Below are positions 1 to 64,000 of a stretch of DNA of 64,000 nucleotides, piece by piece. Source of the DNA: Deltaproteobacteria bacterium (GTDB taxonomy: Bacteria > Desulfobacterota > Desulfomonilia > UBA1062). The translations under genes and the position numbers were made by a program. Below the pieces are notes generated by a model. That model searched no databases, had not been told where the DNA came from, and was given only the letters and a program-made list of their open reading frames with translations. Location: positions 1-64,000 of the forward strand of contig WFSG01000018.1 in the NCBI GenBank assembly GCA_015486075.1, given 5' to 3'. Numbering within the stretch: the first letter of the stretch is position 1; every line of letters begins with the position of its first letter.

Positions 1-140
1 AGCCTGGGACGAAACCCCGTCCTCACAAGCACCTCCCTGATAACCGTTGCACCAAGCTCCTTTGCCGACACATCCCTGAGAGAACCCCCAAAACTCCCTA
101 CAGCAGTACGTAACCCAGCTACAATAACAACGTCAGACAT
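1..140 (-). CDS. Acetyl-CoA C-acetyltransferase (thiolase), N-terminal part only
   Basis: The reverse strand opens with ATG at 140 and runs off the left edge after about 46 codons. The visible residues VIVAGLRTAVGSFGGSLRD are the classic thiolase N-terminus. The family condenses two acetyl-CoA to acetoacetyl-CoA, or runs the reverse reaction in beta-oxidation. Thiolases are usually about 390 residues, so roughly 88 percent of the gene, including the catalytic Cys and His motifs, lies outside. A GGGAGG ribosome site sits 7 bases before the ATG, which fixes the start. The CoA-transferase further along the window suggests acyl-CoA metabolism, but the two genes are not adjacent. Whether it is biosynthetic or degradative cannot be told from this fragment. 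Confidence 0.85.
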   Translation of the reverse strand, partial: MSDVVIVAGLRTAVGSFGGSLRDVSAKELGATVIREVLVRTGFRPR

Positions 141-318
141 AATAATACCTCCCTGCAGTTACTAAATTACAGTTCATTATTGCATATCTGGTCTGCAAGG
201 ACAAGTTTGATCAGGTGTTTTGACTGGGAAATAAGTTACTTATATGTAACACCTTGTACCTTTGAGAGGGAAAAATGATGTCTTATGACACTCCTTAAGG
301 AAGGATAATTTGACTTAC

Positions 319-1203
319 TCAACCTCTAGGATGATATTTCTTGTGTATATCCTTTAGTCTGGCCGTGCTAACGTGTGTATATACTTGGGTCGTGGATATG
401 TCACTATGGCCTAGCATAAGCTGCACAGCCCTTAGATCAGCCCCTCCAGCAAGCAGGTGTGTGGCAAAAGAGTGTCTTAGAGTGTGGGGTGATATTTGCT
501 TCCGTATACTTGCCTTGAGTGCATATTCTTTTATGATGTGCCAGAAGTTTTGCCTTGTCATTCCCTTTCCCCTCTTAGTGCAGAAGAGTATGTCTGTAGA
601 CTTCCTAAGCCTAGCCGGCCTAGCCCTCTCTATGTACTGCCTTGTCCAGAAAATGGCAGATTGTCCCAATGGAACAAGCCTTTCTTTCTCTCCCTTGCCT
701 AGTGTTATTATGTAGCCTGTATCCAGATTGACATTGTTTAACTTGAGGCCTATTATTTCAGATACCCTCAGACCTGTCGCGTACAATAGCTCTAGCATAG
801 CCCTGTCCCTTATGCCCTTTGGGGTGCTGGTATTTGGCGCATTAAGTAGTCTGGTCACCTCGGATAAGCTAAGTACATTGGGGAGGTAGTGCCCTCTCCT
901 TGGAAAGGCTATGTCCTTAGTTGGATCCTTTGTCACTAATTCTTCGTTTACTAGAAATCTGTAAAATTGCCTTATGCCAGCAAGTCTTCTATTGATGGTT
1001 GTGGGTTTCAGACCTTGCTCTACGCTGTATGATATGAAATCTAGTAACTCCTGTTTTCCAACTTTTTGTACCTCTATGCCCTTTTTATTTAGCCATGATT
1101 CAAATAGCCTGAGGTCTGAATGATATGCTGATATGGTATTCTCGGGGGAAGACTTTTCTGCAACCATGTATTCTATAAATGCATCTGTAAGATCTTGATT
1201 CAT
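319..1203 (-). CDS. xerD: Site-specific tyrosine recombinase XerD
   Basis: A 294-residue tyrosine recombinase, the usual Xer length. An N-terminal SAM-like core-binding domain (about 1-95) is followed by the catalytic domain with Arg146 (ATGLRVSEI), Lys170 (LGKGEKERLVP), the HTLRH box (His240, Arg243), His266 (LGHSD) and the nucleophile Tyr275 (VYTHV). The C-terminal HPRG tail resembles XerD more than XerC. With a partner recombinase it resolves chromosome dimers at dif during division. The ATG overlaps the stop of the upstream SPOR gene (ATGA), so the two are probably translationally coupled. Nothing mobile surrounds it, so a housekeeping Xer is more likely than an integrase. No dif-like site was recognised in the window. 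Confidence 0.93.
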   Translation of the reverse strand: MNQDLTDAFIEYMVAEKSSPENTISAYHSDLRLFESWLNKKGIEVQKVGKQELLDFISYSVEQGLKPTTINRRLAGIRQFYRFLVNEELVTKDPTKDIAFPRRGHYLPNVLSLSEVTRLLNAPNTSTPKGIRDRAMLELLYATGLRVSEIIGLKLNNVNLDTGYIITLGKGEKERLVPLGQSAIFWTRQYIERARPARLRKSTDILFCTKRGKGMTRQNFWHIIKEYALKASIRKQISPHTLRHSFATHLLAGGADLRAVQLMLGHSDISTTQVYTHVSTARLKDIHKKYHPRG

Positions 1204-1823
1204 CTTTTTGTTACCCTGGAATCTATGCCAAGCTCTAGCAACTCCTTCTGCTCAATACTGGCAGTATTCTCATCAGGGTATGCCCCTACTACTACCCTGT
1301 AACACGTATCCGACTCCCTTATCGTGTATGTGATAACGCCCATTGTGTTTAGTCTCTGGGCCTCTTTGCGTGCCACCTTCTCGCTTGTGTACGTACCTAT
1401 CTCCAGGGTATAGGGAACCGGTCTTCCAACAAAGGCACTCTGGCTTATAACCTTTTTTGCCTGCAATGCCCTTGATGTATAAACGGCATCCCTTATGTTT
1501 GTGAATATCCCATAGTCCACCCTGAACCATGTACCATGCCTATCAAGATTTATCTTTGTAACAAACGTGGGCTTAAGCTTCTTCCCCAGTGTTTTCCATT
1601 GCTGTATTGCACCTTCAGGCACTTTCCATGCTGAGACATGTATGGTGTAGGGGTAAAATTCCAACTTTTTGCAGGGCATCTGTTTCTTCAACTTTCCAGT
1701 TGGAGCTGGTGTTAACTCGGGAGGCCTTTGGATCTCTACCTCCACCGTGTTACTGAGTCCGTAACCTGCCCATGCATTAAATGCTAAGCACATGAGGATA
1801 GTCATTATTGCGAGGTATTTCAT
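1200..1823 (-). CDS. Exported protein with two SPOR-like domains
   Basis: A 207-residue protein with an N-terminal signal peptide (hydrophobic residues 3-19, AWA cleavage-like site). Two repeats of SPOR type follow. The first starts near YPYTIHVSAW (residue 57) and the second near VPYTLEIGTY (136), ending with the typical YRVVVGAYPDENTA. SPOR domains bind glycan strands stripped of stem peptides, the product of septal amidases. The gene lies between an amidase gene and xerD, overlapping both by ATGA, so it probably directs or senses amidase action at the septum. There is no transmembrane anchor beyond the signal, so the product is periplasmic. The SPOR assignment rests on pattern, not on a profile search. 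Confidence 0.75.
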   Translation of the reverse strand: MKYLAIMTILMCLAFNAWAGYGLSNTVEVEIQRPPELTPAPTGKLKKQMPCKKLEFYPYTIHVSAWKVPEGAIQQWKTLGKKLKPTFVTKINLDRHGTWFRVDYGIFTNIRDAVYTSRALQAKKVISQSAFVGRPVPYTLEIGTYTSEKVARKEAQRLNTMGVITYTIRESDTCYRVVVGAYPDENTASIEQKELLELGIDSRVTKR

Positions 1824-3517
1824 TTGGTTCCTCCCTTGAATGCATAGGTTGTATGAATAATATAATTATTTATGCCTTTTGCTATGCCGTCTACTATAGC
1901 ATCCTGGTAGGATTTGTGTCTAAGCAGCGAGCATTCCCTGGGGTTGGTGATAAAAGAGGTTTCAATAAGTATGGATGGCATCTGTGCGCCAAGCAGGACA
2001 TAAAAGGGCGCCTGTTTCACCCCGAGGTCCCTTTCCCTGTAGCCTTTATTTCTTAAGGATTGCATTATGGACTTCTGGACATAAGTAGCAAACTTTGAAG
2101 ATTCATTGATTTTTGAGTTCAACATTAGGTCATTGATGATTAACTGAAGGTCACTTATTGATTTAGATGTAGTGGCATTTTCTCTAGCAGCTACCCGTAT
2201 GGCAGAGGCATCGGTTGCAAGATTCAAGAAATAGGTCTCTACACCGCCAAGTCTCTTGTCTTTTGCCGCATTTGCGTGAATGGATATGAAAAGGTCTGCC
2301 TTTTTTCTGTTTGCGAATGCTGTTCTTTCTTCAAGTGGTATGAACACATCTCTGGTGCGGGTTAGGTATACCTTGAACCCTTCTCTTCTAAGCCTATGTG
2401 CCAGGCGTTTTGCTATTGCAAGGGCCACTGTTTTTTCTTTTACTCCATGTGGGCCGATTGCCCCTGGGTCCTTACCTCCATGACCCGGATCTATTACGAT
2501 CCTTGAGACCTTTAAGGATAGCTGGCGTGCTATGGAGGGGATATTAAGTGGATGGGTAACCTTTGTGCCGGGCCTTACCTTTTTTACATGTGACTTGTAG
2601 GTAAGGCCTGTCTCGGTCTTTTTTTTCTTGGTAGAGATATCCACTATTATCCTAGGAGGGTTCTCCATGGGCAGTGCGTTGTAATAAACCCTGCGGTTCA
2701 GGTCTAGAACGACTCTTACTGTGCCGGGCCTGTACTGGCTTATCCTTATCTGTGAAATGGTGCCGTCCTTTGATTTTATCCTGTAGGGATAGAGCTTGGA
2801 AGATCGGGCATTATGCAGGTTTATCACTAGGCGGTAAGGCTTTCTGTGCCTTTTGTCCGGTGGCATAAGAAAGGTATCAAAGGGTACATTTCTATCAACT
2901 CCTATAACGATCCTAGAATATTCCCTGTCAGATAGCTGGCGTATATGTTTGACTAATGCAAATTTTTTGCGTGGTCTTTTATTTGGAGGCATTGATTCTA
3001 TATGGATGGAATTTATACCTTCACGAGCCCTCTGTACCATATCCCCCTTAGGATACCTGTCTATGATCTTTCTGTAGTAAAAATATGCCTTTTTTTTGTC
3101 TTTAAATATGGTGTCATATATCCTAGCGGATTTATACAGGGCATCATCTGCCAATGAGCTCTTAGGATACTTTTTAACGATACGTTCGAATACCTTGATA
3201 GCGGATAGCAGATCTGATTTCCTTCCCGAGTAGCCGTATAGCTGTACGTACAGCTTGCCCTCTGTATACAGTGCACGCGAAGCAAATCCTGTGTGTGGGT
3301 AAAGCAATGCTACCTTTTTATACTTACCGATTACCCTTAACCAGTTGATCCTTAGCTTCCTTTTATGTGCACTGCGAGACAGCTCAATATAGGCCCTGTT
3401 TGCTCTCTGAAAGGCCTTTGCAGCTCCTGGAGACGCGCAAATGGTTTTTGTAGGTATTAAGATGAACAGTGCGCTTATAAGTATCAACCCAGAGAAAATT
3501 TTAAGATAATTACGCAT
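1820..3517 (-). CDS. N-acetylmuramoyl-L-alanine amidase with TPR and AMIN regions
   Basis: A 565-residue AmiC-type amidase that cuts the bond between MurNAc and the stem peptide in the periplasm, splitting septal murein. After a signal peptide (about 1-28) come TPR-like repeats (about 30-160, with phrases such as YPHTGFASRALY), an AMIN domain (about 185-295) and an Amidase_3 domain from about 335. The zinc ligands are visible in VIDPGHGGKDPGAIG, in KEKTVALAIAK and in SIHANA. The catalytic Glu lies in ILIETSFITNP. It is longer than E. coli AmiC because of the TPR region, a layout seen in deltaproteobacteria. It heads an overlapping operon with the SPOR gene and xerD. No ribosome site precedes the ATG. 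A promoter-like -10 lies 8 bases upstream instead. Confidence 0.9.
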   Translation of the reverse strand: MRNYLKIFSGLILISALFILIPTKTICASPGAAKAFQRANRAYIELSRSAHKRKLRINWLRVIGKYKKVALLYPHTGFASRALYTEGKLYVQLYGYSGRKSDLLSAIKVFERIVKKYPKSSLADDALYKSARIYDTIFKDKKKAYFYYRKIIDRYPKGDMVQRAREGINSIHIESMPPNKRPRKKFALVKHIRQLSDREYSRIVIGVDRNVPFDTFLMPPDKRHRKPYRLVINLHNARSSKLYPYRIKSKDGTISQIRISQYRPGTVRVVLDLNRRVYYNALPMENPPRIIVDISTKKKKTETGLTYKSHVKKVRPGTKVTHPLNIPSIARQLSLKVSRIVIDPGHGGKDPGAIGPHGVKEKTVALAIAKRLAHRLRREGFKVYLTRTRDVFIPLEERTAFANRKKADLFISIHANAAKDKRLGGVETYFLNLATDASAIRVAARENATTSKSISDLQLIINDLMLNSKINESSKFATYVQKSIMQSLRNKGYRERDLGVKQAPFYVLLGAQMPSILIETSFITNPRECSLLRHKSYQDAIVDGIAKGINNYIIHTTYAFKGGTK

Positions 3518-3525
3518 TGGTCAGG

Positions 3526-3554
3526 ATTTTATCCTAAAATGAGGGCAAGTACAA
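3526..3554 (-). promoter_or_regulatory. Possible promoter giving a leaderless amidase mRNA
   Basis: On the minus strand, -35-like TTGTAC (3554-3549) is followed by a 17-base spacer and -10-like TAAAAT (3531-3526). Only 8 bases separate the -10 from the amidase ATG at 3517, so transcription would begin at or next to the start codon. No Shine-Dalgarno sequence is present. The -35 matches consensus at only three positions, so the call leans on the spacing and on the same arrangement at five other genes in this window. Confidence 0.4.
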
Positions 3555-3572
3555 GAGCATGAAAGCGCCAAT

Positions 3573-4337
3573 CTACTTTAGCCCGTTTATTTTGCCTATT
3601 CTATATAATCCCTTAAGAGACAACCATGGGTCATGAATAAAGCTCGGATCCAGGATGTTACTTATGATTAAAGATATACCACCTGTTACAATGACCATAG
3701 GATTGTGACCATGGCCTGCCTCGGCTACCATCCTGGCCATTGCCTCTATCATAGCTTTGTGTCCAAGAACCACACCCGAGCGAAGACATGTGTCTGTTGT
3801 TGTGCCGATAATATTATTCGGTGGTTCTAATTCCACCTCTGGCAGGGCCCGCGCCATGGAGAGTAAGCCCTTATAAGCACTTATCATGCCAGGCGCAATC
3901 GCGCCGCCTACAAATTCTCCATCCTTGGTAACGTAATCTATGGTAGTTGCTGTGCCCATGTCTATTACTACAGCTGGTACTTGCCTTGCCTTGCTGTAGA
4001 GGTGATATGCTGCAGCAGCATTTATAATCCTGTCAATTCCAAGACTAACCTTGGTAAGGTATAAGTTTTTAATACCCATCTCTGTATCTCTGGTTACTAT
4101 GAAGGGATTTAGACCAATGTGTTTGTCGATATCACTAGCGATGATTTCTGCTGCATCCTTGCATACGCTTGATATTATAATATCTTCGGTAATATCAGGG
4201 ACCTCTTTAAGAAGACTTGCTAGGTATGATCCTCTCTTAGAAGATAATTTTGTGGGCATGCTGTATATTTTCTCTGGACTATCACCTTTGAAAAGGGCTG
4301 ATTTAACGAGAGTATTACCTATATCTATCGCAAGCAT
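3573..4337 (-). CDS. coaX: Type III pantothenate kinase
   Basis: A 254-residue ASKHA-fold kinase that phosphorylates pantothenate in the first step of coenzyme A synthesis. The landmarks are the N-terminal phosphate loop LAIDIGNTLVKSALF (Asp5), the substrate motif GIDR (100-103), the second loop DMGTATTID (from Asp126) and GGAIAPGM (144-151). The length is normal for CoaX. It stands alone: birA, its common neighbour, is absent, and the gene is divergent from the DMT transporter at 4461. There is no ribosome site before the ATG. A promoter-like pair lies so close that the mRNA may be leaderless. Type III kinases are not inhibited by CoA, which suggests supply is controlled elsewhere. Confidence 0.93.
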   Translation of the reverse strand: MLAIDIGNTLVKSALFKGDSPEKIYSMPTKLSSKRGSYLASLLKEVPDITEDIIISSVCKDAAEIIASDIDKHIGLNPFIVTRDTEMGIKNLYLTKVSLGIDRIINAAAAYHLYSKARQVPAVVIDMGTATTIDYVTKDGEFVGGAIAPGMISAYKGLLSMARALPEVELEPPNNIIGTTTDTCLRSGVVLGHKAMIEAMARMVAEAGHGHNPMVIVTGGISLIISNILDPSFIHDPWLSLKGLYRIGKINGLK

Positions 4338-4344
4338 AACTAGG

Positions 4345-4373
4345 CATTTAGTGCAAAACTCTCATAGTATCAA
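4345..4373 (-). promoter_or_regulatory. Possible promoter giving a leaderless coaX mRNA
   Basis: Minus-strand TTGATA (4373-4368), a 17-base spacer, then the weak -10 TAAATG (4350-4345). The -10 ends 7 bases before the coaX ATG at 4337, and no Shine-Dalgarno sequence lies between. The -10 matches consensus at only three of six positions, so on its own this would be a marginal call. Confidence 0.35.
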
Positions 4374-4407
4374 CCTGTTTTTTGGAACTAAGTTAATTGA
4401 TATTATT

Positions 4408-4416
4408 TGGTATAAT
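4408..4416 (+). promoter_or_regulatory. Extended -10 promoter for the DMT transporter gene
   Basis: TGG followed directly by a perfect TATAAT (4411-4416) on the plus strand forms an extended -10 element. No good -35 lies 17 bases upstream. Transcription would start near 4423, giving a leader of about 38 bases to the GTG at 4461. It lies in the divergent region shared with coaX. Confidence 0.4.
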
Positions 4417-4460
4417 TGATATCCTTCCCTTTCTGTCAAACATGATCGCGGGGTTAAAGA

Positions 4461-5309
4461 GTGAGGGAAAAGGGGAATAGAGAACTCCTTGGCGTTTTCT
4501 GCGTTGGGATTTCTGCATTGGCATTTGCCCTTATGTCAATGTTCATAAAGATAGTGACCCTTCATGGCATTTCCCCGATAGAAGTTGCGTTTGCAAGATT
4601 CCTTGTGGGTTTTGTGATACTCAATGCATTTTACTTGCTAAGGCCAGTTCCGTTGAAGCCCTCAAAGCCTGGATGGGTATATCTCAGGGCCTTTTTTACA
4701 GGTATAGCTGCCATCTGCTTTTTCATAGGCATATCCTCGACCACCCTTGTGAATGCTAACCTTCTCAACATGACCTACCCGGTATTTGTTGCCATGTTAG
4801 CACCTTTCTGGAACAGAGAAACATTCAGTATGTCCAAGGGAATCTCTGTGGCGGTGGCAATGTGCGGTATATACCTGGTGGTTCAGCACAAGTCAGGCTT
4901 TAGCACTGGGGATATATGGGCCCTGTTGTCTGGTATGCTTGCGGCTGGTGGTATATCGTCCTTAAAAGAGGCAAGGATAAAGGATACATCTTTTATTATC
5001 CTTTATTACCTGATGGTATTTGGATTGGTAATGACATCAGTGGCTATGCCTTTTTTTGTGGTGCCAAGCCTAAGAAGTGCATGGTTGCTTGTTTTGATAG
5101 GTGTGTTAAGTCTTGCTGGGCAGTTTTTAATAACCTATGGTTACAGGTATGTTAAGGTTATTGAGGGATCTTTGATATCAACTACAAGAGTAGTATTCGC
5201 TGGTTTGCTTGGCATGTTCGTCTTCTCGGAGTCTATAAACCTTTCTTTTATTCTGGGTGCAGTGCTTATAGCTTTTGCGATCATATGGATACAAGCCCAT
5301 ACCGTCTGA
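4461..5309 (+). CDS. DMT-family (EamA) inner-membrane transporter
   Basis: A 282-residue, very hydrophobic protein with about ten membrane helices arranged as two EamA repeats (roughly 10-140 and 150-280). The family exports small metabolites such as amino acids, purines or nucleotide sugars. The substrate cannot be inferred here. It begins with GTG (MREKGNRELLGVFCVG); the upstream ribosome site is poor. Its last 29 bases overlap the end of the convergent PFK-2/FBPase-2 gene. A proline and lysine-rich cytoplasmic loop (PVPLKPSKPGWVY, about 65-77) precedes helix 3. It forms no operon with neighbours, so context gives no clue to the substrate. Confidence 0.85.
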   Translation: MREKGNRELLGVFCVGISALAFALMSMFIKIVTLHGISPIEVAFARFLVGFVILNAFYLLRPVPLKPSKPGWVYLRAFFTGIAAICFFIGISSTTLVNANLLNMTYPVFVAMLAPFWNRETFSMSKGISVAVAMCGIYLVVQHKSGFSTGDIWALLSGMLAAGGISSLKEARIKDTSFIILYYLMVFGLVMTSVAMPFFVVPSLRSAWLLVLIGVLSLAGQFLITYGYRYVKVIEGSLISTTRVVFAGLLGMFVFSESINLSFILGAVLIAFAIIWIQAHTV

Positions 5310-6510
5310 GCTGAAAGAGCTTTTTGTCCTGTTTTGCTACTATGTGGTAGAATTTATCCTGGGGTACATATATAAAGGGTACGTCTTCTTCCCTCCTGTA
5401 AAGGAAGTGGGCAAGGATCATCCTATTAACCGCCCTATGGCCGATAATCATTATATTATCTGCATTCCTGTTCAGAAATAGGGCTTTTTTTATGCCTGTT
5501 TCTATGCGCTCCCTCATTGTGGCATAACTCTCTCCCCCTGGGTAAACGTAATTGTATTTATCCTTCTTTCGCGTATTGTATATGGTAGGATATTTTTCTC
5601 TTATCTCCTGGTAGGTCATGCACTCGCATATACCTGCATCTATCTCGTTAAATTCCTTTAAGGGTACTATTGTGCATGATCTCTGCATGTCACGTATTGG
5701 TTCTGCGGTCTGGATCGTTCTTTTTTTTTGACTAGTAAATATAAAAGAGATATTCCGGTTTTTGAAAAATTCGGCAAGAGTCACTGCCTGTGTCTTTCCC
5801 CTTTCAGTAAGGGATGGGTCTCCCCCGATTCTGTCTTCTAGGTTGTAGTAAGTCTCTGCATGTCGGATAAGAAAGAGATTTTTTACTATATCAGTAACGA
5901 GAAAATCCCTTATCCTGGAATAGTATGGCAAGGGATCCATCAATTTCTCTCTCAAGATCCTGTTATGGAGAGAATCTAGCTTGATGTAATTTCTCTCTTC
6001 ATAAAGTGGGACGTAGATCATTTCATAATACTTAATCCTTTTTTCGAACTCCTTTAATGCCCTGGCATGATCAAGGTGTTCGAACTCAGGGGTCTTCACT
6101 TTCTGATTAATGCTCAGGCTCAATATTTCCCTGTCGTCATTTACACATTCAATATAAAGGATAGGATGGTCATCCAGGTTTCTTTCGATCATTCTTCTTC
6201 TCTGTGGGCTTGCATTCGTTGCGTCTAGTATGGAGACGTCGCCTCCCCTTCTAAGATAGGTCTTTGCACGATGGATGTTCATCATTGCAAAACGCCTTCT
6301 CATCTCCACACCAGCCTTGTTCTCGGGGCTGTAAAAATCAGCGCTATATGTCTCTTTTGTTGGCCTGTACTTTCTTCTCAGGTTCCCGTTGTTGAATACC
6401 TTTGCATGTATATTATCCCTTCTAAACGTCTCTTGAAGCCTGAATGAGATAGTCGATTTGCCTCTTGCGGGTAGGCCTACCATTACAACGTAAAGCTTAT
6501 TATCTTCCAT
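5281..6510 (-). CDS. Bifunctional 6-phosphofructo-2-kinase / fructose-2,6-bisphosphatase
   Basis: A 409-residue protein matching the eukaryotic PFKFB family along its whole length. The kinase half (1-205) has Walker A GLPARGKS (12-19), the substrate motif FNNGNLRR (39-46), DATN (96-99) and KRIKYYEMIYVPL (157-169). The phosphatase half (about 208-400) has Arg216-His217 (LIRHAET), GRIGGD-like DRIGGD (226-231), Glu289 (NEIDAG) and His358 (IIGHRAV), matching the catalytic His, Glu and His of rat FBPase-2. The reaction makes and removes fructose-2,6-bisphosphate, a regulator of glycolysis and gluconeogenesis in eukaryotes. The mammalian RHGE is RHAE here. There is no ribosome site, and TATAAT lies only 3 bases before the ATG. 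Such genes are reported from some sulfate reducers, but their bacterial role is uncertain. Confidence 0.88.
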   Translation of the reverse strand: MEDNKLYVVMVGLPARGKSTISFRLQETFRRDNIHAKVFNNGNLRRKYRPTKETYSADFYSPENKAGVEMRRRFAMMNIHRAKTYLRRGGDVSILDATNASPQRRRMIERNLDDHPILYIECVNDDREILSLSINQKVKTPEFEHLDHARALKEFEKRIKYYEMIYVPLYEERNYIKLDSLHNRILREKLMDPLPYYSRIRDFLVTDIVKNLFLIRHAETYYNLEDRIGGDPSLTERGKTQAVTLAEFFKNRNISFIFTSQKKRTIQTAEPIRDMQRSCTIVPLKEFNEIDAGICECMTYQEIREKYPTIYNTRKKDKYNYVYPGGESYATMRERIETGIKKALFLNRNADNIMIIGHRAVNRMILAHFLYRREEDVPFIYVPQDKFYHIVAKQDKKLFQLRRYGLVSI

Positions 6511-6582
6511 GTGATTATAGTTACAATGTAATACTTGAAAAGGAAAGACCTATGTCGCTTACCATAGAATCTAGGTCTATTA

Positions 6583-8478
6583 TTACGTAGGCTCCTTGCG
6601 AGGGACATTATCAAAGAAGACCAACAAGTTATATACGCCCCCGTATGCCCATGTGGCCTTTAAGGGGTATCCACTATTTTTAGAAATTTTCATTATTGCA
6701 TCGTTTTCTTTGAGAACCTCTGCCTCAAACCCAACAATGCCATGCTCACGGGCCACCTGTACAAGGTACCAGAGAAGAAATGTTCCAATCCCTGCCTTTT
6801 GGTAATCTCCCCGTACTGTTATTGCCACCTCGGCAAGGTTAGTAGAGGCTTCTCTCACGTACTGTGCAAGGGCTATGATTTCTTCCTTTCCCTCAATTTC
6901 TTCTCTTCCCACGATTCCAACTATGGCCATACGATCTTCGTAGTCTATGCTTGCGATAGGTTGAGCCATCTCGTGAGGGAACGCCTTTATCCTATGGAAG
7001 AATCTTTTGTAAAGGTCCTCGTCGGAGAGGGAATATACCAATTCCTGGATCTTTTTTTCGTCAGTGGGTTTAACTGGTCTGAAAAATATCTCTCTTCCCA
7101 GATTATCGGTCCAGTAGGTCTCATGTCTTTCTGGATAGATAGCACCTGAAGGAAGAATCTGGTCCTTGTAAACATAGCCCTTTATCTTTGCTTCTTCCAG
7201 CAGTGCTGCTCTGTACGAAGGATGGGCTATGCTTATAAGGGCCATGGCCCTCTCCCTGATGGATTTGCCATGCAGGTAGGCAATGCCGTATTCGGTTACC
7301 ACGTAATGGACATCCCCACGGGTCAAGACTACTCCACTACCCTGTTCTAGATGGGGTAATATCCTGGACTTCTTGCCTCCATCAGCTGTAGATGGCATTA
7401 CTATTATGGACTTACCTCTTTCGGAAAGAGCTGCTCCCCTTACGAAATCTACTTGGCCACCTATTCCGCTGTAGAGTAAGTAACCCACAGAGTCGGAACA
7501 TACCTGACCGGTAAGATCCACGCTAAGTGCAGAGTTTATTGAGACCATCTTCCTGTTTTTTGCGATTATATAGGGATTGTTCACGTATTCTACTGGATGA
7601 AACTCGAACATGGGGTTGTTATGTATGAATCGATATAGCTTCCTAGTTCCCATGCAGAAGCTGGCCACAACCTTGCCTACGTGTATGCTCTTTTTACTGC
7701 ATGTGATGCTACCAGATTTTATAAGGTCCATGAGGCTGTCAGTAAAGGTTTCTGTGTGTACACCTAGGTCTTTCTTATCCTTTAAATATGACAACACTGC
7801 ATTGGGTATAGACCCGTAACCTACCTGTATTGTGGATTCGTCCTCCACCAAGTTTGCAACGTACTTGCCAATGCCTTTTGCTATGTCACCTGGATCATCA
7901 ACGATGAACTCCTGTACAGGTTTTTCTGTTTTAACAAAGGCATCTATCTGGGAGACATGTAGAAAGCTATCACCTAGGGTCCTTGGCATGTTCGGGTTTA
8001 CCTCGGCCACAACGTAATCAGCACACTCTGCAGCTGTCTTTGTAAGGTCAACCGATATTCCCAGGCTTACATATCCATGTCTGTCAGGAGGGGTTACAGA
8101 TATGAGCGCCGTATCGATGTGTATCCTTCCCTTGCGAAAGAGCTGAGGTATCTCGGACAGAAACACAGGCGTATAATCGGCATTACCTCTCCATATTGCC
8201 TCTCTTGTATTGGGTCCTATAAAAAATGCATTGTGCCTGAATGCTCTGGAGAAGCGCCGCTCGGTATAAGGAGCATTACCCACTGTGAGGAAGTGCATGA
8301 TCTCAGTATCGGCAAGCTCCATGGACAGATCCATGAGGGTCTCTATTAATAGGGCAGGTTCTCCACAACCGGAACCTATGAACACCCTAGAGCCCCTACG
8401 TATATGCTCAAGGGCTGCTCTTGGCTTTACAAGTCTCTCCCTATAATATTTTTCCCACATATATCCATTGTATAGCAC
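6583..8478 (-). CDS. Acetyl-CoA hydrolase/CoA-transferase fused to a GNAT acetyltransferase domain
   Basis: A 631-residue fusion. Residues about 8-440 form an acetyl-CoA hydrolase/transferase of the 4-hydroxybutyrate CoA-transferase type. The likely covalent Glu243 lies in LGVHTETF, after VGYGSIPNAVL, and the C-terminal lobe carries ESGIG-like YSGIGGQVDFVRGA and TEYGIAYLHGKS. After a linker, residues about 465-620 form a GNAT domain (RPVKPTDE, then AITVRGDYQKAGIGTFLL as the acetyl-CoA loop). The first part moves CoA between carboxylates, and the GNAT part would acetylate an amine or lysine. The GTG at 8478 is the longest start; ATG at 8460 (MWEKYYRE) is an alternative, and neither has a good ribosome site. 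The true acyl substrate is unknown. Confidence 0.85.
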   Translation of the reverse strand: MLYNGYMWEKYYRERLVKPRAALEHIRRGSRVFIGSGCGEPALLIETLMDLSMELADTEIMHFLTVGNAPYTERRFSRAFRHNAFFIGPNTREAIWRGNADYTPVFLSEIPQLFRKGRIHIDTALISVTPPDRHGYVSLGISVDLTKTAAECADYVVAEVNPNMPRTLGDSFLHVSQIDAFVKTEKPVQEFIVDDPGDIAKGIGKYVANLVEDESTIQVGYGSIPNAVLSYLKDKKDLGVHTETFTDSLMDLIKSGSITCSKKSIHVGKVVASFCMGTRKLYRFIHNNPMFEFHPVEYVNNPYIIAKNRKMVSINSALSVDLTGQVCSDSVGYLLYSGIGGQVDFVRGAALSERGKSIIVMPSTADGGKKSRILPHLEQGSGVVLTRGDVHYVVTEYGIAYLHGKSIRERAMALISIAHPSYRAALLEEAKIKGYVYKDQILPSGAIYPERHETYWTDNLGREIFFRPVKPTDEKKIQELVYSLSDEDLYKRFFHRIKAFPHEMAQPIASIDYEDRMAIVGIVGREEIEGKEEIIALAQYVREASTNLAEVAITVRGDYQKAGIGTFLLWYLVQVAREHGIVGFEAEVLKENDAIMKISKNSGYPLKATWAYGGVYNLLVFFDNVPRKEPT

Positions 8479-8562
8479 CTATACTTATTCAAGGGTAATA
8501 GAAAAGACCATTAATGGAATTTTGCTCTTGTTGTTAGATTGTTCTGAAGGTTATAATACAGT

Positions 8563-9000
8563 CTATACAGGGATAGTCTTATACTCGCCATTCAGGTATA
8601 CTGGTATAAGCCCCCCTGTAAGACCGACCGTGGCCTTAGCAGGTCTTATAGAATGCGGCATACCCCTTGGTATGTATACAGCACCTGGGGTGGTTACCTC
8701 ATAATATTCGCCATCTAGCATTATCTCAAAGGTTATTGCCCCGGGATCCCCTATCATCAGATACATCTCGTCAAACTCATGTTTATGTGGTTCCACTTTT
8801 ACTACTTGATCGATTGCATCTACCATCTCCTGTGTTATTTCTTTTATATAAACGTATAAGGCCCATGCCTCTGCATCCTTAACCAGGTCTTTACCCATAA
8901 GTACTGGAAAAGGCAAAATTTCTCCAAGATCGTGGCTGGGTAACTCAGTCACGTTTACTGGTTGCCTCACAATAAGGTGTTCGTTTCTTTTCTCTGCCAT
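8563..9000 (-). CDS. Cupin-domain protein
   Basis: A 145-residue single-cupin protein. Metal ligands fit the two cupin motifs: HKHEFDEMYLMIGDP (two His and a Glu) and PRGMPHSIRP (His). The ATG at 9000 (MAEKRNEHL) is chosen over an upstream ATG at 9018 because a strong AGGGAGG site lies just before 9000 and would be buried inside the longer reading frame. It follows no gene closely and precedes the CoA-transferase gene by 84 bases on the same strand, so the two may be cotranscribed. Cupins of this kind are dioxygenases, isomerases or binding proteins. No specific function can be assigned. Confidence 0.75.
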   Translation of the reverse strand: MAEKRNEHLIVRQPVNVTELPSHDLGEILPFPVLMGKDLVKDAEAWALYVYIKEITQEMVDAIDQVVKVEPHKHEFDEMYLMIGDPGAITFEIMLDGEYYEVTTPGAVYIPRGMPHSIRPAKATVGLTGGLIPVYLNGEYKTIPV

Positions 9001-9153
9001 TGCTAACCTCCCTTGCATAGGTAAAATGATAGTCTAAAGTCTTCTCCAAATACTCCAGATAAGCAATAATACAGATAATAATAAAACATGTGCTGATGTC
9101 AAACCAAAGTTTTGAGTTATATGGCTGTATGTCTCAAGCAGTAAGGCATGTGC

Positions 9154-10869
9154 TTATTGATCGATAAAAGACCTAAGCTTCTTGGACCTGACAGGATGTC
9201 TCAATTTTCTCAAGGCCTTTGCCTCGATCTGCCGTATCCTTTCTCTCGTTACAGTAAAATCCTTACCTACCTCCTCCAGAGTGTGCTCGGATTTTTCTCC
9301 TATGCCGAAACGCATCCTGAGAACCTTTTCTTCCCTAGGTGTGAGAGTTGCCAGAACACGCCTAGATTGCTCGGAAAGATTCTTCGCAATTACTGCCTCT
9401 GATGGTGAAGGGATCTTTTTGTCCTCGATAAAATCCCCAAGATGGCTGTCCTCTTCTTCTCCAATAGGCGTTTCGAGGGAGATGGGTTCCTTAGCTATCT
9501 TGAGTATCTTTCTCACCTTGTACTCAGGATACTCCATCTTCTGGGCGATTTCGTCGGGTGTTGGTTCTCTGCCCAACTCTTGGACTAGGGCCCGAGACGT
9601 TCGTATGAGCTTGTTTATAGTCTCTATCATGTGCACGGGTATCCTTATGGTCCGTGCCTGGTCTGCTATGGCCCTTGTGATAGCCTGTCTTATCCACCAT
9701 GTTGCGTACGTGGAGAACTTGTATCCTCGCCTGTATTCAAATTTTTCAACAGCCTTCATAAGTCCAATGTTGCCTTCCTGGATGAGGTCTAGGAATTGAA
9801 GCCCCCTGTTTACGTATTTTTTTGCAATGCTGACCACTAGCCTGAGATTTGCCTGTATAAGTTCTGTCTTGGCGGTGTTTATTTTATGCTCGGCTTCTTC
9901 TAGGCTTCTGACGGCCTTTTTCAGACCGTTTGCGGTAAGCCCACCTTCAACTTCGATCTTCTTTATCTCCTTTCTCAGTGCTGTTACCTCTGCTGAGAGA
10001 TTTAGAAAGCTATCCCTTGTTAAATCATGGTCTTTAAGATAGGTTTTGATGCTCTTGGGTGTACCCTTTTTTAGCTTTTTCTCCATCTCGGATATCTCTT
10101 TCCAAGTCAATCCAAGCTTGTTTTCATAGGCGGATATTTTTTTCTCCACTTGTTCAAGTTGTGTCATGAGGTCTTTTAGCCTTTTTGCAAAGGATTCTAT
10201 CTTGGACGGGATGAAGCGTATGTCGTAAATTAACTTCATTATTTCCTTGCTTACTTGGGACATTTCATTCTTGATCTGGGTCTTATCCTTTTGCATCTTG
10301 GCGTGGAAGAGTTTTGACTTTAACTCTTTTAGCTCTTTTTGCTTTAATTCTATCTTTTTAATTATATCTAGTATATGCTGTTTGGTTGCTTCCTCGTCTT
10401 CATTGATCATGTCATCCATGTCTATTATATCCTTGAGTTGCAACCTGTCCGATTCCAGTGCTTTGCCTATCTCAATGACCTCTTTAACCGTTGCGGGCGT
10501 ATTGATTATAATGTTGAGTATTTGCTTCTGGCCAATCTCTATCCTCTTTGCAAGTTCTGTCTCGTCCTCTCTAGATAGAAGAGATACCGAACCCATCTCT
10601 TGCAGATACCTACGTACTGGATCAGAGGACCCTAGTGATGTATCGTCTTCGATCTCTATGGTATCGTCGCTTTTGAGGAGGTCATCTTCACTTTCTATTA
10701 GTTGTATGTCTTTTTCAGAGAAGAGATCCATAACATCTTCTAGGTCGTCCGCACTTGTAATATCATCCGGGAGGGCGTTATTTATCTCGTCATAGGTTAG
10801 ATAACCCTTGCTTTTACCCATGGTGATAAGTTTTTGTATTTCCTTGGAATATGCTTTCTTGTTACTCAT
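9154..10869 (-). CDS. rpoD: Primary sigma factor RpoD (sigma-70)
   Basis: A 571-residue housekeeping sigma factor. Region 1.1 is at the N-terminus (residues about 1-75, including [16 protein letters not shown]), and region 1.2 ([20 protein letters not shown]) follows. A long charged non-conserved insert (about 130-330) comes next. Then come region 2 ([40 protein letters not shown] contacts the -10), region 3 and region 4.2 ([19 protein letters not shown]), which reads the -35. The start overlaps the dnaG stop by 8 bases. It is the last gene of the macromolecular-synthesis operon. The -35 TTGACA-like and -10 TATAAT-like elements called across this window are what this protein should recognise. 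Confidence 0.97.
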
Positions 10870-12613
10870 GTCCTCTCAATACCTCCAGTATATCATCGCG
10901 TACTTTTTTCTTTGACATTATCTTTTCTTTCTTTTTCTCGAGCAGGGCAATAAGGCTCTGTCTATCTTTGTTCCTCTCAGCCCTTAATATCTCCTCCTGT
11001 ATACCCATGAGTTCTTTATTCAACTCCCTCAGTATGAGGTGAGATGTTGCATCTATCATAGCCTTTTCTTTATCGCCCTGTATTTCATCATCTATAAGAT
11101 ATCTTGATGCTATTTTCCTCACATTATCAGGGCAACTAGAGTCTTCCAACATATCGGCACCATGCTTGATCACATAAGACAAGAGAATCGATATTTCCTT
11201 GTCAGTGAAGTATTTCAGCAGGTCTAGTTCCTTTGCCAGCCGTATTGCTATTGGCTCGGAAAGGATGATCCTCGCCAGCGTCTCTTCTGTGAGATCTGCC
11301 TCTCTTTCTTCCCTCTTTGTTGTATCACGGCTTTGCTTGGCACTTTTCTTACCCTTTAATACTGCTCGTTGCAGAGCCTCTACCCCTATGCCAGAGAAGG
11401 TAGAGAACCTTTCAACGAGCAGGTCCTGCATTAAACGGTCCTCAACACGAGCGATCAAAGATGCAATCTCCTTTGTTACAATAACCTGATCCTCAAGTTT
11501 TGATGGGTCTCGGCCACTAAAGGATTCACGAAATATGAAATCCCAAATGGACTCGGCCTGTTCCAAAAGTTTATACCATAGCTCAATATCGTTTAATGCA
11601 ATATCATCGGGATCTTTGTCCCTAGGTAACACAACTACCTTAGGTATTACACTTGTATTGAGGAAGGGCTCTACGGCCCTTATCATAGCAGATTTCCCCG
11701 CGCTGTCGCCGTCGTAAACCAAGGTGATTTTATCGGTAAATCTTTTTAAAAGTCTTATGTGGTCCTCGGTGAGTGAAGTGCCGAGGCTTGCAACAGCCCG
11801 GGTAAATCCGGCGTTATAGAGGGAAATTACATCCATGTAACCTTCGACTATTATTGCACCTTCTAGCCTTATATGGTCTTTAACATTGGCCAGGTTGTAA
11901 AGTATTTTCCTCTTTGCAAACACAGGAGATTCGGGACTGTTTATATACTTTGGCTCTCCTTCTCCTGTTACACGGCCTCCAAAGCCGCATACCTCCCCCC
12001 CAAGGTCAATTATTGGGAACATGACTCTGCCTCTGAACCTATCATAGTACTTGCCTCCTGGGCCCTGGTTTAGAAGGCCACATTTTAAGGCATCGGCCAG
12101 GGCTATTCCCTTGCTACGCAAGTGTTTGACCAAGCCGTCCCAGGCAACAGGAGCATATCCAAGGTTAAGGCCCTCTATGGTTTCCTCTTTTAGACCCCTA
12201 TGCTTCAAGTATTCAAGGCCAGCCTTTCCAGCCTGAGAAAATAGGGTTTTCTTGTAAAACTCCATGGCGACCCTGTTGATGTCATAGAAAAGCCTGTTTT
12301 TAGAACGAGACGGGCTATTTTTAAAAGTCTTTTTGATCTCTATGCCTGCCCGCCTGGAGAGCTCATCTATGGCTTCAGCAAAGTTAATCCCCTTGATTTC
12401 CATAATAAAGCTTATGACATCTCCTCCGGCGCCGCAGCCAAAACACTTGTAGATTTGCCTCTGGGGATCTACGTAAAACGACGGGGTTTTTTCTTCGTGA
12501 AAGGGACAAAGTCCCACGTACGAACGCCCACGTCTTTTAAGATGGACGAATTCAGATACAACAGCAACAATATCGTTGTGTTCCTTGATCTTATCTATGG
12601 TATCCTTATTCAT
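10862..12613 (-). CDS. dnaG: DNA primase DnaG
   Basis: A 583-residue primase that lays RNA primers for replication. The N-terminal CHC2 zinc finger is complete (Cys, His, Cys, Cys in [13 protein letters not shown] and [13 protein letters not shown], about 35-65). The catalytic core with the TOPRIM fold follows, with [10 protein letters not shown] (Glu near 258) and [12 protein letters not shown] (Asp pair near 300). The C-terminal helicase-binding region (about 440-583) is charged and helical, as in other DnaG proteins. It overlaps mutS2 upstream and rpoD downstream by 8 bases each, which suggests translational coupling. Length and motifs are normal. Confidence 0.97.
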
Positions 12614-14894
12614 TTTGTATTAGCCCTACTATGGTTTTGTTTCCGCCACCCTCCATAAGAGGACCGTCTTTGATATCCTTTACAAAAGGCAATTCCTTAA
12701 GGTAGTTTCTTATGGCCGCTTTTAAGCGGCCTGTTCCGCTGCCGTGTATGATCTCAAGGCTAGCTTGACCTGAGAGTATAGCATCATCAATGGCTTTTTC
12801 AACGACCGGTAATGCCTCGTCAACACGTAGCCCGACAACCACAACAGGACCAACAAACGATTTGGTGATTTTTAAGCCTTGGCTATCAGACCTAGTGCTT
12901 GCCATATCATTATTCTCTGTTTCCAGGACCTTCACCATATCAATATCTGTCTTGATTTTCTTTGTACCAGATACAATCTCTACCACCTTCCCTGAAACAC
13001 CTGCTACCCTGCCACCTGTATTGCTACCTTTTACCCTGACCAGCCTGCCTGGTCTGATATCCAGTTTTTCTTGAGCAAGCTTTTCTATATTGGCAATGAC
13101 CTTTTCCATCTCTTTTGCCTCAGGCACTTCCGTTACCTTCTGTACGTCTTCTCTCGAAGGTGACCTGCTCAGCATGTGCTCTAAACTTGAGATAAGCCTT
13201 TTATACCTGAGGGCGTTCTCTATCTTTTCCTTTTCCATCTTTTTCTGTTGTTCCATGGCGTTTTTAAGTGCATGCTCAGCTTTTTCCATCTTGGCCCTGG
13301 CCTGAAGTTCAAGTTCACGTATCTTTTCAAGCTGTTCCATTGCCCTTGCCAGAGGGCTTGAGGTGTCACGCGAGATTATTGCGCGTGCCTGAGATACAAG
13401 CTCTGCAGGAAAACCTATTGTTTCCAATATATCAAATGCCTTGCTCTGACCTGTCCTGTCGTATTCCAGTCTATAAAGGGGCATGAGATTTTTTTCATCA
13501 TATGCCACGCAGGCGCTGTGAACACCCTCCTTTGTCAGTCCATAGAGCTTTACCATTCTTGAATGCGAGGTGACTGCGGTATACACTCCCTTCTTTCTTA
13601 ATGCATCTATAAGTGCTACAGCTATTGCTCCGCCCTGCTCAGGATCGGTCCCCCCCCCTGGTTCATCCAGAAGCACAAGATCGCCAGGTCTTGATTTAAC
13701 ATATATGTCCCTGAGCGAACGTGCATGAGCGCTAAAGGATGAAAGATCATTCTTTATATCCTGACCGCTATCGATCTCAATCCAGACCTTGCCTATGTGG
13801 CTAAGGTAGGATCCTTCTTGTGCCGTGATATATAGACCAGACTTTGCCATGGTTATGAGTAGACCAAGGGTTTTAAGGCTTACGGTCTTGCCATCTGCAT
13901 TTGGACCAGAGATTACCAGGCAATCCTTGTCCTCAGGGATCACTATATCCACTGGTACACAGGCCTTTTCCTCCAGGCGCTTGAGAAGTATTGGATGCCG
14001 TGCATGCCTTAGATATATCCCCTTGTCCCTCGCTTCAGGTGCTATTGCTTTGAAATACTGGGACCAGATCGTGTGGGCATTAATCATGTCGAGAATTCCG
14101 TAGGTGTCGAGATTTGCCAGTATTAGCCCAGATGCATCCCTTACTAAGGATGTAAGTCGCCTCAAGACCTTTGTTTCCTCTTCCTGGATTAGTGCCCTGA
14201 GCTGATTAAGCCTGTTATTTAATTCCACTATGTCCAGGGGCTCAACGTACACGGTATGCCTTTTCCTTGAATAGTCATGGACGATACCCTTTATTTCCCT
14301 TCCATAGTCGTGCGTGAGAGGTATAACGAATCTGTCGTTCCTTGATGTCACAATCTTTTCCATGACTATGTGCTTTTGTTCGAGCTTATTTAGGAGGTTT
14401 TCGAGGGCATCAAGTATGGAGGTCCTTACAGAACGATATTTTTTCCTTAGGTCTCTCAAGACAGGGTTGGCCTTTTCAGAGACGTCCCCTGTTTCCTTAA
14501 GGTTATTATCTATCTCTTTTGTAAGCCAATCAAGTTGCGCTATTCCTTCAACTAGGCCCTTTAGAACTTTTTCTGATCCTTCAATTCCATGCTTGACCTT
14601 TGACACCTCCTTTAGTGCCCAGGAGATTGTAACCAGATCCTGTCCCTGTAGAACTGCCCCCTTCTTCTTGGAAAAGCTTATCAGCTCATTAATTTCCGGG
14701 AGGTTACTGAATTGCGGTGCGATTCCTTTGTTATGGAGATATTGCATCTCTCTCGTGAGTTCCCACATGTAGGTCGCCTTATCCCAAGAATCCAAAGGAG
14801 CTAGCTGGTCTACCTTTGCACGGCCATAGTCTGATGTAGCATATTCCTTTATATATTCCTTTATTACGTAGAACTCTAAGGGATCTCTTTCCAT
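12606..14894 (-). CDS. mutS2: MutS2-family ATPase with C-terminal Smr domain
   Basis: A 762-residue MutS2 protein lacking the mismatch-binding N-terminal domain of MutS1. It has the MutS core and clamp (about 1-290), Walker A SGPNADGKTVSLKT (about 328-342; the common form is GPNTGGKT), Walker B LVLLDEPGGGTDP (about 405-417), a coiled coil (about 505-600, rich in Glu and Lys), a KOW-like segment and a C-terminal Smr domain (about 690-762). The Smr HGxGTG loop is present as IIHGSGTG. The usual LDLRG nuclease motif reads VVVVGLRVDEA instead, so the key Asp is missing. MutS2 proteins suppress recombination or rescue stalled ribosomes. Which applies here is not clear. It sits inside the macromolecular-synthesis operon. 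Confidence 0.93.
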   Translation of the reverse strand: MERDPLEFYVIKEYIKEYATSDYGRAKVDQLAPLDSWDKATYMWELTREMQYLHNKGIAPQFSNLPEINELISFSKKKGAVLQGQDLVTISWALKEVSKVKHGIEGSEKVLKGLVEGIAQLDWLTKEIDNNLKETGDVSEKANPVLRDLRKKYRSVRTSILDALENLLNKLEQKHIVMEKIVTSRNDRFVIPLTHDYGREIKGIVHDYSRKRHTVYVEPLDIVELNNRLNQLRALIQEEETKVLRRLTSLVRDASGLILANLDTYGILDMINAHTIWSQYFKAIAPEARDKGIYLRHARHPILLKRLEEKACVPVDIVIPEDKDCLVISGPNADGKTVSLKTLGLLITMAKSGLYITAQEGSYLSHIGKVWIEIDSGQDIKNDLSSFSAHARSLRDIYVKSRPGDLVLLDEPGGGTDPEQGGAIAVALIDALRKKGVYTAVTSHSRMVKLYGLTKEGVHSACVAYDEKNLMPLYRLEYDRTGQSKAFDILETIGFPAELVSQARAIISRDTSSPLARAMEQLEKIRELELQARAKMEKAEHALKNAMEQQKKMEKEKIENALRYKRLISSLEHMLSRSPSREDVQKVTEVPEAKEMEKVIANIEKLAQEKLDIRPGRLVRVKGSNTGGRVAGVSGKVVEIVSGTKKIKTDIDMVKVLETENNDMASTRSDSQGLKITKSFVGPVVVVGLRVDEALPVVEKAIDDAILSGQASLEIIHGSGTGRLKAAIRNYLKELPFVKDIKDGPLMEGGGNKTIVGLIQNE

Positions 14895-14977
14895 AGAATC
14901 TTCGGGGTTTTCTTTTTTTTGGGGTCTATAACTCTCAAGTAAGCGAGTTAATGTTTTATTTAAGGATATTATAATCC

Positions 14978-15415
14978 TTATTGCAGCTGCTGTTTTACCA
15001 TCTCATTAATTCTCTTGCCGTCTGCCCTGCCAGAGACCCTGGAAATAACCTCCTTCATAACCCTCCCGAAGTCTCTCTTTGTTGCATTAATCTCCGTAAT
15101 TACATCTTTCACTATTTTCTCAAGTTCCATGTCCTCAATTTCTGGTGGCAGGTATGATTTAAGAATATCGATTTCATGCAGAGCCTTTTCAGCGAGGTCA
15201 TTCCTTTTGCCCTTTTTGAATTGCTCATATGACTCGTTCAGCTGTTTGATCTGTGACCTTATTGATGAAATTGATTCTTCGTCATCAAGGGGTCTCTTTA
15301 GTTCTATTTCACGATTTTTAGCAACAGAGATAAGCATACGTAGTATGGAGACCTTTTCTTTGTCTCCAGTTTTCATGGCTGTTTTAAGATCCGACCTTAC
15401 CTTTTTCAGGATCAT
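14978..15415 (-). CDS. GatB/YqeY-domain protein
   Basis: A 145-residue YqeY-type protein, related to the tail domain of the GatB amidotransferase subunit. Signature phrases are KTAMKTGDKEKVSILRML (14-31), SYLPPEIEDMELEKIV and GRVMKEVISRVSGRADGK (about 117-134). YqeY is thought to bind tRNA, perhaps as part of tRNA-dependent amidation, but its role as a free protein is not established. The ATG follows the rpsU stop with no gap (TAA then ATG), so translation is probably coupled to S21. The same rpsU-yqeY pairing is common in bacteria. A small AAGGAT/ATCCTT hairpin lies just after its stop, without a T run. Confidence 0.9.
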   Translation of the reverse strand: MILKKVRSDLKTAMKTGDKEKVSILRMLISVAKNREIELKRPLDDEESISSIRSQIKQLNESYEQFKKGKRNDLAEKALHEIDILKSYLPPEIEDMELEKIVKDVITEINATKRDFGRVMKEVISRVSGRADGKRINEMVKQQLQ

Positions 15416-15619
15416 TTAATAGAACATCCTCTTTTTCTGCATGCGTTTTAAAGCACGCTTGCGTGCAGCCAATTCCTTCTTCTTCTTCTTAACGCTTGGT
15501 TTCTCGTAGAATTCACGCTTTCTTATTTCAGAAAGGACTCCTGCTTTTTCTACCTGTTTTTTGAAGCGTTTTAATGCACTCTCAAATGGTTCGCCTTCAT
15601 TAACCTTAATACCAGGCAT
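15416..15619 (-). CDS. rpsU: 30S ribosomal protein S21
   Basis: A 67-residue, highly basic protein with the S21 signature: [19 protein letters not shown] near the start, [18 protein letters not shown] in the middle, and a Lys/Arg-rich tail ([12 protein letters not shown]). S21 sits on the platform of the small subunit near the anti-Shine-Dalgarno end of 16S rRNA and aids mRNA selection. It leads the operon with yqeY, mutS2, dnaG and rpoD, the classic macromolecular-synthesis arrangement. A strong AAGGAGGGGAGG ribosome site and a near-consensus promoter about 50 bases upstream indicate high expression. This contrasts with the SD-less starts elsewhere in the window. Confidence 0.96.
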
Positions 15620-15669
15620 TCATTTCCTCCCCTCCTTATTTTAGGGTCTTAAACCAGTTTGAAGCTGTC

Positions 15670-15698
15670 TCTATATAGTATGCAAGTGAGAGTGTCAA
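15670..15698 (-). promoter_or_regulatory. Sigma-70 promoter of the rpsU-yqeY-mutS2-dnaG-rpoD operon
   Basis: Minus-strand TTGACA (15698-15693), perfect to consensus, a 17-base spacer, then TATAGA (15675-15670). Transcription should start near 15663, giving a leader of about 44 bases that contains the strong rpsU ribosome site. This is among the best promoter matches in the window and fits the high demand for S21. Confidence 0.75.
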
Positions 15699-15757
15699 TA
15701 TGTTTAAGTGAAAGATGGATGTTTTTGATGTAAATAGTTTAAGCACGAGATCCAATA

Positions 15758-15786
15758 TTGACCGCTTATTTATAAAGTAATATAGC
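15758..15786 (+). promoter_or_regulatory. Possible promoter giving a leaderless MBL-hydrolase mRNA
   Basis: Plus-strand TTGACC (15758-15763), a 17-base spacer and TATAGC (15781-15786). The ATG of the downstream gene lies 9 bases past the -10, and nothing resembling a ribosome site falls between. The mRNA would carry a leader of only about 0-3 bases. Confidence 0.5.
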
Positions 15787-15795
15787 TACTAGATC

Positions 15796-16740
15796 ATGGT
15801 ATTAGATAGGCTGAGTAGCTTAGGTGTCAAATTTACTACCATATCAGACAGAATCCACGTGCTCCATGGAAAGAACAGGGGTAGGTCACCTTATTCAAAC
15901 GCTGTCCTTGTACTAGATAAAGTAACTGCCTTGTTTGATTCTGGCTGCGGTCTAGATATCATAGAGAGGCTTGCATCTGTTGTAAACATAGATCTTGTCA
16001 TAAATTCACATTCCCACCCTGATCATACCTCTGGTGACTGGCTGTTACAGAAATTGTGCAGGTGCGATATAAAGGTGCCATATAACCATAAGAAAAGTAT
16101 ATGTGATGGTGATAGGCTTTCGTTGAGGTTAATGGGGCAGGCCATGGCAGAGCTATGGAAAACGAAGGGCCTTTCCATTACAGGATTTCGTAACTTTATA
16201 CCTGCAGGGTCGTATAAGGAGGGAGAAATAATACATCTTGGCCATGTGAAGTTTATGCCCTTGTATACACCTGGACATCTGGATGACCATTACTGCTTGT
16301 GGGATCCGGATGGAGACATCTTTATTGGTTTTGACATAGACCTAAGCCCATTTGGCCCATGGTATGGTAATGTGGAATCGGATATAGATGCCTTTAAGGC
16401 ATCTATTGCAAGGGTTAAGGCAATTCCCTTCAGGACCTATATATCATCACACGCCAAGCCTGTAAATAGACACTATTTCGAAAAGAGGATATCTCGCTAC
16501 GAAAAGGTTTTTGATGACAGGGATAATGCTATACTCGGTCTGGTACCCCTTGATAGATGGATTTCATTGGAAGATATCACGATGTTTTCTCCCATATATG
16601 GCTACGACTATACGAAACCTGATCCCATACTGTTTTATTATGAGCTACAGATGATACAAAAGCACCTTTCAGGGCTTGTTATACAGGAAAAGGTGATCCA
16701 TGAAGATAATATGTATAGAAGAAAATTGCATGGTAGGTAG
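15796..16740 (+). CDS. MBL-fold metallohydrolase
   Basis: A 314-residue metallo-beta-lactamase-fold protein. The metal site is plain: NSHSHPDHTSGDW (HxHxDH, about 72-84), a His in TPGHLDDHYCLW (about 159-170), an Asp in FIGFDIDLS (about 178) and a His near SSHAKP (about 219). Sequence after about 235 forms a family-specific tail. Relatives include glyoxalase II, thioesterases and many uncharacterised hydrolases. The substrate cannot be named. It is divergent from rpsU, lacks a ribosome site, and may be made from a leaderless mRNA. The hotdog protein that follows may be in the same transcript, which would hint at a thioester, but this is speculation. Confidence 0.85.
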   Translation: MVLDRLSSLGVKFTTISDRIHVLHGKNRGRSPYSNAVLVLDKVTALFDSGCGLDIIERLASVVNIDLVINSHSHPDHTSGDWLLQKLCRCDIKVPYNHKKSICDGDRLSLRLMGQAMAELWKTKGLSITGFRNFIPAGSYKEGEIIHLGHVKFMPLYTPGHLDDHYCLWDPDGDIFIGFDIDLSPFGPWYGNVESDIDAFKASIARVKAIPFRTYISSHAKPVNRHYFEKRISRYEKVFDDRDNAILGLVPLDRWISLEDITMFSPIYGYDYTKPDPILFYYELQMIQKHLSGLVIQEKVIHEDNMYRRKLHGR

Positions 16741-16848
16741 TATTACTAGGTTTCAATTGCTATCGTGCATTATAATACGCATTGCCTTGAATTTGAATGG
16801 GTCTGGGTTCATTGTAAAGCATACGAGGGGCTAAGAAGGAGGTCTGTT

Positions 16849-17319
16849 TTGGACTTTATGTTGCTTAAGGCCATGTTGAGGGATACTATACCATGGGTAA
16901 GGTTGAGTGACATTGATGCCGATATCCTGGAAGAAAGGCATGTAAAGCTGTGGGTGCCAGTGAAGGAAAAACACCTTAACCATGTAGGTGTGGTATACGC
17001 TGGAACACAGTTTATGCTTATGGAGATAGCTGGTGCTGCTTTGTTTTTCTGTACCTACGGGCTTGAGAGGTTTATACCAATCAATAAAGAAATGAGCATT
17101 TGCTATAAAAGGCCAACATCATTGGATATCTTCTGTGAGCTAAGCATATCAGAAGAAGATGCTTTAAAGAGGATAAGGCCCATAGAAAAAGAAGGTAAGG
17201 GTGACTGGCTCCTGGATATGAGTATAGTTGACGCGGAGGGCAATATTATATCCAGTTCTACGTGCAATTATTATATAGTATCCATGTCAAGCAAGGACTT
17301 TACACTGAAGACCAACTGA
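16849..17319 (+). CDS. Hotdog-fold protein, DUF4442/PaaI thioesterase type
   Basis: About 156 residues with hotdog-fold character: the phrase LNHVGVVYAGTQFMLMEIAGAALFF matches the helix of DUF4442/YiiD-like and PaaI-like thioesterases, followed by the strand-rich segments INKEMSICYKRPT and WLLDMSIVDAEGNIISSST. These proteins hydrolyse acyl-CoA thioesters. The substrate is unknown. Start choice: an AAGGAGGT ribosome site lies 6 bases before an in-frame TTG (16849) and 15 bases before an ATG (16858). I prefer the TTG, but the ATG is possible. A longer reading frame from GTG at 16765 has no ribosome site. It follows the MBL gene by about 108 bases. Confidence 0.7.
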   Translation: MDFMLLKAMLRDTIPWVRLSDIDADILEERHVKLWVPVKEKHLNHVGVVYAGTQFMLMEIAGAALFFCTYGLERFIPINKEMSICYKRPTSLDIFCELSISEEDALKRIRPIEKEGKGDWLLDMSIVDAEGNIISSSTCNYYIVSMSSKDFTLKTN

Positions 17320-17323
17320 GCCG

Positions 17324-17360
17324 TGTGCCACGTTAACCATAGCTTGGCACAAGAATTTTT
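17324..17360 (+). terminator. Possible Rho-independent terminator after the hotdog gene
   Basis: A perfect 7-base stem, TGTGCCA (17324-17330) with TGGCACA (17345-17351), a 14-base loop, and a T run at 17356-17360. It lies 5 bases after the hotdog-gene stop. The loop is long and four bases separate stem and T run, so it may be weak. Confidence 0.4.
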
Positions 17361-17369
17361 CTCTCCTAG

Positions 17370-17397
17370 TTGACAGGTTGGATGTGTTTTGTATAAT
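17370..17397 (+). promoter_or_regulatory. Consensus sigma-70 promoter upstream of the zinc-ribbon gene
   Basis: Perfect TTGACA (17370-17375) and perfect TATAAT (17392-17397) with a 16-base spacer, the only pair in the window matching all twelve positions. Transcription would start near 17404, leaving an unusually long leader of about 138 bases before the ATG at 17542. Confidence 0.7.
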
Positions 17398-17541
17398 TTT
17401 CATGGGGTGTACTATTAAGGAGATTTGGTTATCAGTGCACGTTTTGGGCACAAAGAGGCAAATCTATATTCCCAGAAGTTTCTCTGAGACCAATCTTTAT
17501 TCTTTATTATACGGGTTATAATCTCAAAAAGGGGTGAAGTC

Positions 17542-18012
17542 ATGCGTAGGGACAGGTATATAAAGGAAAAAGGTCATGATCCTTATGACCAAGGGAAAAA
17601 GTACCCGGAGGGTACGTATTGTCCAGAGTGCAAGGCTGTATTTCACGATGGCAGGTGGGTATGGCCCAAGGCTGCTATATCAGAAGGTGAGGCACATCTG
17701 TGTCCTGCCTGTAGGAGGATAAAGGATAATTTCCCTGCAGGAGAGCTCTACCTAAAGGGTAAGTACTTCAGGGATCACAGGGAAGAACTTATAAACCTTA
17801 TAAACAATATAGTTCGGGAAGAAGAGAAGAATTCTCCAATGAAGAGGCTTGTCTCCATGAAGGGGCGTGATTCGCTAGTAGTAACATTTACAGATGATCA
17901 CCTTACCAGGAGGCTTGGTGATGCCATCTATAGGGCACACAAGGGAAAGATAGATGTTAAGTATTCTGATGAATCAAGGTTCGTACGCATTTACTGGTTC
18001 AGAGATATATAA
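17542..18012 (+). CDS. BCAM0308-like protein with an NMD3-type zinc ribbon
   Basis: A 156-residue protein. A YCPECKAVFHDGRWVWP motif (about 27-43) with CPACRRIKDNFPAG (about 57-70) forms a four-cysteine zinc ribbon. A C-terminal half (about 110-156, LVVTFTDDHLTRRLGDAIYR...) resembles the RNA-binding-like fold seen in the BCAM0308 family of proteobacteria. The function is unknown. The zinc ribbon recalls the ribosome-export factor NMD3, but no activity has been shown to my knowledge. The start has a good AAGGGGTG ribosome site. The gene ends 12 bases before the convergent pilC. A strong promoter and long leader suggest regulated expression. Confidence 0.75.
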   Translation: MRRDRYIKEKGHDPYDQGKKYPEGTYCPECKAVFHDGRWVWPKAAISEGEAHLCPACRRIKDNFPAGELYLKGKYFRDHREELINLINNIVREEEKNSPMKRLVSMKGRDSLVVTFTDDHLTRRLGDAIYRAHKGKIDVKYSDESRFVRIYWFRDI

Positions 18013-18024
18013 TGACGCTATCTA

Positions 18025-19218
18025 TTAGACATTTCCTGCCATCTGGAATATAGGCATGTACATGGCAATAACAACGCCACCTATTACTCCGCCCAGAAAT
18101 ACCATGAGCAGCGGTTCTAGCATGGATGTTAGGGATGAGACCGCGGTATCTACCTCCTCGTCGTAAAAGTCTGCTATCTTAGATAGCATCTGGTCAAGGG
18201 CACCAGTTGCCTCACCGACAGACACCATCTGCACTACCATGCCAGGGAACACCCCGGAATTCTGGAGTGGTTCGGCCATAGTTTTGCCCTCGCTTATTGA
18301 TTTTTTTACCGATTGTATAGCATGCTCTACGATCTTGTTACCCGAGGTCCTTGATGTTATCTCAAGACCGTCTATTATTGGTACACCTGATGAAATCATG
18401 GTACTTAGCGTTCTTGTGAACTTGGCTACTGCCACCTTTCTCAAGAGTACCCCGAAGATGGGGAGGTTTAACGCTATTTTGTCAATTAATTGTTTACCCT
18501 TTTCTGTTGATTTAACCCACTTGAACCCGATGGCGATGAGTACGATAACCCCTATCATGTGTAGGCTGTAGTGCCTGAAGAATTTACTCATGTTCACAAC
18601 AAATTGGGTTGGTGCCGGCAGAGCCGATCCGAACTGTTTAAACATCTCCTGGAAAGTGGGTATTACAAAAATCATCATGAGTGCTATTACTCCCACGGCA
18701 ACGAGAAGCACCACGATAGGATATGTCAATGCACCCTTTACCTTGGCTTTCAATGCCTCTGCTTTCTCCATGTATTGTGCTAGTCTGTTCAGGATTATAT
18801 CCAGTACACCTCCCATCTCTCCGGCAACTACTAGGTTTACATATAGGTCGTCAAATACGCCTGGGTGTTTCTTGAGTGCATCGGCAAATGTAGAGCCTCC
18901 CTCAACGTCTTGCTTGATGGCCGAAAGTGTTTTCTTAAAAGTCGGATTGGATTGTTGGGATAGCAGTATTTCTAGGCATTGTACAAGGGGCAGACCTGCA
19001 TTGATCATGGTAGAAAACTGTCTTGTAAACAGCATAACATCCTTTGTCTTTATCTTCTTCTTGAAAAGGGTGATCTCTTTTGGCTTTGTCTTTATCTTTA
19101 AAGGGAGTATCCGTTGGCGTCTCAGCACCATATTAACTGCCGCTTTGTTCTGGGCCTCTATCTCTCCTTTCTTTACAGTACCATCTGCCATCTTGCCTTC
19201 CCATAAGAATACAGACAT
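18025..19218 (-). CDS. pilC: Type IV pilus inner-membrane platform protein PilC
   Basis: A 397-residue GspF/PilC family protein. Two T2SSF domains (about 65-190 and 270-390) each end in membrane helices: ALTYPIVVLLVAVGVIALMMI near 165-185, a helix near 215-235, and the C-terminal LLMVFLGGVIGGVVIAMYMP near 370-390. Phrases such as FTRQFSTMINAGLPLVQCLE and FTRTLSTMISSGVPIIDGLE are diagnostic of the two repeats. PilC is the rotor-like platform that couples the PilB and PilT motors to pilus growth and retraction. It lies 3 bases after pilT. Major pilin and the pilMNOPQ genes are not in the window. Confidence 0.94.
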   Translation of the reverse strand: MSVFLWEGKMADGTVKKGEIEAQNKAAVNMVLRRQRILPLKIKTKPKEITLFKKKIKTKDVMLFTRQFSTMINAGLPLVQCLEILLSQQSNPTFKKTLSAIKQDVEGGSTFADALKKHPGVFDDLYVNLVVAGEMGGVLDIILNRLAQYMEKAEALKAKVKGALTYPIVVLLVAVGVIALMMIFVIPTFQEMFKQFGSALPAPTQFVVNMSKFFRHYSLHMIGVIVLIAIGFKWVKSTEKGKQLIDKIALNLPIFGVLLRKVAVAKFTRTLSTMISSGVPIIDGLEITSRTSGNKIVEHAIQSVKKSISEGKTMAEPLQNSGVFPGMVVQMVSVGEATGALDQMLSKIADFYDEEVDTAVSSLTSMLEPLLMVFLGGVIGGVVIAMYMPIFQMAGNV

Positions 19219-19221
19219 ACC

Positions 19222-20331
19222 TTAACCCCTTTCCCTGAACGCCTGTCCTCGTTGCTGATGAGGAGAGGATATCATTTGCCTCAATTCTTCTGGGTCAGAA
19301 GACCATCCAAGGGCATCATCTAAGGATATTTGTTTGCGGAGGAACAGGTTTAATAAGGCCTGATTCATAGTCTGCATACCATGCTTTGATTGGCCTACCT
19401 GCATCTGGGAGTATATTTGATGGATTTTGTCCTCTCTTATTAGGTTTCTTATGGCAGGTGTGGATATCATGAATTCGACGGCCAGTGCCCTTCCTGATCC
19501 ATCCAACTTGGGGATTAATTGCTGGGCTATGACTGCCTCTAGCACGAAAGCCAATTGTGCTCTCACCTGCGATTGCTGATGGGAAGGAAATGCGTCTATT
19601 ACACGGTTTACGGTCTGGACAGCCGAGTTGGTATGCAAGGTGGCAAAGACTAAATGGCCTGTCTCCGCTGTTGTTAGGGCAGCCTGCATTGTTTCTAGGT
19701 CTCTCATTTCGCCAATAAACACAACGTCGGGATCCTGCCGGAGAATATACTTGAGGGCACTTGCGAATCCCTTAGTATCAGACCCTATTTCCCTTTGGTT
19801 TACTATGCATCCCTGGTGCTTGTGTACAAACTCAATGGGATCCTCTATAGTTACTATGTGTCCATGTCTTTCCTTGTTTATCTTGTCCAGCAGTGCTGCG
19901 AGCGTGGTCGACTTTCCAGCTCCAGTAGGCCCTGTAACCAGCACAAGGCCCCTAGGAAGGTGTGTCAGCGTCCCTACAACTGGTGGAAGGCCTAAGGACT
20001 CTATGGACATAATCTCGTATGGTATCATCCTGAACACGCCTGCTACAGCACCCCTCTGCACGAACATGTTCACGCGGAATCTGGCGAGGCCTTTTATGCC
20101 GAAAGAGAGGTCAACCTCCATGTCTTCCTCGAACCTATGCTTTTGCGCCTCTGTAAGTATTGAATAGCAGAGTTGTTTTGTGTCCTGTGCGCTAAGTGGA
20201 GGCATATCTAGGGGATACAGGGATCCCCTGATCCTTATCTGAGGTGGAGTACCAGTTGTGATGTGGAGATCTGAAGCCCCCTTTTCAACCATTGTCTTAA
20301 GCATGTCATAGATATTTGCAGGCTTTTCCAT
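19222..20331 (-). CDS. pilT: Type IV pilus retraction ATPase PilT
   Basis: A 369-residue secretion ATPase. N-terminal PAS-like domain (1-100), then Walker A GPTGAGKSTTLAALLDK (about 134-150), Asp box with IEDPIEFVHKHQG, Walker B IGEMRD, His box GHLVFATLHTNSA and the PilT hallmark AIRNLIRE near residue 294. It powers pilus retraction for twitching motility and DNA uptake. It lies between pilB (13 bases upstream) and pilC, so the three form one unit. Start ATG 20331 follows a TAAAGGAG-like site. Full length and motifs are typical, so it should be active. Confidence 0.96.
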   Translation of the reverse strand: MEKPANIYDMLKTMVEKGASDLHITTGTPPQIRIRGSLYPLDMPPLSAQDTKQLCYSILTEAQKHRFEEDMEVDLSFGIKGLARFRVNMFVQRGAVAGVFRMIPYEIMSIESLGLPPVVGTLTHLPRGLVLVTGPTGAGKSTTLAALLDKINKERHGHIVTIEDPIEFVHKHQGCIVNQREIGSDTKGFASALKYILRQDPDVVFIGEMRDLETMQAALTTAETGHLVFATLHTNSAVQTVNRVIDAFPSHQQSQVRAQLAFVLEAVIAQQLIPKLDGSGRALAVEFMISTPAIRNLIREDKIHQIYSQMQVGQSKHGMQTMNQALLNLFLRKQISLDDALGWSSDPEELRQMISSPHQQRGQAFRERG

Positions 20332-20344
20332 ATGATAGACTCCT

Positions 20345-22048
20345 TTAGTCAGCTATTGTTGTCCTCATGACCTCAGATACTGTTGTTATACCTTCTGCTA
20401 TCTTGGTAAGACCACTCTGCCTGAGGGTTTTCATTCCTCTGTTTATGGCTTCTTTCTTTATCTCAGAGGCAGATGCGCCCATTAGTATTAATTCCTTTAT
20501 GCCCTCGTCTACCGGCATTACCTCATACAGGGCTATCCTTCCCTTATAACCGGTGTTTCCACAGTCAGGGCATCCCTTGCCCCTGTAGCAGGCGGTTTTT
20601 GAGGCCTTTTCAGGATCCATTCCCATCTGTATAAGTGTTTCTTTTGGTATATCATCCTCGACCTTGCACTTGGGGCAGATCTTTCTGGCTAACCTTTGTG
20701 CAACTATAAGGTTTACCGAGGATGCAACCAAGAATGGCTCTATTCCCATGTTGAGAAGCCTGTTTATGGTTGAAGGGGCATCATTCGTGTGTATGGTCGA
20801 GAGAACGAGGTGACCTGTAAGGGCTGCCTTAATTGCAATCTCAGCGGTCTCGAAATCCCTTATCTCACCGACCATGATTATATCAGGGTCCTGCCTCAGA
20901 AAGGACCTCAGGGCAGATGCAAAGGTCAACCCAATCTCCTCATGCATATGTACCTGGTTTATACCCGGAAGATCAAACTCCACTGGGTCCTCCGCAGTAG
21001 AGATATTACACTCTGTTTTGTTCAGCTCGCTGAGCGCAGAATACAGGGTGGTTGTTTTACCAGAACCAGTGGGACCTGTAACCAATACCATTCCCCAAGG
21101 CTTGTAGATTGCCTCCTTGAATTTCTTCAGGGCCTCTTCCTCGAATCCCAGCTTTGTCATATCGAGCTGAAGGTTTGACTTGTCAAGTAGACGCAGTACC
21201 ACCTTTTCGCCAAAGAGCGTAGGAAGCACGGATACACGGAATTCAACCTCTTTGCCTCCCTGTATTTTCAGCTTTATCCTCCCATCCTGAGGTAGCCTGC
21301 GTTCAGCTATGTCAAGCTTGGACATGATCTTCAACCTTGAAACTATGGCATTTTTCAGGCGTAGGGGTGGCTTCATGACCTCATAGAGGATGCCATCAAG
21401 TCTGTACCTTATCCGCAGGAACTTTTCGTATGGTTCTATATGTATGTCACTGGCACCCTTCTTGATAGCATCTACCAGAATGAGGTTGACAAGCTTTATA
21501 ACCGGTGCCTGGTCAGCCTCTTTCTCAAGGTCCCCTACCGAGACCTCGTCTGATGTATCGGCGACCTCTATCTCGCCTTTTTCTCCCTCTATCTCGTTCA
21601 AGGCCTCGTCCAGTGTCGCAGACTGGTCATAGAAATGATCGATGGCCCATTTAAGAGATTCCTCTGATGTTACATATACCTCAATTGAATACCCAGTAAG
21701 AAACTTGAGATCATCAATGGCAAATATGTTGGTGGGATCGGTCATGGCAACCTTTAGAACCGAGCCGTTTCTTTCAAAGGGAATAGCCATGTACTTCTGC
21801 ACCACACTGAGGGGTATTAGCTTTATTATGTCGGGCTCTGGGCTTACCTCGTTGAGCAAGACAGGGGGCACACCGTATTGTTGAGAAAGAAATTCAACCA
21901 GTTGCTTTTCTGTCATGTATCCCAGTTTGACAAGTTGGGAGCCAAGCCTTGAGCCGCTGGCCTTTTGTGCTTTCTGGGCCTCTAGAAGTTGCTCTGGGCT
22001 TATCAAAGCGTTTTTGACTAGCTCTTCCCCTAAGTGATTGTTTGCCAT
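20345..22048 (-). CDS. pilB: Type IV pilus extension ATPase PilB
   Basis: A 567-residue ATPase for pilus polymerisation. The N-terminal MshEN/T2SSE_N domain (about 5-150; phrases LVKLGYMTEKQLVEFLSQQY) can bind cyclic di-GMP in some homologues. The ATPase domain has Walker A VTGPTGSGKTTTLYSAL (about 320-336), Walker B MVGEIRDFETAEIAIKAALT and a tetracysteine zinc site (CPKC about 462-465, CPDC about 494-497). Unlike PilT it lacks AIRNLIRE. It heads the pilB-pilT-pilC block and has an AAGGA ribosome site. The HD-domain gene lies 75 bases upstream on the same strand, so a longer transcript is possible. Confidence 0.95.
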   Translation of the reverse strand: MANNHLGEELVKNALISPEQLLEAQKAQKASGSRLGSQLVKLGYMTEKQLVEFLSQQYGVPPVLLNEVSPEPDIIKLIPLSVVQKYMAIPFERNGSVLKVAMTDPTNIFAIDDLKFLTGYSIEVYVTSEESLKWAIDHFYDQSATLDEALNEIEGEKGEIEVADTSDEVSVGDLEKEADQAPVIKLVNLILVDAIKKGASDIHIEPYEKFLRIRYRLDGILYEVMKPPLRLKNAIVSRLKIMSKLDIAERRLPQDGRIKLKIQGGKEVEFRVSVLPTLFGEKVVLRLLDKSNLQLDMTKLGFEEEALKKFKEAIYKPWGMVLVTGPTGSGKTTTLYSALSELNKTECNISTAEDPVEFDLPGINQVHMHEEIGLTFASALRSFLRQDPDIIMVGEIRDFETAEIAIKAALTGHLVLSTIHTNDAPSTINRLLNMGIEPFLVASSVNLIVAQRLARKICPKCKVEDDIPKETLIQMGMDPEKASKTACYRGKGCPDCGNTGYKGRIALYEVMPVDEGIKELILMGASASEIKKEAINRGMKTLRQSGLTKIAEGITTVSEVMRTTIAD

Positions 22049-22123
22049 GACTATCCTTCGAAAAGTCTATCGGCAATTGGGGTTTGCGACTTTAGCTGCT
22101 ATAGGTATGGCCAGATCTGGCTT

Positions 22124-22702
22124 TCAGGCAAGGCCTATTGCAATGCCCACCTGGGTCATGGCCTTGAGGCATAACGTGGCAAATTCGCCAATCTCCATAC
22201 CAATCTCACTGCATAGGAGAATTTTCTCCCTGCTAACGCCCCTTGCAAATCCTTTTTCTTTCATCCTCTTTACAATAGACCTCGGCCTTACGCTCGTTAT
22301 CTTCTTGTCAGGATAGACGAGGGTTACTGCCACTATAAGACCGGTAATAGTCTCCCCAGCGGTAAGGGCGAAGTCTATAGGATACCTGCGGGGAAAGCCA
22401 GTATTCTCCGCATTATGTGCCTTTATGGCACTTATAATCTCGTTTGAAACACCTTGTTTTTCCAATATTGAAGCTGTTACAAGGCCGTGTTTTGACATGT
22501 CATCCTTGGTCTCGTTATAATCTAGGTCATGAAGAAGACCAGCGAGTCCCCACGTATCTTGATCAGCATCCAGGCGCACTGCCAACATCCTCATAACTGC
22601 TTCAGATGCTATGCAATGTCGTTTTAAATTTTCCTGTGGTATGTACGTGTTAAGCAATTCCATAGCCCTGTCTCTAGTTATTCCGGGCCCTGCCATGGTC
22701 AT
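22124..22702 (-). CDS. HD-domain (HDIG) metal-dependent phosphohydrolase-like protein
   Basis: A 192-residue HD-superfamily protein. The His of RHCIASEAV (about 29-37), the HD pair in LLHDLDYNET (about 57-66), His72 in KHGLVTA and the later His in IKAHNAEN (about 94) form the metal site. Related small HDIG proteins are often called hydrolases without known substrate. It does not contain the extended HD-GYP motif, so activity on cyclic di-GMP is not indicated. It starts 5 bases after the stop of the 119-residue unknown gene, with an AAGG-type site in that gene's tail, so the two are surely cotranscribed. It precedes pilB by 75 bases. Confidence 0.8.
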   Translation of the reverse strand: MTMAGPGITRDRAMELLNTYIPQENLKRHCIASEAVMRMLAVRLDADQDTWGLAGLLHDLDYNETKDDMSKHGLVTASILEKQGVSNEIISAIKAHNAENTGFPRRYPIDFALTAGETITGLIVAVTLVYPDKKITSVRPRSIVKRMKEKGFARGVSREKILLCSEIGMEIGEFATLCLKAMTQVGIAIGLA

Positions 22703-22707
22703 CTTTC

Positions 22708-23067
22708 TTACCTTTCCTTGTATTCTTGTCCTTTCTTTTTTCTCATCTCCTCCAGTGATATAACCTCGCCAGATGGAGGGGTATGCCCTTCATTGCCCGC
22801 GGTCTTGGCGTTATCCTGGCTTTTTGATAACTTCCCAGGTTGCGGCATTGAGACTAGCTGAATGGGGACACCTTCCATGGTAAAAGGTGTGCCATCAATA
22901 TAGTCTTCCTTCAGTATCCATGTAACCAACTGCCATGGAAAACCAAGGAGAAGCATGGTAAACCTGAACCAGCCGGGTTTTATGTCGTTTTCTACGGTTT
23001 CTACCCTTGCATATGTAATAGGTTTGCCATCAACGTACAATAGAATAAGGTCGCCTGGATAACGCAC
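22708..23067 (-). CDS. Conserved protein of unknown function
   Basis: A 119-residue protein with no family name I can give. It starts RYPGDLILLYVDGKP, continues with KPGWFRFTMLLLGFP and WILKEDYIDGTPFTMEG, and ends in a charged tail (EEMRKKKGQEYKER). I have the impression of close relatives in Desulfobacterota, which would fit a small beta-barrel-like fold, but I cannot verify this. It has no signal peptide or membrane segment. The start codon is GTG. No ribosome site precedes it, and promoter-like elements end 6 bases upstream. It is followed 5 bases later by the HD-domain gene, so the two probably act together. Confidence 0.65.
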   Translation of the reverse strand: MRYPGDLILLYVDGKPITYARVETVENDIKPGWFRFTMLLLGFPWQLVTWILKEDYIDGTPFTMEGVPIQLVSMPQPGKLSKSQDNAKTAGNEGHTPPSGEVISLEEMRKKKGQEYKER

Positions 23068-23073
23068 ATGATA

Positions 23074-23102
23074 TTAATAGCACAATATGCTGGCATTGAC
23101 AA
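23074..23102 (-). promoter_or_regulatory. Possible promoter giving a leaderless mRNA for the 119-residue gene
   Basis: Minus-strand TTGTCA (23102-23097; five of six consensus bases), a 17-base spacer, then TATTAA (23079-23074). The -10 ends 6 bases before the GTG at 23067, with no Shine-Dalgarno sequence between. An ATG two bases upstream of the GTG is out of frame. Confidence 0.45.
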
Positions 23103-23216
23103 CAAACAAGGGCATTGGGACCTCTTGCCAAGCAAATGTTGCCATAAGAGCCAAATTGTCAAAGCATGTCTGCTTTCGTTGTTCTTTGACCCTTTAAACT
23201 GGCAGATTGATTGCCA

Positions 23217-23714
23217 TTACTTCCTGAATCGGCCATCGTCTTTTGCCTTGTCCAGCTTGTGTATGTTATTTTCAAGCCAGCCCTTTTTCTCTACATGCCT
23301 TATATCGAACTCCGGCACATAAGGTTTTATGTCTAAAAGGGGTGTGCCGTCTACGATATCCATATCCTGTATGTAGAGCAGGTTGTCCTTTACTTCAAGT
23401 AATCTTACAGTAGATATACCTATAGGGTTGGGCCTGCTGGGAGCACGTGTTGCAAACACCCCGTGCTCCTCCTTGTCCATGTAAGGCCTTACCTTAAGCG
23501 GTGCCTTCTTGGAAAGGTTAAAGTGGTACAATAAAATGATATGAGAAAAGTCTTCAAGGCCGCTTAATCCTTCTGCATATTCCTCGAAAACCTCTACCGT
23601 GCCCTTAACGCCATCTGCTGCAGAGGCCTGTATAGGGGTGCCATTGGTTTTTTTAAAAGGAGAATGTATTATACCTATGGGTTTGAAACAAATATAATCG
23701 AGGCTTGAGCTCAT
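23217..23714 (-). CDS. trmO: tRNA (N6-threonylcarbamoyladenosine-37)-N6-methyltransferase-like protein TrmO
   Basis: A 165-residue TsaA/TrmO-family protein. The landmarks are FKPIGIIHSPFK (about 10-21), FSHIILLYHF, the hallmark GVFATRAPSRPNPIG (about 86-100) and VDGTPLLDIKPYVPEFD (about 126-142). TrmO uses S-adenosylmethionine to methylate t6A37 in threonine tRNAs, improving decoding. The length fits the short form without the C-terminal extension of the E. coli enzyme. It stands alone behind its own promoter-like elements, with no ribosome site, so it may be leaderless. The hairpin just upstream isolates it from the 36-residue gene. Confidence 0.85.
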   Translation of the reverse strand: MSSSLDYICFKPIGIIHSPFKKTNGTPIQASAADGVKGTVEVFEEYAEGLSGLEDFSHIILLYHFNLSKKAPLKVRPYMDKEEHGVFATRAPSRPNPIGISTVRLLEVKDNLLYIQDMDIVDGTPLLDIKPYVPEFDIRHVEKKGWLENNIHKLDKAKDDGRFRK

Positions 23715-23720
23715 GCATAT

Positions 23721-23750
23721 TGTATAACGTAATTTCTGTTATATTTTCAA
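23721..23750 (-). promoter_or_regulatory. Possible promoter giving a leaderless trmO mRNA
   Basis: Minus-strand TTGAAA (23750-23745), an 18-base spacer, then TATACA (23726-23721), ending 6 bases before the trmO ATG at 23714. No ribosome site exists between them. A TACAAT overlapping the -10 is an alternative with a poorer spacer. Confidence 0.42.
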
Positions 23751-23795
23751 CAAACATTTACGCCAAGGACCTAGATGGCCGAAAAAGAAGGCCAA

Positions 23796-23819
23796 ATTGA
23801 GGGCCCGAAAGCCCCCAAT
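23796..23819 (-). terminator. Terminator hairpin behind the 36-residue membrane-protein gene
   Basis: On the minus strand ATTGGGGGC (23819-23811) pairs with GCCCTCAAT (23804-23796) through nine pairs, one of them G-T, around a six-base loop. It begins 4 bases after the stop at 23824. A second, smaller GGCC/GGCC hairpin with a T-rich loop follows directly. Together they probably end transcription before trmO. Confidence 0.6.
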
Positions 23820-23823
23820 CTTT

Positions 23824-23934
23824 CTAAAGACCTAACATTTCGAGGACTTTCTTTTTTCTGTCCTCGTCCATGAAAACATAAGCCAATGCACCTACTGCAG
23901 AGAAAACAATAAGCCAAACTAGTAACTTTTTCAC
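23824..23934 (-). CDS. Single-pass membrane micro-protein of 36 residues
   Basis: Starting from GTG at 23934, a 36-residue protein with one hydrophobic helix (LLVWLIVFSAVGALAYVFM, residues 4-22) and a charged tail (DEDRKKKVLEMLGL). The start is chosen because a clear GGGAGGTG ribosome site lies just before it. The longer reading frame from 24024 has none. It has its own promoter (24072-24101), a leader of about 130 bases and a terminator hairpin directly behind, so it looks like a true stand-alone gene. I do not recognise its family. Its size and topology suit a regulator of a larger membrane complex, but that is inference. Confidence 0.6.
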   Translation of the reverse strand: MKKLLVWLIVFSAVGALAYVFMDEDRKKKVLEMLGL

Positions 23935-24071
23935 AACTTCACCTCCCTTAGCTTTTTTAATGTAAGTTTGCCAGTTATGCTTTTCGATATAGCCATCGTT
24001 AAATGAAAACCTAGTGATAAACATGCCTAAAAAAATTTTTATCCCCTAATTTCCAAATAGATAGCATGTTA

Positions 24072-24101
24072 ATTATATAGGCTTTTGCTAACCAGTATCA
24101 A
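24072..24101 (-). promoter_or_regulatory. Sigma-70 promoter for the 36-residue membrane protein
   Basis: Minus-strand TTGATA (24101-24096), an 18-base spacer and a perfect TATAAT (24077-24072). Transcription would start near 24065, leaving a leader of about 130 bases. It lies downstream of csrA on the same strand. Confidence 0.5.
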
Positions 24102-24186
24102 CAAGTTTTCGTAAAAATTTGGTTCTTTACACGGTATGTATGTGAAGATATCTTGAAAAATTAGGTCGTTGTATGTCGATTTTCTT

Positions 24187-24426
24187 TTACTTGGAATGAC
24201 CTTTCTTGATCAGGTCATTCGCTGAAGACAAGTCTTCTTTTCCCACCTCTGCGGCCCGCCTATTTTCTTCCTGTATCCTTAAGTAGACCTCTTCCCTGTG
24301 GACTGTTACGTTGGCCGGTGCCTTTATGCCCAGCTTTACCTGCGTACCTCTGATATCCACGATGTATATCTGGACATCATCTCCTATGGCTATTGATTCT
24401 CCGACCTTCCGTGTCAGTATTAGCAA
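24187..24426 (-). CDS. csrA: Carbon storage regulator CsrA
   Basis: A 79-residue CsrA/RsmA protein, a dimer that binds GGA motifs in mRNA leaders and blocks or permits translation, controlling motility and carbon use. The core [20 protein letters not shown], then [19 protein letters not shown] with the RNA-binding Arg of HREE, is fully conserved. The tail after residue 55 is longer than in E. coli (61 residues total). It is the last gene of the flagellar run, 45 bases after flgK. Its usual partners flgL and fliW are not next to it, so how its activity is held in check during hook assembly is an open question. Confidence 0.95.
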
Positions 24427-24471
24427 TGTGCCCTCCCATGGCTGTTACTTATAACATACTATTATTTTAGC

Positions 24472-26229
24472 CTATTGTTTAGTGGAAAGCAAGGTCTGAA
24501 GCATCTCATCGGATATGGATATTAGTTTTGCAGCTGCCTGATATGAGTGCTGGAATTTCAGCAATTGTGCCATCTCTTCATCCAGGTTTACCCCTGTTAT
24601 ACTTTCTTTTCTCTTTGTATATTGCGAGAGCAACGTGTCATTGTATTTTTCGTTCATCTGTGCGTTTTGAACGTGCACCCCCACGTCCGATACAAAAGAG
24701 CTATAATAGCTATCAAGGGTTGTATTCATACCATCGATATTAATTACTGCATCTTGTAAGCCGTAGATGCCTAGAGCCACTTGGTTGTCTCCTGGAGCAA
24801 TCTTTTTGTTTTCATCCAGATGCCCTGCTGATATCGCTTGGGGGTTGGATTCAATTGATGGATTAAGGCCAATGGTCTGGGTGAAATCGCCGGCGCTTTC
24901 ATTCCAGTCAAAGAATGTGTTTATTCCAAGTATTGCAAGGGCATTATTATTGTCTGCACCGTCAGTAGGATTGATGGCAAAGGTATATCCACTGTCAGAT
25001 GTTATGGAGAGTTTGTTGCTTGAGTTAATGGCTGCATTCATGTGTGATATAGAGTTTATGTCATTTATAAGGTCAGCAACGGTTGCCCCGGAAGCAAGGG
25101 TGATCGGGTTGTCCGAGACCACGTTACCATCTTGGTCATACACCACTATGTCAAAGCTCCCTCCAGGATTGAACCTGTCGCTAAATTTGAAGTCAGTATC
25201 TATTACATCGGACGCACTGACATCTGCTGTGCTGGTAAGAGAACTAAGCGACGATAGGCCTGTGCCCTCTGAATGAAGAGAGTTTACCTGCCAGATAAGT
25301 TCCTTGGTAAACGTGTTCATAGAGCTTATGTACGAGCCTATCCTGTTATCCCTCACATCCACCCAACCTGCAAGCTTACCCTTATCTAGCCTGTTAGTTA
25401 TATTGACTTGGCGTCCAGAATGGTCATTCCAGAAGATCTGGCTATAATCGGTTGGTGTACCATCTGTATCCTGCTTTGTAGTGCTTAAATGGTATGTCTC
25501 GTTACCCAGCACAAGGGGAGTACCACCCAGGATGTATACCATAACCTGTCCGCTTTTCTGCTCTTCGTAGTAGGATATGCCCATATATTCGGAGAGCTGC
25601 TCTAAGAGCATGTCTCTCTTGTCACGGAGATCGTTGGCATTGATCATCCCCTTTACTTCAACATTGGATATCTGCTGGTTCAAATCTGCTATCTCGTCTA
25701 TCGTGGTGTTTATCTTTTTAACGGATGCCTGGATGTTGCTATCTAGATGTCTCTGGTAGGCCCTTAGATCGTAGTCAATGGACTTTATGGCCTGGACCAG
25801 GTTTGTTGTTTTGGCGAGCAAGGCATCCCTCTCCGGCAAGCTGTCGGGATTGTTGGCAAGGTCACTCCACGCATTCCAAAATTCACCTGTAAGATTGTTT
25901 ATGCCTGTATCATTACTTTCATTAAAAATCATCTCTATTTCTTCAAGTGCATCTTTTTGCGCACTGTACTTGCTGTAGTCAGATTTTTTTTCGCATACCT
26001 GCTCGTTCAGGAAATAATCGTAAGCCCTTTGGACCTCGGCTGCCCTAACACCCGTGCCGATCTGACCTGGACCCATTGTAATGGGATTGTTTGCCTCGAG
26101 CCTGAGACTTTGCTTTGAATATCCAGGTGTATTGGCATTGGCTATGTTGTTGGATGTGATCTCCATGGCGAGCTGGCTTGCATAAAGTGCCCACCTCGCA
26201 ATATTAAGCGCACCACTGATGCCTGGCAT
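24472..26229 (-). CDS. flgK: Flagellar hook-associated protein 1, FlgK
   Basis: A 585-residue hook-filament junction protein. The N-terminus has the rod/hook signature NNIANANTPGYSKQ (about 27-40), and the C-terminus has the coiled heptads LLKFQHSYQAAAKLISISDEML (about 555-576) that pack in the junction. The middle (about 180-500) is variable. The gene follows flgN by 1 base. flgL, its partner at the junction, is absent here and must be elsewhere. Length and both terminal motifs are normal. Confidence 0.95.
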   Translation of the reverse strand: MPGISGALNIARWALYASQLAMEITSNNIANANTPGYSKQSLRLEANNPITMGPGQIGTGVRAAEVQRAYDYFLNEQVCEKKSDYSKYSAQKDALEEIEMIFNESNDTGINNLTGEFWNAWSDLANNPDSLPERDALLAKTTNLVQAIKSIDYDLRAYQRHLDSNIQASVKKINTTIDEIADLNQQISNVEVKGMINANDLRDKRDMLLEQLSEYMGISYYEEQKSGQVMVYILGGTPLVLGNETYHLSTTKQDTDGTPTDYSQIFWNDHSGRQVNITNRLDKGKLAGWVDVRDNRIGSYISSMNTFTKELIWQVNSLHSEGTGLSSLSSLTSTADVSASDVIDTDFKFSDRFNPGGSFDIVVYDQDGNVVSDNPITLASGATVADLINDINSISHMNAAINSSNKLSITSDSGYTFAINPTDGADNNNALAILGINTFFDWNESAGDFTQTIGLNPSIESNPQAISAGHLDENKKIAPGDNQVALGIYGLQDAVINIDGMNTTLDSYYSSFVSDVGVHVQNAQMNEKYNDTLLSQYTKRKESITGVNLDEEMAQLLKFQHSYQAAAKLISISDEMLQTLLSTKQ

Positions 26230-26230
26230 A

Positions 26231-26710
26231 TCAAGTCCCCCCTTTTGTGCTACTACTGGAACTGTTTGCTACCATGCCTGACCTTGTGTAAGTGTTTTCT
26301 TTGATTTGTATGAAAGGTTTTAATTGTTCGTCTATCTCCCTGAGTCGCCTTTCTACCAGTGTTTTAGATATCTTGTTTAGACCTGATACCTTTCTCCACA
26401 GTGTTATCAGTTCCTGCTGAAGGGTTCTTAGCCCTGGGGCATCTGCAGGTCTAATAGACAGATTGTAGTAGGCTCTATTATTGCGTCTGTCCTTTGCAAT
26501 CCTGTCAATAATGGCTTGTTTCCGAGGAAGAGATTCCTCGAGTGAGTCTACATTACCCCCTATGATATCTTCCACCTCCTGCTCCATTATGCCCAAGAGT
26601 TCGGATACCAGTCTTTTCTCGTATGACAGCACGTCTCCAATGTCCTTGCTTTTCATGGTTCTATCTCTCCCATTCATATTTTTATCGGCAGAATAAAAGG
26701 GACTCTCCAT
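26231..26710 (-). CDS. FlgN-like flagellar export chaperone
   Basis: A 159-residue, mostly helical protein with two coiled-coil stretches (about 25-70 and 85-135) and a serine-rich tail. FlgN is a cytoplasmic chaperone for FlgK and FlgL. Sequence conservation in the family is low, so the call rests on size, helical character and position between flgJ and flgK, which is the usual place. The ATG overlaps the flgJ stop by one base (TAATG). A later ATG (MKSKDIG, about residue 19) is a possible alternative start. Confidence 0.7.
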   Translation of the reverse strand: MESPFYSADKNMNGRDRTMKSKDIGDVLSYEKRLVSELLGIMEQEVEDIIGGNVDSLEESLPRKQAIIDRIAKDRRNNRAYYNLSIRPADAPGLRTLQQELITLWRKVSGLNKISKTLVERRLREIDEQLKPFIQIKENTYTRSGMVANSSSSSTKGGT

Positions 26711-26985
26711 TATGTTTTCCTGGCTTGCTGGATCTGGTTATAAAGTATGGACCCTATTCCTAGGCCGTTACCCTTAGAGATCTCTTTTGCTATGTTTAAG
26801 TAAAGCATATCTTTGTAAATGCTTCCTGCTAGTCCATCACCTAGGAAACCCTCAGGTACGCTTTTTCCCATGACCTTCATAAGCTGGTAGGTAAATATGG
26901 ACTCGAACTCCTGACATGCCTGCTTTAATGCCTTGCTAGGATCAGTTTCTTTTAGATGATAAAGCTGGGATATCTCTTTTATCAT
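26710..26985 (-). CDS. Rod-binding protein, FlgJ N-terminal domain only
   Basis: A 91-residue protein matching the rod-binding half of FlgJ: FESIFTYQLMKVMGKSVPEGFLGDGLAGSIYKDML, then IAKEISKGNGLGIGSILYNQI. Enterobacterial FlgJ carries a C-terminal muramidase domain that opens the wall for the rod. It is missing here, as in most bacteria with a short FlgJ, so a separate lytic enzyme must do that job. The gene overlaps flgI upstream by 4 bases and the flgN-like gene by one. Confidence 0.88.
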   Translation of the reverse strand: MIKEISQLYHLKETDPSKALKQACQEFESIFTYQLMKVMGKSVPEGFLGDGLAGSIYKDMLYLNIAKEISKGNGLGIGSILYNQIQQARKT

Positions 26986-28070
26986 ATTATCTCCAGTTCA
27001 GCATGCAAGGCACCTGCTGCCTTTATGGCCTGTAGTATGACGATAAGATCCCTGGGGGTTACGCCTATTGCATTAAGTGCGCTTACTAGGTCACCTATGG
27101 TTGCCCCTTTTGGTAGCAAGACTAGATTTCTTCCGCCCTCGGATACCCTAACGCCTGTTTTTGGCGTTATAACGGTTCTTCCAGTAGAAAAAGGTGTTGG
27201 CTGTGATACTTGTGGTGCCTCTGTTATCTTTATGCTCAGGTTTCCATGTGCAATGGCAACGGTAGATATCCTGACATCTTTGCCCATTACAACAGTCCCT
27301 GTCCTCTCGTTTACGATTACCTTTGCACGGGAGTCTGGCACAACGTTTATACCCTCTATAAGGGATATAAAATCTACCACGTTTTTTGTGTATTTTTTTG
27401 GCACCCTAACCGTTACGGTAGAGATGTCTTCAGCCTGTGCCACGTGAAGCCTGACATATGAGTTGATAGATTTTGCCAGCCTGTGGGCAGTAGTAAAGTC
27501 AGGGTCATCAAGCAGTAGCTTTATCTTGTTATTAAACTTGAACTCTAGCGAGCGTTCCAGTACAGCCCCGTTGGGTATTCTTCCGGCAGTAGGAAAGTTC
27601 TTGGTAACACCTGTGCCTGATGCACCTGATACTGCAAATCCACCCACAGACACCGGGCCCTGTGCCATGGCATACACCTTGCCATCAGGGCCGTATAGAG
27701 GGGTTGATATAAGGGTTCCGCCTGCCAGGGATGTTGCGTCACCTATGGAGGATATTGTGCAGTCCAACATCTGGCCGCTTTTTGCAAATGGTGGCATGGT
27801 TGCTGTCACAACAACGGCGGCAACGTTCTTTACCTTCAGGAGGTCTGGGTCTACAATTATGCCCATATACTTGAGCATGTTAGCAAGAGATCGTATAGTA
27901 AACTCCGAGCCAGCCTTGTCTCCTGTACCGTTTAGCCCCACTACGAGACCGTAACCCAGTATTTTGTTCTCTCTTACACCCTGTATTTCCACGAGGTCCT
28001 TTACCCTTACCCCTAGCACCGGGGTTGACAACGTCGTAATACTAATCAGCAATATTAATAATTTTTTCAT
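26982..28070 (-). CDS. flgI: Flagellar P-ring protein FlgI
   Basis: A 362-residue periplasmic ring protein. Signal peptide MKKLLILLISITTLSTPVLG (1-20), then VRVKDLVEIQGVRENKILGYG, LVVGLNGTGDK and TISSIGDATSLAGGTL, all typical of FlgI. It forms the bushing around the rod in the peptidoglycan layer, assisted by FlgA. The ATG at 28070 is preferred over an upstream start at 28091, because the GAGGTG ribosome site lies 6 bases before it and the shorter product begins directly with the signal peptide. It starts 8 bases after the flgH stop. Confidence 0.95.
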   Translation of the reverse strand: MKKLLILLISITTLSTPVLGVRVKDLVEIQGVRENKILGYGLVVGLNGTGDKAGSEFTIRSLANMLKYMGIIVDPDLLKVKNVAAVVVTATMPPFAKSGQMLDCTISSIGDATSLAGGTLISTPLYGPDGKVYAMAQGPVSVGGFAVSGASGTGVTKNFPTAGRIPNGAVLERSLEFKFNNKIKLLLDDPDFTTAHRLAKSINSYVRLHVAQAEDISTVTVRVPKKYTKNVVDFISLIEGINVVPDSRAKVIVNERTGTVVMGKDVRISTVAIAHGNLSIKITEAPQVSQPTPFSTGRTVITPKTGVRVSEGGRNLVLLPKGATIGDLVSALNAIGVTPRDLIVILQAIKAAGALHAELEII

Positions 28071-28078
28071 GCTACACC

Positions 28079-28777
28079 TCAAAACGGCCATACCTTATCA
28101 ACGAGCCTTGAGAGCCAGCCCCTTTCCTCCTGGTCCCCAATTATTCCAGAGCCGTAGTATGCGAGCCTTAGGTCTGCTATGTAACTGGATTGTATCGTGT
28201 TATTGCCACTTATGTCCTCTGGCCTGATGATGCCGGAAAGTATTATGTACTGGGTTTCATGATTGAGTCGTATCTGTTTTTTACCGCGTATAAACATGTT
28301 GCCAGACGGCAGTATGCGCACTATCCTTGCGGCTACAGTTGCTTGTACATCACCTGTCCTGGATGTCTTGCCGTCGCCCTCAAATTCAGAATCCGTATGT
28401 GCCGTTATACCTGGGTTAAGATTTGTTCCGTTAACAGAGGCATGGTTGAGGGGTAGACCAACCAGGTTGCCGATGGAGTTAACAACGTCGTTGGTCCGCT
28501 TTGTCTTTGTCTTTGCCTCTTTGTGGCCCGAAGAATTTTCTATTATCTGGACCTGTACTATGTCTCCAACGTTTTTAGCCTTTAGGTCCGAGTAAAGGTT
28601 AACGAACTTATATCTAGGTGACCACAGGGATCCAGGGGGGGTCAGCCTTTCACCAGGTGCTTCTGCGGGTATTGCCAGCTCATCTGGCTTTACAGGGAAC
28701 TCTGCCTGATACGCACAGCCGGTTAATAAGGCTACCGTACATAGAATGCACAAAATGCCAGCCATCTTTATCTTCAT
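28079..28777 (-). CDS. flgH: Flagellar L-ring lipoprotein FlgH
   Basis: A 232-residue lipoprotein. Signal peptide with lipobox LLTGCA (Cys21), then SLWSPRYKFVNLYSDLKAKNVGDIVQVQI, the conserved FlgH start, and FEGDGKTSRTGDVQATVAARIVRILPSGNM (about 133-162). It forms the outer-membrane ring of the flagellum. Its presence confirms a Gram-negative envelope. It lies between flgA and flgI with short gaps, in the standard order. Confidence 0.95.
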   Translation of the reverse strand: MKIKMAGILCILCTVALLTGCAYQAEFPVKPDELAIPAEAPGERLTPPGSLWSPRYKFVNLYSDLKAKNVGDIVQVQIIENSSGHKEAKTKTKRTNDVVNSIGNLVGLPLNHASVNGTNLNPGITAHTDSEFEGDGKTSRTGDVQATVAARIVRILPSGNMFIRGKKQIRLNHETQYIILSGIIRPEDISGNNTIQSSYIADLRLAYYGSGIIGDQEERGWLSRLVDKVWPF

Positions 28778-28786
28778 AATCTACTC

Positions 28787-29746
28787 CTAGAACTCAACCC
28801 GTACCCGCGAAGCAGCCACAACAGTACCAAAAACCTGCCTTCCCGATGAGAGATTCTTAACCGGAATGGTGTCCTTGATATAGCCGTCTCGTAACGCGAT
28901 ACCTTTGTCTGATACGACGATATTGTTCCCCACGGCCTCTATTAGAACAACCTGGCCGCGTGATATAACCGGAGGCTTTTCTATGTTGGATGCGAGGATG
29001 GGTTGATCCTTTTTTATGTATGTCTTTGCCCTCATACCTATGCAATCCCTTGGATCCATTACGAGAGCTGGCCAGTGTGATATATCCAGATGCTTTATGT
29101 ACAGGTCATTTTTCGTAATGACACGTCCACGGCTTATGGTATGCCTGGGAACAGGTATATCCGTCCTAAAGGTTATGAAGGCACTTACATGGACGATTTT
29201 CCTGTCAAGCATATCCCTCCCAAATATGATGGATCCTGACGTGGGACCTATAAACCTGCTCCTTTGACTAAATTTCACGAAGCAGCTTTTGCTCGCCTCT
29301 TCAGGTACCCGTACCTTTAAAGGGGCGTTGAAATTCTTGATTTTTATTTCGCCTCTGTGATGCCAGGGGTTCTTAGCTATCAAGGTTTTTGTGAAGATGT
29401 TTTGGAGCGTTTGCTTGGATATATTCACATAACTGCGCATAATACGTATTTCATCGGGCCCGTACATCTGGATTTTATCTTTGTAGCTGGAGACAATCTT
29501 GTCCTTTATATACCTCTTGGAAAGGAGAACGTGATCCAAGTTCCGGGGGAACTTTGCTATTAGCATACTTGATAGTTTCAGAGTCACGTCTCCTCTTACT
29601 TTTGCTATGTCTCCAAGGTGAATCAAGCGGCTTTTTACCTTGGCCTGGTCTTTTAGCATTACCAGGGTTTTTGCGTGTACAGGGGAGGACATTAAAAGGA
29701 GTGTTAACGCCAGGATCGTGCCTATATATGGGATAAGTCTATTCAT
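28787..29746 (-). CDS. flgA: Flagellar P-ring assembly chaperone FlgA
   Basis: A 319-residue exported protein with signal peptide (1-25). The SAF domain and C-terminal part carry PVPRHTISRGRVITKNDLYI (about 198-217) and ALVMDPRDCIGMRAKTYIKKDQPI (about 226-249), the FlgA signature. FlgA helps FlgI form the P ring. It is longer than the E. coli protein (219 residues) because of about 100 extra N-terminal residues with a SAF-like start, a length common in deltaproteobacteria. It sits 9 bases after the flgG stop. Confidence 0.9.
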   Translation of the reverse strand: MNRLIPYIGTILALTLLLMSSPVHAKTLVMLKDQAKVKSRLIHLGDIAKVRGDVTLKLSSMLIAKFPRNLDHVLLSKRYIKDKIVSSYKDKIQMYGPDEIRIMRSYVNISKQTLQNIFTKTLIAKNPWHHRGEIKIKNFNAPLKVRVPEEASKSCFVKFSQRSRFIGPTSGSIIFGRDMLDRKIVHVSAFITFRTDIPVPRHTISRGRVITKNDLYIKHLDISHWPALVMDPRDCIGMRAKTYIKKDQPILASNIEKPPVISRGQVVLIEAVGNNIVVSDKGIALRDGYIKDTIPVKNLSSGRQVFGTVVAASRVRVEF

Positions 29747-29755
29747 TTTTTAACC

Positions 29756-30547
29756 TTACCTCACAAGGTTATTGGCGATCTGTAGCATAGAATCAGCCGT
29801 TTTTATGGCCTTTGAGTTGATCTCATATGCCCTCTGGCCAGCAATCATATTTATCATTTCCTCCACGGCATCCACATTAGACATCTCAAGGTATCCCTGG
29901 GCAATGGTTCCAAAGTTATCCGTACCAGGAACACCTTCCACGGCATCGCCCGATGAATCAGTGGCTATGTAATAATTTTCTCCAATGGCCTTTAGCCCTG
30001 CCGGGTTTGTGAAAGTATAGATAGGTATACTTCCTGTAGCCAGAACAGTATCTGATGCATCAAGACATGTTATATCTCCATTTTTTGCGATTACAATGTT
30101 GGTCGTGTTTGAAGGCACGCTGAACTCGGGCTGTAGCCTGTCACCCCTGGAATTGACTATGTAGCCGTCCTTGTCCAGCTTGAAGGATCCCTCCCTGGTG
30201 TATACCTCCTGGTTATCCTGGTCAGCTGCTATAACCTTGAAAAAGCCATCTCCTTCTATGGCAAGGTCCAGCTTGTTTTTTGTCTGTATATAGTCACCTT
30301 GGGTAAAAATCTTGCTAACCGCAACAGGTCCTGTGCCCATGCCAACTTCGATGCCCACTGGCACGTACCCACCTGCCGCTGTTTGGCTGCCCAGTTCCTT
30401 GTACGTTGTGTACATCAGGTCCTCGAATTCAGCCCTGCTCTTTTTGAAACTTTCAGTGTTCACGTTAGCAAGGTTATTTGCCATGACATCAATGAGCATC
30501 TGTTGTGCGCTCATTCCTGTTGCAGCTGTCCACATGGCTCTGATCAT
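29756..30547 (-). CDS. flgG: Flagellar distal-rod protein FlgG
   Basis: A 263-residue rod protein. The N-terminal signature NNLANVNTESFKKSRAEFEDL (with MANNLANVNT near 26) and C-terminal MSNVDAVEEMINMIAGQRAYEINSK are diagnostic, and the length matches FlgG. It builds the distal rod outside the inner membrane. The gene follows flgF by 11 bases. The full motif set suggests a working flagellum. Confidence 0.96.
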   Translation of the reverse strand: MIRAMWTAATGMSAQQMLIDVMANNLANVNTESFKKSRAEFEDLMYTTYKELGSQTAAGGYVPVGIEVGMGTGPVAVSKIFTQGDYIQTKNKLDLAIEGDGFFKVIAADQDNQEVYTREGSFKLDKDGYIVNSRGDRLQPEFSVPSNTTNIVIAKNGDITCLDASDTVLATGSIPIYTFTNPAGLKAIGENYYIATDSSGDAVEGVPGTDNFGTIAQGYLEMSNVDAVEEMINMIAGQRAYEINSKAIKTADSMLQIANNLVR

Positions 30548-30558
30548 CTGTTACCTCC

Positions 30559-31296
30559 CTAGGCAAGTATGCCTATATCTCTTATTGACATGGAATAGGT
30601 ATCCTTGAATGTTTTAATTACCTTCTGGAACGACTCGTACGCCCTCTGTGTAGTAATCAGCCCTACCATTTCCTTTACCGCTTCCACGTTTGACATCTCT
30701 AGGCTTCCCTGGGAAATGGAAGGTACATCAATGGGTACTGGCATTCCACCTTTACGTATACCAAAAAGGTTTCTACCTTGTTTTATCAGGTATTTGGGTG
30801 GGATATCTACTACCTTAAGTTTGTCTATTGAGGAACCATTCACCTCGATGTTGCCGTCTGGGGAGATCACCACCTTTCCCTGCTCAAGGGTAATATCACC
30901 GCCTTCGCCCTGGACTGCGTTACCATGGATGTCTACCAGCAGGTTATCCTTTGATATGTGAAAATTACCTGCCCTTGTGTATTTCATGCCTTTGTCCGTT
31001 TTTACCACGAAGAAGCCTTTTCCTATTATGGCTAGGTCAAGCGGGTTACCCGTGTGATGGATAGGACCTTGGGTTGTGTCGACATGTTCTTTTTCCGTAA
31101 TAACATCCAGTGATGTCCTTTTGTACTGGCCCTGTGCCAATGTAGATGTGTCAAGAAGCCTTGCGAACTCTTCAAACGATATATCATCCTTTTTAAAACC
31201 AACGGTGTTTATATTCGCAATGTTGTTAGATATGATATTGAGCCTTTGTTCCATGCACATGGCGCCTGCTGCCGCTGTGTATATGCCTTGATCCAT
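30559..31296 (-). CDS. flgF: Flagellar proximal-rod protein FlgF
   Basis: A 245-residue rod protein homologous to FlgG: NNIANINTVGFKKDDISFEEF near the start and MSNVEAVKEMVGLITTQRAYESFQ near the end. A shorter middle domain separates it from FlgG. It heads the operon flgF-flgG-flgA-flgH-flgI-flgJ-flgN-flgK-csrA. An AGGAGAAGG ribosome site precedes the ATG. A perfect sigma-54 promoter stands 25-40 bases upstream, so this operon belongs to the middle class of flagellar genes. Confidence 0.95.
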   Translation of the reverse strand: MDQGIYTAAAGAMCMEQRLNIISNNIANINTVGFKKDDISFEEFARLLDTSTLAQGQYKRTSLDVITEKEHVDTTQGPIHHTGNPLDLAIIGKGFFVVKTDKGMKYTRAGNFHISKDNLLVDIHGNAVQGEGGDITLEQGKVVISPDGNIEVNGSSIDKLKVVDIPPKYLIKQGRNLFGIRKGGMPVPIDVPSISQGSLEMSNVEAVKEMVGLITTQRAYESFQKVIKTFKDTYSMSIRDIGILA

Positions 31297-31320
31297 ATGC
31301 CTTCTCCTCGGCCATGGAAA

Positions 31321-31336
31321 AGCAACTTCGGTGCCA
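31321..31336 (-). promoter_or_regulatory. Sigma-54 (RpoN) promoter of the flgF operon
   Basis: On the minus strand TGGCAC-N5-TTGCT (31336-31321) matches the -24/-12 consensus perfectly, with GG and GC ten bases apart as required. Transcription should begin near 31312, about 16 bases before the flgF ATG. A perfect inverted repeat CATGCAT/ATGCATG (31346-31367) lies just upstream. Sigma-54 promoters need an enhancer-binding activator. None is encoded in this window. Confidence 0.85.
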
Positions 31337-31522
31337 CGCCTTTCTCATGCATTATTTAGCATGCATGCGTCGTTAAAATGCAGGATACGGAGGAAAGATT
31401 TTCCAGTACCCAACCTTTTTTTCCTACTCGGTCAGGACTGACAAGGGTTTATTTGCCATGCTTGTTATGGGCTTTATTTTTTTGATGGCTTAGTATATCT
31501 ACGGAGTGGAGGGGACAGATAA

Positions 31523-34500
31523 ATGCGCTTGTCGTTTAAGACTAAGATAATATTAATGATTCTGTCAATACTGACTGTTTTCTTTGCCTCCATCATTTGG
31601 GCTTGGCATGTATATGTAAAGCCTGAATACATAAGGACAAAGGTAGAAAATATACTGGCTTCTAGCCTTAATATGCCTGTTTCCATCGAGACCATGAGGG
31701 CCAGGATCTTCCCTTCTTTTGTGTTGAGTGCAGCCAAACTAAAGATAGGTACTCAGGACACTGTGTTATTCGGGGCAGGAAAGGCAGTTGTACGAATCTC
31801 GCTCTGGCGCCTATTAATAGGCCAGGTACGCATTGCAGGTGTATATCTGGACAAACCCTATGTTAAAGTGCATAGTTGGGATGCCTTGAAAAGCCTCAAG
31901 ATAAGGTTACCGAGAAGAAAGAAAAGGCTACCGCGAATCAATGTGGCACATGGAGAGATAGATGGATTTATCAGCGGGCGATATATAAAGATAAAGGACA
32001 TCAATGGTTATATAAGTCGAAGGGGTATCTCTCTATCCGGTGGTATTGCAGGAGGTAATGTTTCTCTCAATGGTTTTGTTGAAAGACCAAGGTGGCGTTA
32101 TTCCTTGTCCATTGATTCACTTGCACTGGGTGACTTGTTTAACAAGCTACGGGGAAAGGCCAATATAAACTTGGAAGGTGAAGTTAAAGATGATGCCGTG
32201 GACATGTCTGCAAGCGCGGAAGTCTCATCCCTTGAGCTCTTATATCCCTCGAGACACGTAGAGCTTGGTGATGTAACCTTGGGTGTTGGTTTCAAGGGTG
32301 ATAAGAATGAACTTTCAATAGACCGTATCTTATTTGACAGTAGCATTATTACCTTGAGGGGGCATGGGGAAGTTAAAGGATTAAAAGAGTTTCATACCGC
32401 GGCGCTGGAACTCGACATGCAGTCAGACGATTTTGACTATGACAATTTTGTGGGTTGCTTGCCAATTGAATATTTCCCCACATGGTTGTCCAAGGTCCTC
32501 GTGTCAAAGATAAGACATGGAAAGTCGAGATTTTCCCACATACACTACAGAGGCCCGCTGGATGCCCTTAAGGATCCTCACCGTCTGTTAGCCGGTCTGT
32601 ACATAAAGGAGATTCTTGATGGACAGTGGTTTAATGAAGGATACACCAATGATACTGTAAAAGGCATTACAGGTTCCTTTGTGCTTAAGGATGGTAACGC
32701 CATATTTGAGAATCTCTCCGGTTACATGGGTAAATCTAGAATAGATAGGGTAGATGTGCGCTTCCTAGATATAGCTAGGCATGGCCTAAGACTGGAGGTA
32801 GAGACCCATCTGAATAAAATGGCCCTTAAAGCTTTTTTACCTGCATGGCGGGCAATAGTAATGCCAGCGAAACTTAACAGACTATTTGCTGGAGTGACTC
32901 ATGTAAGGGGAGGCCGGGTTAGCGGTAACGTAAGGGTGCGCTGGGACAAGCTCTCGGGTAAACCTGCTCAGGTATGTGGTAACGTATACCTTGATAACTG
33001 TACTTTTAATTGGGGAGATATAAGGTTAAGGGAACTCACGTGCAGGGCGGTCTCCAAAGGCTTTGATTCCCCTGTGCTTGTTGATCTGAAAGGCGTGGTA
33101 AATAGTTTGCCTGTGGATTCGCTTAAGATGAGTATGGTCGATCTTTTCGGCAAGAAGACATACACATATACCCTTAGGATGTACGGCATGGGCGTAGGTA
33201 ACGTGTTCCAGGCCAAAGATCATCTTAGGCTTGTAATTAAAGGCACGGGTAGGGGGCCGGCAATTTCAGGTAGTATACAATTGTCTTCTAAGGGATTTAG
33301 TCTTTTTGGCACGCATTACAGGTATGCACATGGCTTTCTTCACGGTCGAGGGAAGCTTAAGGGTAGACTCTTCAATGGATTTGAACTGGATATAAGGGAT
33401 CTATATGTACCTGTTGCAAGGCAGAAACTAGCTCTTAGTATATCTATCACGGGTGCAGGTGGCAGGCTTAAGGTTAAGGGGCCCTTGGCCCTTAACTGTA
33501 TGGATGCGCTGGCTGAAGGGAGGTACCATAGGCTAAAGGGCCTGGTGGATGGGGATGTACTTGTAATCTGGAAGAAGAAGACAAAACCTTACCTGAAAGG
33601 AAAGGTGCGTTTCAGGGATGCTCTTATCTATCAAGGGGATAGACCGGTTGAATTGACAGGGTACGTTATTATGAAAGGGAAAAGGATTAAGAGTACCATG
33701 CTAAACCTGATGGTAGATGGTGTTACTTACCGTGTGTCTGGCTATCTTGATCTGATGAAAAGGCCATATTTTAAAGGAGATATTGATATTGATAACCTTA
33801 GGGTTAACAATGGTAAAACTAGCACTACTCGGGGTCTGTTTGACAGCCTTGATGGAGATGCCAACCTAGATGTAAGCAATATAATCGTACTGGGGATACC
33901 TTTCAAGGAAGGGGAAGCCAGGGCAAGGCTTATCCATGGAAGGTTAAAACTGTCAGGAATTCGATTAAATGGCCTGGAAGGCAACGTGAAGGGTAGCGTG
34001 AGCCTCTGCTCGTTTAGGCCCAAAGAGCTGGACCTGTACCTGGGTCTTAAAGGAGTGGACATGAAAGATTTCTTTGCATCCATTACCGGTGGTACTGGGC
34101 GCATGGAGGGTAAGATGGACCTTATAGGCCACATATGGGGTAAAACGGATTCATTGAACGGTAACCTTGCCTTTTATGCTTCAGACGGCCGTATACTTAG
34201 GTTTAGTCTGCTATCCAAACTATTTAGCATATTGAATGTTTACAAGATACTAAAAACACGCACACTGGATATCTTTGAGCATGGTTTTCCTTACAACTAT
34301 ATTTCTTCCACGTTTACCATAAAGGATGGTGTTATGTTTTTTGATGATTTTCGCCTTGACAGCAACTCATTGCAGTTTTCTGCCATAGGAAGGTATGTAA
34401 TAAAGAAGAAGTACATAGATGCAAGCCTTGGCGTTCAGCCGCTTGAGACATTTGACAAGGCCATAAGTATTATACCTATCATAGGATGGGTCATAACCGG

Positions 34501-34681
34501 TAAGAACAAAAGGATATTCGTGGTAAGCTTTAAGGTTACAGGAGATATAGAGGATCCTTCCATAATGGTTGAACCCATGGATACCCTTTCCGATGCCATT
34601 AAAGGTCCCTTGCTGCGGGGCTTGAGGCTACCGAAGGAAATAATAAAGAATCCCAGAGGCTTGATTATGAATAACCCTTGA
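31523..34681 (+). CDS. Large AsmA-like envelope protein (YhdP-type)
   Basis: A 1052-residue protein with an N-terminal membrane helix (about 8-30) and a long periplasmic region of repetitive beta strands. The N-terminal AsmA part (VENILASSLNMPVSIETM, about 40-57) and the C-terminal AsmA_2-like region (DGVMFFDDFRLDSNSLQFSAIG, about 935-956) are recognisable. Relatives YhdP, TamB and AsmA form long hydrophobic grooves thought to carry phospholipids to the outer membrane. A GGAGGGG ribosome site precedes the ATG. It is transcribed away from the flagellar operon and converges on hflX. The YhdP label is by size and layout only. Confidence 0.8.
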   Translation: MRLSFKTKIILMILSILTVFFASIIWAWHVYVKPEYIRTKVENILASSLNMPVSIETMRARIFPSFVLSAAKLKIGTQDTVLFGAGKAVVRISLWRLLIGQVRIAGVYLDKPYVKVHSWDALKSLKIRLPRRKKRLPRINVAHGEIDGFISGRYIKIKDINGYISRRGISLSGGIAGGNVSLNGFVERPRWRYSLSIDSLALGDLFNKLRGKANINLEGEVKDDAVDMSASAEVSSLELLYPSRHVELGDVTLGVGFKGDKNELSIDRILFDSSIITLRGHGEVKGLKEFHTAALELDMQSDDFDYDNFVGCLPIEYFPTWLSKVLVSKIRHGKSRFSHIHYRGPLDALKDPHRLLAGLYIKEILDGQWFNEGYTNDTVKGITGSFVLKDGNAIFENLSGYMGKSRIDRVDVRFLDIARHGLRLEVETHLNKMALKAFLPAWRAIVMPAKLNRLFAGVTHVRGGRVSGNVRVRWDKLSGKPAQVCGNVYLDNCTFNWGDIRLRELTCRAVSKGFDSPVLVDLKGVVNSLPVDSLKMSMVDLFGKKTYTYTLRMYGMGVGNVFQAKDHLRLVIKGTGRGPAISGSIQLSSKGFSLFGTHYRYAHGFLHGRGKLKGRLFNGFELDIRDLYVPVARQKLALSISITGAGGRLKVKGPLALNCMDALAEGRYHRLKGLVDGDVLVIWKKKTKPYLKGKVRFRDALIYQGDRPVELTGYVIMKGKRIKSTMLNLMVDGVTYRVSGYLDLMKRPYFKGDIDIDNLRVNNGKTSTTRGLFDSLDGDANLDVSNIIVLGIPFKEGEARARLIHGRLKLSGIRLNGLEGNVKGSVSLCSFRPKELDLYLGLKGVDMKDFFASITGGTGRMEGKMDLIGHIWGKTDSLNGNLAFYASDGRILRFSLLSKLFSILNVYKILKTRTLDIFEHGFPYNYISSTFTIKDGVMFFDDFRLDSNSLQFSAIGRYVIKKKYIDASLGVQPLETFDKAISIIPIIGWVITGKNKRIFVVSFKVTGDIEDPSIMVEPMDTLSDAIKGPLLRGLRLPKEIIKNPRGLIMNNP

Positions 34682-34734
34682 GTTGCTGCTCTGTGGGTTT
34701 AAAGATGCGTTTACAATGTTTACTGGAAAATGGA

Positions 34735-36408
34735 TCAATCTTGGTGTGTATTTGAGCTAGTTTGACTACCTGTAATGCTTGTATCTGTGCTCAAGAAGAA
34801 ATCTTGTATTTTCTCTATAAGGGGATTGAGAGTAAGTTTGTTTGTTGCTGATATTGCACACCCGTTGTACCTCGTTGCATAGGCATTTGCCGTTTCTCTG
34901 TCCACCTTGTCTGACTTGTTGAATACCTTTATCCGTGGCCTTGATTGCAGACCAAGGTCCTTGAGTATGTTGTCAACGGCTGCCATTTTACCTTCTATAT
35001 CTGGGTCACTGAGGTCTATTACCTCAAGTAGCAAGTCTGCCTCGTCCAATTCCTCCAAGGTAGCCATGAATGCCTTTCTGAGTTCCTCGGGAAGTTCTCT
35101 CAGGAATCCAACCGTATCCGTTATTATTACATCAAGGTCCCTAGGAAACCTGAGCCTTTTACTCGATGGGTCCAATGTTGCAAAGGGCATGTCTGCCGTG
35201 AAGACCTTACCTTTAGTAAGCGTATTAAGCAGCGTTGACTTGCCCGTATTTGTGTAGCCTATTATGGATACAATAGGTACGCGGTTTTTACTCCTTTTCT
35301 GCCTTGTTATCCCTCTCTTCCTGCTTATGAGCTTGATCTCGTATTCTAGCCTAGAGATACGTTCTTTTGCTCGTCTCCTGTCGATCTCGAGCTTTGTCTC
35401 GCCAGGTCCCCTTGTTCCTATGCCGCCCGCCAGCCTGCTTAATGCAGGCCTTGCCCCTACAAGTCTTGGCATGGCGTATTTAAGCTGTGCTAGCTCAACC
35501 TGTATCTTACCTTCCTTTGTCTTTGCCCTTTTGGCAAAGATGTCGAGTATGAGTTGAGTACGGTCTACAACCCTTAGGTCGCTGAGGTCTGAAATTGCCC
35601 TTGACTGCGATGGGCTTAGCTCCTGGTTAAAGACGAGAAGGTTTGCATCCATTGCAAGGGCATTTATGACTATTTCCTTGAGCTTCCCCTTTCCTACAAT
35701 GAGCCTGGGGTCAGGTCTTGGGCGCTTTTGTATTACTGTATCCAGAACAGTTATACCGGCCGATAAGGTGAGCGCCTTGAACTCTTCCATTTGTATGCGG
35801 ACCGTGTCAGTTATACTGGAGGCGGTGGCTATAAGGATAGCCCTGTCCTTGCTCGCATTTACCTTTCTCACTGAATGGGACCGGTATATGCTATCTTCTA
35901 GTTCCCTTACAAACCTGTCGAAGGGTATGTTGACATTAGGTGTATGTGTAGGGTCAAGTATATTCCACGGTTTAGTTGAATGATCTTGTGGTACAAGGTG
36001 AGCACCGTATGCAAGAGTCGGTTTACCATCTTTAGAGACAGCTATAGCATACATCATATCTAGCCTTAGCATGGCGAGGTCAGTGAGATCTTCCGTTGTA
36101 AGGCCTACATTGGTTAGATGTGTGTGTATGAACCTGAGCCCCTGTAGTCTTCCTGGATGCATACGGACCCTTTGTAACCTAGGGATGGATATGCTGTTCG
36201 AATCGCCTGCTACGACATACGCAACACCACCTTTGCGCGTAATGAGCAAACCAATTTGTATCCCCATGATACGTGATAGAAAAGCCATTTCGTTACAAAG
36301 CTCAGTTGTAAAGACCTTGTCTGGAGGCACCTTCCTTCGGTAGAGATGCTCTAGTGCTCTTACTTCCGATGCCTTTAAAGCCTTTGTTTTGCCGAAAACC
36401 TTGTGTAT
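34735..36408 (-). CDS. hflX: GTPase HflX with N-terminal JAMM-like extension
   Basis: A ribosome-associated GTPase that rescues or splits stalled ribosomes. G domain: G1 GYTNTGKST, G3 DTVGFL, G4 NKSD, preceded by the HflX domain (VGKGKLKEIV, GIGTRGPGETKLEIDRRRA). The extra N-terminal region (about 1-185) contains IHTHLTNVGLTTEDLTDLA, close to the JAMM metal motif of RadC. Start choice: the first ordinary start in frame is GTG at 36330. The reading frame stays open upstream with family-like sequence (KVFGKTKALKASEVRALEHL) to ATA at 36408-36406, which has an ideal GGAGGGAGG site 4-8 bases away. I annotate the ATA start as likely. Length is then 557 residues. The gene follows the NusG paralogue by 17 bases. 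Confidence 0.85.
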   Translation of the reverse strand: MHKVFGKTKALKASEVRALEHLYRRKVPPDKVFTTELCNEMAFLSRIMGIQIGLLITRKGGVAYVVAGDSNSISIPRLQRVRMHPGRLQGLRFIHTHLTNVGLTTEDLTDLAMLRLDMMYAIAVSKDGKPTLAYGAHLVPQDHSTKPWNILDPTHTPNVNIPFDRFVRELEDSIYRSHSVRKVNASKDRAILIATASSITDTVRIQMEEFKALTLSAGITVLDTVIQKRPRPDPRLIVGKGKLKEIVINALAMDANLLVFNQELSPSQSRAISDLSDLRVVDRTQLILDIFAKRAKTKEGKIQVELAQLKYAMPRLVGARPALSRLAGGIGTRGPGETKLEIDRRRAKERISRLEYEIKLISRKRGITRQKRSKNRVPIVSIIGYTNTGKSTLLNTLTKGKVFTADMPFATLDPSSKRLRFPRDLDVIITDTVGFLRELPEELRKAFMATLEELDEADLLLEVIDLSDPDIEGKMAAVDNILKDLGLQSRPRIKVFNKSDKVDRETANAYATRYNGCAISATNKLTLNPLIEKIQDFFLSTDTSITGSQTSSNTHQD

Positions 36409-36425
36409 ACTGCCTCCCTCCGGTG

Positions 36426-36923
36426 TTATGCCTTTTCTATCAACGAGTGATGAAGTGTTACCTTGGCGTAAGTGTTTACAAGCTCAACTAGAATTTTTAC
36501 TCGTCCCTCATCAGATTCCCACATGTCAAAGATACCGTAAACGTCCTTCATAGGGCCCGATTTAACCCGGATGACATCACCATGCTTGTAGTCCATGGGT
36601 CTTCTGACAACACCGTCATCTTCAGCTGACTTGAGAGCACGTATGAAGTCCTCCTCTATGGGTATTGGGGTGTAGTTGTCAATGAGCAGTCTTCTAACCC
36701 CTCTGCACCACCTAACCTTGTGAAACACCTCTTCTACGGGTTTAACATTTATGAATAGATAGCTGGGGAAGAGAGGGTGAAGCTTTAGAGTTTTCTTCCT
36801 GGCGTGAAATACGTACCTTTCCATCAGGGGTTGGTAAACTGATATTCCCGAATTTTTTAAGAATCTTATAGCAATATCGTCTTCTCTTGGATTCGTCTGG
36901 ACAACGAACCACTTGCTATCCAT
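36426..36923 (-). CDS. NusG-family transcription elongation factor paralogue (RfaH/LoaP-like)
   Basis: About 165 residues with the NusG N-terminal fold (WFVVQTNPREDDIAIRFLKNSGISVYQP) and KOW-like C-terminus (GDVIRVKSGPMKDVYGIFDMW, about 118-138). The conserved phrase HPLFPSYLFIN matches specialised NusG paralogues such as RfaH, LoaP and UpxY rather than the housekeeping factor, which is about 175-180 residues and normally beside secE and rplK. Such paralogues let polymerase read through long envelope or polysaccharide operons. ATG at 36923 is chosen since a near-consensus promoter ends 8 bases upstream. It lies 17 bases before hflX, so the two share an mRNA. Confidence 0.8.
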   Translation of the reverse strand: MDSKWFVVQTNPREDDIAIRFLKNSGISVYQPLMERYVFHARKKTLKLHPLFPSYLFINVKPVEEVFHKVRWCRGVRRLLIDNYTPIPIEEDFIRALKSAEDDGVVRRPMDYKHGDVIRVKSGPMKDVYGIFDMWESDEGRVKILVELVNTYAKVTLHHSLIEKA

Positions 36924-36931
36924 GGTTTTCA

Positions 36932-36960
36932 ACTATAGCCCAAATGAATCCGACAGTCAA
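36932..36960 (-). promoter_or_regulatory. Promoter giving a leaderless nusG-paralogue/hflX mRNA
   Basis: Minus-strand TTGACT (36960-36955), a 17-base spacer, then TATAGT (36937-36932): ten of twelve consensus bases. The -10 ends 8 bases before the ATG at 36923. The intervening TGAAAACC is not a ribosome site. This is the strongest of the six leaderless-type promoters. Confidence 0.6.
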
Positions 36961-36991
36961 ATAAAGGCTGACTTTTGGCCACGGCATGCCA

Positions 36992-38038
36992 TCATCTCTG
37001 GGTAAAGTCTTTGTACATCGCTATAAATGTGGACACAGGTACAACCTTAACACCTTGCATCTTAAGCTTGGGTATCTCTTTTTTTAGTACTCTTATGGTC
37101 ATGGGATGAGGATGACATATCCCTATGGCAGAGGGAAAATATCTACCTACGAAGGCAAGCTTTCGAAGTTGGGTAGATATGTATTTATACGTGCACTCGT
37201 TGTCTAGGAAGACATCCCTAGAAGCAAAAGGGATCCTGGTTTTAAGCGCCACTGTCTTGCAGATTGAATTTCTCGTTGTAAGGCTATCCACGAAGAAAAG
37301 CCCCCTCTTGTTCAAATTTTTGCAGACTATTGACATGATGGTCTCATTCTGGGTGACTTTTGAACCCATGTGATTGTTTACACCAGATATAAAAGGTATG
37401 GCAGATAGATCCTTTAATAAGACCGATCTTATCACTTTGGGCCTCATATAGGTATAGATAGCACCTTTGCCAGGGTTTTTCCCGTTACCTTCCATGGGTA
37501 GGTGTAACATCAATTCTTTACCCCTTGAATGTAAGTACCATGCCACTTCCTTCGAATATGGCCTGAAGGGTAGAATGGAAAATGTGAGGGCGGCATTTAT
37601 TGAACCCAGTGCCTTGGCCGCCTTCATAGATAACCCCATGTCGTCTACTATGATAGCAATACGTGCAATCTCCCTGGGGAATAATAGATCTACATCCCAA
37701 TGTATACCTTTAATGGAAAGGGATATGATGTATTTGCCTTTGATGTTGTATGAGTTGGTAAGGGGGCGTAATCTGTCGAATACCTTGAGTATTTTATCTA
37801 TGCTGATTGCTCTGGGTATATATACCCTTATCTTGTTGCCTTCTATGCGTACCTCTTGCCTTTTTATTCCAGACTCGAATAGGCAGCCCTTGATCAAGGT
37901 CTCACTTGCATATCTGTCTATCACTGCCTGTTTTCTAGACCTGTGATGACCTACATATACAAGGATAGTAAGGCCCAGGGCCAGTAGTAAAGAGGCTGCT
38001 ATTATATATGTGGGCTTGGCCTTAAAATGTTTTATCAT
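36992..38038 (-). CDS. Divergent polysaccharide deacetylase family protein
   Basis: A 348-residue protein: one N-terminal membrane helix (about 10-27), then a divergent polysaccharide deacetylase domain (YibQ/DUF610 type) from about residue 125. It carries IAIIVDDMGLSMKAAKALG (Asp pair), ALTFSILPF, LMLHLPMEG (His) and the typical NNHMGSKVTQN (His) metal motif. Its ATG overlaps the ctpA stop by ATGA. The ctpA-yibQ pair is common, usually with the murein hydrolase activator gene envC upstream, which is missing here. The enzyme may trim peptidoglycan or another glycan in the periplasm. The substrate is unproven. Confidence 0.85.
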   Translation of the reverse strand: MIKHFKAKPTYIIAASLLLALGLTILVYVGHHRSRKQAVIDRYASETLIKGCLFESGIKRQEVRIEGNKIRVYIPRAISIDKILKVFDRLRPLTNSYNIKGKYIISLSIKGIHWDVDLLFPREIARIAIIVDDMGLSMKAAKALGSINAALTFSILPFRPYSKEVAWYLHSRGKELMLHLPMEGNGKNPGKGAIYTYMRPKVIRSVLLKDLSAIPFISGVNNHMGSKVTQNETIMSIVCKNLNKRGLFFVDSLTTRNSICKTVALKTRIPFASRDVFLDNECTYKYISTQLRKLAFVGRYFPSAIGICHPHPMTIRVLKKEIPKLKMQGVKVVPVSTFIAMYKDFTQR

Positions 38039-39333
38039 GCAGCCTTTTTACTCGAGTTGAATATCTCCCATGTCTTGAGAAGGTCCAGGGCATATTTAAG
38101 CTGGTAGTCAGATTTAAGCATGTCCTTTGCCTTCTTACTTATGGTGATACCTTTAGTTACTTTTCCCTGTGGCTTAAGGTGATGTTTTAGGTCTTTTTCC
38201 CGGATAAAATTGCCCCCCTGTGTGGAGGCCTTTGGGGGTAATATTTGAGCCACTTTTATATCGGGTACTATTCCCATTGCCTGGATAGACCTGCCAGACG
38301 GTGTATAATACCTTGCAACAGTTAGCTTTAGGGCTGACCCGTCAGACAGAGGTCTTATGGTTTGCACCGAGGCCTTTCCAAAACTCCTTGTTCCCACTAT
38401 TACGGCTCTATTGTGGTCCTGGAGTGCACCCGCGACTATCTCTGCAGCACTGGCCGTGCCCCCATTGATCAACACAACCATGGGAAAACCGGTGAACGTA
38501 CCCGGTGCATGGGCCATGAAGGTCTTTCTCTCCTCGGGTCTCCTTCCATCGGTGTATACTATTTTGCCCTTGGTGATAAACAGGTCGCTCACCTCCACAG
38601 CCTGCTCAAGCAATCCCCCGGGGTTATACCTTAGATCTAGAATAAGGCCCTTTAACGAAGGCATTTTCCTCAAGGCCTTCTCTATGCTTTCCGCGGTGTC
38701 AGACTGGAAATTCCTGACCCTTATGTATGCGTACCCGGGTTCTAGGTACATTGATTTAACGCTTTGTATATGTATGATGTCCCTCTTTATCGTTACTTCA
38801 AAAGGTTTCTCCTCTGTCTTCCTTAGTATGGTAATGGTTATCTTTGTGCCCTTTGGCCCACGCATCAATTTCACTGCTTCGTGCAATGACATGTCTGTTG
38901 TTGACTTACCCTCGATCTTTATAATCTTGTCGCCCGGTTTTATACCTGCCTTGAATGCCGGGGTTCCCTCTATAGGCGTTATGACAGTGAGAACTCCGTC
39001 ACGAAGACCTATCTCTATACCAAGGCCACCAAAAGAGCCTGTTGTGCTTATTTGCATTTCCTTGTACTCTTCCTTTGTTAGATACGTAGAGTGTGGGTCC
39101 AACACTGATGTCATGCCCTTTATTGCCCCCTCGATAAGCTTTTTTGGGGGTACCTTCTCAACATAATCTTTCTCGATTATTTGTAGACAATCCGTAAATT
39201 TCTCAAGCTGTTGGTATATACTGGAATTGGGCGCTGCCCTTAGCAAATGCGTATTGTTGAACATAAACAGAGCTGTGGTGATCGAAAGAATAACTGCAAT
39301 AGCAATAATAGATATTATATGATATTTTTTCAT
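38035..39333 (-). CDS. Carboxy-terminal processing protease (S41 family), CtpA-like
   Basis: A 432-residue periplasmic serine protease. Signal anchor (about 5-25), PDZ domain (about 90-175, with GSFGGLGIEIGLRDG and PGDKIIKIEG), then the S41 catalytic domain with the Ser in NGGTASAAEIVAGALQD (about 295-311) and the Lys in GTRSFGKASVQ (about 319-329), the usual Ser-Lys dyad. CtpA-type enzymes cut envelope proteins and regulate murein hydrolases. The start has an AGGAGA ribosome site. It leads the two-gene unit with the deacetylase gene. Confidence 0.93.
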   Translation of the reverse strand: MKKYHIISIIAIAVILSITTALFMFNNTHLLRAAPNSSIYQQLEKFTDCLQIIEKDYVEKVPPKKLIEGAIKGMTSVLDPHSTYLTKEEYKEMQISTTGSFGGLGIEIGLRDGVLTVITPIEGTPAFKAGIKPGDKIIKIEGKSTTDMSLHEAVKLMRGPKGTKITITILRKTEEKPFEVTIKRDIIHIQSVKSMYLEPGYAYIRVRNFQSDTAESIEKALRKMPSLKGLILDLRYNPGGLLEQAVEVSDLFITKGKIVYTDGRRPEERKTFMAHAPGTFTGFPMVVLINGGTASAAEIVAGALQDHNRAVIVGTRSFGKASVQTIRPLSDGSALKLTVARYYTPSGRSIQAMGIVPDIKVAQILPPKASTQGGNFIREKDLKHHLKPQGKVTKGITISKKAKDMLKSDYQLKYALDLLKTWEIFNSSKKAA

Positions 39334-39574
39334 TATGTTCTCCTGTTCAGGTTAATTTTTATCGACCTTATATCACAGTTGTATTAATGGTAAAATAATT
39401 AAGTTTGAGCTTGTTCACTTGCAGAACTTTTTAGATTGGTATAGCGCATTTACTTGTTTTTATCTTTATTTTCTTGTAGCCTTCCTCGATGCTGAAGAAC
39501 TTGGTTTAGGCATACTACATGAATCTCATTTGTGGTAGCAGGGCATATCTTTGGCAGATATTTGGAGGTATGTT

Positions 39575-40318
39575 GTGGGTACTATCTATATAAATGGCAA
39601 AGAACACGATGTAGCCTTGGTTATCTTCGATAAAGATGGCACTTTGCTAGATTTTGGTGAGACCTGGATAAAGGTAATGAGGAGTTTGATTGATAAGCTG
39701 GAAAGGAATGCAAACAAGCAGGGGAAATTGAAGCCGAAGATAGAGGCCGCCCTTGGGATATCTGTGGATACCGGAAAGGTAGACCCCTTTGGGCCTCTTG
39801 CCATGGGTACATTTACCGAGTGTGACACCCTTATTTCCTATTGTTTGTACAGCTCTTCCGTAAGATGGGACCGTGCGAGGGATATCGTTCATTTAACCGA
39901 GAAAGAGATTTTTGCAGGAGGAATAAGGGAACATAATGTGGTAGCAGCGGACGGTTCAATAGCCCTTTTGAAGAGACTAAGGGAGAGGGGGATCCGGATA
40001 GCCGTAGCTACAAACGATAATGTTGCGGATACCACCAGGGATATGGAAGCTATAGGCGCGATCAGCTACATCGATCTTATCATAGGTGCTGACAGCGTAG
40101 ACAAGACAAAGCCTGATCCAGAGATGGTCTACAAGATCTGCAATAGACTCGGTATAGAACCGGGCAAATCCATACTCGTGGGCGATATGCTAGTTGATAT
40201 CTTAATGGGTAAGAATGCAGGTGTTATGCTAACAGTAGGTGTTTGCGGCTTGTTGCCAAGGGAAATTCTGGAAGAATACGCTGACGTGGTTATACCATCG
40301 CTTAATGAAATCAGGTAG
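39575..40318 (+). CDS. HAD-superfamily phosphatase
   Basis: About 247 residues. HAD motif I is VIFDKDGTLLDF, motif II ATNDN, motif III Lys in DKTKPDPEM and motif IV LVGDMLVDI. The helical cap between motifs I and II (about 35-125) and this order place it with phosphoglycolate-phosphatase-like C1-cap enzymes. The substrate is unknown. The GTG at 39575 is chosen because GGAGG lies 6 bases upstream. A longer frame from TTG at 39551 would bury this site. It is divergent from ctpA. Confidence 0.85.
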   Translation: MGTIYINGKEHDVALVIFDKDGTLLDFGETWIKVMRSLIDKLERNANKQGKLKPKIEAALGISVDTGKVDPFGPLAMGTFTECDTLISYCLYSSSVRWDRARDIVHLTEKEIFAGGIREHNVVAADGSIALLKRLRERGIRIAVATNDNVADTTRDMEAIGAISYIDLIIGADSVDKTKPDPEMVYKICNRLGIEPGKSILVGDMLVDILMGKNAGVMLTVGVCGLLPREILEEYADVVIPSLNEIR

Positions 40319-40395
40319 AGAGATAATAGTTAAGAGGCAAAATAGCTCTGGGATACAGGAAGTTGGATGATCATCGGTCAATCGTGTCCTACACC

Positions 40396-40956
40396 CTAGT
40401 AATCCGATTCGCTGAACACCTCGGCCTGGAATGTCTCGAAACGGGCGTCCCTTCTCCATGCCTCAGGATCAAGACCAGCCTTCATGCTCAGGTAGCGCAT
40501 GGTAGTTTCCCTGTCCCATCCTTGCTCTGTTGCCACCTGGGGCAGAAAGACCGCCTGGTAAGGCCCCTTTTTCAGTATGATACCGTCTGTACCTACCCTG
40601 AATTCCGATATGTCACTTATTTCCCTCGGCGGTGTGAGGACTGATATCTCTATATCAACCTGACCCAGCTCTTTTGGACCTAGGGGAGGGAACCTGGGGT
40701 CTCTGAACGCTGCATTCCTCGCGTTTTCCATAACAGCCTGCCAGAGTGGTAGCATGGGTAGTATATATCCTATGCAGCCCCTTAGCTCTTGATTCTTATG
40801 CAGTGTGACAAACACACCCATTTTTTTCTTCAACGTTGGGCTAAGACTGGATGTCTCTGGCTCAACGTCGTGGATGTCTTTGCCCTCTATAATGGCCTTT
40901 ATGGCCTTTCTTGCAAGAGAAAGCAGTAACCTTCTTTCTTCCTTCGTAAGTGGCAT
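40396..40956 (-). CDS. AMMECR1-domain protein (AmmeMemoRadiSam system protein A)
   Basis: A 186-residue AMMECR1 protein. The signatures are GVFVTLHKNQELRGCIGY (about 47-64), the FRDPRFPPL motif, LGQVDIEISVLTPP and a C-terminal QGWDRETTMRYLSMKAGLDP. In bacteria and archaea it often occurs with a MEMO protein and a radical-SAM protein, the AmmeMemoRadiSam set, whose role is unknown. Neither partner is in the window. ATG at 40956 (PLTKEERRLL) has a better ribosome site than ATG at 40980. It converges on the HAD gene and is divergent from lysS. Confidence 0.88.
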   Translation of the reverse strand: MPLTKEERRLLLSLARKAIKAIIEGKDIHDVEPETSSLSPTLKKKMGVFVTLHKNQELRGCIGYILPMLPLWQAVMENARNAAFRDPRFPPLGPKELGQVDIEISVLTPPREISDISEFRVGTDGIILKKGPYQAVFLPQVATEQGWDRETTMRYLSMKAGLDPEAWRRDARFETFQAEVFSESDY

Positions 40957-41056
40957 GGTATACCTATCCCCTTTTATCATAATATCTTGATTGAAGTTAT
41001 ATAAACCTATTTTTTTAGTCTTTAAAGATCAAAAAAGAACAGCATTATCAGTTTGG

Positions 41057-41085
41057 TTGACTAGCAGATTGAAATCTTCTATAAC
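41057..41085 (+). promoter_or_regulatory. Sigma-70 promoter of lysS and the outer-membrane biogenesis run
   Basis: TTGACT (41057-41062), a 17-base spacer and TATAAC (41080-41085): ten of twelve consensus bases. Transcription would start near 41092, leaving about 30 bases before lysS, which include a GGAGAGGG ribosome site. No other clear promoter or terminator lies between here and lpxL at 55499, so it may drive the whole run. Confidence 0.65.
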
Positions 41086-41121
41086 TGCCCTCAATTTACT
41101 AAAATCATAAGGAGAGGGTTT

Positions 41122-42600
41122 TTGGTGGAATCAAACCGGCTAATCAGGCAGAGGATAGAAAAGTTTGAAAGATTAAAGAGGGAGTTTGGCGTTGAGCATT
41201 ATCCCAACGATTACAGGAAAGACACGGATGTAGATGTATTTAAAGAAAAGTACGTTGATAAGAAGGCCGAGGAGCTCCTTGGGCTGAATGTAGAACATCA
41301 TATGGCAGGACGCATAATGTCAATAAGGAGCTTCGGTAAGGCGGCTTTCATACATTTCCAGGATTCTACTGGTAAACTCCAGGCCTTCTTTGAAAAAATA
41401 AACCTAGGCGACGATTCGTACTCCTTGTTCAAGAGACTTGATATTGGAGATATCATAGGCCTTTGGGGTAAGCCCACTAAGACAAAAACCGGTGAACTCA
41501 CCTTATATGTAGATGGCTTCAGACTTCTTACAAAGTCCTTCAGGCCGCTTCCAGAAAAGTGGCATGGGTTAAAGGATAAGGAGATCAGGTACAGGCAGAG
41601 ATACGTTGACCTGATAGTATCCCCGGAGGTCAAGGAGCTCTTCCTGACTAGGACCGGTATCATCAAGTTTATACGTTCCTATATGGACGAGAGGGATTTT
41701 GTTGAAGTGGAAACCCCAATGATGCATCCCATTGCAGGAGGAGCCACTGCCAAGCCATTTATCACGCATCATAATGCCCTTGACATGGATCTTTACCTGA
41801 GGGTTGCCCCTGAGTTATACTTGAAGAGACTCATCGTTGGTGGTTTCGAAAAGGTCTATGAGATCAATCGTAATTTTAGGAACGAGGGTATATCTACAAA
41901 GCACAATCCAGAGTTCACCATGATGGAGTTCTATATGGCATATGCAGATTACAGTGATCTCATGAAATTTACCGAGGACATGATATACAGTCTGGTGCTT
42001 TCTTTAAAGGGAAAGAGCCTGATTCTTTACCAGGGAGAGACAATAGATTTTTCTCCGCCATGGGAGCGTTACTCGTTGAAGGAGGCACTCATTGATATCG
42101 GTGGTGTGCCAGGAGATATAATAGAAGACAAGGAAAGGCTAAGTGCTTTCTCAAGGGACAAGGACCTGGACATAGAGGAAAGTGCAACGCTTGGGGAGAT
42201 GCAGATGGCCCTCTTTGATGCCCTTGTTGAAACAAGGCTGAAAGGGCCAGTGTTTATTACATCTTATCCAACGGACATTTCACCTTTATCAAGGAGAAAT
42301 GATGTTGATCCTATGGTTGTAGACCGGTTCGAGCTTTACATTGCGGGAAAGGAAATAGCAAATGCCTTTAGTGAGCTTAATGATCCCGTTGATCAAAGGG
42401 ATCGTTTTGTAAAGCAGGTAGAGGCACAGGATGAGTCCAAGGAAATTGACGATGATTATATTAGGGCATTGGAATATGGTATGCCTCCTACAGCTGGAGA
42501 AGGCATAGGTATTGACAGGCTGGTGATGCTTTTTACCGACAGTGCGTCCATCAGAGACGTAATATTGTTTCCGTTGCTGCGAAAAGGAGAGGAATCCTGA
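41122..42600 (+). CDS. lysS: Lysyl-tRNA synthetase, class II
   Basis: A 492-residue synthetase. OB-fold anticodon domain (about 50-150, [19 protein letters not shown]) and class II core: motif 1 in [16 protein letters not shown] (about 192-207), motif 2 with [20 protein letters not shown] (about 252-271) and motif 3 [13 protein letters not shown] (about 464-476). It charges tRNA-Lys. The start is TTG at 41122 or the adjacent GTG at 41125. The GGAGAGGG ribosome site serves either. In deltaproteobacteria lysS is often followed by lolC, as here, where the lolC start overlaps the lysS stop. Confidence 0.97.
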
Positions 42601-43829
42601 AGTTCGAATTGTTTGTCGCCGGAAGATACCTTAAGGCGAAAAAGAGCCTAAAGTTTATCAATTTTACCACCTTACTGTCAATTCTCGGCATAACCATCGG
42701 TGTTATGACCCTTATTGTCGTTATAGCAGTAATGACTGGATTCGAAGAGGATATCAAGACAAAGATCCTGGGTACGCAGTCACACATTGTAATCTCGGGA
42801 TATTCTGGACAGTTGGGAAACCCAGACAAGGTCATATCAGTAATAAAAAAAGACCCAGAAGTGCTTGGTGCAAGCCCTTTTATTCTTGCACAGGGTCTTA
42901 TTACTGCATCATCGGGTTCAAGGGGTGTTGTAATAAGGGGGATTGATCCCAGGAGGGCACCTAGTGTTATAAGGATCAAGGGTATAATGAGAAGGGGATC
43001 TTTTTCTGACTTGGATGATTCGTCCGTGCTTGTTGGGACCGAGCTCGCAAGGTCTATCGGCGTGGACGTGGGTGATAGTGTCTCCATAGTCTCGCCTGGG
43101 GGAGTAGTCACACCCCTAGGCATTATACCTACTGCATCCACTTTTAGAGTGGTGGGGCTATTTTCAACTGGGATGTACGAATTTGACTCCAACATGGTTT
43201 ACATTACACTCAGTGCAGCAAAAAGCCTGACAGGTCAGAGGGGGGTCTCCGGGATAGAGGTGAAGGTCAGTAACATCTACGACGCCCCGAGCATAGCTAA
43301 AAGGTTACTCCGCTGGTTAGGCCCTGATTACTGGGCAAAGACTTGGGAAGATATGAACAAAAGCCTTTTCAGCGCTCTCAGGATGGAGAAGACAGTTATG
43401 ATTATCATATTGCTGTTCATAATCCTTGTTGCCGTATTCAGTATGGTAAGTACCCTTATCATGCTTGTAATGGAGAAAAGGCGAGACATTGCGATACTAA
43501 AGGCAATGGGTGCCAGGTCTACTCAGGTGATGAAGATATTTTTGATACATGGTCTTGCAATAGGCATTGCAGGTACATTGATGGGCCTTGTCCTAGGCCT
43601 ACTGGTTTCTTACAACCTTACGCCTATTGTCTCTTTTATAGAGGCTGTATTTCACGTGGATATTATGCCCAAAGACGTCTACTACATAACCGGGCTCCCA
43701 ACAAAGGTGGAGTTCTGGGACGTATTCTTTATCACATCCATATCCATGCTTCTTTCTCTAGGTGCCACCCTTTATCCTGCAAGGCAGGCTTCTAGCCAGG
43801 ATCCCGTAGAGGTGCTCAGATATGAATGA
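42597..43829 (+). CDS. Lipoprotein-releasing ABC transporter permease LolC/LolE, apparent CTG start
   Basis: About 410 residues: four membrane helices (about 25-48, then three near 270-400) around a large periplasmic domain, the FtsX/MacB fold. The opening [22 protein letters not shown] fits the LolC/E start (family form YELFIALRYL). This needs translation to begin at CTG 42597, four bases before the lysS stop ends (CTGA), with AAGGAGAGG 4-5 bases upstream. The TTG at 42609 would drop those first four residues and has no ribosome site. LolC/E with LolD releases outer-membrane lipoproteins to LolA. Only one permease gene is present, so it may act as a homodimer (LolF type). Confidence 0.88.
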
Positions 43830-44511
43830 TAATGCATACATCAGGGTAGAGGGCCTCTTGAGGTTTTTTAGAAAAGGATCTCACGTGATAAACGTTCTTA
43901 ACGGCCTAAGCCTGGATATACGAAAAGGTGAAAGCGTTGGAATAATAGGCGCATCGGGTAGTGGAAAGAGTACACTACTACACCTTCTTGGCGGTCTTGA
44001 CAGGCCACAGGAAGGTAGTATTTATTACGGGAGTCAGGATATATGCAAGGCAAACGATAGAGAACTCGCCCTTTTTAGGAATCTCAAGATAGGCTTTGTT
44101 TTCCAGTTCCATTATCTGCTTCCGGAGTTCACCACCTTGGAGAATGTCATGATGCCTTCCCTGCTTTCCTCTGTAAAGCTCCCAGGCATAAGGAATAGGG
44201 CAGAGGAACTACTTGATATTGTTGGCCTGGGAGATCGCCTTGACCACAAGCCAGGCGAGCTTGCTGGCGGTGAACAGCAAAGAGTCGCTGTGGCAAGAGC
44301 ATTGATGATGTCCCCCGAGGTATTACTAGCGGATGAGCCCACTGGAGATCTTGACCCTCAGACTGGAGAGAAGATAATAGAACTTTTTTGCAGGTTGAAA
44401 GAATCTATGGGTATAACGATGGTGATTGCTACCCATAATATGGAACTCACAAAGACTATGGACAGGATAATGCTGTTGAGAAGGGGTCAGCTTGAATCGT
44501 ACAGGATGTAA
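43822..44511 (+). CDS. lolD: Lipoprotein-releasing ABC transporter ATPase LolD
   Basis: A 229-residue ATPase: Walker A GASGSGKSTLLHLLG (about 42-56), Q loop FVFQFHYLLPEFTTLENV with the LolD hallmark, signature LAGGEQQRVAVARALM (about 150-165), Walker B LLADEPTGDLD and the H loop ATHN. It powers lipoprotein extraction with the permease encoded just upstream, which it overlaps by 8 bases. The gene also overlaps bamA by 20 bases. Confidence 0.96.
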   Translation: MNDNAYIRVEGLLRFFRKGSHVINVLNGLSLDIRKGESVGIIGASGSGKSTLLHLLGGLDRPQEGSIYYGSQDICKANDRELALFRNLKIGFVFQFHYLLPEFTTLENVMMPSLLSSVKLPGIRNRAEELLDIVGLGDRLDHKPGELAGGEQQRVAVARALMMSPEVLLADEPTGDLDPQTGEKIIELFCRLKESMGITMVIATHNMELTKTMDRIMLLRRGQLESYRM

Positions 44512-46924
44512 GATAGTTCTTTTTTGTTTGGTTGTTATCTTTATTGGTCCTTGTCTTTGCCTTGCATCCAAGTTGGATCTCAAGACCGAAAATCCGGAGC
44601 TAAAGAAATTGCTCAACGACGTGGTGTGTGTCACGGTTTCAGACAAGGCAAAGATTGTACTCGATTCCAAGAAAGAAAACGGTCTTTTTTATGTAAGTGA
44701 TAACCAGGGGGTATTGTCAGCTGCCCCTAGTCTTCCGGAAGCACTGTATGGATACCTTAAAAAAAGGGATATCTGCGTGATACATGATATAGAGATAAAG
44801 GGTGCAGAGAGGATCTCAAAGGATGCCATACTTTTCAGGATATCATCTTCCAAGGGTGATATTGTAAGCAGGGCTAAGATAAAGAAAGACATAGAGAGCA
44901 TATATTCTATGGGATATTTTGAGACATGCGATGCCTCGTATGCAAACGGCAAGTTGGTATATGAAGTAAAGGAGTATCCCGTTGTTATTTCTATAGATTT
45001 CAAGGGAAACAAGGAAATCAAGGACAAGGAACTCAGTGATACTATTGGGATAAAAAGGTTCGATGTCCTTAACATGAAGATGGTGAAGACGGCTGTGGAC
45101 AGGATAAAGAGACTGTACAAGGAAAAAGGATACTACAATGTGGAGGTGTCTTCATCAGAGGAAAAAATCAAGGGGGGCGTGAGGCTAACTTTTAACATAA
45201 AGGAAAACGAAAGACTTTTTGTAAAGAAAGTCATGTTCGATGGGAACAATCATATATCTTCAAGAAGGCTTAGAAAGATTATGAAGATCAAGAACAGGTG
45301 GCCTCTAGGCCTTTTCTCTCATGAGGGTACGTATACGGAGAATGACATGGATACGGATCTTTTGCGTATTGAGCAGTACTACGGTGATAATGGTTATCTT
45401 GATGCCAAGGTGGGTACACCAGAGATAGTAGTTAAAAAAAGAAAGGGCATTTATATAACCATCCCCATTGAGGAGGGACCACTCTATCGTATTGGAAAGG
45501 TGTCTTTTAGCGGTGATCTAATAGTGAGTGACAAGATCCTTTCAGAGAGACTTGGTATGTCAAAGGGTGATGTTATGAGTAAAAGTAAGCTTCACCTAGG
45601 TATGGAGAAGATCCGTGATATATATATGGATCATGGTTATGCCTATGCGAAGATAGTGCCGCTTACAAGGATTCATGGGACCGTGGTGGATCTCAAGATT
45701 GAGATAAACAAGGGCAAGCCCGTACATATCAGAAATATAGTGATAAAAGGAAATACAAAGACACGCGACAAGGTAATAAGGCGAGAACTAGCTATCCAGG
45801 AAACCGACCTTTTCTCTTCCACGGCGGTGAAAAAGAGCCAGGATAACCTTAACCGGCTTGGATACTTTTCAAAGGTTGATATAGAGCCTGTTACCAGGGC
45901 TGATGGTACAATGGATCTTGTAGTTAATGTGGAGGAAAAGACAACCGGATCACTCTCATTTGGCTTTGCATATTCCAGCGTGGATAAACTAATGGGTACC
46001 TTGCAGCTAAGTGAGATCAATTTCAAGGGTCTTGGCTACAAGACGAGACTAGACATGGACATAGGTGGTCAGAAGAAAAGTTATGATATTGAATTCCAAA
46101 ATCCTTGGCTTTTTGACAGGCCCATATCATTTGACATCAGGCTCTATAGTCTTGAGAGGGATCTCACATACTATAGAAAAAGTTCACGGGGTGGAAGTAT
46201 TACAGTGAGTTATCCGCTATTCGAGGAGTTCAGGCACTACATCTCATATAGTTACGATGACGTACTTAAACTGGAAAACATAGACCCGGCATACGCCTAT
46301 CTCCTTACAGAGGATGAAATAAACGGAGGTGTTACTAGTACATTGACCAATACAATAGCCAGGGATACTACCAACGACTATTACAGGCCTACTAGAGGCT
46401 CAAGGTTATCTATATCGCTTGATTATGCGGGTCTGGGGGGAGATTATTGTTTTACAAGGCTTACTGCCATGGCTGCAAAATTTTTCCCCATCTACAAGGA
46501 CAAAGTCGCCTTGATGTTGAAGGCGAGATGGGGTACCATAAACGGCGGTAAGGGTAAGGAGATACCGGTTTACGAGCTGTTTACCCTAGGCGGTATAAAT
46601 ACAATTCGCGGGTTTAAGTATGAAGAAGTAGGTCCCAGGGATGATCTGGGTAATGTGATAGGCGGAAGAAGAATGGTTGTTTTCAACACAGAGATTACAT
46701 TTCCCATTGCAAATGTACCTGGGCTCACTGGTGTGTTGTTTTTCGATGCTGGGAATGCATATTTGAAAAAGATAGACCTTGGTAACCTCAAGGAGTCCTA
46801 TGGCGGTGGGTTCAGATGGATTACTCCCATGGGGCCTCTACGTATAGAATATGGTAAGGTCATTCATCCAAAGGATTATGAGTCCAGTGGTCGATGGGAG
46901 TTTACAGTTGGAAGGTTTTTCTAG
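44492..46924 (+). CDS. bamA: Outer-membrane barrel assembly factor BamA
   Basis: An 810-residue Omp85 protein: signal peptide (about 7-26), five POTRA domains (about 85-470), then a 16-strand barrel. The lid motif IRGFKYEEVGPRD (about 707-719) and a C-terminal Phe (FTVGRFF) are diagnostic. BamA inserts barrel proteins in the outer membrane and so is essential. The TTG at 44492 is used; an AAGGGG site lies 5 bases upstream, inside lolD. Next comes skp, a chaperone that feeds barrels to BamA, a classic pairing. Confidence 0.96.
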   Translation: MNRTGCKIVLFCLVVIFIGPCLCLASKLDLKTENPELKKLLNDVVCVTVSDKAKIVLDSKKENGLFYVSDNQGVLSAAPSLPEALYGYLKKRDICVIHDIEIKGAERISKDAILFRISSSKGDIVSRAKIKKDIESIYSMGYFETCDASYANGKLVYEVKEYPVVISIDFKGNKEIKDKELSDTIGIKRFDVLNMKMVKTAVDRIKRLYKEKGYYNVEVSSSEEKIKGGVRLTFNIKENERLFVKKVMFDGNNHISSRRLRKIMKIKNRWPLGLFSHEGTYTENDMDTDLLRIEQYYGDNGYLDAKVGTPEIVVKKRKGIYITIPIEEGPLYRIGKVSFSGDLIVSDKILSERLGMSKGDVMSKSKLHLGMEKIRDIYMDHGYAYAKIVPLTRIHGTVVDLKIEINKGKPVHIRNIVIKGNTKTRDKVIRRELAIQETDLFSSTAVKKSQDNLNRLGYFSKVDIEPVTRADGTMDLVVNVEEKTTGSLSFGFAYSSVDKLMGTLQLSEINFKGLGYKTRLDMDIGGQKKSYDIEFQNPWLFDRPISFDIRLYSLERDLTYYRKSSRGGSITVSYPLFEEFRHYISYSYDDVLKLENIDPAYAYLLTEDEINGGVTSTLTNTIARDTTNDYYRPTRGSRLSISLDYAGLGGDYCFTRLTAMAAKFFPIYKDKVALMLKARWGTINGGKGKEIPVYELFTLGGINTIRGFKYEEVGPRDDLGNVIGGRRMVVFNTEITFPIANVPGLTGVLFFDAGNAYLKKIDLGNLKESYGGGFRWITPMGPLRIEYGKVIHPKDYESSGRWEFTVGRFF

Positions 46925-46946
46925 AAAAATAACGGGGGTATAGAAT

Positions 46947-47492
46947 ATGAAAGGTCTTCTTAGGGTGGGTTTGGTTGTCTTGTTGGTCGGTCTTCTAAGC
47001 TCCTTTGCCCAGGCACAGGGGCTTAAGATAGTATATGTGGATAGCCAGAGAATAGTAAACGAGAGCCTGGCAGGCAAGAATGCCATTAGCAAGCTACAGA
47101 GTCTAAAGGCCGCTAAGCAGGCCGAGATTGACAAAAGAGAGAAGGCCCTGGAGAGACTGAGGGAAAAGCTCTCTGCAACATCGCTTGCTATGAGTGACGA
47201 GGCAAAGGCAGAGCAACAGGCCGAGTATCAGAGGCAGATGAAAGAGTTGAACAGGTTTATAAAGGATGCCCAAGATGATCTTCATGCCAAGTACCAAGAA
47301 CTGCTTGATCCAATACGCAAGGATCTAGACGATATAATCAACTCGTATGGCAAGGAACACAGCATAGATCTTATACTAGATGTAAGACAGGCAGGCATAG
47401 TCTATGCCTCAGATAGGATAGATGTAACCAACAAGATACTAGCGATATACGATAAGATGTATAGGCAGAGGTCTGGGAAGAAAAATAAATAG
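46947..47492 (+). CDS. skp: Periplasmic chaperone Skp (OmpH family)
   Basis: A 181-residue protein with signal peptide (about 1-24, SSFAQA cleavage) and an OmpH/Skp domain starting KIVYVDSQRIVNESLAGKNA, the family's LKIGVVD-like strand. A long coiled-coil pair (about 55-140, rich in Glu, Lys and Gln) forms the tentacles of the jellyfish-shaped trimer. It holds unfolded barrels for BamA. A GGGGGTAT-type site precedes the ATG 22 bases after bamA. It lies between bamA and lpxD, the usual order in proteobacteria. Confidence 0.93.
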   Translation: MKGLLRVGLVVLLVGLLSSFAQAQGLKIVYVDSQRIVNESLAGKNAISKLQSLKAAKQAEIDKREKALERLREKLSATSLAMSDEAKAEQQAEYQRQMKELNRFIKDAQDDLHAKYQELLDPIRKDLDDIINSYGKEHSIDLILDVRQAGIVYASDRIDVTNKILAIYDKMYRQRSGKKNK

Positions 47493-47494
47493 GC

Positions 47495-48508
47495 ATGCAT
47501 GTATCAGAGATTGCAGCTTTTCTAAGTGCCAACTTTATCGGGGAAGACAGGGAAATCAGAGGCGTCTCCACCCTGGATGACGCAGGACCATCTGACTTAA
47601 GCTTTCTTGCAAATCCGCACTATACTGAGAAAGCCCTCCATACCAGGGCTGGGGCAATCATAACCAAGGGGAGACTCTCCTGTGATAATACTTCACAGAT
47701 AATAACTGATAACCCTTATCTTGCCTTTGCTAGGGTAGTGAGGCTTTTTGTTCCTGAGAAGGAATTCAAACCGGGTGTATCGGATGCGGCCTTTATCCAC
47801 CCGGATGCGGTTATTGATGAGAGTGCTACCATATTTCCATTTGTTTACGTGGGGAAGAATGCAAGGATAGGAGATAAGTGTGTGATATTCCCGCATTGTT
47901 ATATTGGCGAGGACGTGGTTGTTAGCTCAGAGACCGTAATCTATCCCGGTGTAGTGGTGTACGATGGCTGCGAAATAGGTAAGAGGTGCATAATACATTC
48001 AGGCGTGATTATAGGCTCAGACGGGTTTGGCTTTTCGTGGGATGGCAAGAGGCATTTGAAGGTTCCCCAGGTGGGCAAGGTAGTAATAGAGAACGATGTG
48101 GAGATAGGTAGCAATTGCACTATAGACAGGGCAGCACTGGCAGAGACACGTATAGGGACTGATGTTAAGATGGACAACCTCGTACAGATTGGACACAACG
48201 TGGTTGTGGGTGAACATACGATTATAGTCTCACAGACGGGTATTGCTGGGAGCGCAAAAATAGGTAAAAATGTTATCCTTGCTGGCCAATGTGGCGTGGG
48301 AGGCCATATAAAGGTGGGCGATCACTCAATAGCAGGGGCGAGGGCAGGAATTGCAAAGGATGTAAAACCTGGCATGGTGATATCAGGCTATCCAGCTATG
48401 GAACACAAGAGGTGGCTCAGGGTACAAAACGTTTATAAAAACCTACCTGAGATACTAAAACGGTTGAACGACTTAGAAAAAAGGATGGATAAAATTGACA
48501 AGCATTGA
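47495..48508 (+). CDS. lpxD: UDP-3-O-(3-hydroxyacyl)glucosamine N-acyltransferase LpxD
   Basis: A 337-residue left-handed beta-helix enzyme that N-acylates UDP-3-O-acyl-glucosamine, the third step of lipid A synthesis. The N-terminal uridine-binding domain (about 1-100) is followed by hexapeptide repeats. The catalytic His is His234 in LVQIGHNVVVGE, equivalent to His239 of E. coli. GSDGFGFSWDGKRHLKVPQVG (about 174-194) is the family signature. It starts 2 bases after skp. fabZ, often found between lpxD and lpxA, is absent. Confidence 0.96.
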   Translation: MHVSEIAAFLSANFIGEDREIRGVSTLDDAGPSDLSFLANPHYTEKALHTRAGAIITKGRLSCDNTSQIITDNPYLAFARVVRLFVPEKEFKPGVSDAAFIHPDAVIDESATIFPFVYVGKNARIGDKCVIFPHCYIGEDVVVSSETVIYPGVVVYDGCEIGKRCIIHSGVIIGSDGFGFSWDGKRHLKVPQVGKVVIENDVEIGSNCTIDRAALAETRIGTDVKMDNLVQIGHNVVVGEHTIIVSQTGIAGSAKIGKNVILAGQCGVGGHIKVGDHSIAGARAGIAKDVKPGMVISGYPAMEHKRWLRVQNVYKNLPEILKRLNDLEKRMDKIDKH

Positions 48509-49271
48509 TCCAATGGCCAGGGTCTCGCCCAACGCAACAATAGGTCCTGGTTCATGCATCGGCCCGGGATGCATAATAGGTGATGATGTACATATTGGAA
48601 AGAATACCATCGTAGGACCATACTGCGTTATAGAGGGCCCAACAACAATAGGTGATTCGTGCAAGCTCACAGGCTATGCCAGTATAGGTTCGCCTCCCCA
48701 GGACTTAAAGTATAAAGGAGGTGATACTAGGCTGGTTATAGGTGATAACAACACGATCAGGGAGTTTGTAACAATAAACCGTGGTACAGAACACGGCGGA
48801 GGCATCACGCGTATTGGATCCCATAACCTCATAATGGCTTATTGTCACGTGGCCCATGATTGCCATTTGGGGGATTATATCGTGATGGGTAATGTCGCAA
48901 CCCTCGCAGGCCATGTTCATGTGGAGGATCATGTAATAATAGGTGGGCTTTCTGCCGTGCACCAGTTTACGAGACTGGGTCAGTATGCCATGATAGGTGG
49001 CGGTTCAATGGTAAGTATGGACATAATACCATATGCCATGGCAACTGGTGATAGGGCAAGGCTTTTCGGCATTAACACAGTGGGTCTTAAAAGAAATGGA
49101 TTCAGCCCTGATGCTATAAGAGTGATAAAGAAGGCCTTTAAGATACTGTTCAAAGAAGGTCTCAGCCTCAATAACGCCTTGGGTAGACTAGAGAGGGAAT
49201 TTGGAGATATCGAGGAGGTTTCGCGCATGTTGAAGTTTATACGTTCTTCAGAGAGGGGCATAGCTAGATGA
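48495..49271 (+). CDS. lpxA: UDP-N-acetylglucosamine acyltransferase LpxA
   Basis: A 258-residue hexapeptide-repeat enzyme for the first step of lipid A synthesis. Catalytic His121 lies in CHVAHDC (His125 in E. coli). The residue matching E. coli Gly173, which sets acyl-chain length, is still Gly (Gly169 in MIGGGS), suggesting a long hydroxyacyl substrate. The TTG start at 48495 overlaps lpxD by 14 bases; the start TSIDPMARVSPNATIGPG fits the family. The C-terminal helical domain is complete. Confidence 0.96.
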   Translation: MTSIDPMARVSPNATIGPGSCIGPGCIIGDDVHIGKNTIVGPYCVIEGPTTIGDSCKLTGYASIGSPPQDLKYKGGDTRLVIGDNNTIREFVTINRGTEHGGGITRIGSHNLIMAYCHVAHDCHLGDYIVMGNVATLAGHVHVEDHVIIGGLSAVHQFTRLGQYAMIGGGSMVSMDIIPYAMATGDRARLFGINTVGLKRNGFSPDAIRVIKKAFKILFKEGLSLNNALGRLEREFGDIEEVSRMLKFIRSSERGIAR

Positions 49272-50194
49272 GCAGGTTGCGCATTGCTGTAATTGGTGTA
49301 GGTCACCTAGGCAGATTCCATGCCGCCAAGTACGCGGGTATGAAGGACGTTGATCTCGTGGGTGTCGTAGACATAGACGAATCCCGTGCAAAAGATGCTG
49401 CTGCCGAATTTAATACTAGGGCATTCACTGATTACCGTGATGTTTTGGACCGAGTAGACGCGGTAAGCATTGCAGTCCCGACTAGTCTTCACAGGGACGT
49501 GGCGATTCCCTTCCTTAAAAGGCGGGTGGCCGTACTCTTGGAAAAACCTATGGCTTCCAGCCTAGAGGAAGCAAGGGATATAATATCCGCTGCAGAGCAG
49601 GGGGAAGCAACATTGCAGGTAGGTCATCTGGAGAGATTTAATCCAGTAATAATGGATCTGTCAGGTAGTATTAAAAGGCCCATGTTCATAGAGGCTCATA
49701 GGATAAGCCCTTTTACAAACAGGGGCATCGACGTTGATGTGATACTGGATCTCATGATACATGATATAGATATTATTTTAACCTTTGTGAAGTCAGATAT
49801 AGCCTCGGTTGAGGTGGTTGGTGTGCCTGTGCTTACCGATAAGATAGATATCGCGAATGCAAGGATAAGGTTCGAGTCCGGTTGCATTGCAAACATAACT
49901 GCCAGCAGGGTGTCTGCCGAAGTTATGAGGAAGATTCGTGTATTCCAACCAGATTCTTACGTATCTATAGACTATGCAAAAAAAGCGGTGGACACATACA
50001 CTATGACTCAGGACAAGAAGATCCTTCATAATTATAAAGAGATAAACGATCCTGATGCGCTTGAGACCGAGATTGCATCTTTTGTCCGTGCTGTGGCAAA
50101 CAACGAAAAGCCTGTTGTAGATGGTATGGCAGGCCTACAGGCAATGCAGGTAGTCAATCTATTGAAAGATAGTATAACAATACCCCGGGTGTAG
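49268..50194 (+). CDS. Gfo/Idh/MocA-family oxidoreductase in the lpxA-lpxB interval
   Basis: A 308-residue NAD(P)-dependent oxidoreductase: Rossmann loop VIGVGHLGRFHAAKY (about 7-21), the EKP motif LLEKPMASSLEEA (about 91-103), and MIHDIDIILTF with the catalytic His. The ATG overlaps lpxA by ATGA. In many deltaproteobacteria a member of this family sits between lpxA and lpxB. Some relatives (GnnA) oxidise UDP-GlcNAc so that a transaminase (GnnB) can make a 3-amino sugar for lipid A. No GnnB is nearby, so that role is unproven. LpxI/LpxH, which cleaves UDP-diacylglucosamine, is not here. Confidence 0.85.
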   Translation: MSRLRIAVIGVGHLGRFHAAKYAGMKDVDLVGVVDIDESRAKDAAAEFNTRAFTDYRDVLDRVDAVSIAVPTSLHRDVAIPFLKRRVAVLLEKPMASSLEEARDIISAAEQGEATLQVGHLERFNPVIMDLSGSIKRPMFIEAHRISPFTNRGIDVDVILDLMIHDIDIILTFVKSDIASVEVVGVPVLTDKIDIANARIRFESGCIANITASRVSAEVMRKIRVFQPDSYVSIDYAKKAVDTYTMTQDKKILHNYKEINDPDALETEIASFVRAVANNEKPVVDGMAGLQAMQVVNLLKDSITIPRV

Positions 50195-50198
50195 CCAT

Positions 50199-51281
50199 AT
50201 GGCACGTGTTCTCATGGTGGCCGGCGAGGCTAGTGCAGACAGACATGCAGCAGGGGTCGTGCGTTCCCTTAAGGCCATGCTTCCTGACGTAGAGGTGTTT
50301 GGTCTAGGTGGGCCGCGGATGGAAGATGCTGGCATGCAGTGTATATACTCCATGGCTGATCTCTCGGTAATGGGATTTACCGATGTTATTTACAAAATTT
50401 TTAGCATCATAAGGATATACTCAGGTCTCAAGGGCATTATAAGAGATAACAAGGTTGACATATTCGTGCCAGTAGATCTTCCTGACTTCAACATGCGACT
50501 TGCTGCATATGCCAAGAGAAATGGGGCAAAGGTGTTATACTACATAGCACCACAGGCATGGGCATGGAGGGCCAACAGGGCAAGGGTGCTCTCACGGATA
50601 ACAGATGGGCTTGCAGTTATATTCCCGTTTGAGGAGCCCTTTTTTAGGTCAAGCGGTGTCGATGCGCGTTATGTGGGACATCCCTTGCTTGGACAAGATT
50701 TTGAGCCCTCAAATGCATCCTGGCCTCCAAAGAAGATCGCAATGCTACCCGGAAGCAGGAAACACGAGATAAAGAAGATTCTACCCATTATGATGTCGGC
50801 AAAGAGGAGACTCGACAGCGATCATCCCAATATCTCGTGGTTCCTTTACGCATCAGAGGGTATAGGCGATAGCGTGTTTAGGCGATATACGGGCATGGAG
50901 GTGCAGATATGCCGGAGTCTACCAGAAGTGGATGCTGCATTTGTAAAATCCGGTACTGGAGCGTTTGAAATAGCCATGCAAGGGATTCCAGGGGTAATCT
51001 GTTACAAGACATCTTTTATAAATTACGCTCTGGCAAGGGCCTTTGTAAAGACATCGTCCATAGGCATGCCCAATATAATAGCAGGATATAGAGTAGTTCC
51101 AGAGCTTATACAGGGCAAGCTCACCGGCAAGAACCTTGCTCAAGCCATGGGCAGGTTTATAGATGATGAAGACCTGTACAAGGATACTCGTTCCAGGTTG
51201 ATTGAATTACGTTCAAAAATGGGCTCCAAGAATGCTTCAGAAGAGGTTGCCAGATGGATAATAAGCATGCTTTCGGCGTGA
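50199..51281 (+). CDS. lpxB: Lipid-A-disaccharide synthase LpxB
   Basis: A 360-residue GT19 glycosyltransferase. VAGEASADRHAAGVVRSL (about 7-24; E. coli has VAGEASGD), DLPDFNMRLAAYAKRNG, PQAWAWRANRARVL (about 115-128) and LPGSRKHEIKKILP (about 185-198) are the family signatures. It joins UDP-2,3-diacylglucosamine and lipid X into the disaccharide of lipid A at the inner membrane. The length is slightly below the E. coli enzyme (382). It starts 4 bases after the oxidoreductase stop and overlaps msbA by 28 bases. Confidence 0.96.
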   Translation: MARVLMVAGEASADRHAAGVVRSLKAMLPDVEVFGLGGPRMEDAGMQCIYSMADLSVMGFTDVIYKIFSIIRIYSGLKGIIRDNKVDIFVPVDLPDFNMRLAAYAKRNGAKVLYYIAPQAWAWRANRARVLSRITDGLAVIFPFEEPFFRSSGVDARYVGHPLLGQDFEPSNASWPPKKIAMLPGSRKHEIKKILPIMMSAKRRLDSDHPNISWFLYASEGIGDSVFRRYTGMEVQICRSLPEVDAAFVKSGTGAFEIAMQGIPGVICYKTSFINYALARAFVKTSSIGMPNIIAGYRVVPELIQGKLTGKNLAQAMGRFIDDEDLYKDTRSRLIELRSKMGSKNASEEVARWIISMLSA

Positions 51282-53044
51282 AGAATGATATTGCTATTTA
51301 CAAGAGGCTCTTGACCTACCTAAAGCCTTACTGGTTAAGGCTTGTAATTGCCTCCTTGTTGATGCTCGTCATATCTGGGTGCCAGGCATTACTTGCCTTT
51401 CTGGTAAAGCCAGTGCTCGACGATATATTCATTGCCAAAGATGTAGGCATGCTCAAGGTCATACCCCTTGCCGTTGTGGGTATATTTTTCGTAAGGGGTA
51501 TATGTGACTATGGACGTTACTACCTCATGGCCGATGTTAGCCAGAGGGTAGTAAGGAACCTACGGTACAAGCTTTACGCTCACCTGCACAGGCTTTCCAT
51601 GAACTTCTACACCAATACTCAAACAGGTATATTAATATCTAGGATAACAAACGATGTCAATCTAGTACAAGCATCTGTAACAAACGCAGTAACAGGCCTT
51701 GTAAGGGAGACCTTTACCATGGCGGGACTAATGTTCGTCGTATTCTACCGTGACTGGAAGCTCGCTATCGTAGCTATGATTGTCTTTCCTTTGGTGGCCT
51801 ATTCCATAAGCAGGTTTGGGGATAAGCTCAAGCATTACTCTACGAAGAGCATGAAGGTGATGGGTGATGTCATGAGTATACTTGACGAGACATTCTCTGG
51901 CATGCGTATTGTCAAGGCCTATAACATGGAGGAATACGAGAAGTCACGTTTTGCCGTTGAGAATAACAGGTACTATCGTAACTGGATGAGAAGACTCGCA
52001 ATCCGTGCTATATCTTCGCCTCTCATGGTGTTCATGGGGGGTATCAGCATTTCTTTTATTATATGGTACGGTGGTATGAGCGTTATAAGGGGTACCTCGA
52101 CCCCTGGCAACTTTTTCTCATTCATGACCGCACTATTTATGCTCTACGCTCCCATAAAGCGATTCAACGAGCTAAACATGGTCGTACAGGAAGGTATAGC
52201 AGCTGCAAAGAGGGTGTTCGAAATACTGGACACCGAGCCCGTTATAAAAGATAGGCCTGGTGCGGTAGAATTAAAAAGGGTGAAGGGCTATTTAGAGTTC
52301 AAGGATGTTTGGTTTTCTTATGATCACAAGGTCTCAACGTCCGGAGTCCCAGAAGATGCACGTTATGTACTAAGGAGTATAGGCTTTAGAGCGGAACCCG
52401 GCCAGAAAATCGCCATTGTAGGCGAGTCAGGGGCAGGAAAGAGTACCTTGGCCAACCTCGTACCAAGGCTTTTTGATGTAACAAGGGGAGCCATCTTGAT
52501 AGATGGTATTGATATCAGGGATGTTACCATCTCTTCCCTGAGGGCTAACATTGCAATAGTAACCCAGGAGATGGTGCTTTTCAACGATACTGTGAAGGCA
52601 AACATATCCTACGGCTCTGATACGATGGATATGGATAGGATAATCCTTGCAGCCAAGGCAGCTAATGCTCACGATTTTATAGTACGAATGCCCAAGGGGT
52701 ATGATACGGTAATAGGTGAGAGTGGTATAAAGCTCTCGGGCGGGCAGAGGCAACGTATCTGTATTGCACGGGCAATTATGAAAGACTCCCCTGTTCTCAT
52801 ACTGGACGAGGCCACGTCATCACTGGATACAGAGGCTGAAAGGGAGGTTCAGGCTGCCCTTAATAGTTTGATGGCGGGAAGAACAACCCTTATAATAGCA
52901 CACAGGCTCTCAACGCTTGTAGGGGCTGATTGGCTAATAGTACTTAACATGGGAGAGATAGTTGAACAGGGGACTCATTCCGAACTAATGGCAAAAGGTG
53001 GATATTACGCTAGACTATACGAGCTACAGTTTGAAGGTGCTTAG
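51254..53044 (+). CDS. msbA: Lipid A flippase MsbA-type ABC transporter
   Basis: A 596-residue half-transporter: six membrane helices (about 15-320) fused to an ATPase domain with Walker A VGESGAGKSTLANL (about 394-407), signature LSGGQRQRICIARAI (about 494-508) and Walker B VLILDEATSSLD (about 515-526). As a dimer it flips lipid A-core across the inner membrane. Its location between lpxB and lpxK supports MsbA rather than a drug exporter. ATG at 51254 has an AGAGG site within lpxB; a GTG at 51278 is an alternative start. Confidence 0.93.
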   Translation: MDNKHAFGVKNDIAIYKRLLTYLKPYWLRLVIASLLMLVISGCQALLAFLVKPVLDDIFIAKDVGMLKVIPLAVVGIFFVRGICDYGRYYLMADVSQRVVRNLRYKLYAHLHRLSMNFYTNTQTGILISRITNDVNLVQASVTNAVTGLVRETFTMAGLMFVVFYRDWKLAIVAMIVFPLVAYSISRFGDKLKHYSTKSMKVMGDVMSILDETFSGMRIVKAYNMEEYEKSRFAVENNRYYRNWMRRLAIRAISSPLMVFMGGISISFIIWYGGMSVIRGTSTPGNFFSFMTALFMLYAPIKRFNELNMVVQEGIAAAKRVFEILDTEPVIKDRPGAVELKRVKGYLEFKDVWFSYDHKVSTSGVPEDARYVLRSIGFRAEPGQKIAIVGESGAGKSTLANLVPRLFDVTRGAILIDGIDIRDVTISSLRANIAIVTQEMVLFNDTVKANISYGSDTMDMDRIILAAKAANAHDFIVRMPKGYDTVIGESGIKLSGGQRQRICIARAIMKDSPVLILDEATSSLDTEAEREVQAALNSLMAGRTTLIIAHRLSTLVGADWLIVLNMGEIVEQGTHSELMAKGGYYARLYELQFEGA

Positions 53045-53987
53045 AATACTATCTTTAATCTATGGCCTAGTGGTTTACCTGAGGAACCTTTTCTACGATA
53101 CGGGTGTGCTCAAATCTCATCAAGCACCCTGCCTTGTTGTAAGCGTGGGTAACATAGAGGCAGGTGGCACAGGAAAGACACCATTTAGCCTTGCCCTGGC
53201 CGAAGAACTTAAGTCCAGGGGATACAAAGTAGCCATAGTGACAAGGGGATACAAGGGGAAGGAAAAAGGGGTCTTGAGGGTCGATGGTTCCTGTGACGTG
53301 AGGGGTGTAGGAGATGAGGCCCTTTTCATGGCAAAGAGTTCAAGTGTACCCGTTGTCAAGGCTGTTGATAGGCTAAAGGGTGCGCTTTACGCAACAAGGA
53401 AGCTAGGGGTAGACATGGTTATATTGGACGACGGTTTTCAGCACAGGAGATTATCGAGAGACATGGACATAGTACTTGTTAGCAGGGATCTCAGGAAAGA
53501 GCACCTTCTTCCATGGGGTAACCTTAGGGAACATGCATCTCAGCTCAAGCGCGCTCACATGGTTGTCTATACAAAAGGATCAGGTGGCAAGGGCAAGGTG
53601 CATGCGAGTCTATGTCCACAGTGCCTTGTGGCATCCAATGGAAAAGAACATGCCTGCGAGTTACTTCAGGGGAAATCGATTCTGGCATTCTGTGGCATTG
53701 CAAGGCCAGAGGATTTTTTTGAACTTCTCGAGGGCCTAGGTGCGCACGTTGAGCCTATGGTGTTCAGGGATCATCATTTGTTTTCGAAGCAGGATATAGA
53801 ACGTATCAAAAGACGTGCCAGACATCATGATCTTGTTGTGACAACAGAAAAGGACATGGTAAGATTTTATTCGGATATGCCAGGGGATAATTGGTATTCC
53901 CTTAGGGTAAGGATGAAGGTGGATGGTATGGACATAATCGTGCAGGAGATAGAGAAAATTGCAGGGAAAGGCCGTATTCCTCGATAG
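52998..53987 (+). CDS. lpxK: Tetraacyldisaccharide 4'-kinase LpxK
   Basis: A 329-residue kinase that adds the 4'-phosphate to lipid A. P-loop VGNIEAGGTGKTPFSLAL (about 50-67), then DDGFQHRRLSRDMDIV (about 141-156) with the catalytic Asp-His pair, and the C-terminal FRDHHLFSKQDI. Start: GTG at 52998 overlaps msbA by 47 bases; an alternative GTG at 53036 would shorten it by 13 residues, and both give plausible lengths. waaA (Kdo transferase), often between msbA and lpxK, is missing here. Confidence 0.93.
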   Translation: MDITLDYTSYSLKVLRILSLIYGLVVYLRNLFYDTGVLKSHQAPCLVVSVGNIEAGGTGKTPFSLALAEELKSRGYKVAIVTRGYKGKEKGVLRVDGSCDVRGVGDEALFMAKSSSVPVVKAVDRLKGALYATRKLGVDMVILDDGFQHRRLSRDMDIVLVSRDLRKEHLLPWGNLREHASQLKRAHMVVYTKGSGGKGKVHASLCPQCLVASNGKEHACELLQGKSILAFCGIARPEDFFELLEGLGAHVEPMVFRDHHLFSKQDIERIKRRARHHDLVVTTEKDMVRFYSDMPGDNWYSLRVRMKVDGMDIIVQEIEKIAGKGRIPR

Positions 53988-54513
53988 GGACGGTACCATA
54001 ATAAAGGATAAGGTATATCTGAGAAATCCTGAAGGTGTAGAGATACTACCTGGTGCCGGAGAGGCAATAGGAATGTTGAACTCGCTCGGCCTACCTGTGA
54101 TTGTTGTAACGAACCAGTCCGGCATAGCAAGGGGCTACCTGAGCGAAGAAAGACTAGGTATGATACACGAAAGGCTAGAGTATTTACTAAGAGAAGACGG
54201 CGCAAGGCTTGATGCTATATATTATTGCCCGCATCACCCGGAAGGGATTATACCTGAGTACAAGCGTGATTGTACTTGCCGGAAGCCATCTCCGGGTATG
54301 CTCGAGATGGCCGCCAAGAGTTTCAGCCTTAAGCTTGCTGAATGTTACATGGTTGGTGACAAGGACATAGACATGGAGACGATCCACAGGGTTGGCGGCA
54401 AGGGTATACTACTAGGGTATAACAAGAACCTTGAGTCAGGTGTTGCTGTGGAGTATGTTGCGAGGGATTTGAAGGATGCAGTTAGATGGATTATAAAAGA
54501 TCTTACATCCTAG
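53959..54513 (+). CDS. gmhB: D-glycero-D-manno-heptose 1,7-bisphosphate 7-phosphatase GmhB
   Basis: A 184-residue HAD-III phosphatase. FLDRDGTI (about 7-14), VTNQSGIARG (about 50-59), the zinc-loop cysteines and histidine in CPHHPEG (about 93-99) with CTCRKPSPGM (about 109-118), and VGDKDIDM (about 132-139) match GmhB. It removes the 7-phosphate in ADP-heptose synthesis, so this organism probably has a heptose-containing LPS core. TTG at 53959 is used, overlapping lpxK by 29 bases. GmhA and GmhC/HldE are not in the window. Confidence 0.93.
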   Translation: MQGKAVFLDRDGTIIKDKVYLRNPEGVEILPGAGEAIGMLNSLGLPVIVVTNQSGIARGYLSEERLGMIHERLEYLLREDGARLDAIYYCPHHPEGIIPEYKRDCTCRKPSPGMLEMAAKSFSLKLAECYMVGDKDIDMETIHRVGGKGILLGYNKNLESGVAVEYVARDLKDAVRWIIKDLTS

Positions 54514-54545
54514 GTAGGAGTGCTGAACGATTCAGGGAGAACAAG

Positions 54546-55499
54546 ATGTTGAGGAGGGTACGCTATATATTCTCTCTTGGCATGATATGGTTACTAGAGC
54601 AATTGCCGTACGGTTTTGCAATAGGTATTGCAAGGGTATTTGGGTTTTTAGGATGGCTTTTAGACCCGCTGCATAGGAGAATAGCAGAAATCCAGATGAA
54701 GAATGCCCTTGGCAAAGGGTATAGTACGGGTGATTCTCTAAGGGTGTTCATGAGGCACGGGGATATACTTGTTGATGCCATAAGGTTTGCTTACATGGAC
54801 GCCGAGGAGCTTTCAAGAAGGGTAACCATAGAGGGAAGGCAATTTCTTGATGAAGCGCTTGCTTCAAATAGAGGGGTGATGCTTATTACAGGCCATGTAG
54901 GCAACTGGGAGATACTTGCCCATCTTCCAAGACTCATTGGTATAGAATTTTGCGTGATGGCGGATAGGAGGAAAGATCCCCTAATGGAATCAATCGTTGA
55001 TTCCATTCGTTCACGCTCAGGGGCAACAATACTTCCCCCCAAGGGCAAGGCTCTAATGCTGATAAGGGAACTTAGGAAGGGCAGGGTCATCGGGATACTT
55101 GTAGATCAGAGAGGTAAGAGAGGAGACAAGGTGTTTTGCGATGTCTTTGGTATGCCTGCACCCACCAATCCAGCCCCGGCCTTTATTGCCATAAAGGGCG
55201 ATGCCATAATAGTGCCAGTTTATGCGATAAAGGAAAAAGGTAAATACAGGGTATGTTTTGAGAACGCAATCGATGCGAGGGCTTTCTCCAGGGACAGGGA
55301 GGGCATTTTTGATCTATCACAGGCTATGCAGACTTGGGTAGAGTCTGTGGTGAGAAGATATCCCACCCACTGGTTCTGGCTCCACAGCAGGTGGACCAGA
55401 CGTTCTGATATGCGTAAAATTATAAAGACAGGGCAAGATTTCAGGACATACATATTTACCCAGAACGAGAGAGTGATGCACGGGAGTCCTATGATTTAA
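54546..55499 (+). CDS. Lipid A biosynthesis acyltransferase, LpxL/LpxM (HtrB) family
   Basis: About 317 residues: an N-terminal membrane helix (about 5-30) and a LABLAT acyltransferase domain with the HX4(D/E) catalytic motif GHVGNWEI (about 118-125) and VIGILVDQRGKRGDKVFCDVFG (about 184-205). It adds a secondary acyl chain to lipid A. ATG at 54546 is preferred because AGGGAG lies 6 bases before it. The longer frame from 54486 overlaps gmhB and lacks a good site. LpxL or LpxM specificity cannot be told. It is the last gene of the long envelope run. Confidence 0.9.
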   Translation: MLRRVRYIFSLGMIWLLEQLPYGFAIGIARVFGFLGWLLDPLHRRIAEIQMKNALGKGYSTGDSLRVFMRHGDILVDAIRFAYMDAEELSRRVTIEGRQFLDEALASNRGVMLITGHVGNWEILAHLPRLIGIEFCVMADRRKDPLMESIVDSIRSRSGATILPPKGKALMLIRELRKGRVIGILVDQRGKRGDKVFCDVFGMPAPTNPAPAFIAIKGDAIIVPVYAIKEKGKYRVCFENAIDARAFSRDREGIFDLSQAMQTWVESVVRRYPTHWFWLHSRWTRRSDMRKIIKTGQDFRTYIFTQNERVMHGSPMI

Positions 55500-55500
55500 C

Positions 55501-55530
55501 TTGACTTTCATTTTGTCTAACATTTATAAG
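55501..55530 (+). promoter_or_regulatory. Promoter of tRNA-Cys
   Basis: TTGACT (55501-55506), an 18-base spacer and TATAAG (55525-55530). Transcription would start about 5 bases before the tRNA, near 55537. It begins right after the lpxL-family stop, so the tRNA has its own promoter. Confidence 0.6.
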
Positions 55531-55541
55531 ATCATAAAAAT

Positions 55542-55616
55542 GGCGGCATAGCCAAGTGGTAAGGCGACGGTCTGCAAAACCGTTATTCACCGGTTCGAAT
55601 CCGGTTGCCGCCTCCA
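55542..55616 (+). tRNA. tRNA-Cys (GCA anticodon)
   Basis: A complete 75-base cloverleaf. The acceptor stem GGCGGCA pairs with TGCCGCC, and the anticodon stem ACGGT/ACCGT encloses CTGCAAA with anticodon GCA. The T arm is CCGG-TTCGAAT-CCGG. The discriminator base is T (U73), the identity element of tRNA-Cys, and CCA is encoded (55614-55616). Confidence 0.97.
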
Positions 55617-55636
55617 GTAAATGGTTGTGGATTTTT

Positions 55637-56575
55637 ATGCCCAGATTACAAAAGTCTATCTTCATCTGCTCTATCTGTTTTTTTATTCTGGCTAATACAC
55701 TGCCAGCCTTTGCAGCAAAGCCAGCAGTAGATTTCGGGTTAGAAACAGGCTATCTAAGAGGCAATACCACCTATGATATTACGCTGGGCACAGGTACTAG
55801 TGAACTTAAATGGCCACTAGATATGTATATGGCTGGTTTCACCTATTCCTGCTCATACAAAGATTTTGGTTTTAGGGTCTCTTATCTCAAGGCACCATCT
55901 AGGAAATACGGCACATCCTTGGAGGACACCGATTTAGACTTAAGAGTTGGTAGCTCCAACAGACTAATATACTCCGAGACCGAGCTAAAGGCAGAAGGTA
56001 ATATTGCAAATATAGGTGCCCAGCTTTTCCTTGTACAATATGATCACAACACTTTTGGACTAAGAGCTGGCTACAATTATCATTCCTTCTCTTATTCGGG
56101 ATATGATACATCGCAGGTAACACTGGGGTCCGCTTCTAGCGGAATGTTTGTACCCGGGCGTGTGATTTACTACAAGGTGAATTACGGATCCTTGTATATG
56201 GGTTTTGAATACAGGTTAAAATTGCCTGGACACATATACGCGTATGCCATGCTTGATTACAGCCCCAAGGCAAGGGCAAGGGACGAAGATGATCATTTCG
56301 TACGCTACAAGTTAAGCCGTGGCAACTGCACTGGAGATGCTGTATATATAACAATGTCGGCAATGTACACCTTTGGCAATGGCTGGAGTGTATACGTAGA
56401 TGGCATGTATAGCCGTATAAGGACCAATGGCGAGCAGGATCAGGTATGGTATGGTGATGATCCGGGTACACTCTTTAATGAAACCGGCTTTGCCATTATT
56501 GGCATTAACCAAGATATAGACATGGACTTGGGATATATAGGTATTGGCCTTGTATATTCGTTCCAGGTGGATTAA
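55637..56575 (+). CDS. Exported beta-barrel protein of unknown function
   Basis: A 312-residue protein with a clear signal peptide (about 5-26, ending AFA). The rest alternates short strands rich in Tyr, Phe and Gly, such as FGLRAGYNYHSFSYSG, SLYMGFEYRLKLPG and YIGIGLVYSFQVD, the pattern of an outer-membrane beta barrel. No family is recognised. The reading frame runs upstream through tRNA-Cys without a stop, but the ATG at 55637 begins the signal peptide and is the sensible start. It has no ribosome site and no visible promoter of its own, so it may be read through from the tRNA. Function cannot be inferred. Confidence 0.72.
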   Translation: MPRLQKSIFICSICFFILANTLPAFAAKPAVDFGLETGYLRGNTTYDITLGTGTSELKWPLDMYMAGFTYSCSYKDFGFRVSYLKAPSRKYGTSLEDTDLDLRVGSSNRLIYSETELKAEGNIANIGAQLFLVQYDHNTFGLRAGYNYHSFSYSGYDTSQVTLGSASSGMFVPGRVIYYKVNYGSLYMGFEYRLKLPGHIYAYAMLDYSPKARARDEDDHFVRYKLSRGNCTGDAVYITMSAMYTFGNGWSVYVDGMYSRIRTNGEQDQVWYGDDPGTLFNETGFAIIGINQDIDMDLGYIGIGLVYSFQVD

Positions 56576-56665
56576 AGGGCTAGTTTTTAGGAATGAATTA
56601 TTTTACAGGTGCATGACTCTTTGTTATGATACTAACCATGTATGAATAGGCAGCCCTTTTGTTGA

Positions 56666-56674
56666 TGGTATAAT
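56666..56674 (+). promoter_or_regulatory. Extended -10 promoter upstream of argB
   Basis: TGG followed by perfect TATAAT (56669-56674) on the plus strand; no convincing -35 lies 17 bases upstream. A start near 56681 gives argB a leader of about 150 bases. No ArgR-type operator was recognised here. The rest of the 255-base gap holds no gene I can support. Confidence 0.4.
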
Positions 56675-56830
56675 GATCACTTGGTAGTGTTAACATCCTT
56701 ATGTTGGCATCTTATTCTTGGGAAGAGTTTCTTCTTATCTGTATGTTTATATCTTCTTCTTAAAAAAAGCTGGATATACATAGTTTATAAGTGTTAAATT
56801 ACATGCTTTGCTAGACAGGAGAGTTTTGTT

Positions 56831-57718
56831 ATGGAACAGGCAATACAGAGAGCAAAGGTTCTCATAGAGGCCCTTCCTTACATAAGGGATTTTAGGGGCA
56901 AGAGAATAGTAATAAAGTACGGTGGGCATGCCATGGTGGACCCAAAGTTCAAAAAGAAGTTTGCCAGACAGATTGTCCTGCTCAATTATGTGGGCATAAA
57001 CGTGGTTGTGGTCCATGGTGGTGGACTTCAGATAGGCAATGTCCTTGAGCAGATGGGGATGGAGTCGACCTTTGTAAAGGGCAGGCGTGTAACCGATTCA
57101 AGGACCATGGATGTTGTTGAAATGGTGCTGGCTGGTGGTGTCAACAAGGAGGTGGTCACTCTAATCAATAACGAGGGCGGTAGGGCAGTTGGGTTATCTG
57201 GCAAGGACGGTGGCCTGATAAGGGCAAGGAAACTATTTTTAAAGGATAACGAAGCAGCCAAAGGGAATGAAGGTGTTGTTGATATGGGCTATGTAGGTGA
57301 GGTTACATCGGTTGATACAGCCATTATAGATACCTTAGAAAGGGCGGGTTACGTTGTTGTTATTGCCCCCCTGGGTGTCGGTGAAGCAGGCGAAACCTAC
57401 AATATCAATGCTGATTCTGTTGCAGCTGAGATCGCCATAGGTCTCGGTGCCGAGAAACTCATAATCCTCACGGACGAGGCAGGGGTTCTGGACAAGGATG
57501 GGGTATTGATATCCAGCATAGAGCACAAGGATATATCTTGCCTGATCGAAGACTCTGTTGTCACGGGCGGCATGATACCCAAGCTGGAATGTTGCATGAG
57601 GGCGCTAGAAGGAGGGGTTATGAAGGCGCATATTATAGATGGCATGGTTCCTTACTCCATACTGCTGGAGCTCTTTACAGACTCAGGCATAGGGACTCAG
57701 ATTGTAAAAGGGGAATAG
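56831..57718 (+). CDS. argB: Acetylglutamate kinase
   Basis: A 295-residue amino-acid kinase family enzyme, the second step of arginine synthesis. VIKYGGHAMVD (about 27-37), VVHGGGLQIG (about 59-68), GRRVTD (about 81-86) and the C-terminal TGGMIPKL with KAHIIDG are typical. The N-terminal helix (MEQAIQRAKVLIEALPYI) is present as in arginine-inhibited hexameric forms, so feedback inhibition by arginine is likely. A strong AGGAGAG ribosome site lies upstream. It begins the argB-argD-argF-argG-argH run. Confidence 0.96.
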   Translation: MEQAIQRAKVLIEALPYIRDFRGKRIVIKYGGHAMVDPKFKKKFARQIVLLNYVGINVVVVHGGGLQIGNVLEQMGMESTFVKGRRVTDSRTMDVVEMVLAGGVNKEVVTLINNEGGRAVGLSGKDGGLIRARKLFLKDNEAAKGNEGVVDMGYVGEVTSVDTAIIDTLERAGYVVVIAPLGVGEAGETYNINADSVAAEIAIGLGAEKLIILTDEAGVLDKDGVLISSIEHKDISCLIEDSVVTGGMIPKLECCMRALEGGVMKAHIIDGMVPYSILLELFTDSGIGTQIVKGE

Positions 57719-58885
57719 ATGACCCAGTATCTTATGAACACGTATGCACGCCTGCCTGTTGCCCTTGTAAAGGGTAGGGGTGCTTGGGTATGGGATGTGG
57801 ATGGCAAGTCATACCTTGACATGGTCAGTGGTATAGCGGTTTGCTCTCTTGGCCATTGCCACCCGGATGTGGTAAAGGCTGTTTCTGAACAGGCGGAGAA
57901 CCTGTTCCACTGTTCCAACCTGTACAGAATACCCCAGCAGGAACAGCTGGCAGAGCTCATAGTAAATAATGCCTTTGATGGCAGGGTTTTCTTCTGCAAC
58001 TCCGGTGCAGAGGCCAATGAGGCAGCCATCAAGCTGTCCAGACGGTACTGCAATGAAAGAAAACAAGGCGCTGCAAAGATTATTGCCATGGAGGGTTCTT
58101 TTCATGGGAGGACACTCGCAACAGTGGCCGCAACTGGCCAGGCAAAATTCAGACAAGGGTTCGATCCCATCCCTAGTGGTTTTGAGATAGTGCCTTACGG
58201 TAATGTAGATGCACTCATTGACGCGATAGATGAGGAAACCGGGGCGATCATGCTTGAGCCCATACAGGGGGAGAGCGGTGTACATGTACCGCCCGAGGGT
58301 TACCTGAGGCAAGTGCGAAAAATATGCGACGAGCATGGTCTGCTCTTGATACTGGACGAGGTGCAGACCGGTATGGCAAGGACAGGCAGGTTTTTTGCCT
58401 ACATGTACGAGGGGGCGGAACCTGATATAATGACCATGGCAAAGGCCCTTGCGAATGGTTTCCCTGTAGGTGCCATGGTTGCGAAGCCTTTTGTGGCAGA
58501 TGCCTTTACGCCTGGGAGTCATGCATCTACCTTCGGCGGCAATCCTCTTGCAATGTCCGCAGGTATTGCTACTATATCTACCATCGTAAAGGATAATATA
58601 GTTGAGAAAAGCCTTCAACAAGGTATGTACCTGATGCATGGCCTAGACGAGTTAAAAGAAGTTCATCCTTGCATACAGGAGGTAAGGGGTAAGGGTTTGA
58701 TGGTAGGCGTGGACTTTGATACCGATATATCTTCCTTTCCCGTAGATGGCCTAGGTAAGGGTATACTATTGAACGTGATAAAGGGCAGGATCCTGAGACT
58801 GGTGCCACCTCTTATTATATCTAGCCGGGAGATAGACCAGGCAATTGAGATGATAGATGATATACTGAAGGACAATGGGCTATAA
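57719..58885 (+). CDS. argD: Acetylornithine aminotransferase
   Basis: A 388-residue class III PLP aminotransferase. CNSGAEANEAAIKL (about 93-106), the DEVQTGMARTG box (about 217-227) with the PLP-contacting Asp, and the Schiff-base Lys in TMAKALANGFPVGAM (about 239-253) are plain. It converts N-acetylglutamate semialdehyde to acetylornithine. It begins right after the argB stop and overlaps argF by 11 bases. In some organisms the same enzyme also serves lysine synthesis, which suits lysA being nearby. Confidence 0.95.
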   Translation: MTQYLMNTYARLPVALVKGRGAWVWDVDGKSYLDMVSGIAVCSLGHCHPDVVKAVSEQAENLFHCSNLYRIPQQEQLAELIVNNAFDGRVFFCNSGAEANEAAIKLSRRYCNERKQGAAKIIAMEGSFHGRTLATVAATGQAKFRQGFDPIPSGFEIVPYGNVDALIDAIDEETGAIMLEPIQGESGVHVPPEGYLRQVRKICDEHGLLLILDEVQTGMARTGRFFAYMYEGAEPDIMTMAKALANGFPVGAMVAKPFVADAFTPGSHASTFGGNPLAMSAGIATISTIVKDNIVEKSLQQGMYLMHGLDELKEVHPCIQEVRGKGLMVGVDFDTDISSFPVDGLGKGILLNVIKGRILRLVPPLIISSREIDQAIEMIDDILKDNGL

Positions 58886-59795
58886 AGTGAAGAAAGACTT
58901 CCTATCTATAATGGATCTTCAGCTTGGCGACATAGAGCGTGTGTTCTCAAGGGCGAAGGCCTTTAAGAATGGAGAGAAGTCAAGCGCCCTTTCGTCCAAG
59001 AGCGTTGTCCTCGTGTTTGAAAAAGCATCCACCAGGACCAGGGTGTCTTTCGAGGTTGGGATTGCAAGGCTCGGTGGACACCCCGTAATTTTGACCCCTG
59101 AGGCATCGCAGATGGGGAGGGGCGAACCTATACGGGACACTGCCCGCATACTTTCTGGTTATGCCCATGCTATTGTAATGAGGACGTTCGGACATTCAAG
59201 GATTAAGCAGATGGCTGCCTGGGCAGATGTACCGGTCATTAATGCACTAACAGACCTGCTACATCCCTGCCAGGTACTCTCGGATTGCTTCACGCTTAAA
59301 CAGAGGTTCGGCGAGCTTAGGGGCAGGAAGATTGCATGGGTGGGTGATGGTAACAACATGGCTAACTCTTGGATAAATGCGGCTTTCATGTTCGGGTTTG
59401 AGCTATGGATTGCATGTCCTCTAGGTTTTGAGCCGAAAAGCGAGATACTTGATACAGCCATTGCAAGGGGTGCAAAAGTAGAGATTGTAAGGCATCCTAG
59501 GGATGCCGTAAGGGATGCCATCGCGGTTAATACTGACGTATGGGCCAGCATGGGACAGGAGCAGGAAGCCATCTCTAGAGAGGAGAAGTTCAGAGGCTTT
59601 CAGGTGGATTCCAGGTTGATGGCCGCTGCTGCAGGGGACGCCGTATTTATGCATTGCCTTCCTGCCCACAGGGGACAGGAGGTGAGCGATGAAGTTTTGG
59701 AGTCACCTAGGTCAATAGTATGGGAACAGGCTCTAAACAGGCTTTACGTACAGATGGCCCTCATGGAATTACTAATGCAAGAGAGGAAAAGATGA
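58875..59795 (+). CDS. argF: Ornithine carbamoyltransferase
   Basis: A 306-residue transcarbamylase making citrulline. The carbamoyl-phosphate site is [15 protein letters not shown] (about 47-61; usual form FEKPSTRTR), with HPCQVLSDC (about 131-139) and the ornithine motif [11 protein letters not shown] (about 259-269). The length is normal. A GAAGGA ribosome site lies inside argD. It ends in a four-base ATGA overlap with argG. Confidence 0.96.
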
Positions 59796-61000
59796 TGTCT
59801 AGGGAAAAGGTAGTATTGGCATATTCGGGTGGTCTAGATACATCGGTTATACTGAAATGGCTCCAAGACGAAATGGGCTATGATGTAATATGCTTTGTAG
59901 CAGATGTGGGACAGGGAGAGGAACTCGTGGGTCTCGAAGAAAAGGCAAAGGCTACGGGTGCATCCAAGGTATACATAGAGGATCTCAAGGAGGAATTCGT
60001 AAGGGATTATGTTTTTCCGGCATTCAGGGCAGATGTCGCATACGAGGGCCTATACTTGCTTGGAACTGCCCTAGCTAGGCCACTTATAGCCAAGAGGCTA
60101 ATAGACGTGGCAAGAAAAGAAAGAGCCCGTGCAGTGGCTCATGGTGCCACAGGCAAGGGTAACGACCAGGTAAGGTTTGAGCTCACGTTCTTTTCTTTAG
60201 AGCCTGATATAAAAATAATATCCCCTTGGAAGATGGACGAGTGGAAGCTGAGGTCAAGGGAGAAGATGATAGACTATGCAAGAGAACACGGGATAGAGGT
60301 GCCTGTTACCAAGAAAAAGCCTTACAGCATGGATAGAAACATACTTCATATAAGTTACGAAGGCGGTATCCTGGAGGATCCATGGCAGGCTCCCGATGAG
60401 GACATGTTTATACTGACGACCTCCCCCGAGGCAGCCCCTGATGATCCCACCGATATAGTTATTACGTTTGTTAATGGTGACCCGGTTGCCATAGACAACA
60501 GGGATCTCTCTCCTGCTGAACTACTTGCAGAACTGAATACCCTGGGTGCTAGGAACGGCATTGGTAGGATAGATATAGTAGAGAACCGTTACGTGGGCAT
60601 GAAATCCAGAGGGGTGTACGAGACACCTGGCGGGACTATCTTGAGGGTTGCCCACAGGGCTGTGGAACAGGTAACGATGGACAGGGAGGTAATGCACCTG
60701 AGGGACGAGCTCATGCCAAGGTACGCATCTCTTGTATACAATGGCTACTGGTTTGCACCAGAAAGATTCACCTTGCAGGCACTGATCGATGAATCGCAGA
60801 AAGGCGTGGATGGTGACGTGAGGATCAAGCTGTACAAGGGTAATTGCATTGTTACCGGCAGAAGATCCCCCTTCTCTCTATATAGTCCTGAAGTGGCTAC
60901 GTTCGGCGAGGATGAGGTGTACAACCAAAAGGATGCCACTGGTTTCATAAGGCTGAATGCATTGAGGCTCAGACTCAGGGCGGTAAGGAAAGATGGCTGA
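59792..61000 (+). CDS. argG: Argininosuccinate synthase
   Basis: A 402-residue ATP pyrophosphatase-fold synthetase: [18 protein letters not shown] (about 6-23), [15 protein letters not shown] (about 113-127), and the C-terminal [11 protein letters not shown] (about 356-366). It joins citrulline and aspartate. ATG at 59792 is chosen, since it overlaps the argF stop and a GAGAGG site precedes it. The reading frame extends 24 codons further up inside argF without a good site. It overlaps argH by 8 bases. Confidence 0.97.
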
Positions 61001-62387
61001 CAAACCATGGTCTGGTAGATTCGGTGATGCGACCCATGAGAAGGTGGAGCACTTTACCGAGTCAGTAAGCCTAGACAAGAGGCTTTATAGGGATGATATA
61101 CAGGGTAGCATTGCCCATGCTAGAATGCTAGCAAAGATAGGTATACTTAATCCTGATGAGCTCGCTAAAATAATCCAGGGGTTGGAATCCATAGCAAGGG
61201 ATATAGAAGAGGACAAGTTCTCTTTTGACGAGAGGCTTGAGGACGTACACATGAATATAGAGGCCGAGCTCACAAGGCGAATTGGAGATGCAGGGAAGAA
61301 GTTGCATACGGCAAGGAGCCGTAATGACCAGGTTGCATGTGATCTCAGGCTGTTTCTTAGGCGCGAAATACAGGCGATAGGTCGCTTACTTACAGGTTTA
61401 ATGGAAGTAATTGTAAAGGTTGCTGAAGATAATTTGGATATAGTAATGCCTGGTATGACTCATCTGCAGCACGCACAGCCCGTTCTCCTATCCCATCATT
61501 TAATGGCTTACTTCGAGATGTTTGCAAGGGATCAAGAGAGATTCGCAGATGTCCTTCGCAGGGTAAACATCTCCCCTCTAGGAAGTGCTGCCCTTGCGGG
61601 TTCTTCGTATCCTGTGGACAGATGGATGACTGCAATGGAGCTAGGTTTCGAAAAGCCTTCTAGGAACTCCATAGACGCCGTCAGTGACAGGGATTTTGCC
61701 ATAGAGTTTGTAGCCTCGTCTGCTATATGCATGATGCATATGAGCAGGCTTGCAGAGGAACTCATACTCTGGAATTCGCAGGAGTTTGGCTTTATTGAGT
61801 TGCCTGATTCCTATGCAACTGGGAGTTCCATAATGCCACAGAAGAAGAACCCTGATGTACCTGAGCTTGTTAGGGGAAAAACAGGAAAGGTCTATGGGAA
61901 CCTGGTTACACTGCTGACCATTATGAAGGGTCTTCCTCTTGCATACAACAGGGACATGCAGGAGGACAAAGGCCCTGTGTTCGATACGGTAGATACCACT
62001 AAATCATGCATAGAGATCATGGCAGGTCTGTTACCTGGGCTCAAGGTCAATAAAGATGCGATTATGGTAGCCCTTGGTAAGGGTTTCATAACTGCAACAG
62101 ATGTTGCTGACTACCTTGTACGCAAGGGAGAGACGTTTAGAGAGGCACATCGTATTACAGGTGAGATTGTTTCCTACCTTGTAAGCACTGGTAAGACACT
62201 GGATACCCTTGGTATGGATGATTTCAAGAGATTTTCTCCTAGGTTTGAAGAAGACGTGTTTAACTACGTAGATCCGATTTCCTCGGTGGATTCTAGGACA
62301 ACATACGGTGGTACAGCAAGGAAAAATGTCTTTGAGGCCATACAAAAGGCACGTTCATTTCTAAATGACCTGAACCATGAGATATAG
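60993..62387 (+). CDS. argH: Argininosuccinate lyase
   Basis: A 464-residue fumarase/aspartase-superfamily lyase making arginine and fumarate. The start [36 protein letters not shown] (about 105-121), [18 protein letters not shown] and the signature [16 protein letters not shown] (about 276-291) with the catalytic Ser are all present. The arg run therefore covers the last steps plus argB and argD; argC and argJ/argA are elsewhere. Its last bases overlap the lipoprotein gene by 11. Confidence 0.97.
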
Positions 62388-62760
62388 CAAAAGTATCTGG
62401 ATCATCGCTATTTGCATTCTGATAATGAGCTCTACTGGATGTGGAAGGAAAAAACCGCCTTTACCTCCCATACCGCCAAAGCCGGTCGAGGTGATATCCA
62501 TAAAGTTCTCTGGTAAAAAGGTAATTGCAAGGATTTATTGCCATGAACAGGGCATAAGGGTCTTGTTGTTCGGAAAGCCCAAGGGCATCTGTCCCCTTTG
62601 CACCGAGAACCTGAAGAAAAAGGCCGAGTTGCTTGTAGATAAATCAGGCAGGTATGCTATCATGGATAATAGTCCTGGGAGCAGGTGTATGGTGTACCGT
62701 GTCGGGTTTGAGAAGGGTAATATTCACTGGTTAGGTGATGCAAGGATTGTGTGTAAGTAA
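62377..62760 (+). CDS. Small cysteine-rich lipoprotein between argH and lysA
   Basis: A 127-residue lipoprotein: signal peptide, lipobox SSTGCG (Cys22), then a proline-rich linker GRKKPPLPPIPPKPVEV like that of LptM/YifL lipoproteins, which are commonly encoded beside lysA. The domain after residue 40 carries ICPLC (about 65-69) and three more cysteines, suggesting disulphides or a metal site, and resembles a shortened fibronectin-III-like lipoprotein of deltaproteobacterial argH-lysA intervals. That link is from memory and unverified. The gene overlaps argH by 11 bases and lies 9 bases before lysA, so it is part of the same operon. Confidence 0.7.
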   Translation: MRYSKSIWIIAICILIMSSTGCGRKKPPLPPIPPKPVEVISIKFSGKKVIARIYCHEQGIRVLLFGKPKGICPLCTENLKKKAELLVDKSGRYAIMDNSPGSRCMVYRVGFEKGNIHWLGDARIVCK

Positions 62761-62769
62761 GAGACGGTT

Positions 62770-64000
62770 ATGAACGACTTTGTTTACAGGGAAGGCAGGC
62801 TTTACTGCGGTGATCTTGGCATAGAGGAAATTGCTGATAGTGTGGGTACTCCCTTTTATTGCTATAGTCTGCCTACTATAAGGAGACATGTTAGGGTTTT
62901 TGAAGAGTCTCTCAGGGGAGTGGATCACCAGACCTGCTTTGCCGTAAAGGCAAACGCGAATCTCGCTGTACTAGCGGCCTTGGGAAGAATGGGCATTGGG
63001 GCAGATGTGGTATCCGGAGGGGAGTTGTTCAAGGTCCTAAGGGCAGGTATAGATCCAGGCAGAATAGTTTATTCAGGCGTTGGCAAACGCGTGGATGAAA
63101 TCGACATGGCACTGACAGCGGGCATATTGATGTTTAACATTGAAAGCGAGCAGGAACTTGAGGTGCTTGCAGCAAGGGCATCTATTCTCAACAAGAGGGC
63201 ACCTATTGCTATAAGAGTGAACCCTGACGTTGATCCCGAAACGCATCCATATATATCAACGGGGTTAAAGGAGAACAAGTTTGGTATTGATATAGACGCT
63301 GCTTTGGACCAGTATAGAAAAGCTGTTCGGCTTGATCACGTGGATGTCATGGGTCTGGACTGTCATATAGGAAGCCAGCTTACCGAGGTAAAGCCCTTTC
63401 TTGATGCGGTGGAAAGGCTCAAGGTGCTCGTCTCTCGTCTTGAAGAAGATGGTATACACTTGCGGTACCTTGATCTTGGCGGAGGCCTTGGCATAACCTA
63501 TGAGCACGAGGAACCTCCTCATCCAAGCGAGTACGGCTCTGCAATGGTAAAGGCTGCTGGAGATTTAGGAATGAAGTTGATATTCGAACCTGGCAGGGTT
63601 ATTGTAGGAAACGCTGGGATTCTCGTTTCAAGGGTACTTTACAGGAAAGAAACCTCTGGCAAGACCTTTATTATTGTAGATGCTGGAATGAACGATCTTA
63701 TCAGGCCTGCTTTTTACAATGCTTACCACGAGATAGGTGTAGTCGTCGAAAAGGGTATTGGCAGAGAAAAGGTGGACGTGGTTGGGCCCATATGTGAATC
63801 CAGCGATTTCCTGGCAAAGGATAGGGAATTACCCGTACTAGATAGAGGAGATTTGATTGCCGTAATGAGTGCTGGTGCGTATGGTTTCACAATGGCCTCG
63901 AATTACAACTCCAGGCCCAAGGCGGCAGAGGTCCTGGTGGATAAGGACAAGTTCTATCTTGTAAACAGGAGACAGACATATGATGACCTTACATCCGGTG
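62770..64000 (+). CDS. lysA: Diaminopimelate decarboxylase, 3' end cut by the window
   Basis: From ATG at 62770 the frame stays open to the right edge (410 codons visible, near the full 415-420). It is an alanine-racemase-fold PLP enzyme. The Schiff-base Lys is in CFAVKANANLAVLA (about 58-71), the PLP-phosphate glycine loop in LDLGGGLGI (about 236-244), the substrate Arg in FEPGRVIV (about 275-282) and the cofactor Cys in VGPICESSDFL (about 337-347). It makes lysine from meso-DAP, the last step. Only the last few residues are missing. The ribosome site is weak (AAGAGACGG). Cotranscription with the lipoprotein and arg genes is likely. Confidence 0.95.
   Translation, partial: MNDFVYREGRLYCGDLGIEEIADSVGTPFYCYSLPTIRRHVRVFEESLRGVDHQTCFAVKANANLAVLAALGRMGIGADVVSGGELFKVLRAGIDPGRIVYSGVGKRVDEIDMALTAGILMFNIESEQELEVLAARASILNKRAPIAIRVNPDVDPETHPYISTGLKENKFGIDIDAALDQYRKAVRLDHVDVMGLDCHIGSQLTEVKPFLDAVERLKVLVSRLEEDGIHLRYLDLGGGLGITYEHEEPPHPSEYGSAMVKAAGDLGMKLIFEPGRVIVGNAGILVSRVLYRKETSGKTFIIVDAGMNDLIRPAFYNAYHEIGVVVEKGIGREKVDVVGPICESSDFLAKDRELPVLDRGDLIAVMSAGAYGFTMASNYNSRPKAAEVLVDKDKFYLVNRRQTYDDLTSG

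Follow-up and report, generated by a model that had tools for sequence, protein, structure and literature searches.

Fructose-2,6-bisphosphate (F26BP) is treated as a eukaryotic regulator. The mammalian enzymes PFKFB1-4 join an N-terminal 6-phosphofructo-2-kinase (6PF2K) domain to a C-terminal histidine phosphatase domain, and carry N- and C-terminal regulatory extensions. A 2026 preprint regards F26BP control of phosphofructokinase (PFK) as eukaryote-specific (PMC12873801), and our literature search found no paper on a characterized bacterial PFK-2/FBPase-2. A sentence in PMC9721465, citing Rider et al. 2004, places the metabolite throughout eukaryotes and describes it as absent from bacteria except Desulfovibrio desulfuricans. 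That exception concerns the same metabolite and the same broad bacterial group (Desulfobacterota) as the gene described here, but it is a secondary mention. The initial annotation of the present locus had held that a role for F26BP in bacteria is not established; given that sentence, bacterial occurrence, at least, is not wholly unknown.

We analyzed a window of 64,000 nucleotides from a Deltaproteobacteria bacterium (contig WFSG01000018.1), in which an open reading frame at 5281-6510 begins with ATG and encodes a protein of 409 amino acids. The initial annotation had described this product as PFKFB-like over both halves; its coordinates were exact, and the strand, which it left unstated, is minus, as for all features of this gene given below. 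Residues 2-194 (5929-6507) matched the 6PF2K domain (Pfam PF01591; E = 1.2e-39; 136.4 bits against a cut-off of 27), and residues 212-387 (5350-5877), the putative fructose-2,6-bisphosphatase, matched the histidine phosphatase domain (PF00300, His_Phos_1; E = 8.2e-39; 133.7 bits against a cut-off of 21.7). The protein thus has the two domains of PFKFB1-4 in the same order, as a catalytic core only, without a mammalian-type regulatory extension at either end. Its best solved relative was human PFKFB3 (9e-69 over residues 6-384), collinear across both halves, followed by the remaining mammalian PFKFBs. An AlphaFold2 model (mean pLDDT 83.6) gave a consistent picture: the first 26 PDB matches found by Foldseek were all PFKFB chains, matched at full length, and both domains adopted the fold of the PFKFB crystal structures. 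The overall TM-score to PFKFB was low (approximately 0.48) because the model places the domains differently relative to each other, an arrangement to which we attach no meaning; the phosphatase half by itself reached a TM-score of 0.86 to rat liver FBPase-2. The Pfam, PFKFB3 and Foldseek matches all lie far beyond chance. Clustering with an unrelated kinase-phosphomutase fusion, which would have spoken against the assignment, did not occur, as domain order and spacing follow PFKFB. We conclude that the gene encodes a real and probably active bacterial PFK-2/FBPase-2, an assignment that the sequence comparisons back at every point but one, the substrate loop described below.

We next aligned 59 bacterial proteins with PFKFB3, taking the residues of the fructose-6-phosphate pocket from a study of PFKFB3 inhibitors (PMC3177832). 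Every motif named in the initial annotation (GLPARGKS, FNNGNLRR, DATN, RH, DRIGGD, NEIDAG and GHRAV) was present in the 409-residue protein. In the kinase half, the Walker A loop GLPARGKS (residues 12-19; 6454-6477) aligned to G41-T48 of PFKFB3; FNNGNLRR (residues 39-46; 6373-6396) supplied the pocket arginines R45/R46, equivalent to R74/R75; DATN (96-99) and a following arginine (together residues 96-104; 6199-6225) corresponded to D124, T126 and R132; and RIKYY (residues 158-162; 6025-6039) corresponded to R189 and Y193. The Walker A lysine and R74, R75, R98, D124, T126, R132, R189 and Y193 (PFKFB3 numbering) were all identical in our protein. Across the alignment, R74, R75, R98, D124, R132, R189 and Y193 were invariant in 59/59 proteins, so that 7 of the 9 PFKFB3 pocket residues did not vary, compared with 21 of the 186 kinase columns (p = 3e-6). 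K168 was likewise invariant (59/59), T126 was threonine in 55/59 relatives, and T48 of the P-loop was serine in most of the 59 as well as in our protein. As a separate observation, the arginine of the Walker A loop gives way to glutamine in ten relatives (GLPSQGKS is one form); the window protein lacks this shared variant.

In the phosphatase half, RHAE (residues 216-219; 5854-5865) contains the predicted phosphate-accepting histidine, H217, and is followed by DRIGGD (residues 226-231), NEIDAG (288-293) and GHRAV (357-361). R257, H258, N264, R307, E327, Y338, R352, K356 and H392 (rat-liver numbering) were present in 59/59 proteins; this set includes R257, H258, R307, E327 and H392, which we take to be the catalytic residues. 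R307 corresponds to R264 of our protein (5719-5721), and is arginine in all 59 bacterial members at a position where PFKFB3 has Ser302. H358-R359 (5434-5439) comprises the second catalytic histidine (H358, equivalent to H392) and an arginine that replaces Gln393. The substrate loop (residues 314-322; 5545-5571) retains R314 and K318, equivalent to R352 and K356, and has V322 in place of R360. Compared with PFKFB1-4, our protein keeps the P-loop, the fructose-6-phosphate pocket, the phospho-histidine, the acid/base residues and most of the substrate loop; it differs in having Ser for Thr48, V for R360 and R for Q393, as well as the arginine opposite Ser302 of PFKFB3. Among the bacterial relatives, Y338, R352 and K356 of the loop were kept in 59/59, R360 was mostly V or I, and Q393 was Arg in 52/59; we would guess that the arginine gained at 393 may compensate for the one lost at 360. 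A literature search on these FBPase-2 loop residues found no relevant paper. The initial annotation had drawn attention to the change from RHGE to RHAE beside the catalytic histidine. We found that RH is invariant (59/59) and that the next position varies, with G in 42, T in 16 and A in the window protein alone; this change looks minor and does not bear the weight it was given.

The replacement of R360 in nearly all bacterial members, and of Q393 by arginine in most, speaks against a function in F26BP metabolism. It would fit a family that keeps the PFKFB fold and mechanism but acts on another substrate, such as another ketose phosphate, and makes a different 2-phosphorylated signal or intermediate. 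The modest identity to PFKFB3 (38.8% over 366 columns, and 34-39% overall) could be read in the same way, as could the resemblance of the phosphatase half to enzymes of the CobC and phosphoserine phosphatase (PspA) type, which share the histidine phosphatase fold. However, those phosphatases have no kinase half and are much less similar: scores were 96.2 bits for the cobC model (NCBIfam cut-off 162.9) and 79.9 for the PspA model (cut-off 350), and the phosphatase half matched the rat liver FBPase-2 chain 1c7z (2.8e-37) far better than it matched CobC (2.7e-9). A change of substrate is further opposed by the selective invariance of the fructose-6-phosphate pocket, and by carriage that tracks an F26BP-responsive class of enzyme, as described below; we consider it rather unlikely. 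Where the initial annotation had left the choice between F26BP and another substrate open, pocket invariance, a complete phosphatase active site and co-carriage with class I fructose-1,6-bisphosphatase (FBPase) favor F26BP, and we hold it highly probable, from the residues kept, that the protein both makes and removes this metabolite. In eukaryotes, many isoforms favor one of the two activities, and the alanine of RHAE and the valine at R360 could weaken the phosphatase; the enzyme might therefore be monofunctional or vestigial, with one activity lost. This seems improbable, as the catalytic residues of both halves are kept in 59 proteins from nine families, including R307, which PFKFB3 itself lacks, and the open reading frame is intact and retained in 10/10 genomes of its own family.

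The gene had also been described as standing alone, which is not quite the case. A co-oriented gene (6583-8478, minus strand), whose product joins an acetyl-CoA hydrolase/CoA-transferase to a GNAT domain at the C-terminus, ends 72 bp before the ATG. At its 3' end, the PFK-2 gene shares 29 bp with a convergent, plus-strand gene for an EamA transporter. The CoA-transferase resembles butyryl-CoA:acetate CoA-transferase, scoring below the cut-off for that enzyme, and its acetyltransferase part is Pat-like. The nearest relative (G131) likewise has it upstream of the PFK-2 gene. We considered a conserved operon within the family and rejected it: the only recurring neighbors were the CoA-transferase, directly upstream in the window's genome (G000) and in G131, and the response-regulator/TPR gene described below, and they gave no hint of function. 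The TATAAT box noted 3 bases before the ATG is present (6514-6519, minus strand; TTTTCA-16-TATAAT, 10/12), but little weight can be placed on it as a promoter. Transcription would start 6-8 nt downstream of the box, inside codons 1-2; the region contains 9 promoter-like sites, compared with 8.6 +/- 2.9 in shuffled sequences; and the box is missing in the nearest relative (L001), in which the position of the ATG is conserved. On grounds of geometry, background rate and non-conservation, the box is probably not the promoter for this start codon.

Other neighbors were recorded as well. A convergent response-regulator/TPR gene lies directly downstream in 7/10 genomes of the family and is absent beside the window copy. 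An omptin-family outer-membrane protein is encoded at 55556-56575 (plus strand; Pfam 2.6e-9), approximately 49 kb from the PFK-2 gene; in the family, 9 further genomes have omptin relatives much closer, no more than approximately 4.4 kb downstream of PFK-2, and the window copy shares 31% identity with that of L006 (9721-10677, minus strand). The neighbors in two other families, f16 (AroB-like and sulfate adenylyltransferase) and f41 (TyrS, EF-Ts and S2), were judged by eye to be housekeeping genes and set aside.

To place the gene among bacteria, we used six peptide patterns, matched exactly, to scan 84,980 species genomes and obtained 41 loci, all titled Deltaproteobacteria, Thermodesulfobacteriota or families within them; such a scan finds close relatives only, and may have missed carriers in other phyla. 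In an even sample of 297 genomes from the window's phylum, Desulfobacterota, we found a strong 6PF2K match in 42, from nine families, including 10/10 genomes of the window's own family. Tblastn yielded no match in plasmids; among phages, two Listeria records matched, in the phosphatase fold alone, and no relative was found in viral contigs. A maximum-likelihood tree sorted the proteins according to the families of their hosts, and the total of family changes was as low as it could be. Family f32 was nested inside f1, which suggests one transfer. Human PFKFB3, the sole eukaryote in the tree, sat on a very long branch, and judged with this single eukaryote an ancient transfer between domains may have run in either direction. 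The initial annotation had proposed phylogeny as the means of separating transfer from vertical descent; within Desulfobacterota the answer is vertical descent, with the eukaryotic side represented by PFKFB3 only. A recent gift from a eukaryote, with no settled function in the bacterium, is what one might suppose of a family best known from eukaryotes whose best PDB matches are PFKFBs. Such an origin is very improbable in view of a deep bacterial clade that spans nine host families with so few changes of family, and of universal carriage within the window's own family. Judged by this tree, the gene is old and vertically inherited within Desulfobacterota, rather than a recent capture.

If the protein makes F26BP, what might the metabolite act upon? 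In mammals and Leishmania, class I FBPase is inhibited by F26BP, which competes at the active site (PMC6400660, PMC5639204), and a 2007 paper cited in this literature treats, by its title, inhibition of mammalian and bacterial FBPase by AMP and F26BP together. We found class I FBPase (PF00316) in 42/42 carriers of the PFK-2/FBPase-2 gene but in only 129/255 non-carriers among the 297 genomes (p = 1e-11, a value weakened by shared ancestry, for which it is not fully corrected). The safer comparison at the level of families gave 9/9 versus 44/86 (p = 0.004). The window's genome encodes one class I FBPase (around G000:C12:20405-20971), which scores above its NCBIfam cut-off. Families f34 and f50 include seven genomes whose FBPase gene shares the strand of the PFK-2 gene and is found 2.1-4.3 kb upstream of it, with opposite-strand genes separating the two; in the window's own family, FBPase is not adjacent. 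The intervening block, seen at eight loci of f34 and f50, encodes on the opposite strand a BI-1-like membrane protein, a radical-SAM protein and an ApaH/PrpE-like phosphatase (names assigned by eye). Because all 42 carriers have class I FBPase, and because the genes lie 2-4 kb apart in two families, class I FBPase is our best candidate for the target, a choice that we put at only slightly less than an even chance.

The alternative is that F26BP is made and broken down but acts mainly on a PFK, either of the pyrophosphate-dependent (PPi) type or of the PRK06830 ATP-dependent type. Plant PPi-PFK is activated by F26BP, and the 2.3 Mb genome encodes three PFKs, two with the GGDDT...PKT signatures of the PPi type and one ATP-PFK of the PRK06830 type. 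Sampled carriers have PFKs of the PPi or the GGDGS...PKT type, and wherever both signature motifs of a carrier's PFK were legible, lysine occupied the PPi-type position. However, we rejected PFK presence as a co-occurrence signal: PFK was found in 265/297 Desulfobacterota genomes, and is thus near-universal and uninformative, which is why we prefer FBPase. In addition, no PFK was found near the PFK-2/FBPase-2 gene in the carrier neighborhoods, and the bacterial PPi-PFKs characterized so far are described as non-allosteric (PMC12203962). We therefore regard a PFK as an unlikely main target.

Together, these results are best explained by a vertically inherited F26BP enzyme with class I FBPase as the best candidate for its target, an explanation that we consider probable as a whole. 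We propose that the N-terminal P-loop kinase would transfer a phosphate from ATP to O-2 of fructose-6-phosphate, and that the C-terminal histidine phosphatase would remove it by way of a phospho-histidine at H217, with the participation of H358 and E289. The product would most likely inhibit class I FBPase, as in animals, such that a plentiful supply of hexose phosphate would hold back gluconeogenesis; F26BP may also affect the genome's PFKs, but this is less likely than an effect on FBPase. Because the mammalian regulatory tails are absent, the balance between kinase and phosphatase may be set by metabolites or by expression.

What makes these findings of interest is where the gene occurs and how closely its carriage is tied to class I FBPase, a pattern that singles out a target open to testing. 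An enzyme with an intact fructose-6-phosphate pocket and phosphatase active site is carried by approximately 1 in 7 of the sampled Desulfobacterota species, never without class I FBPase; because carriage of the family is always accompanied by this enzyme, both the use of F26BP by bacteria and its target are directly testable. That an F26BP circuit operates across a phylum of anaerobes, mainly on class I FBPase rather than on PFK, is a tentative proposal, which we rate at somewhat below even. It would bear on the origin of the F26BP signal and on how the anaerobes of this phylum switch between sugar breakdown and synthesis. If it is true, then F26BP control of gluconeogenesis would not be a eukaryotic invention, or would have been anciently exchanged between domains.
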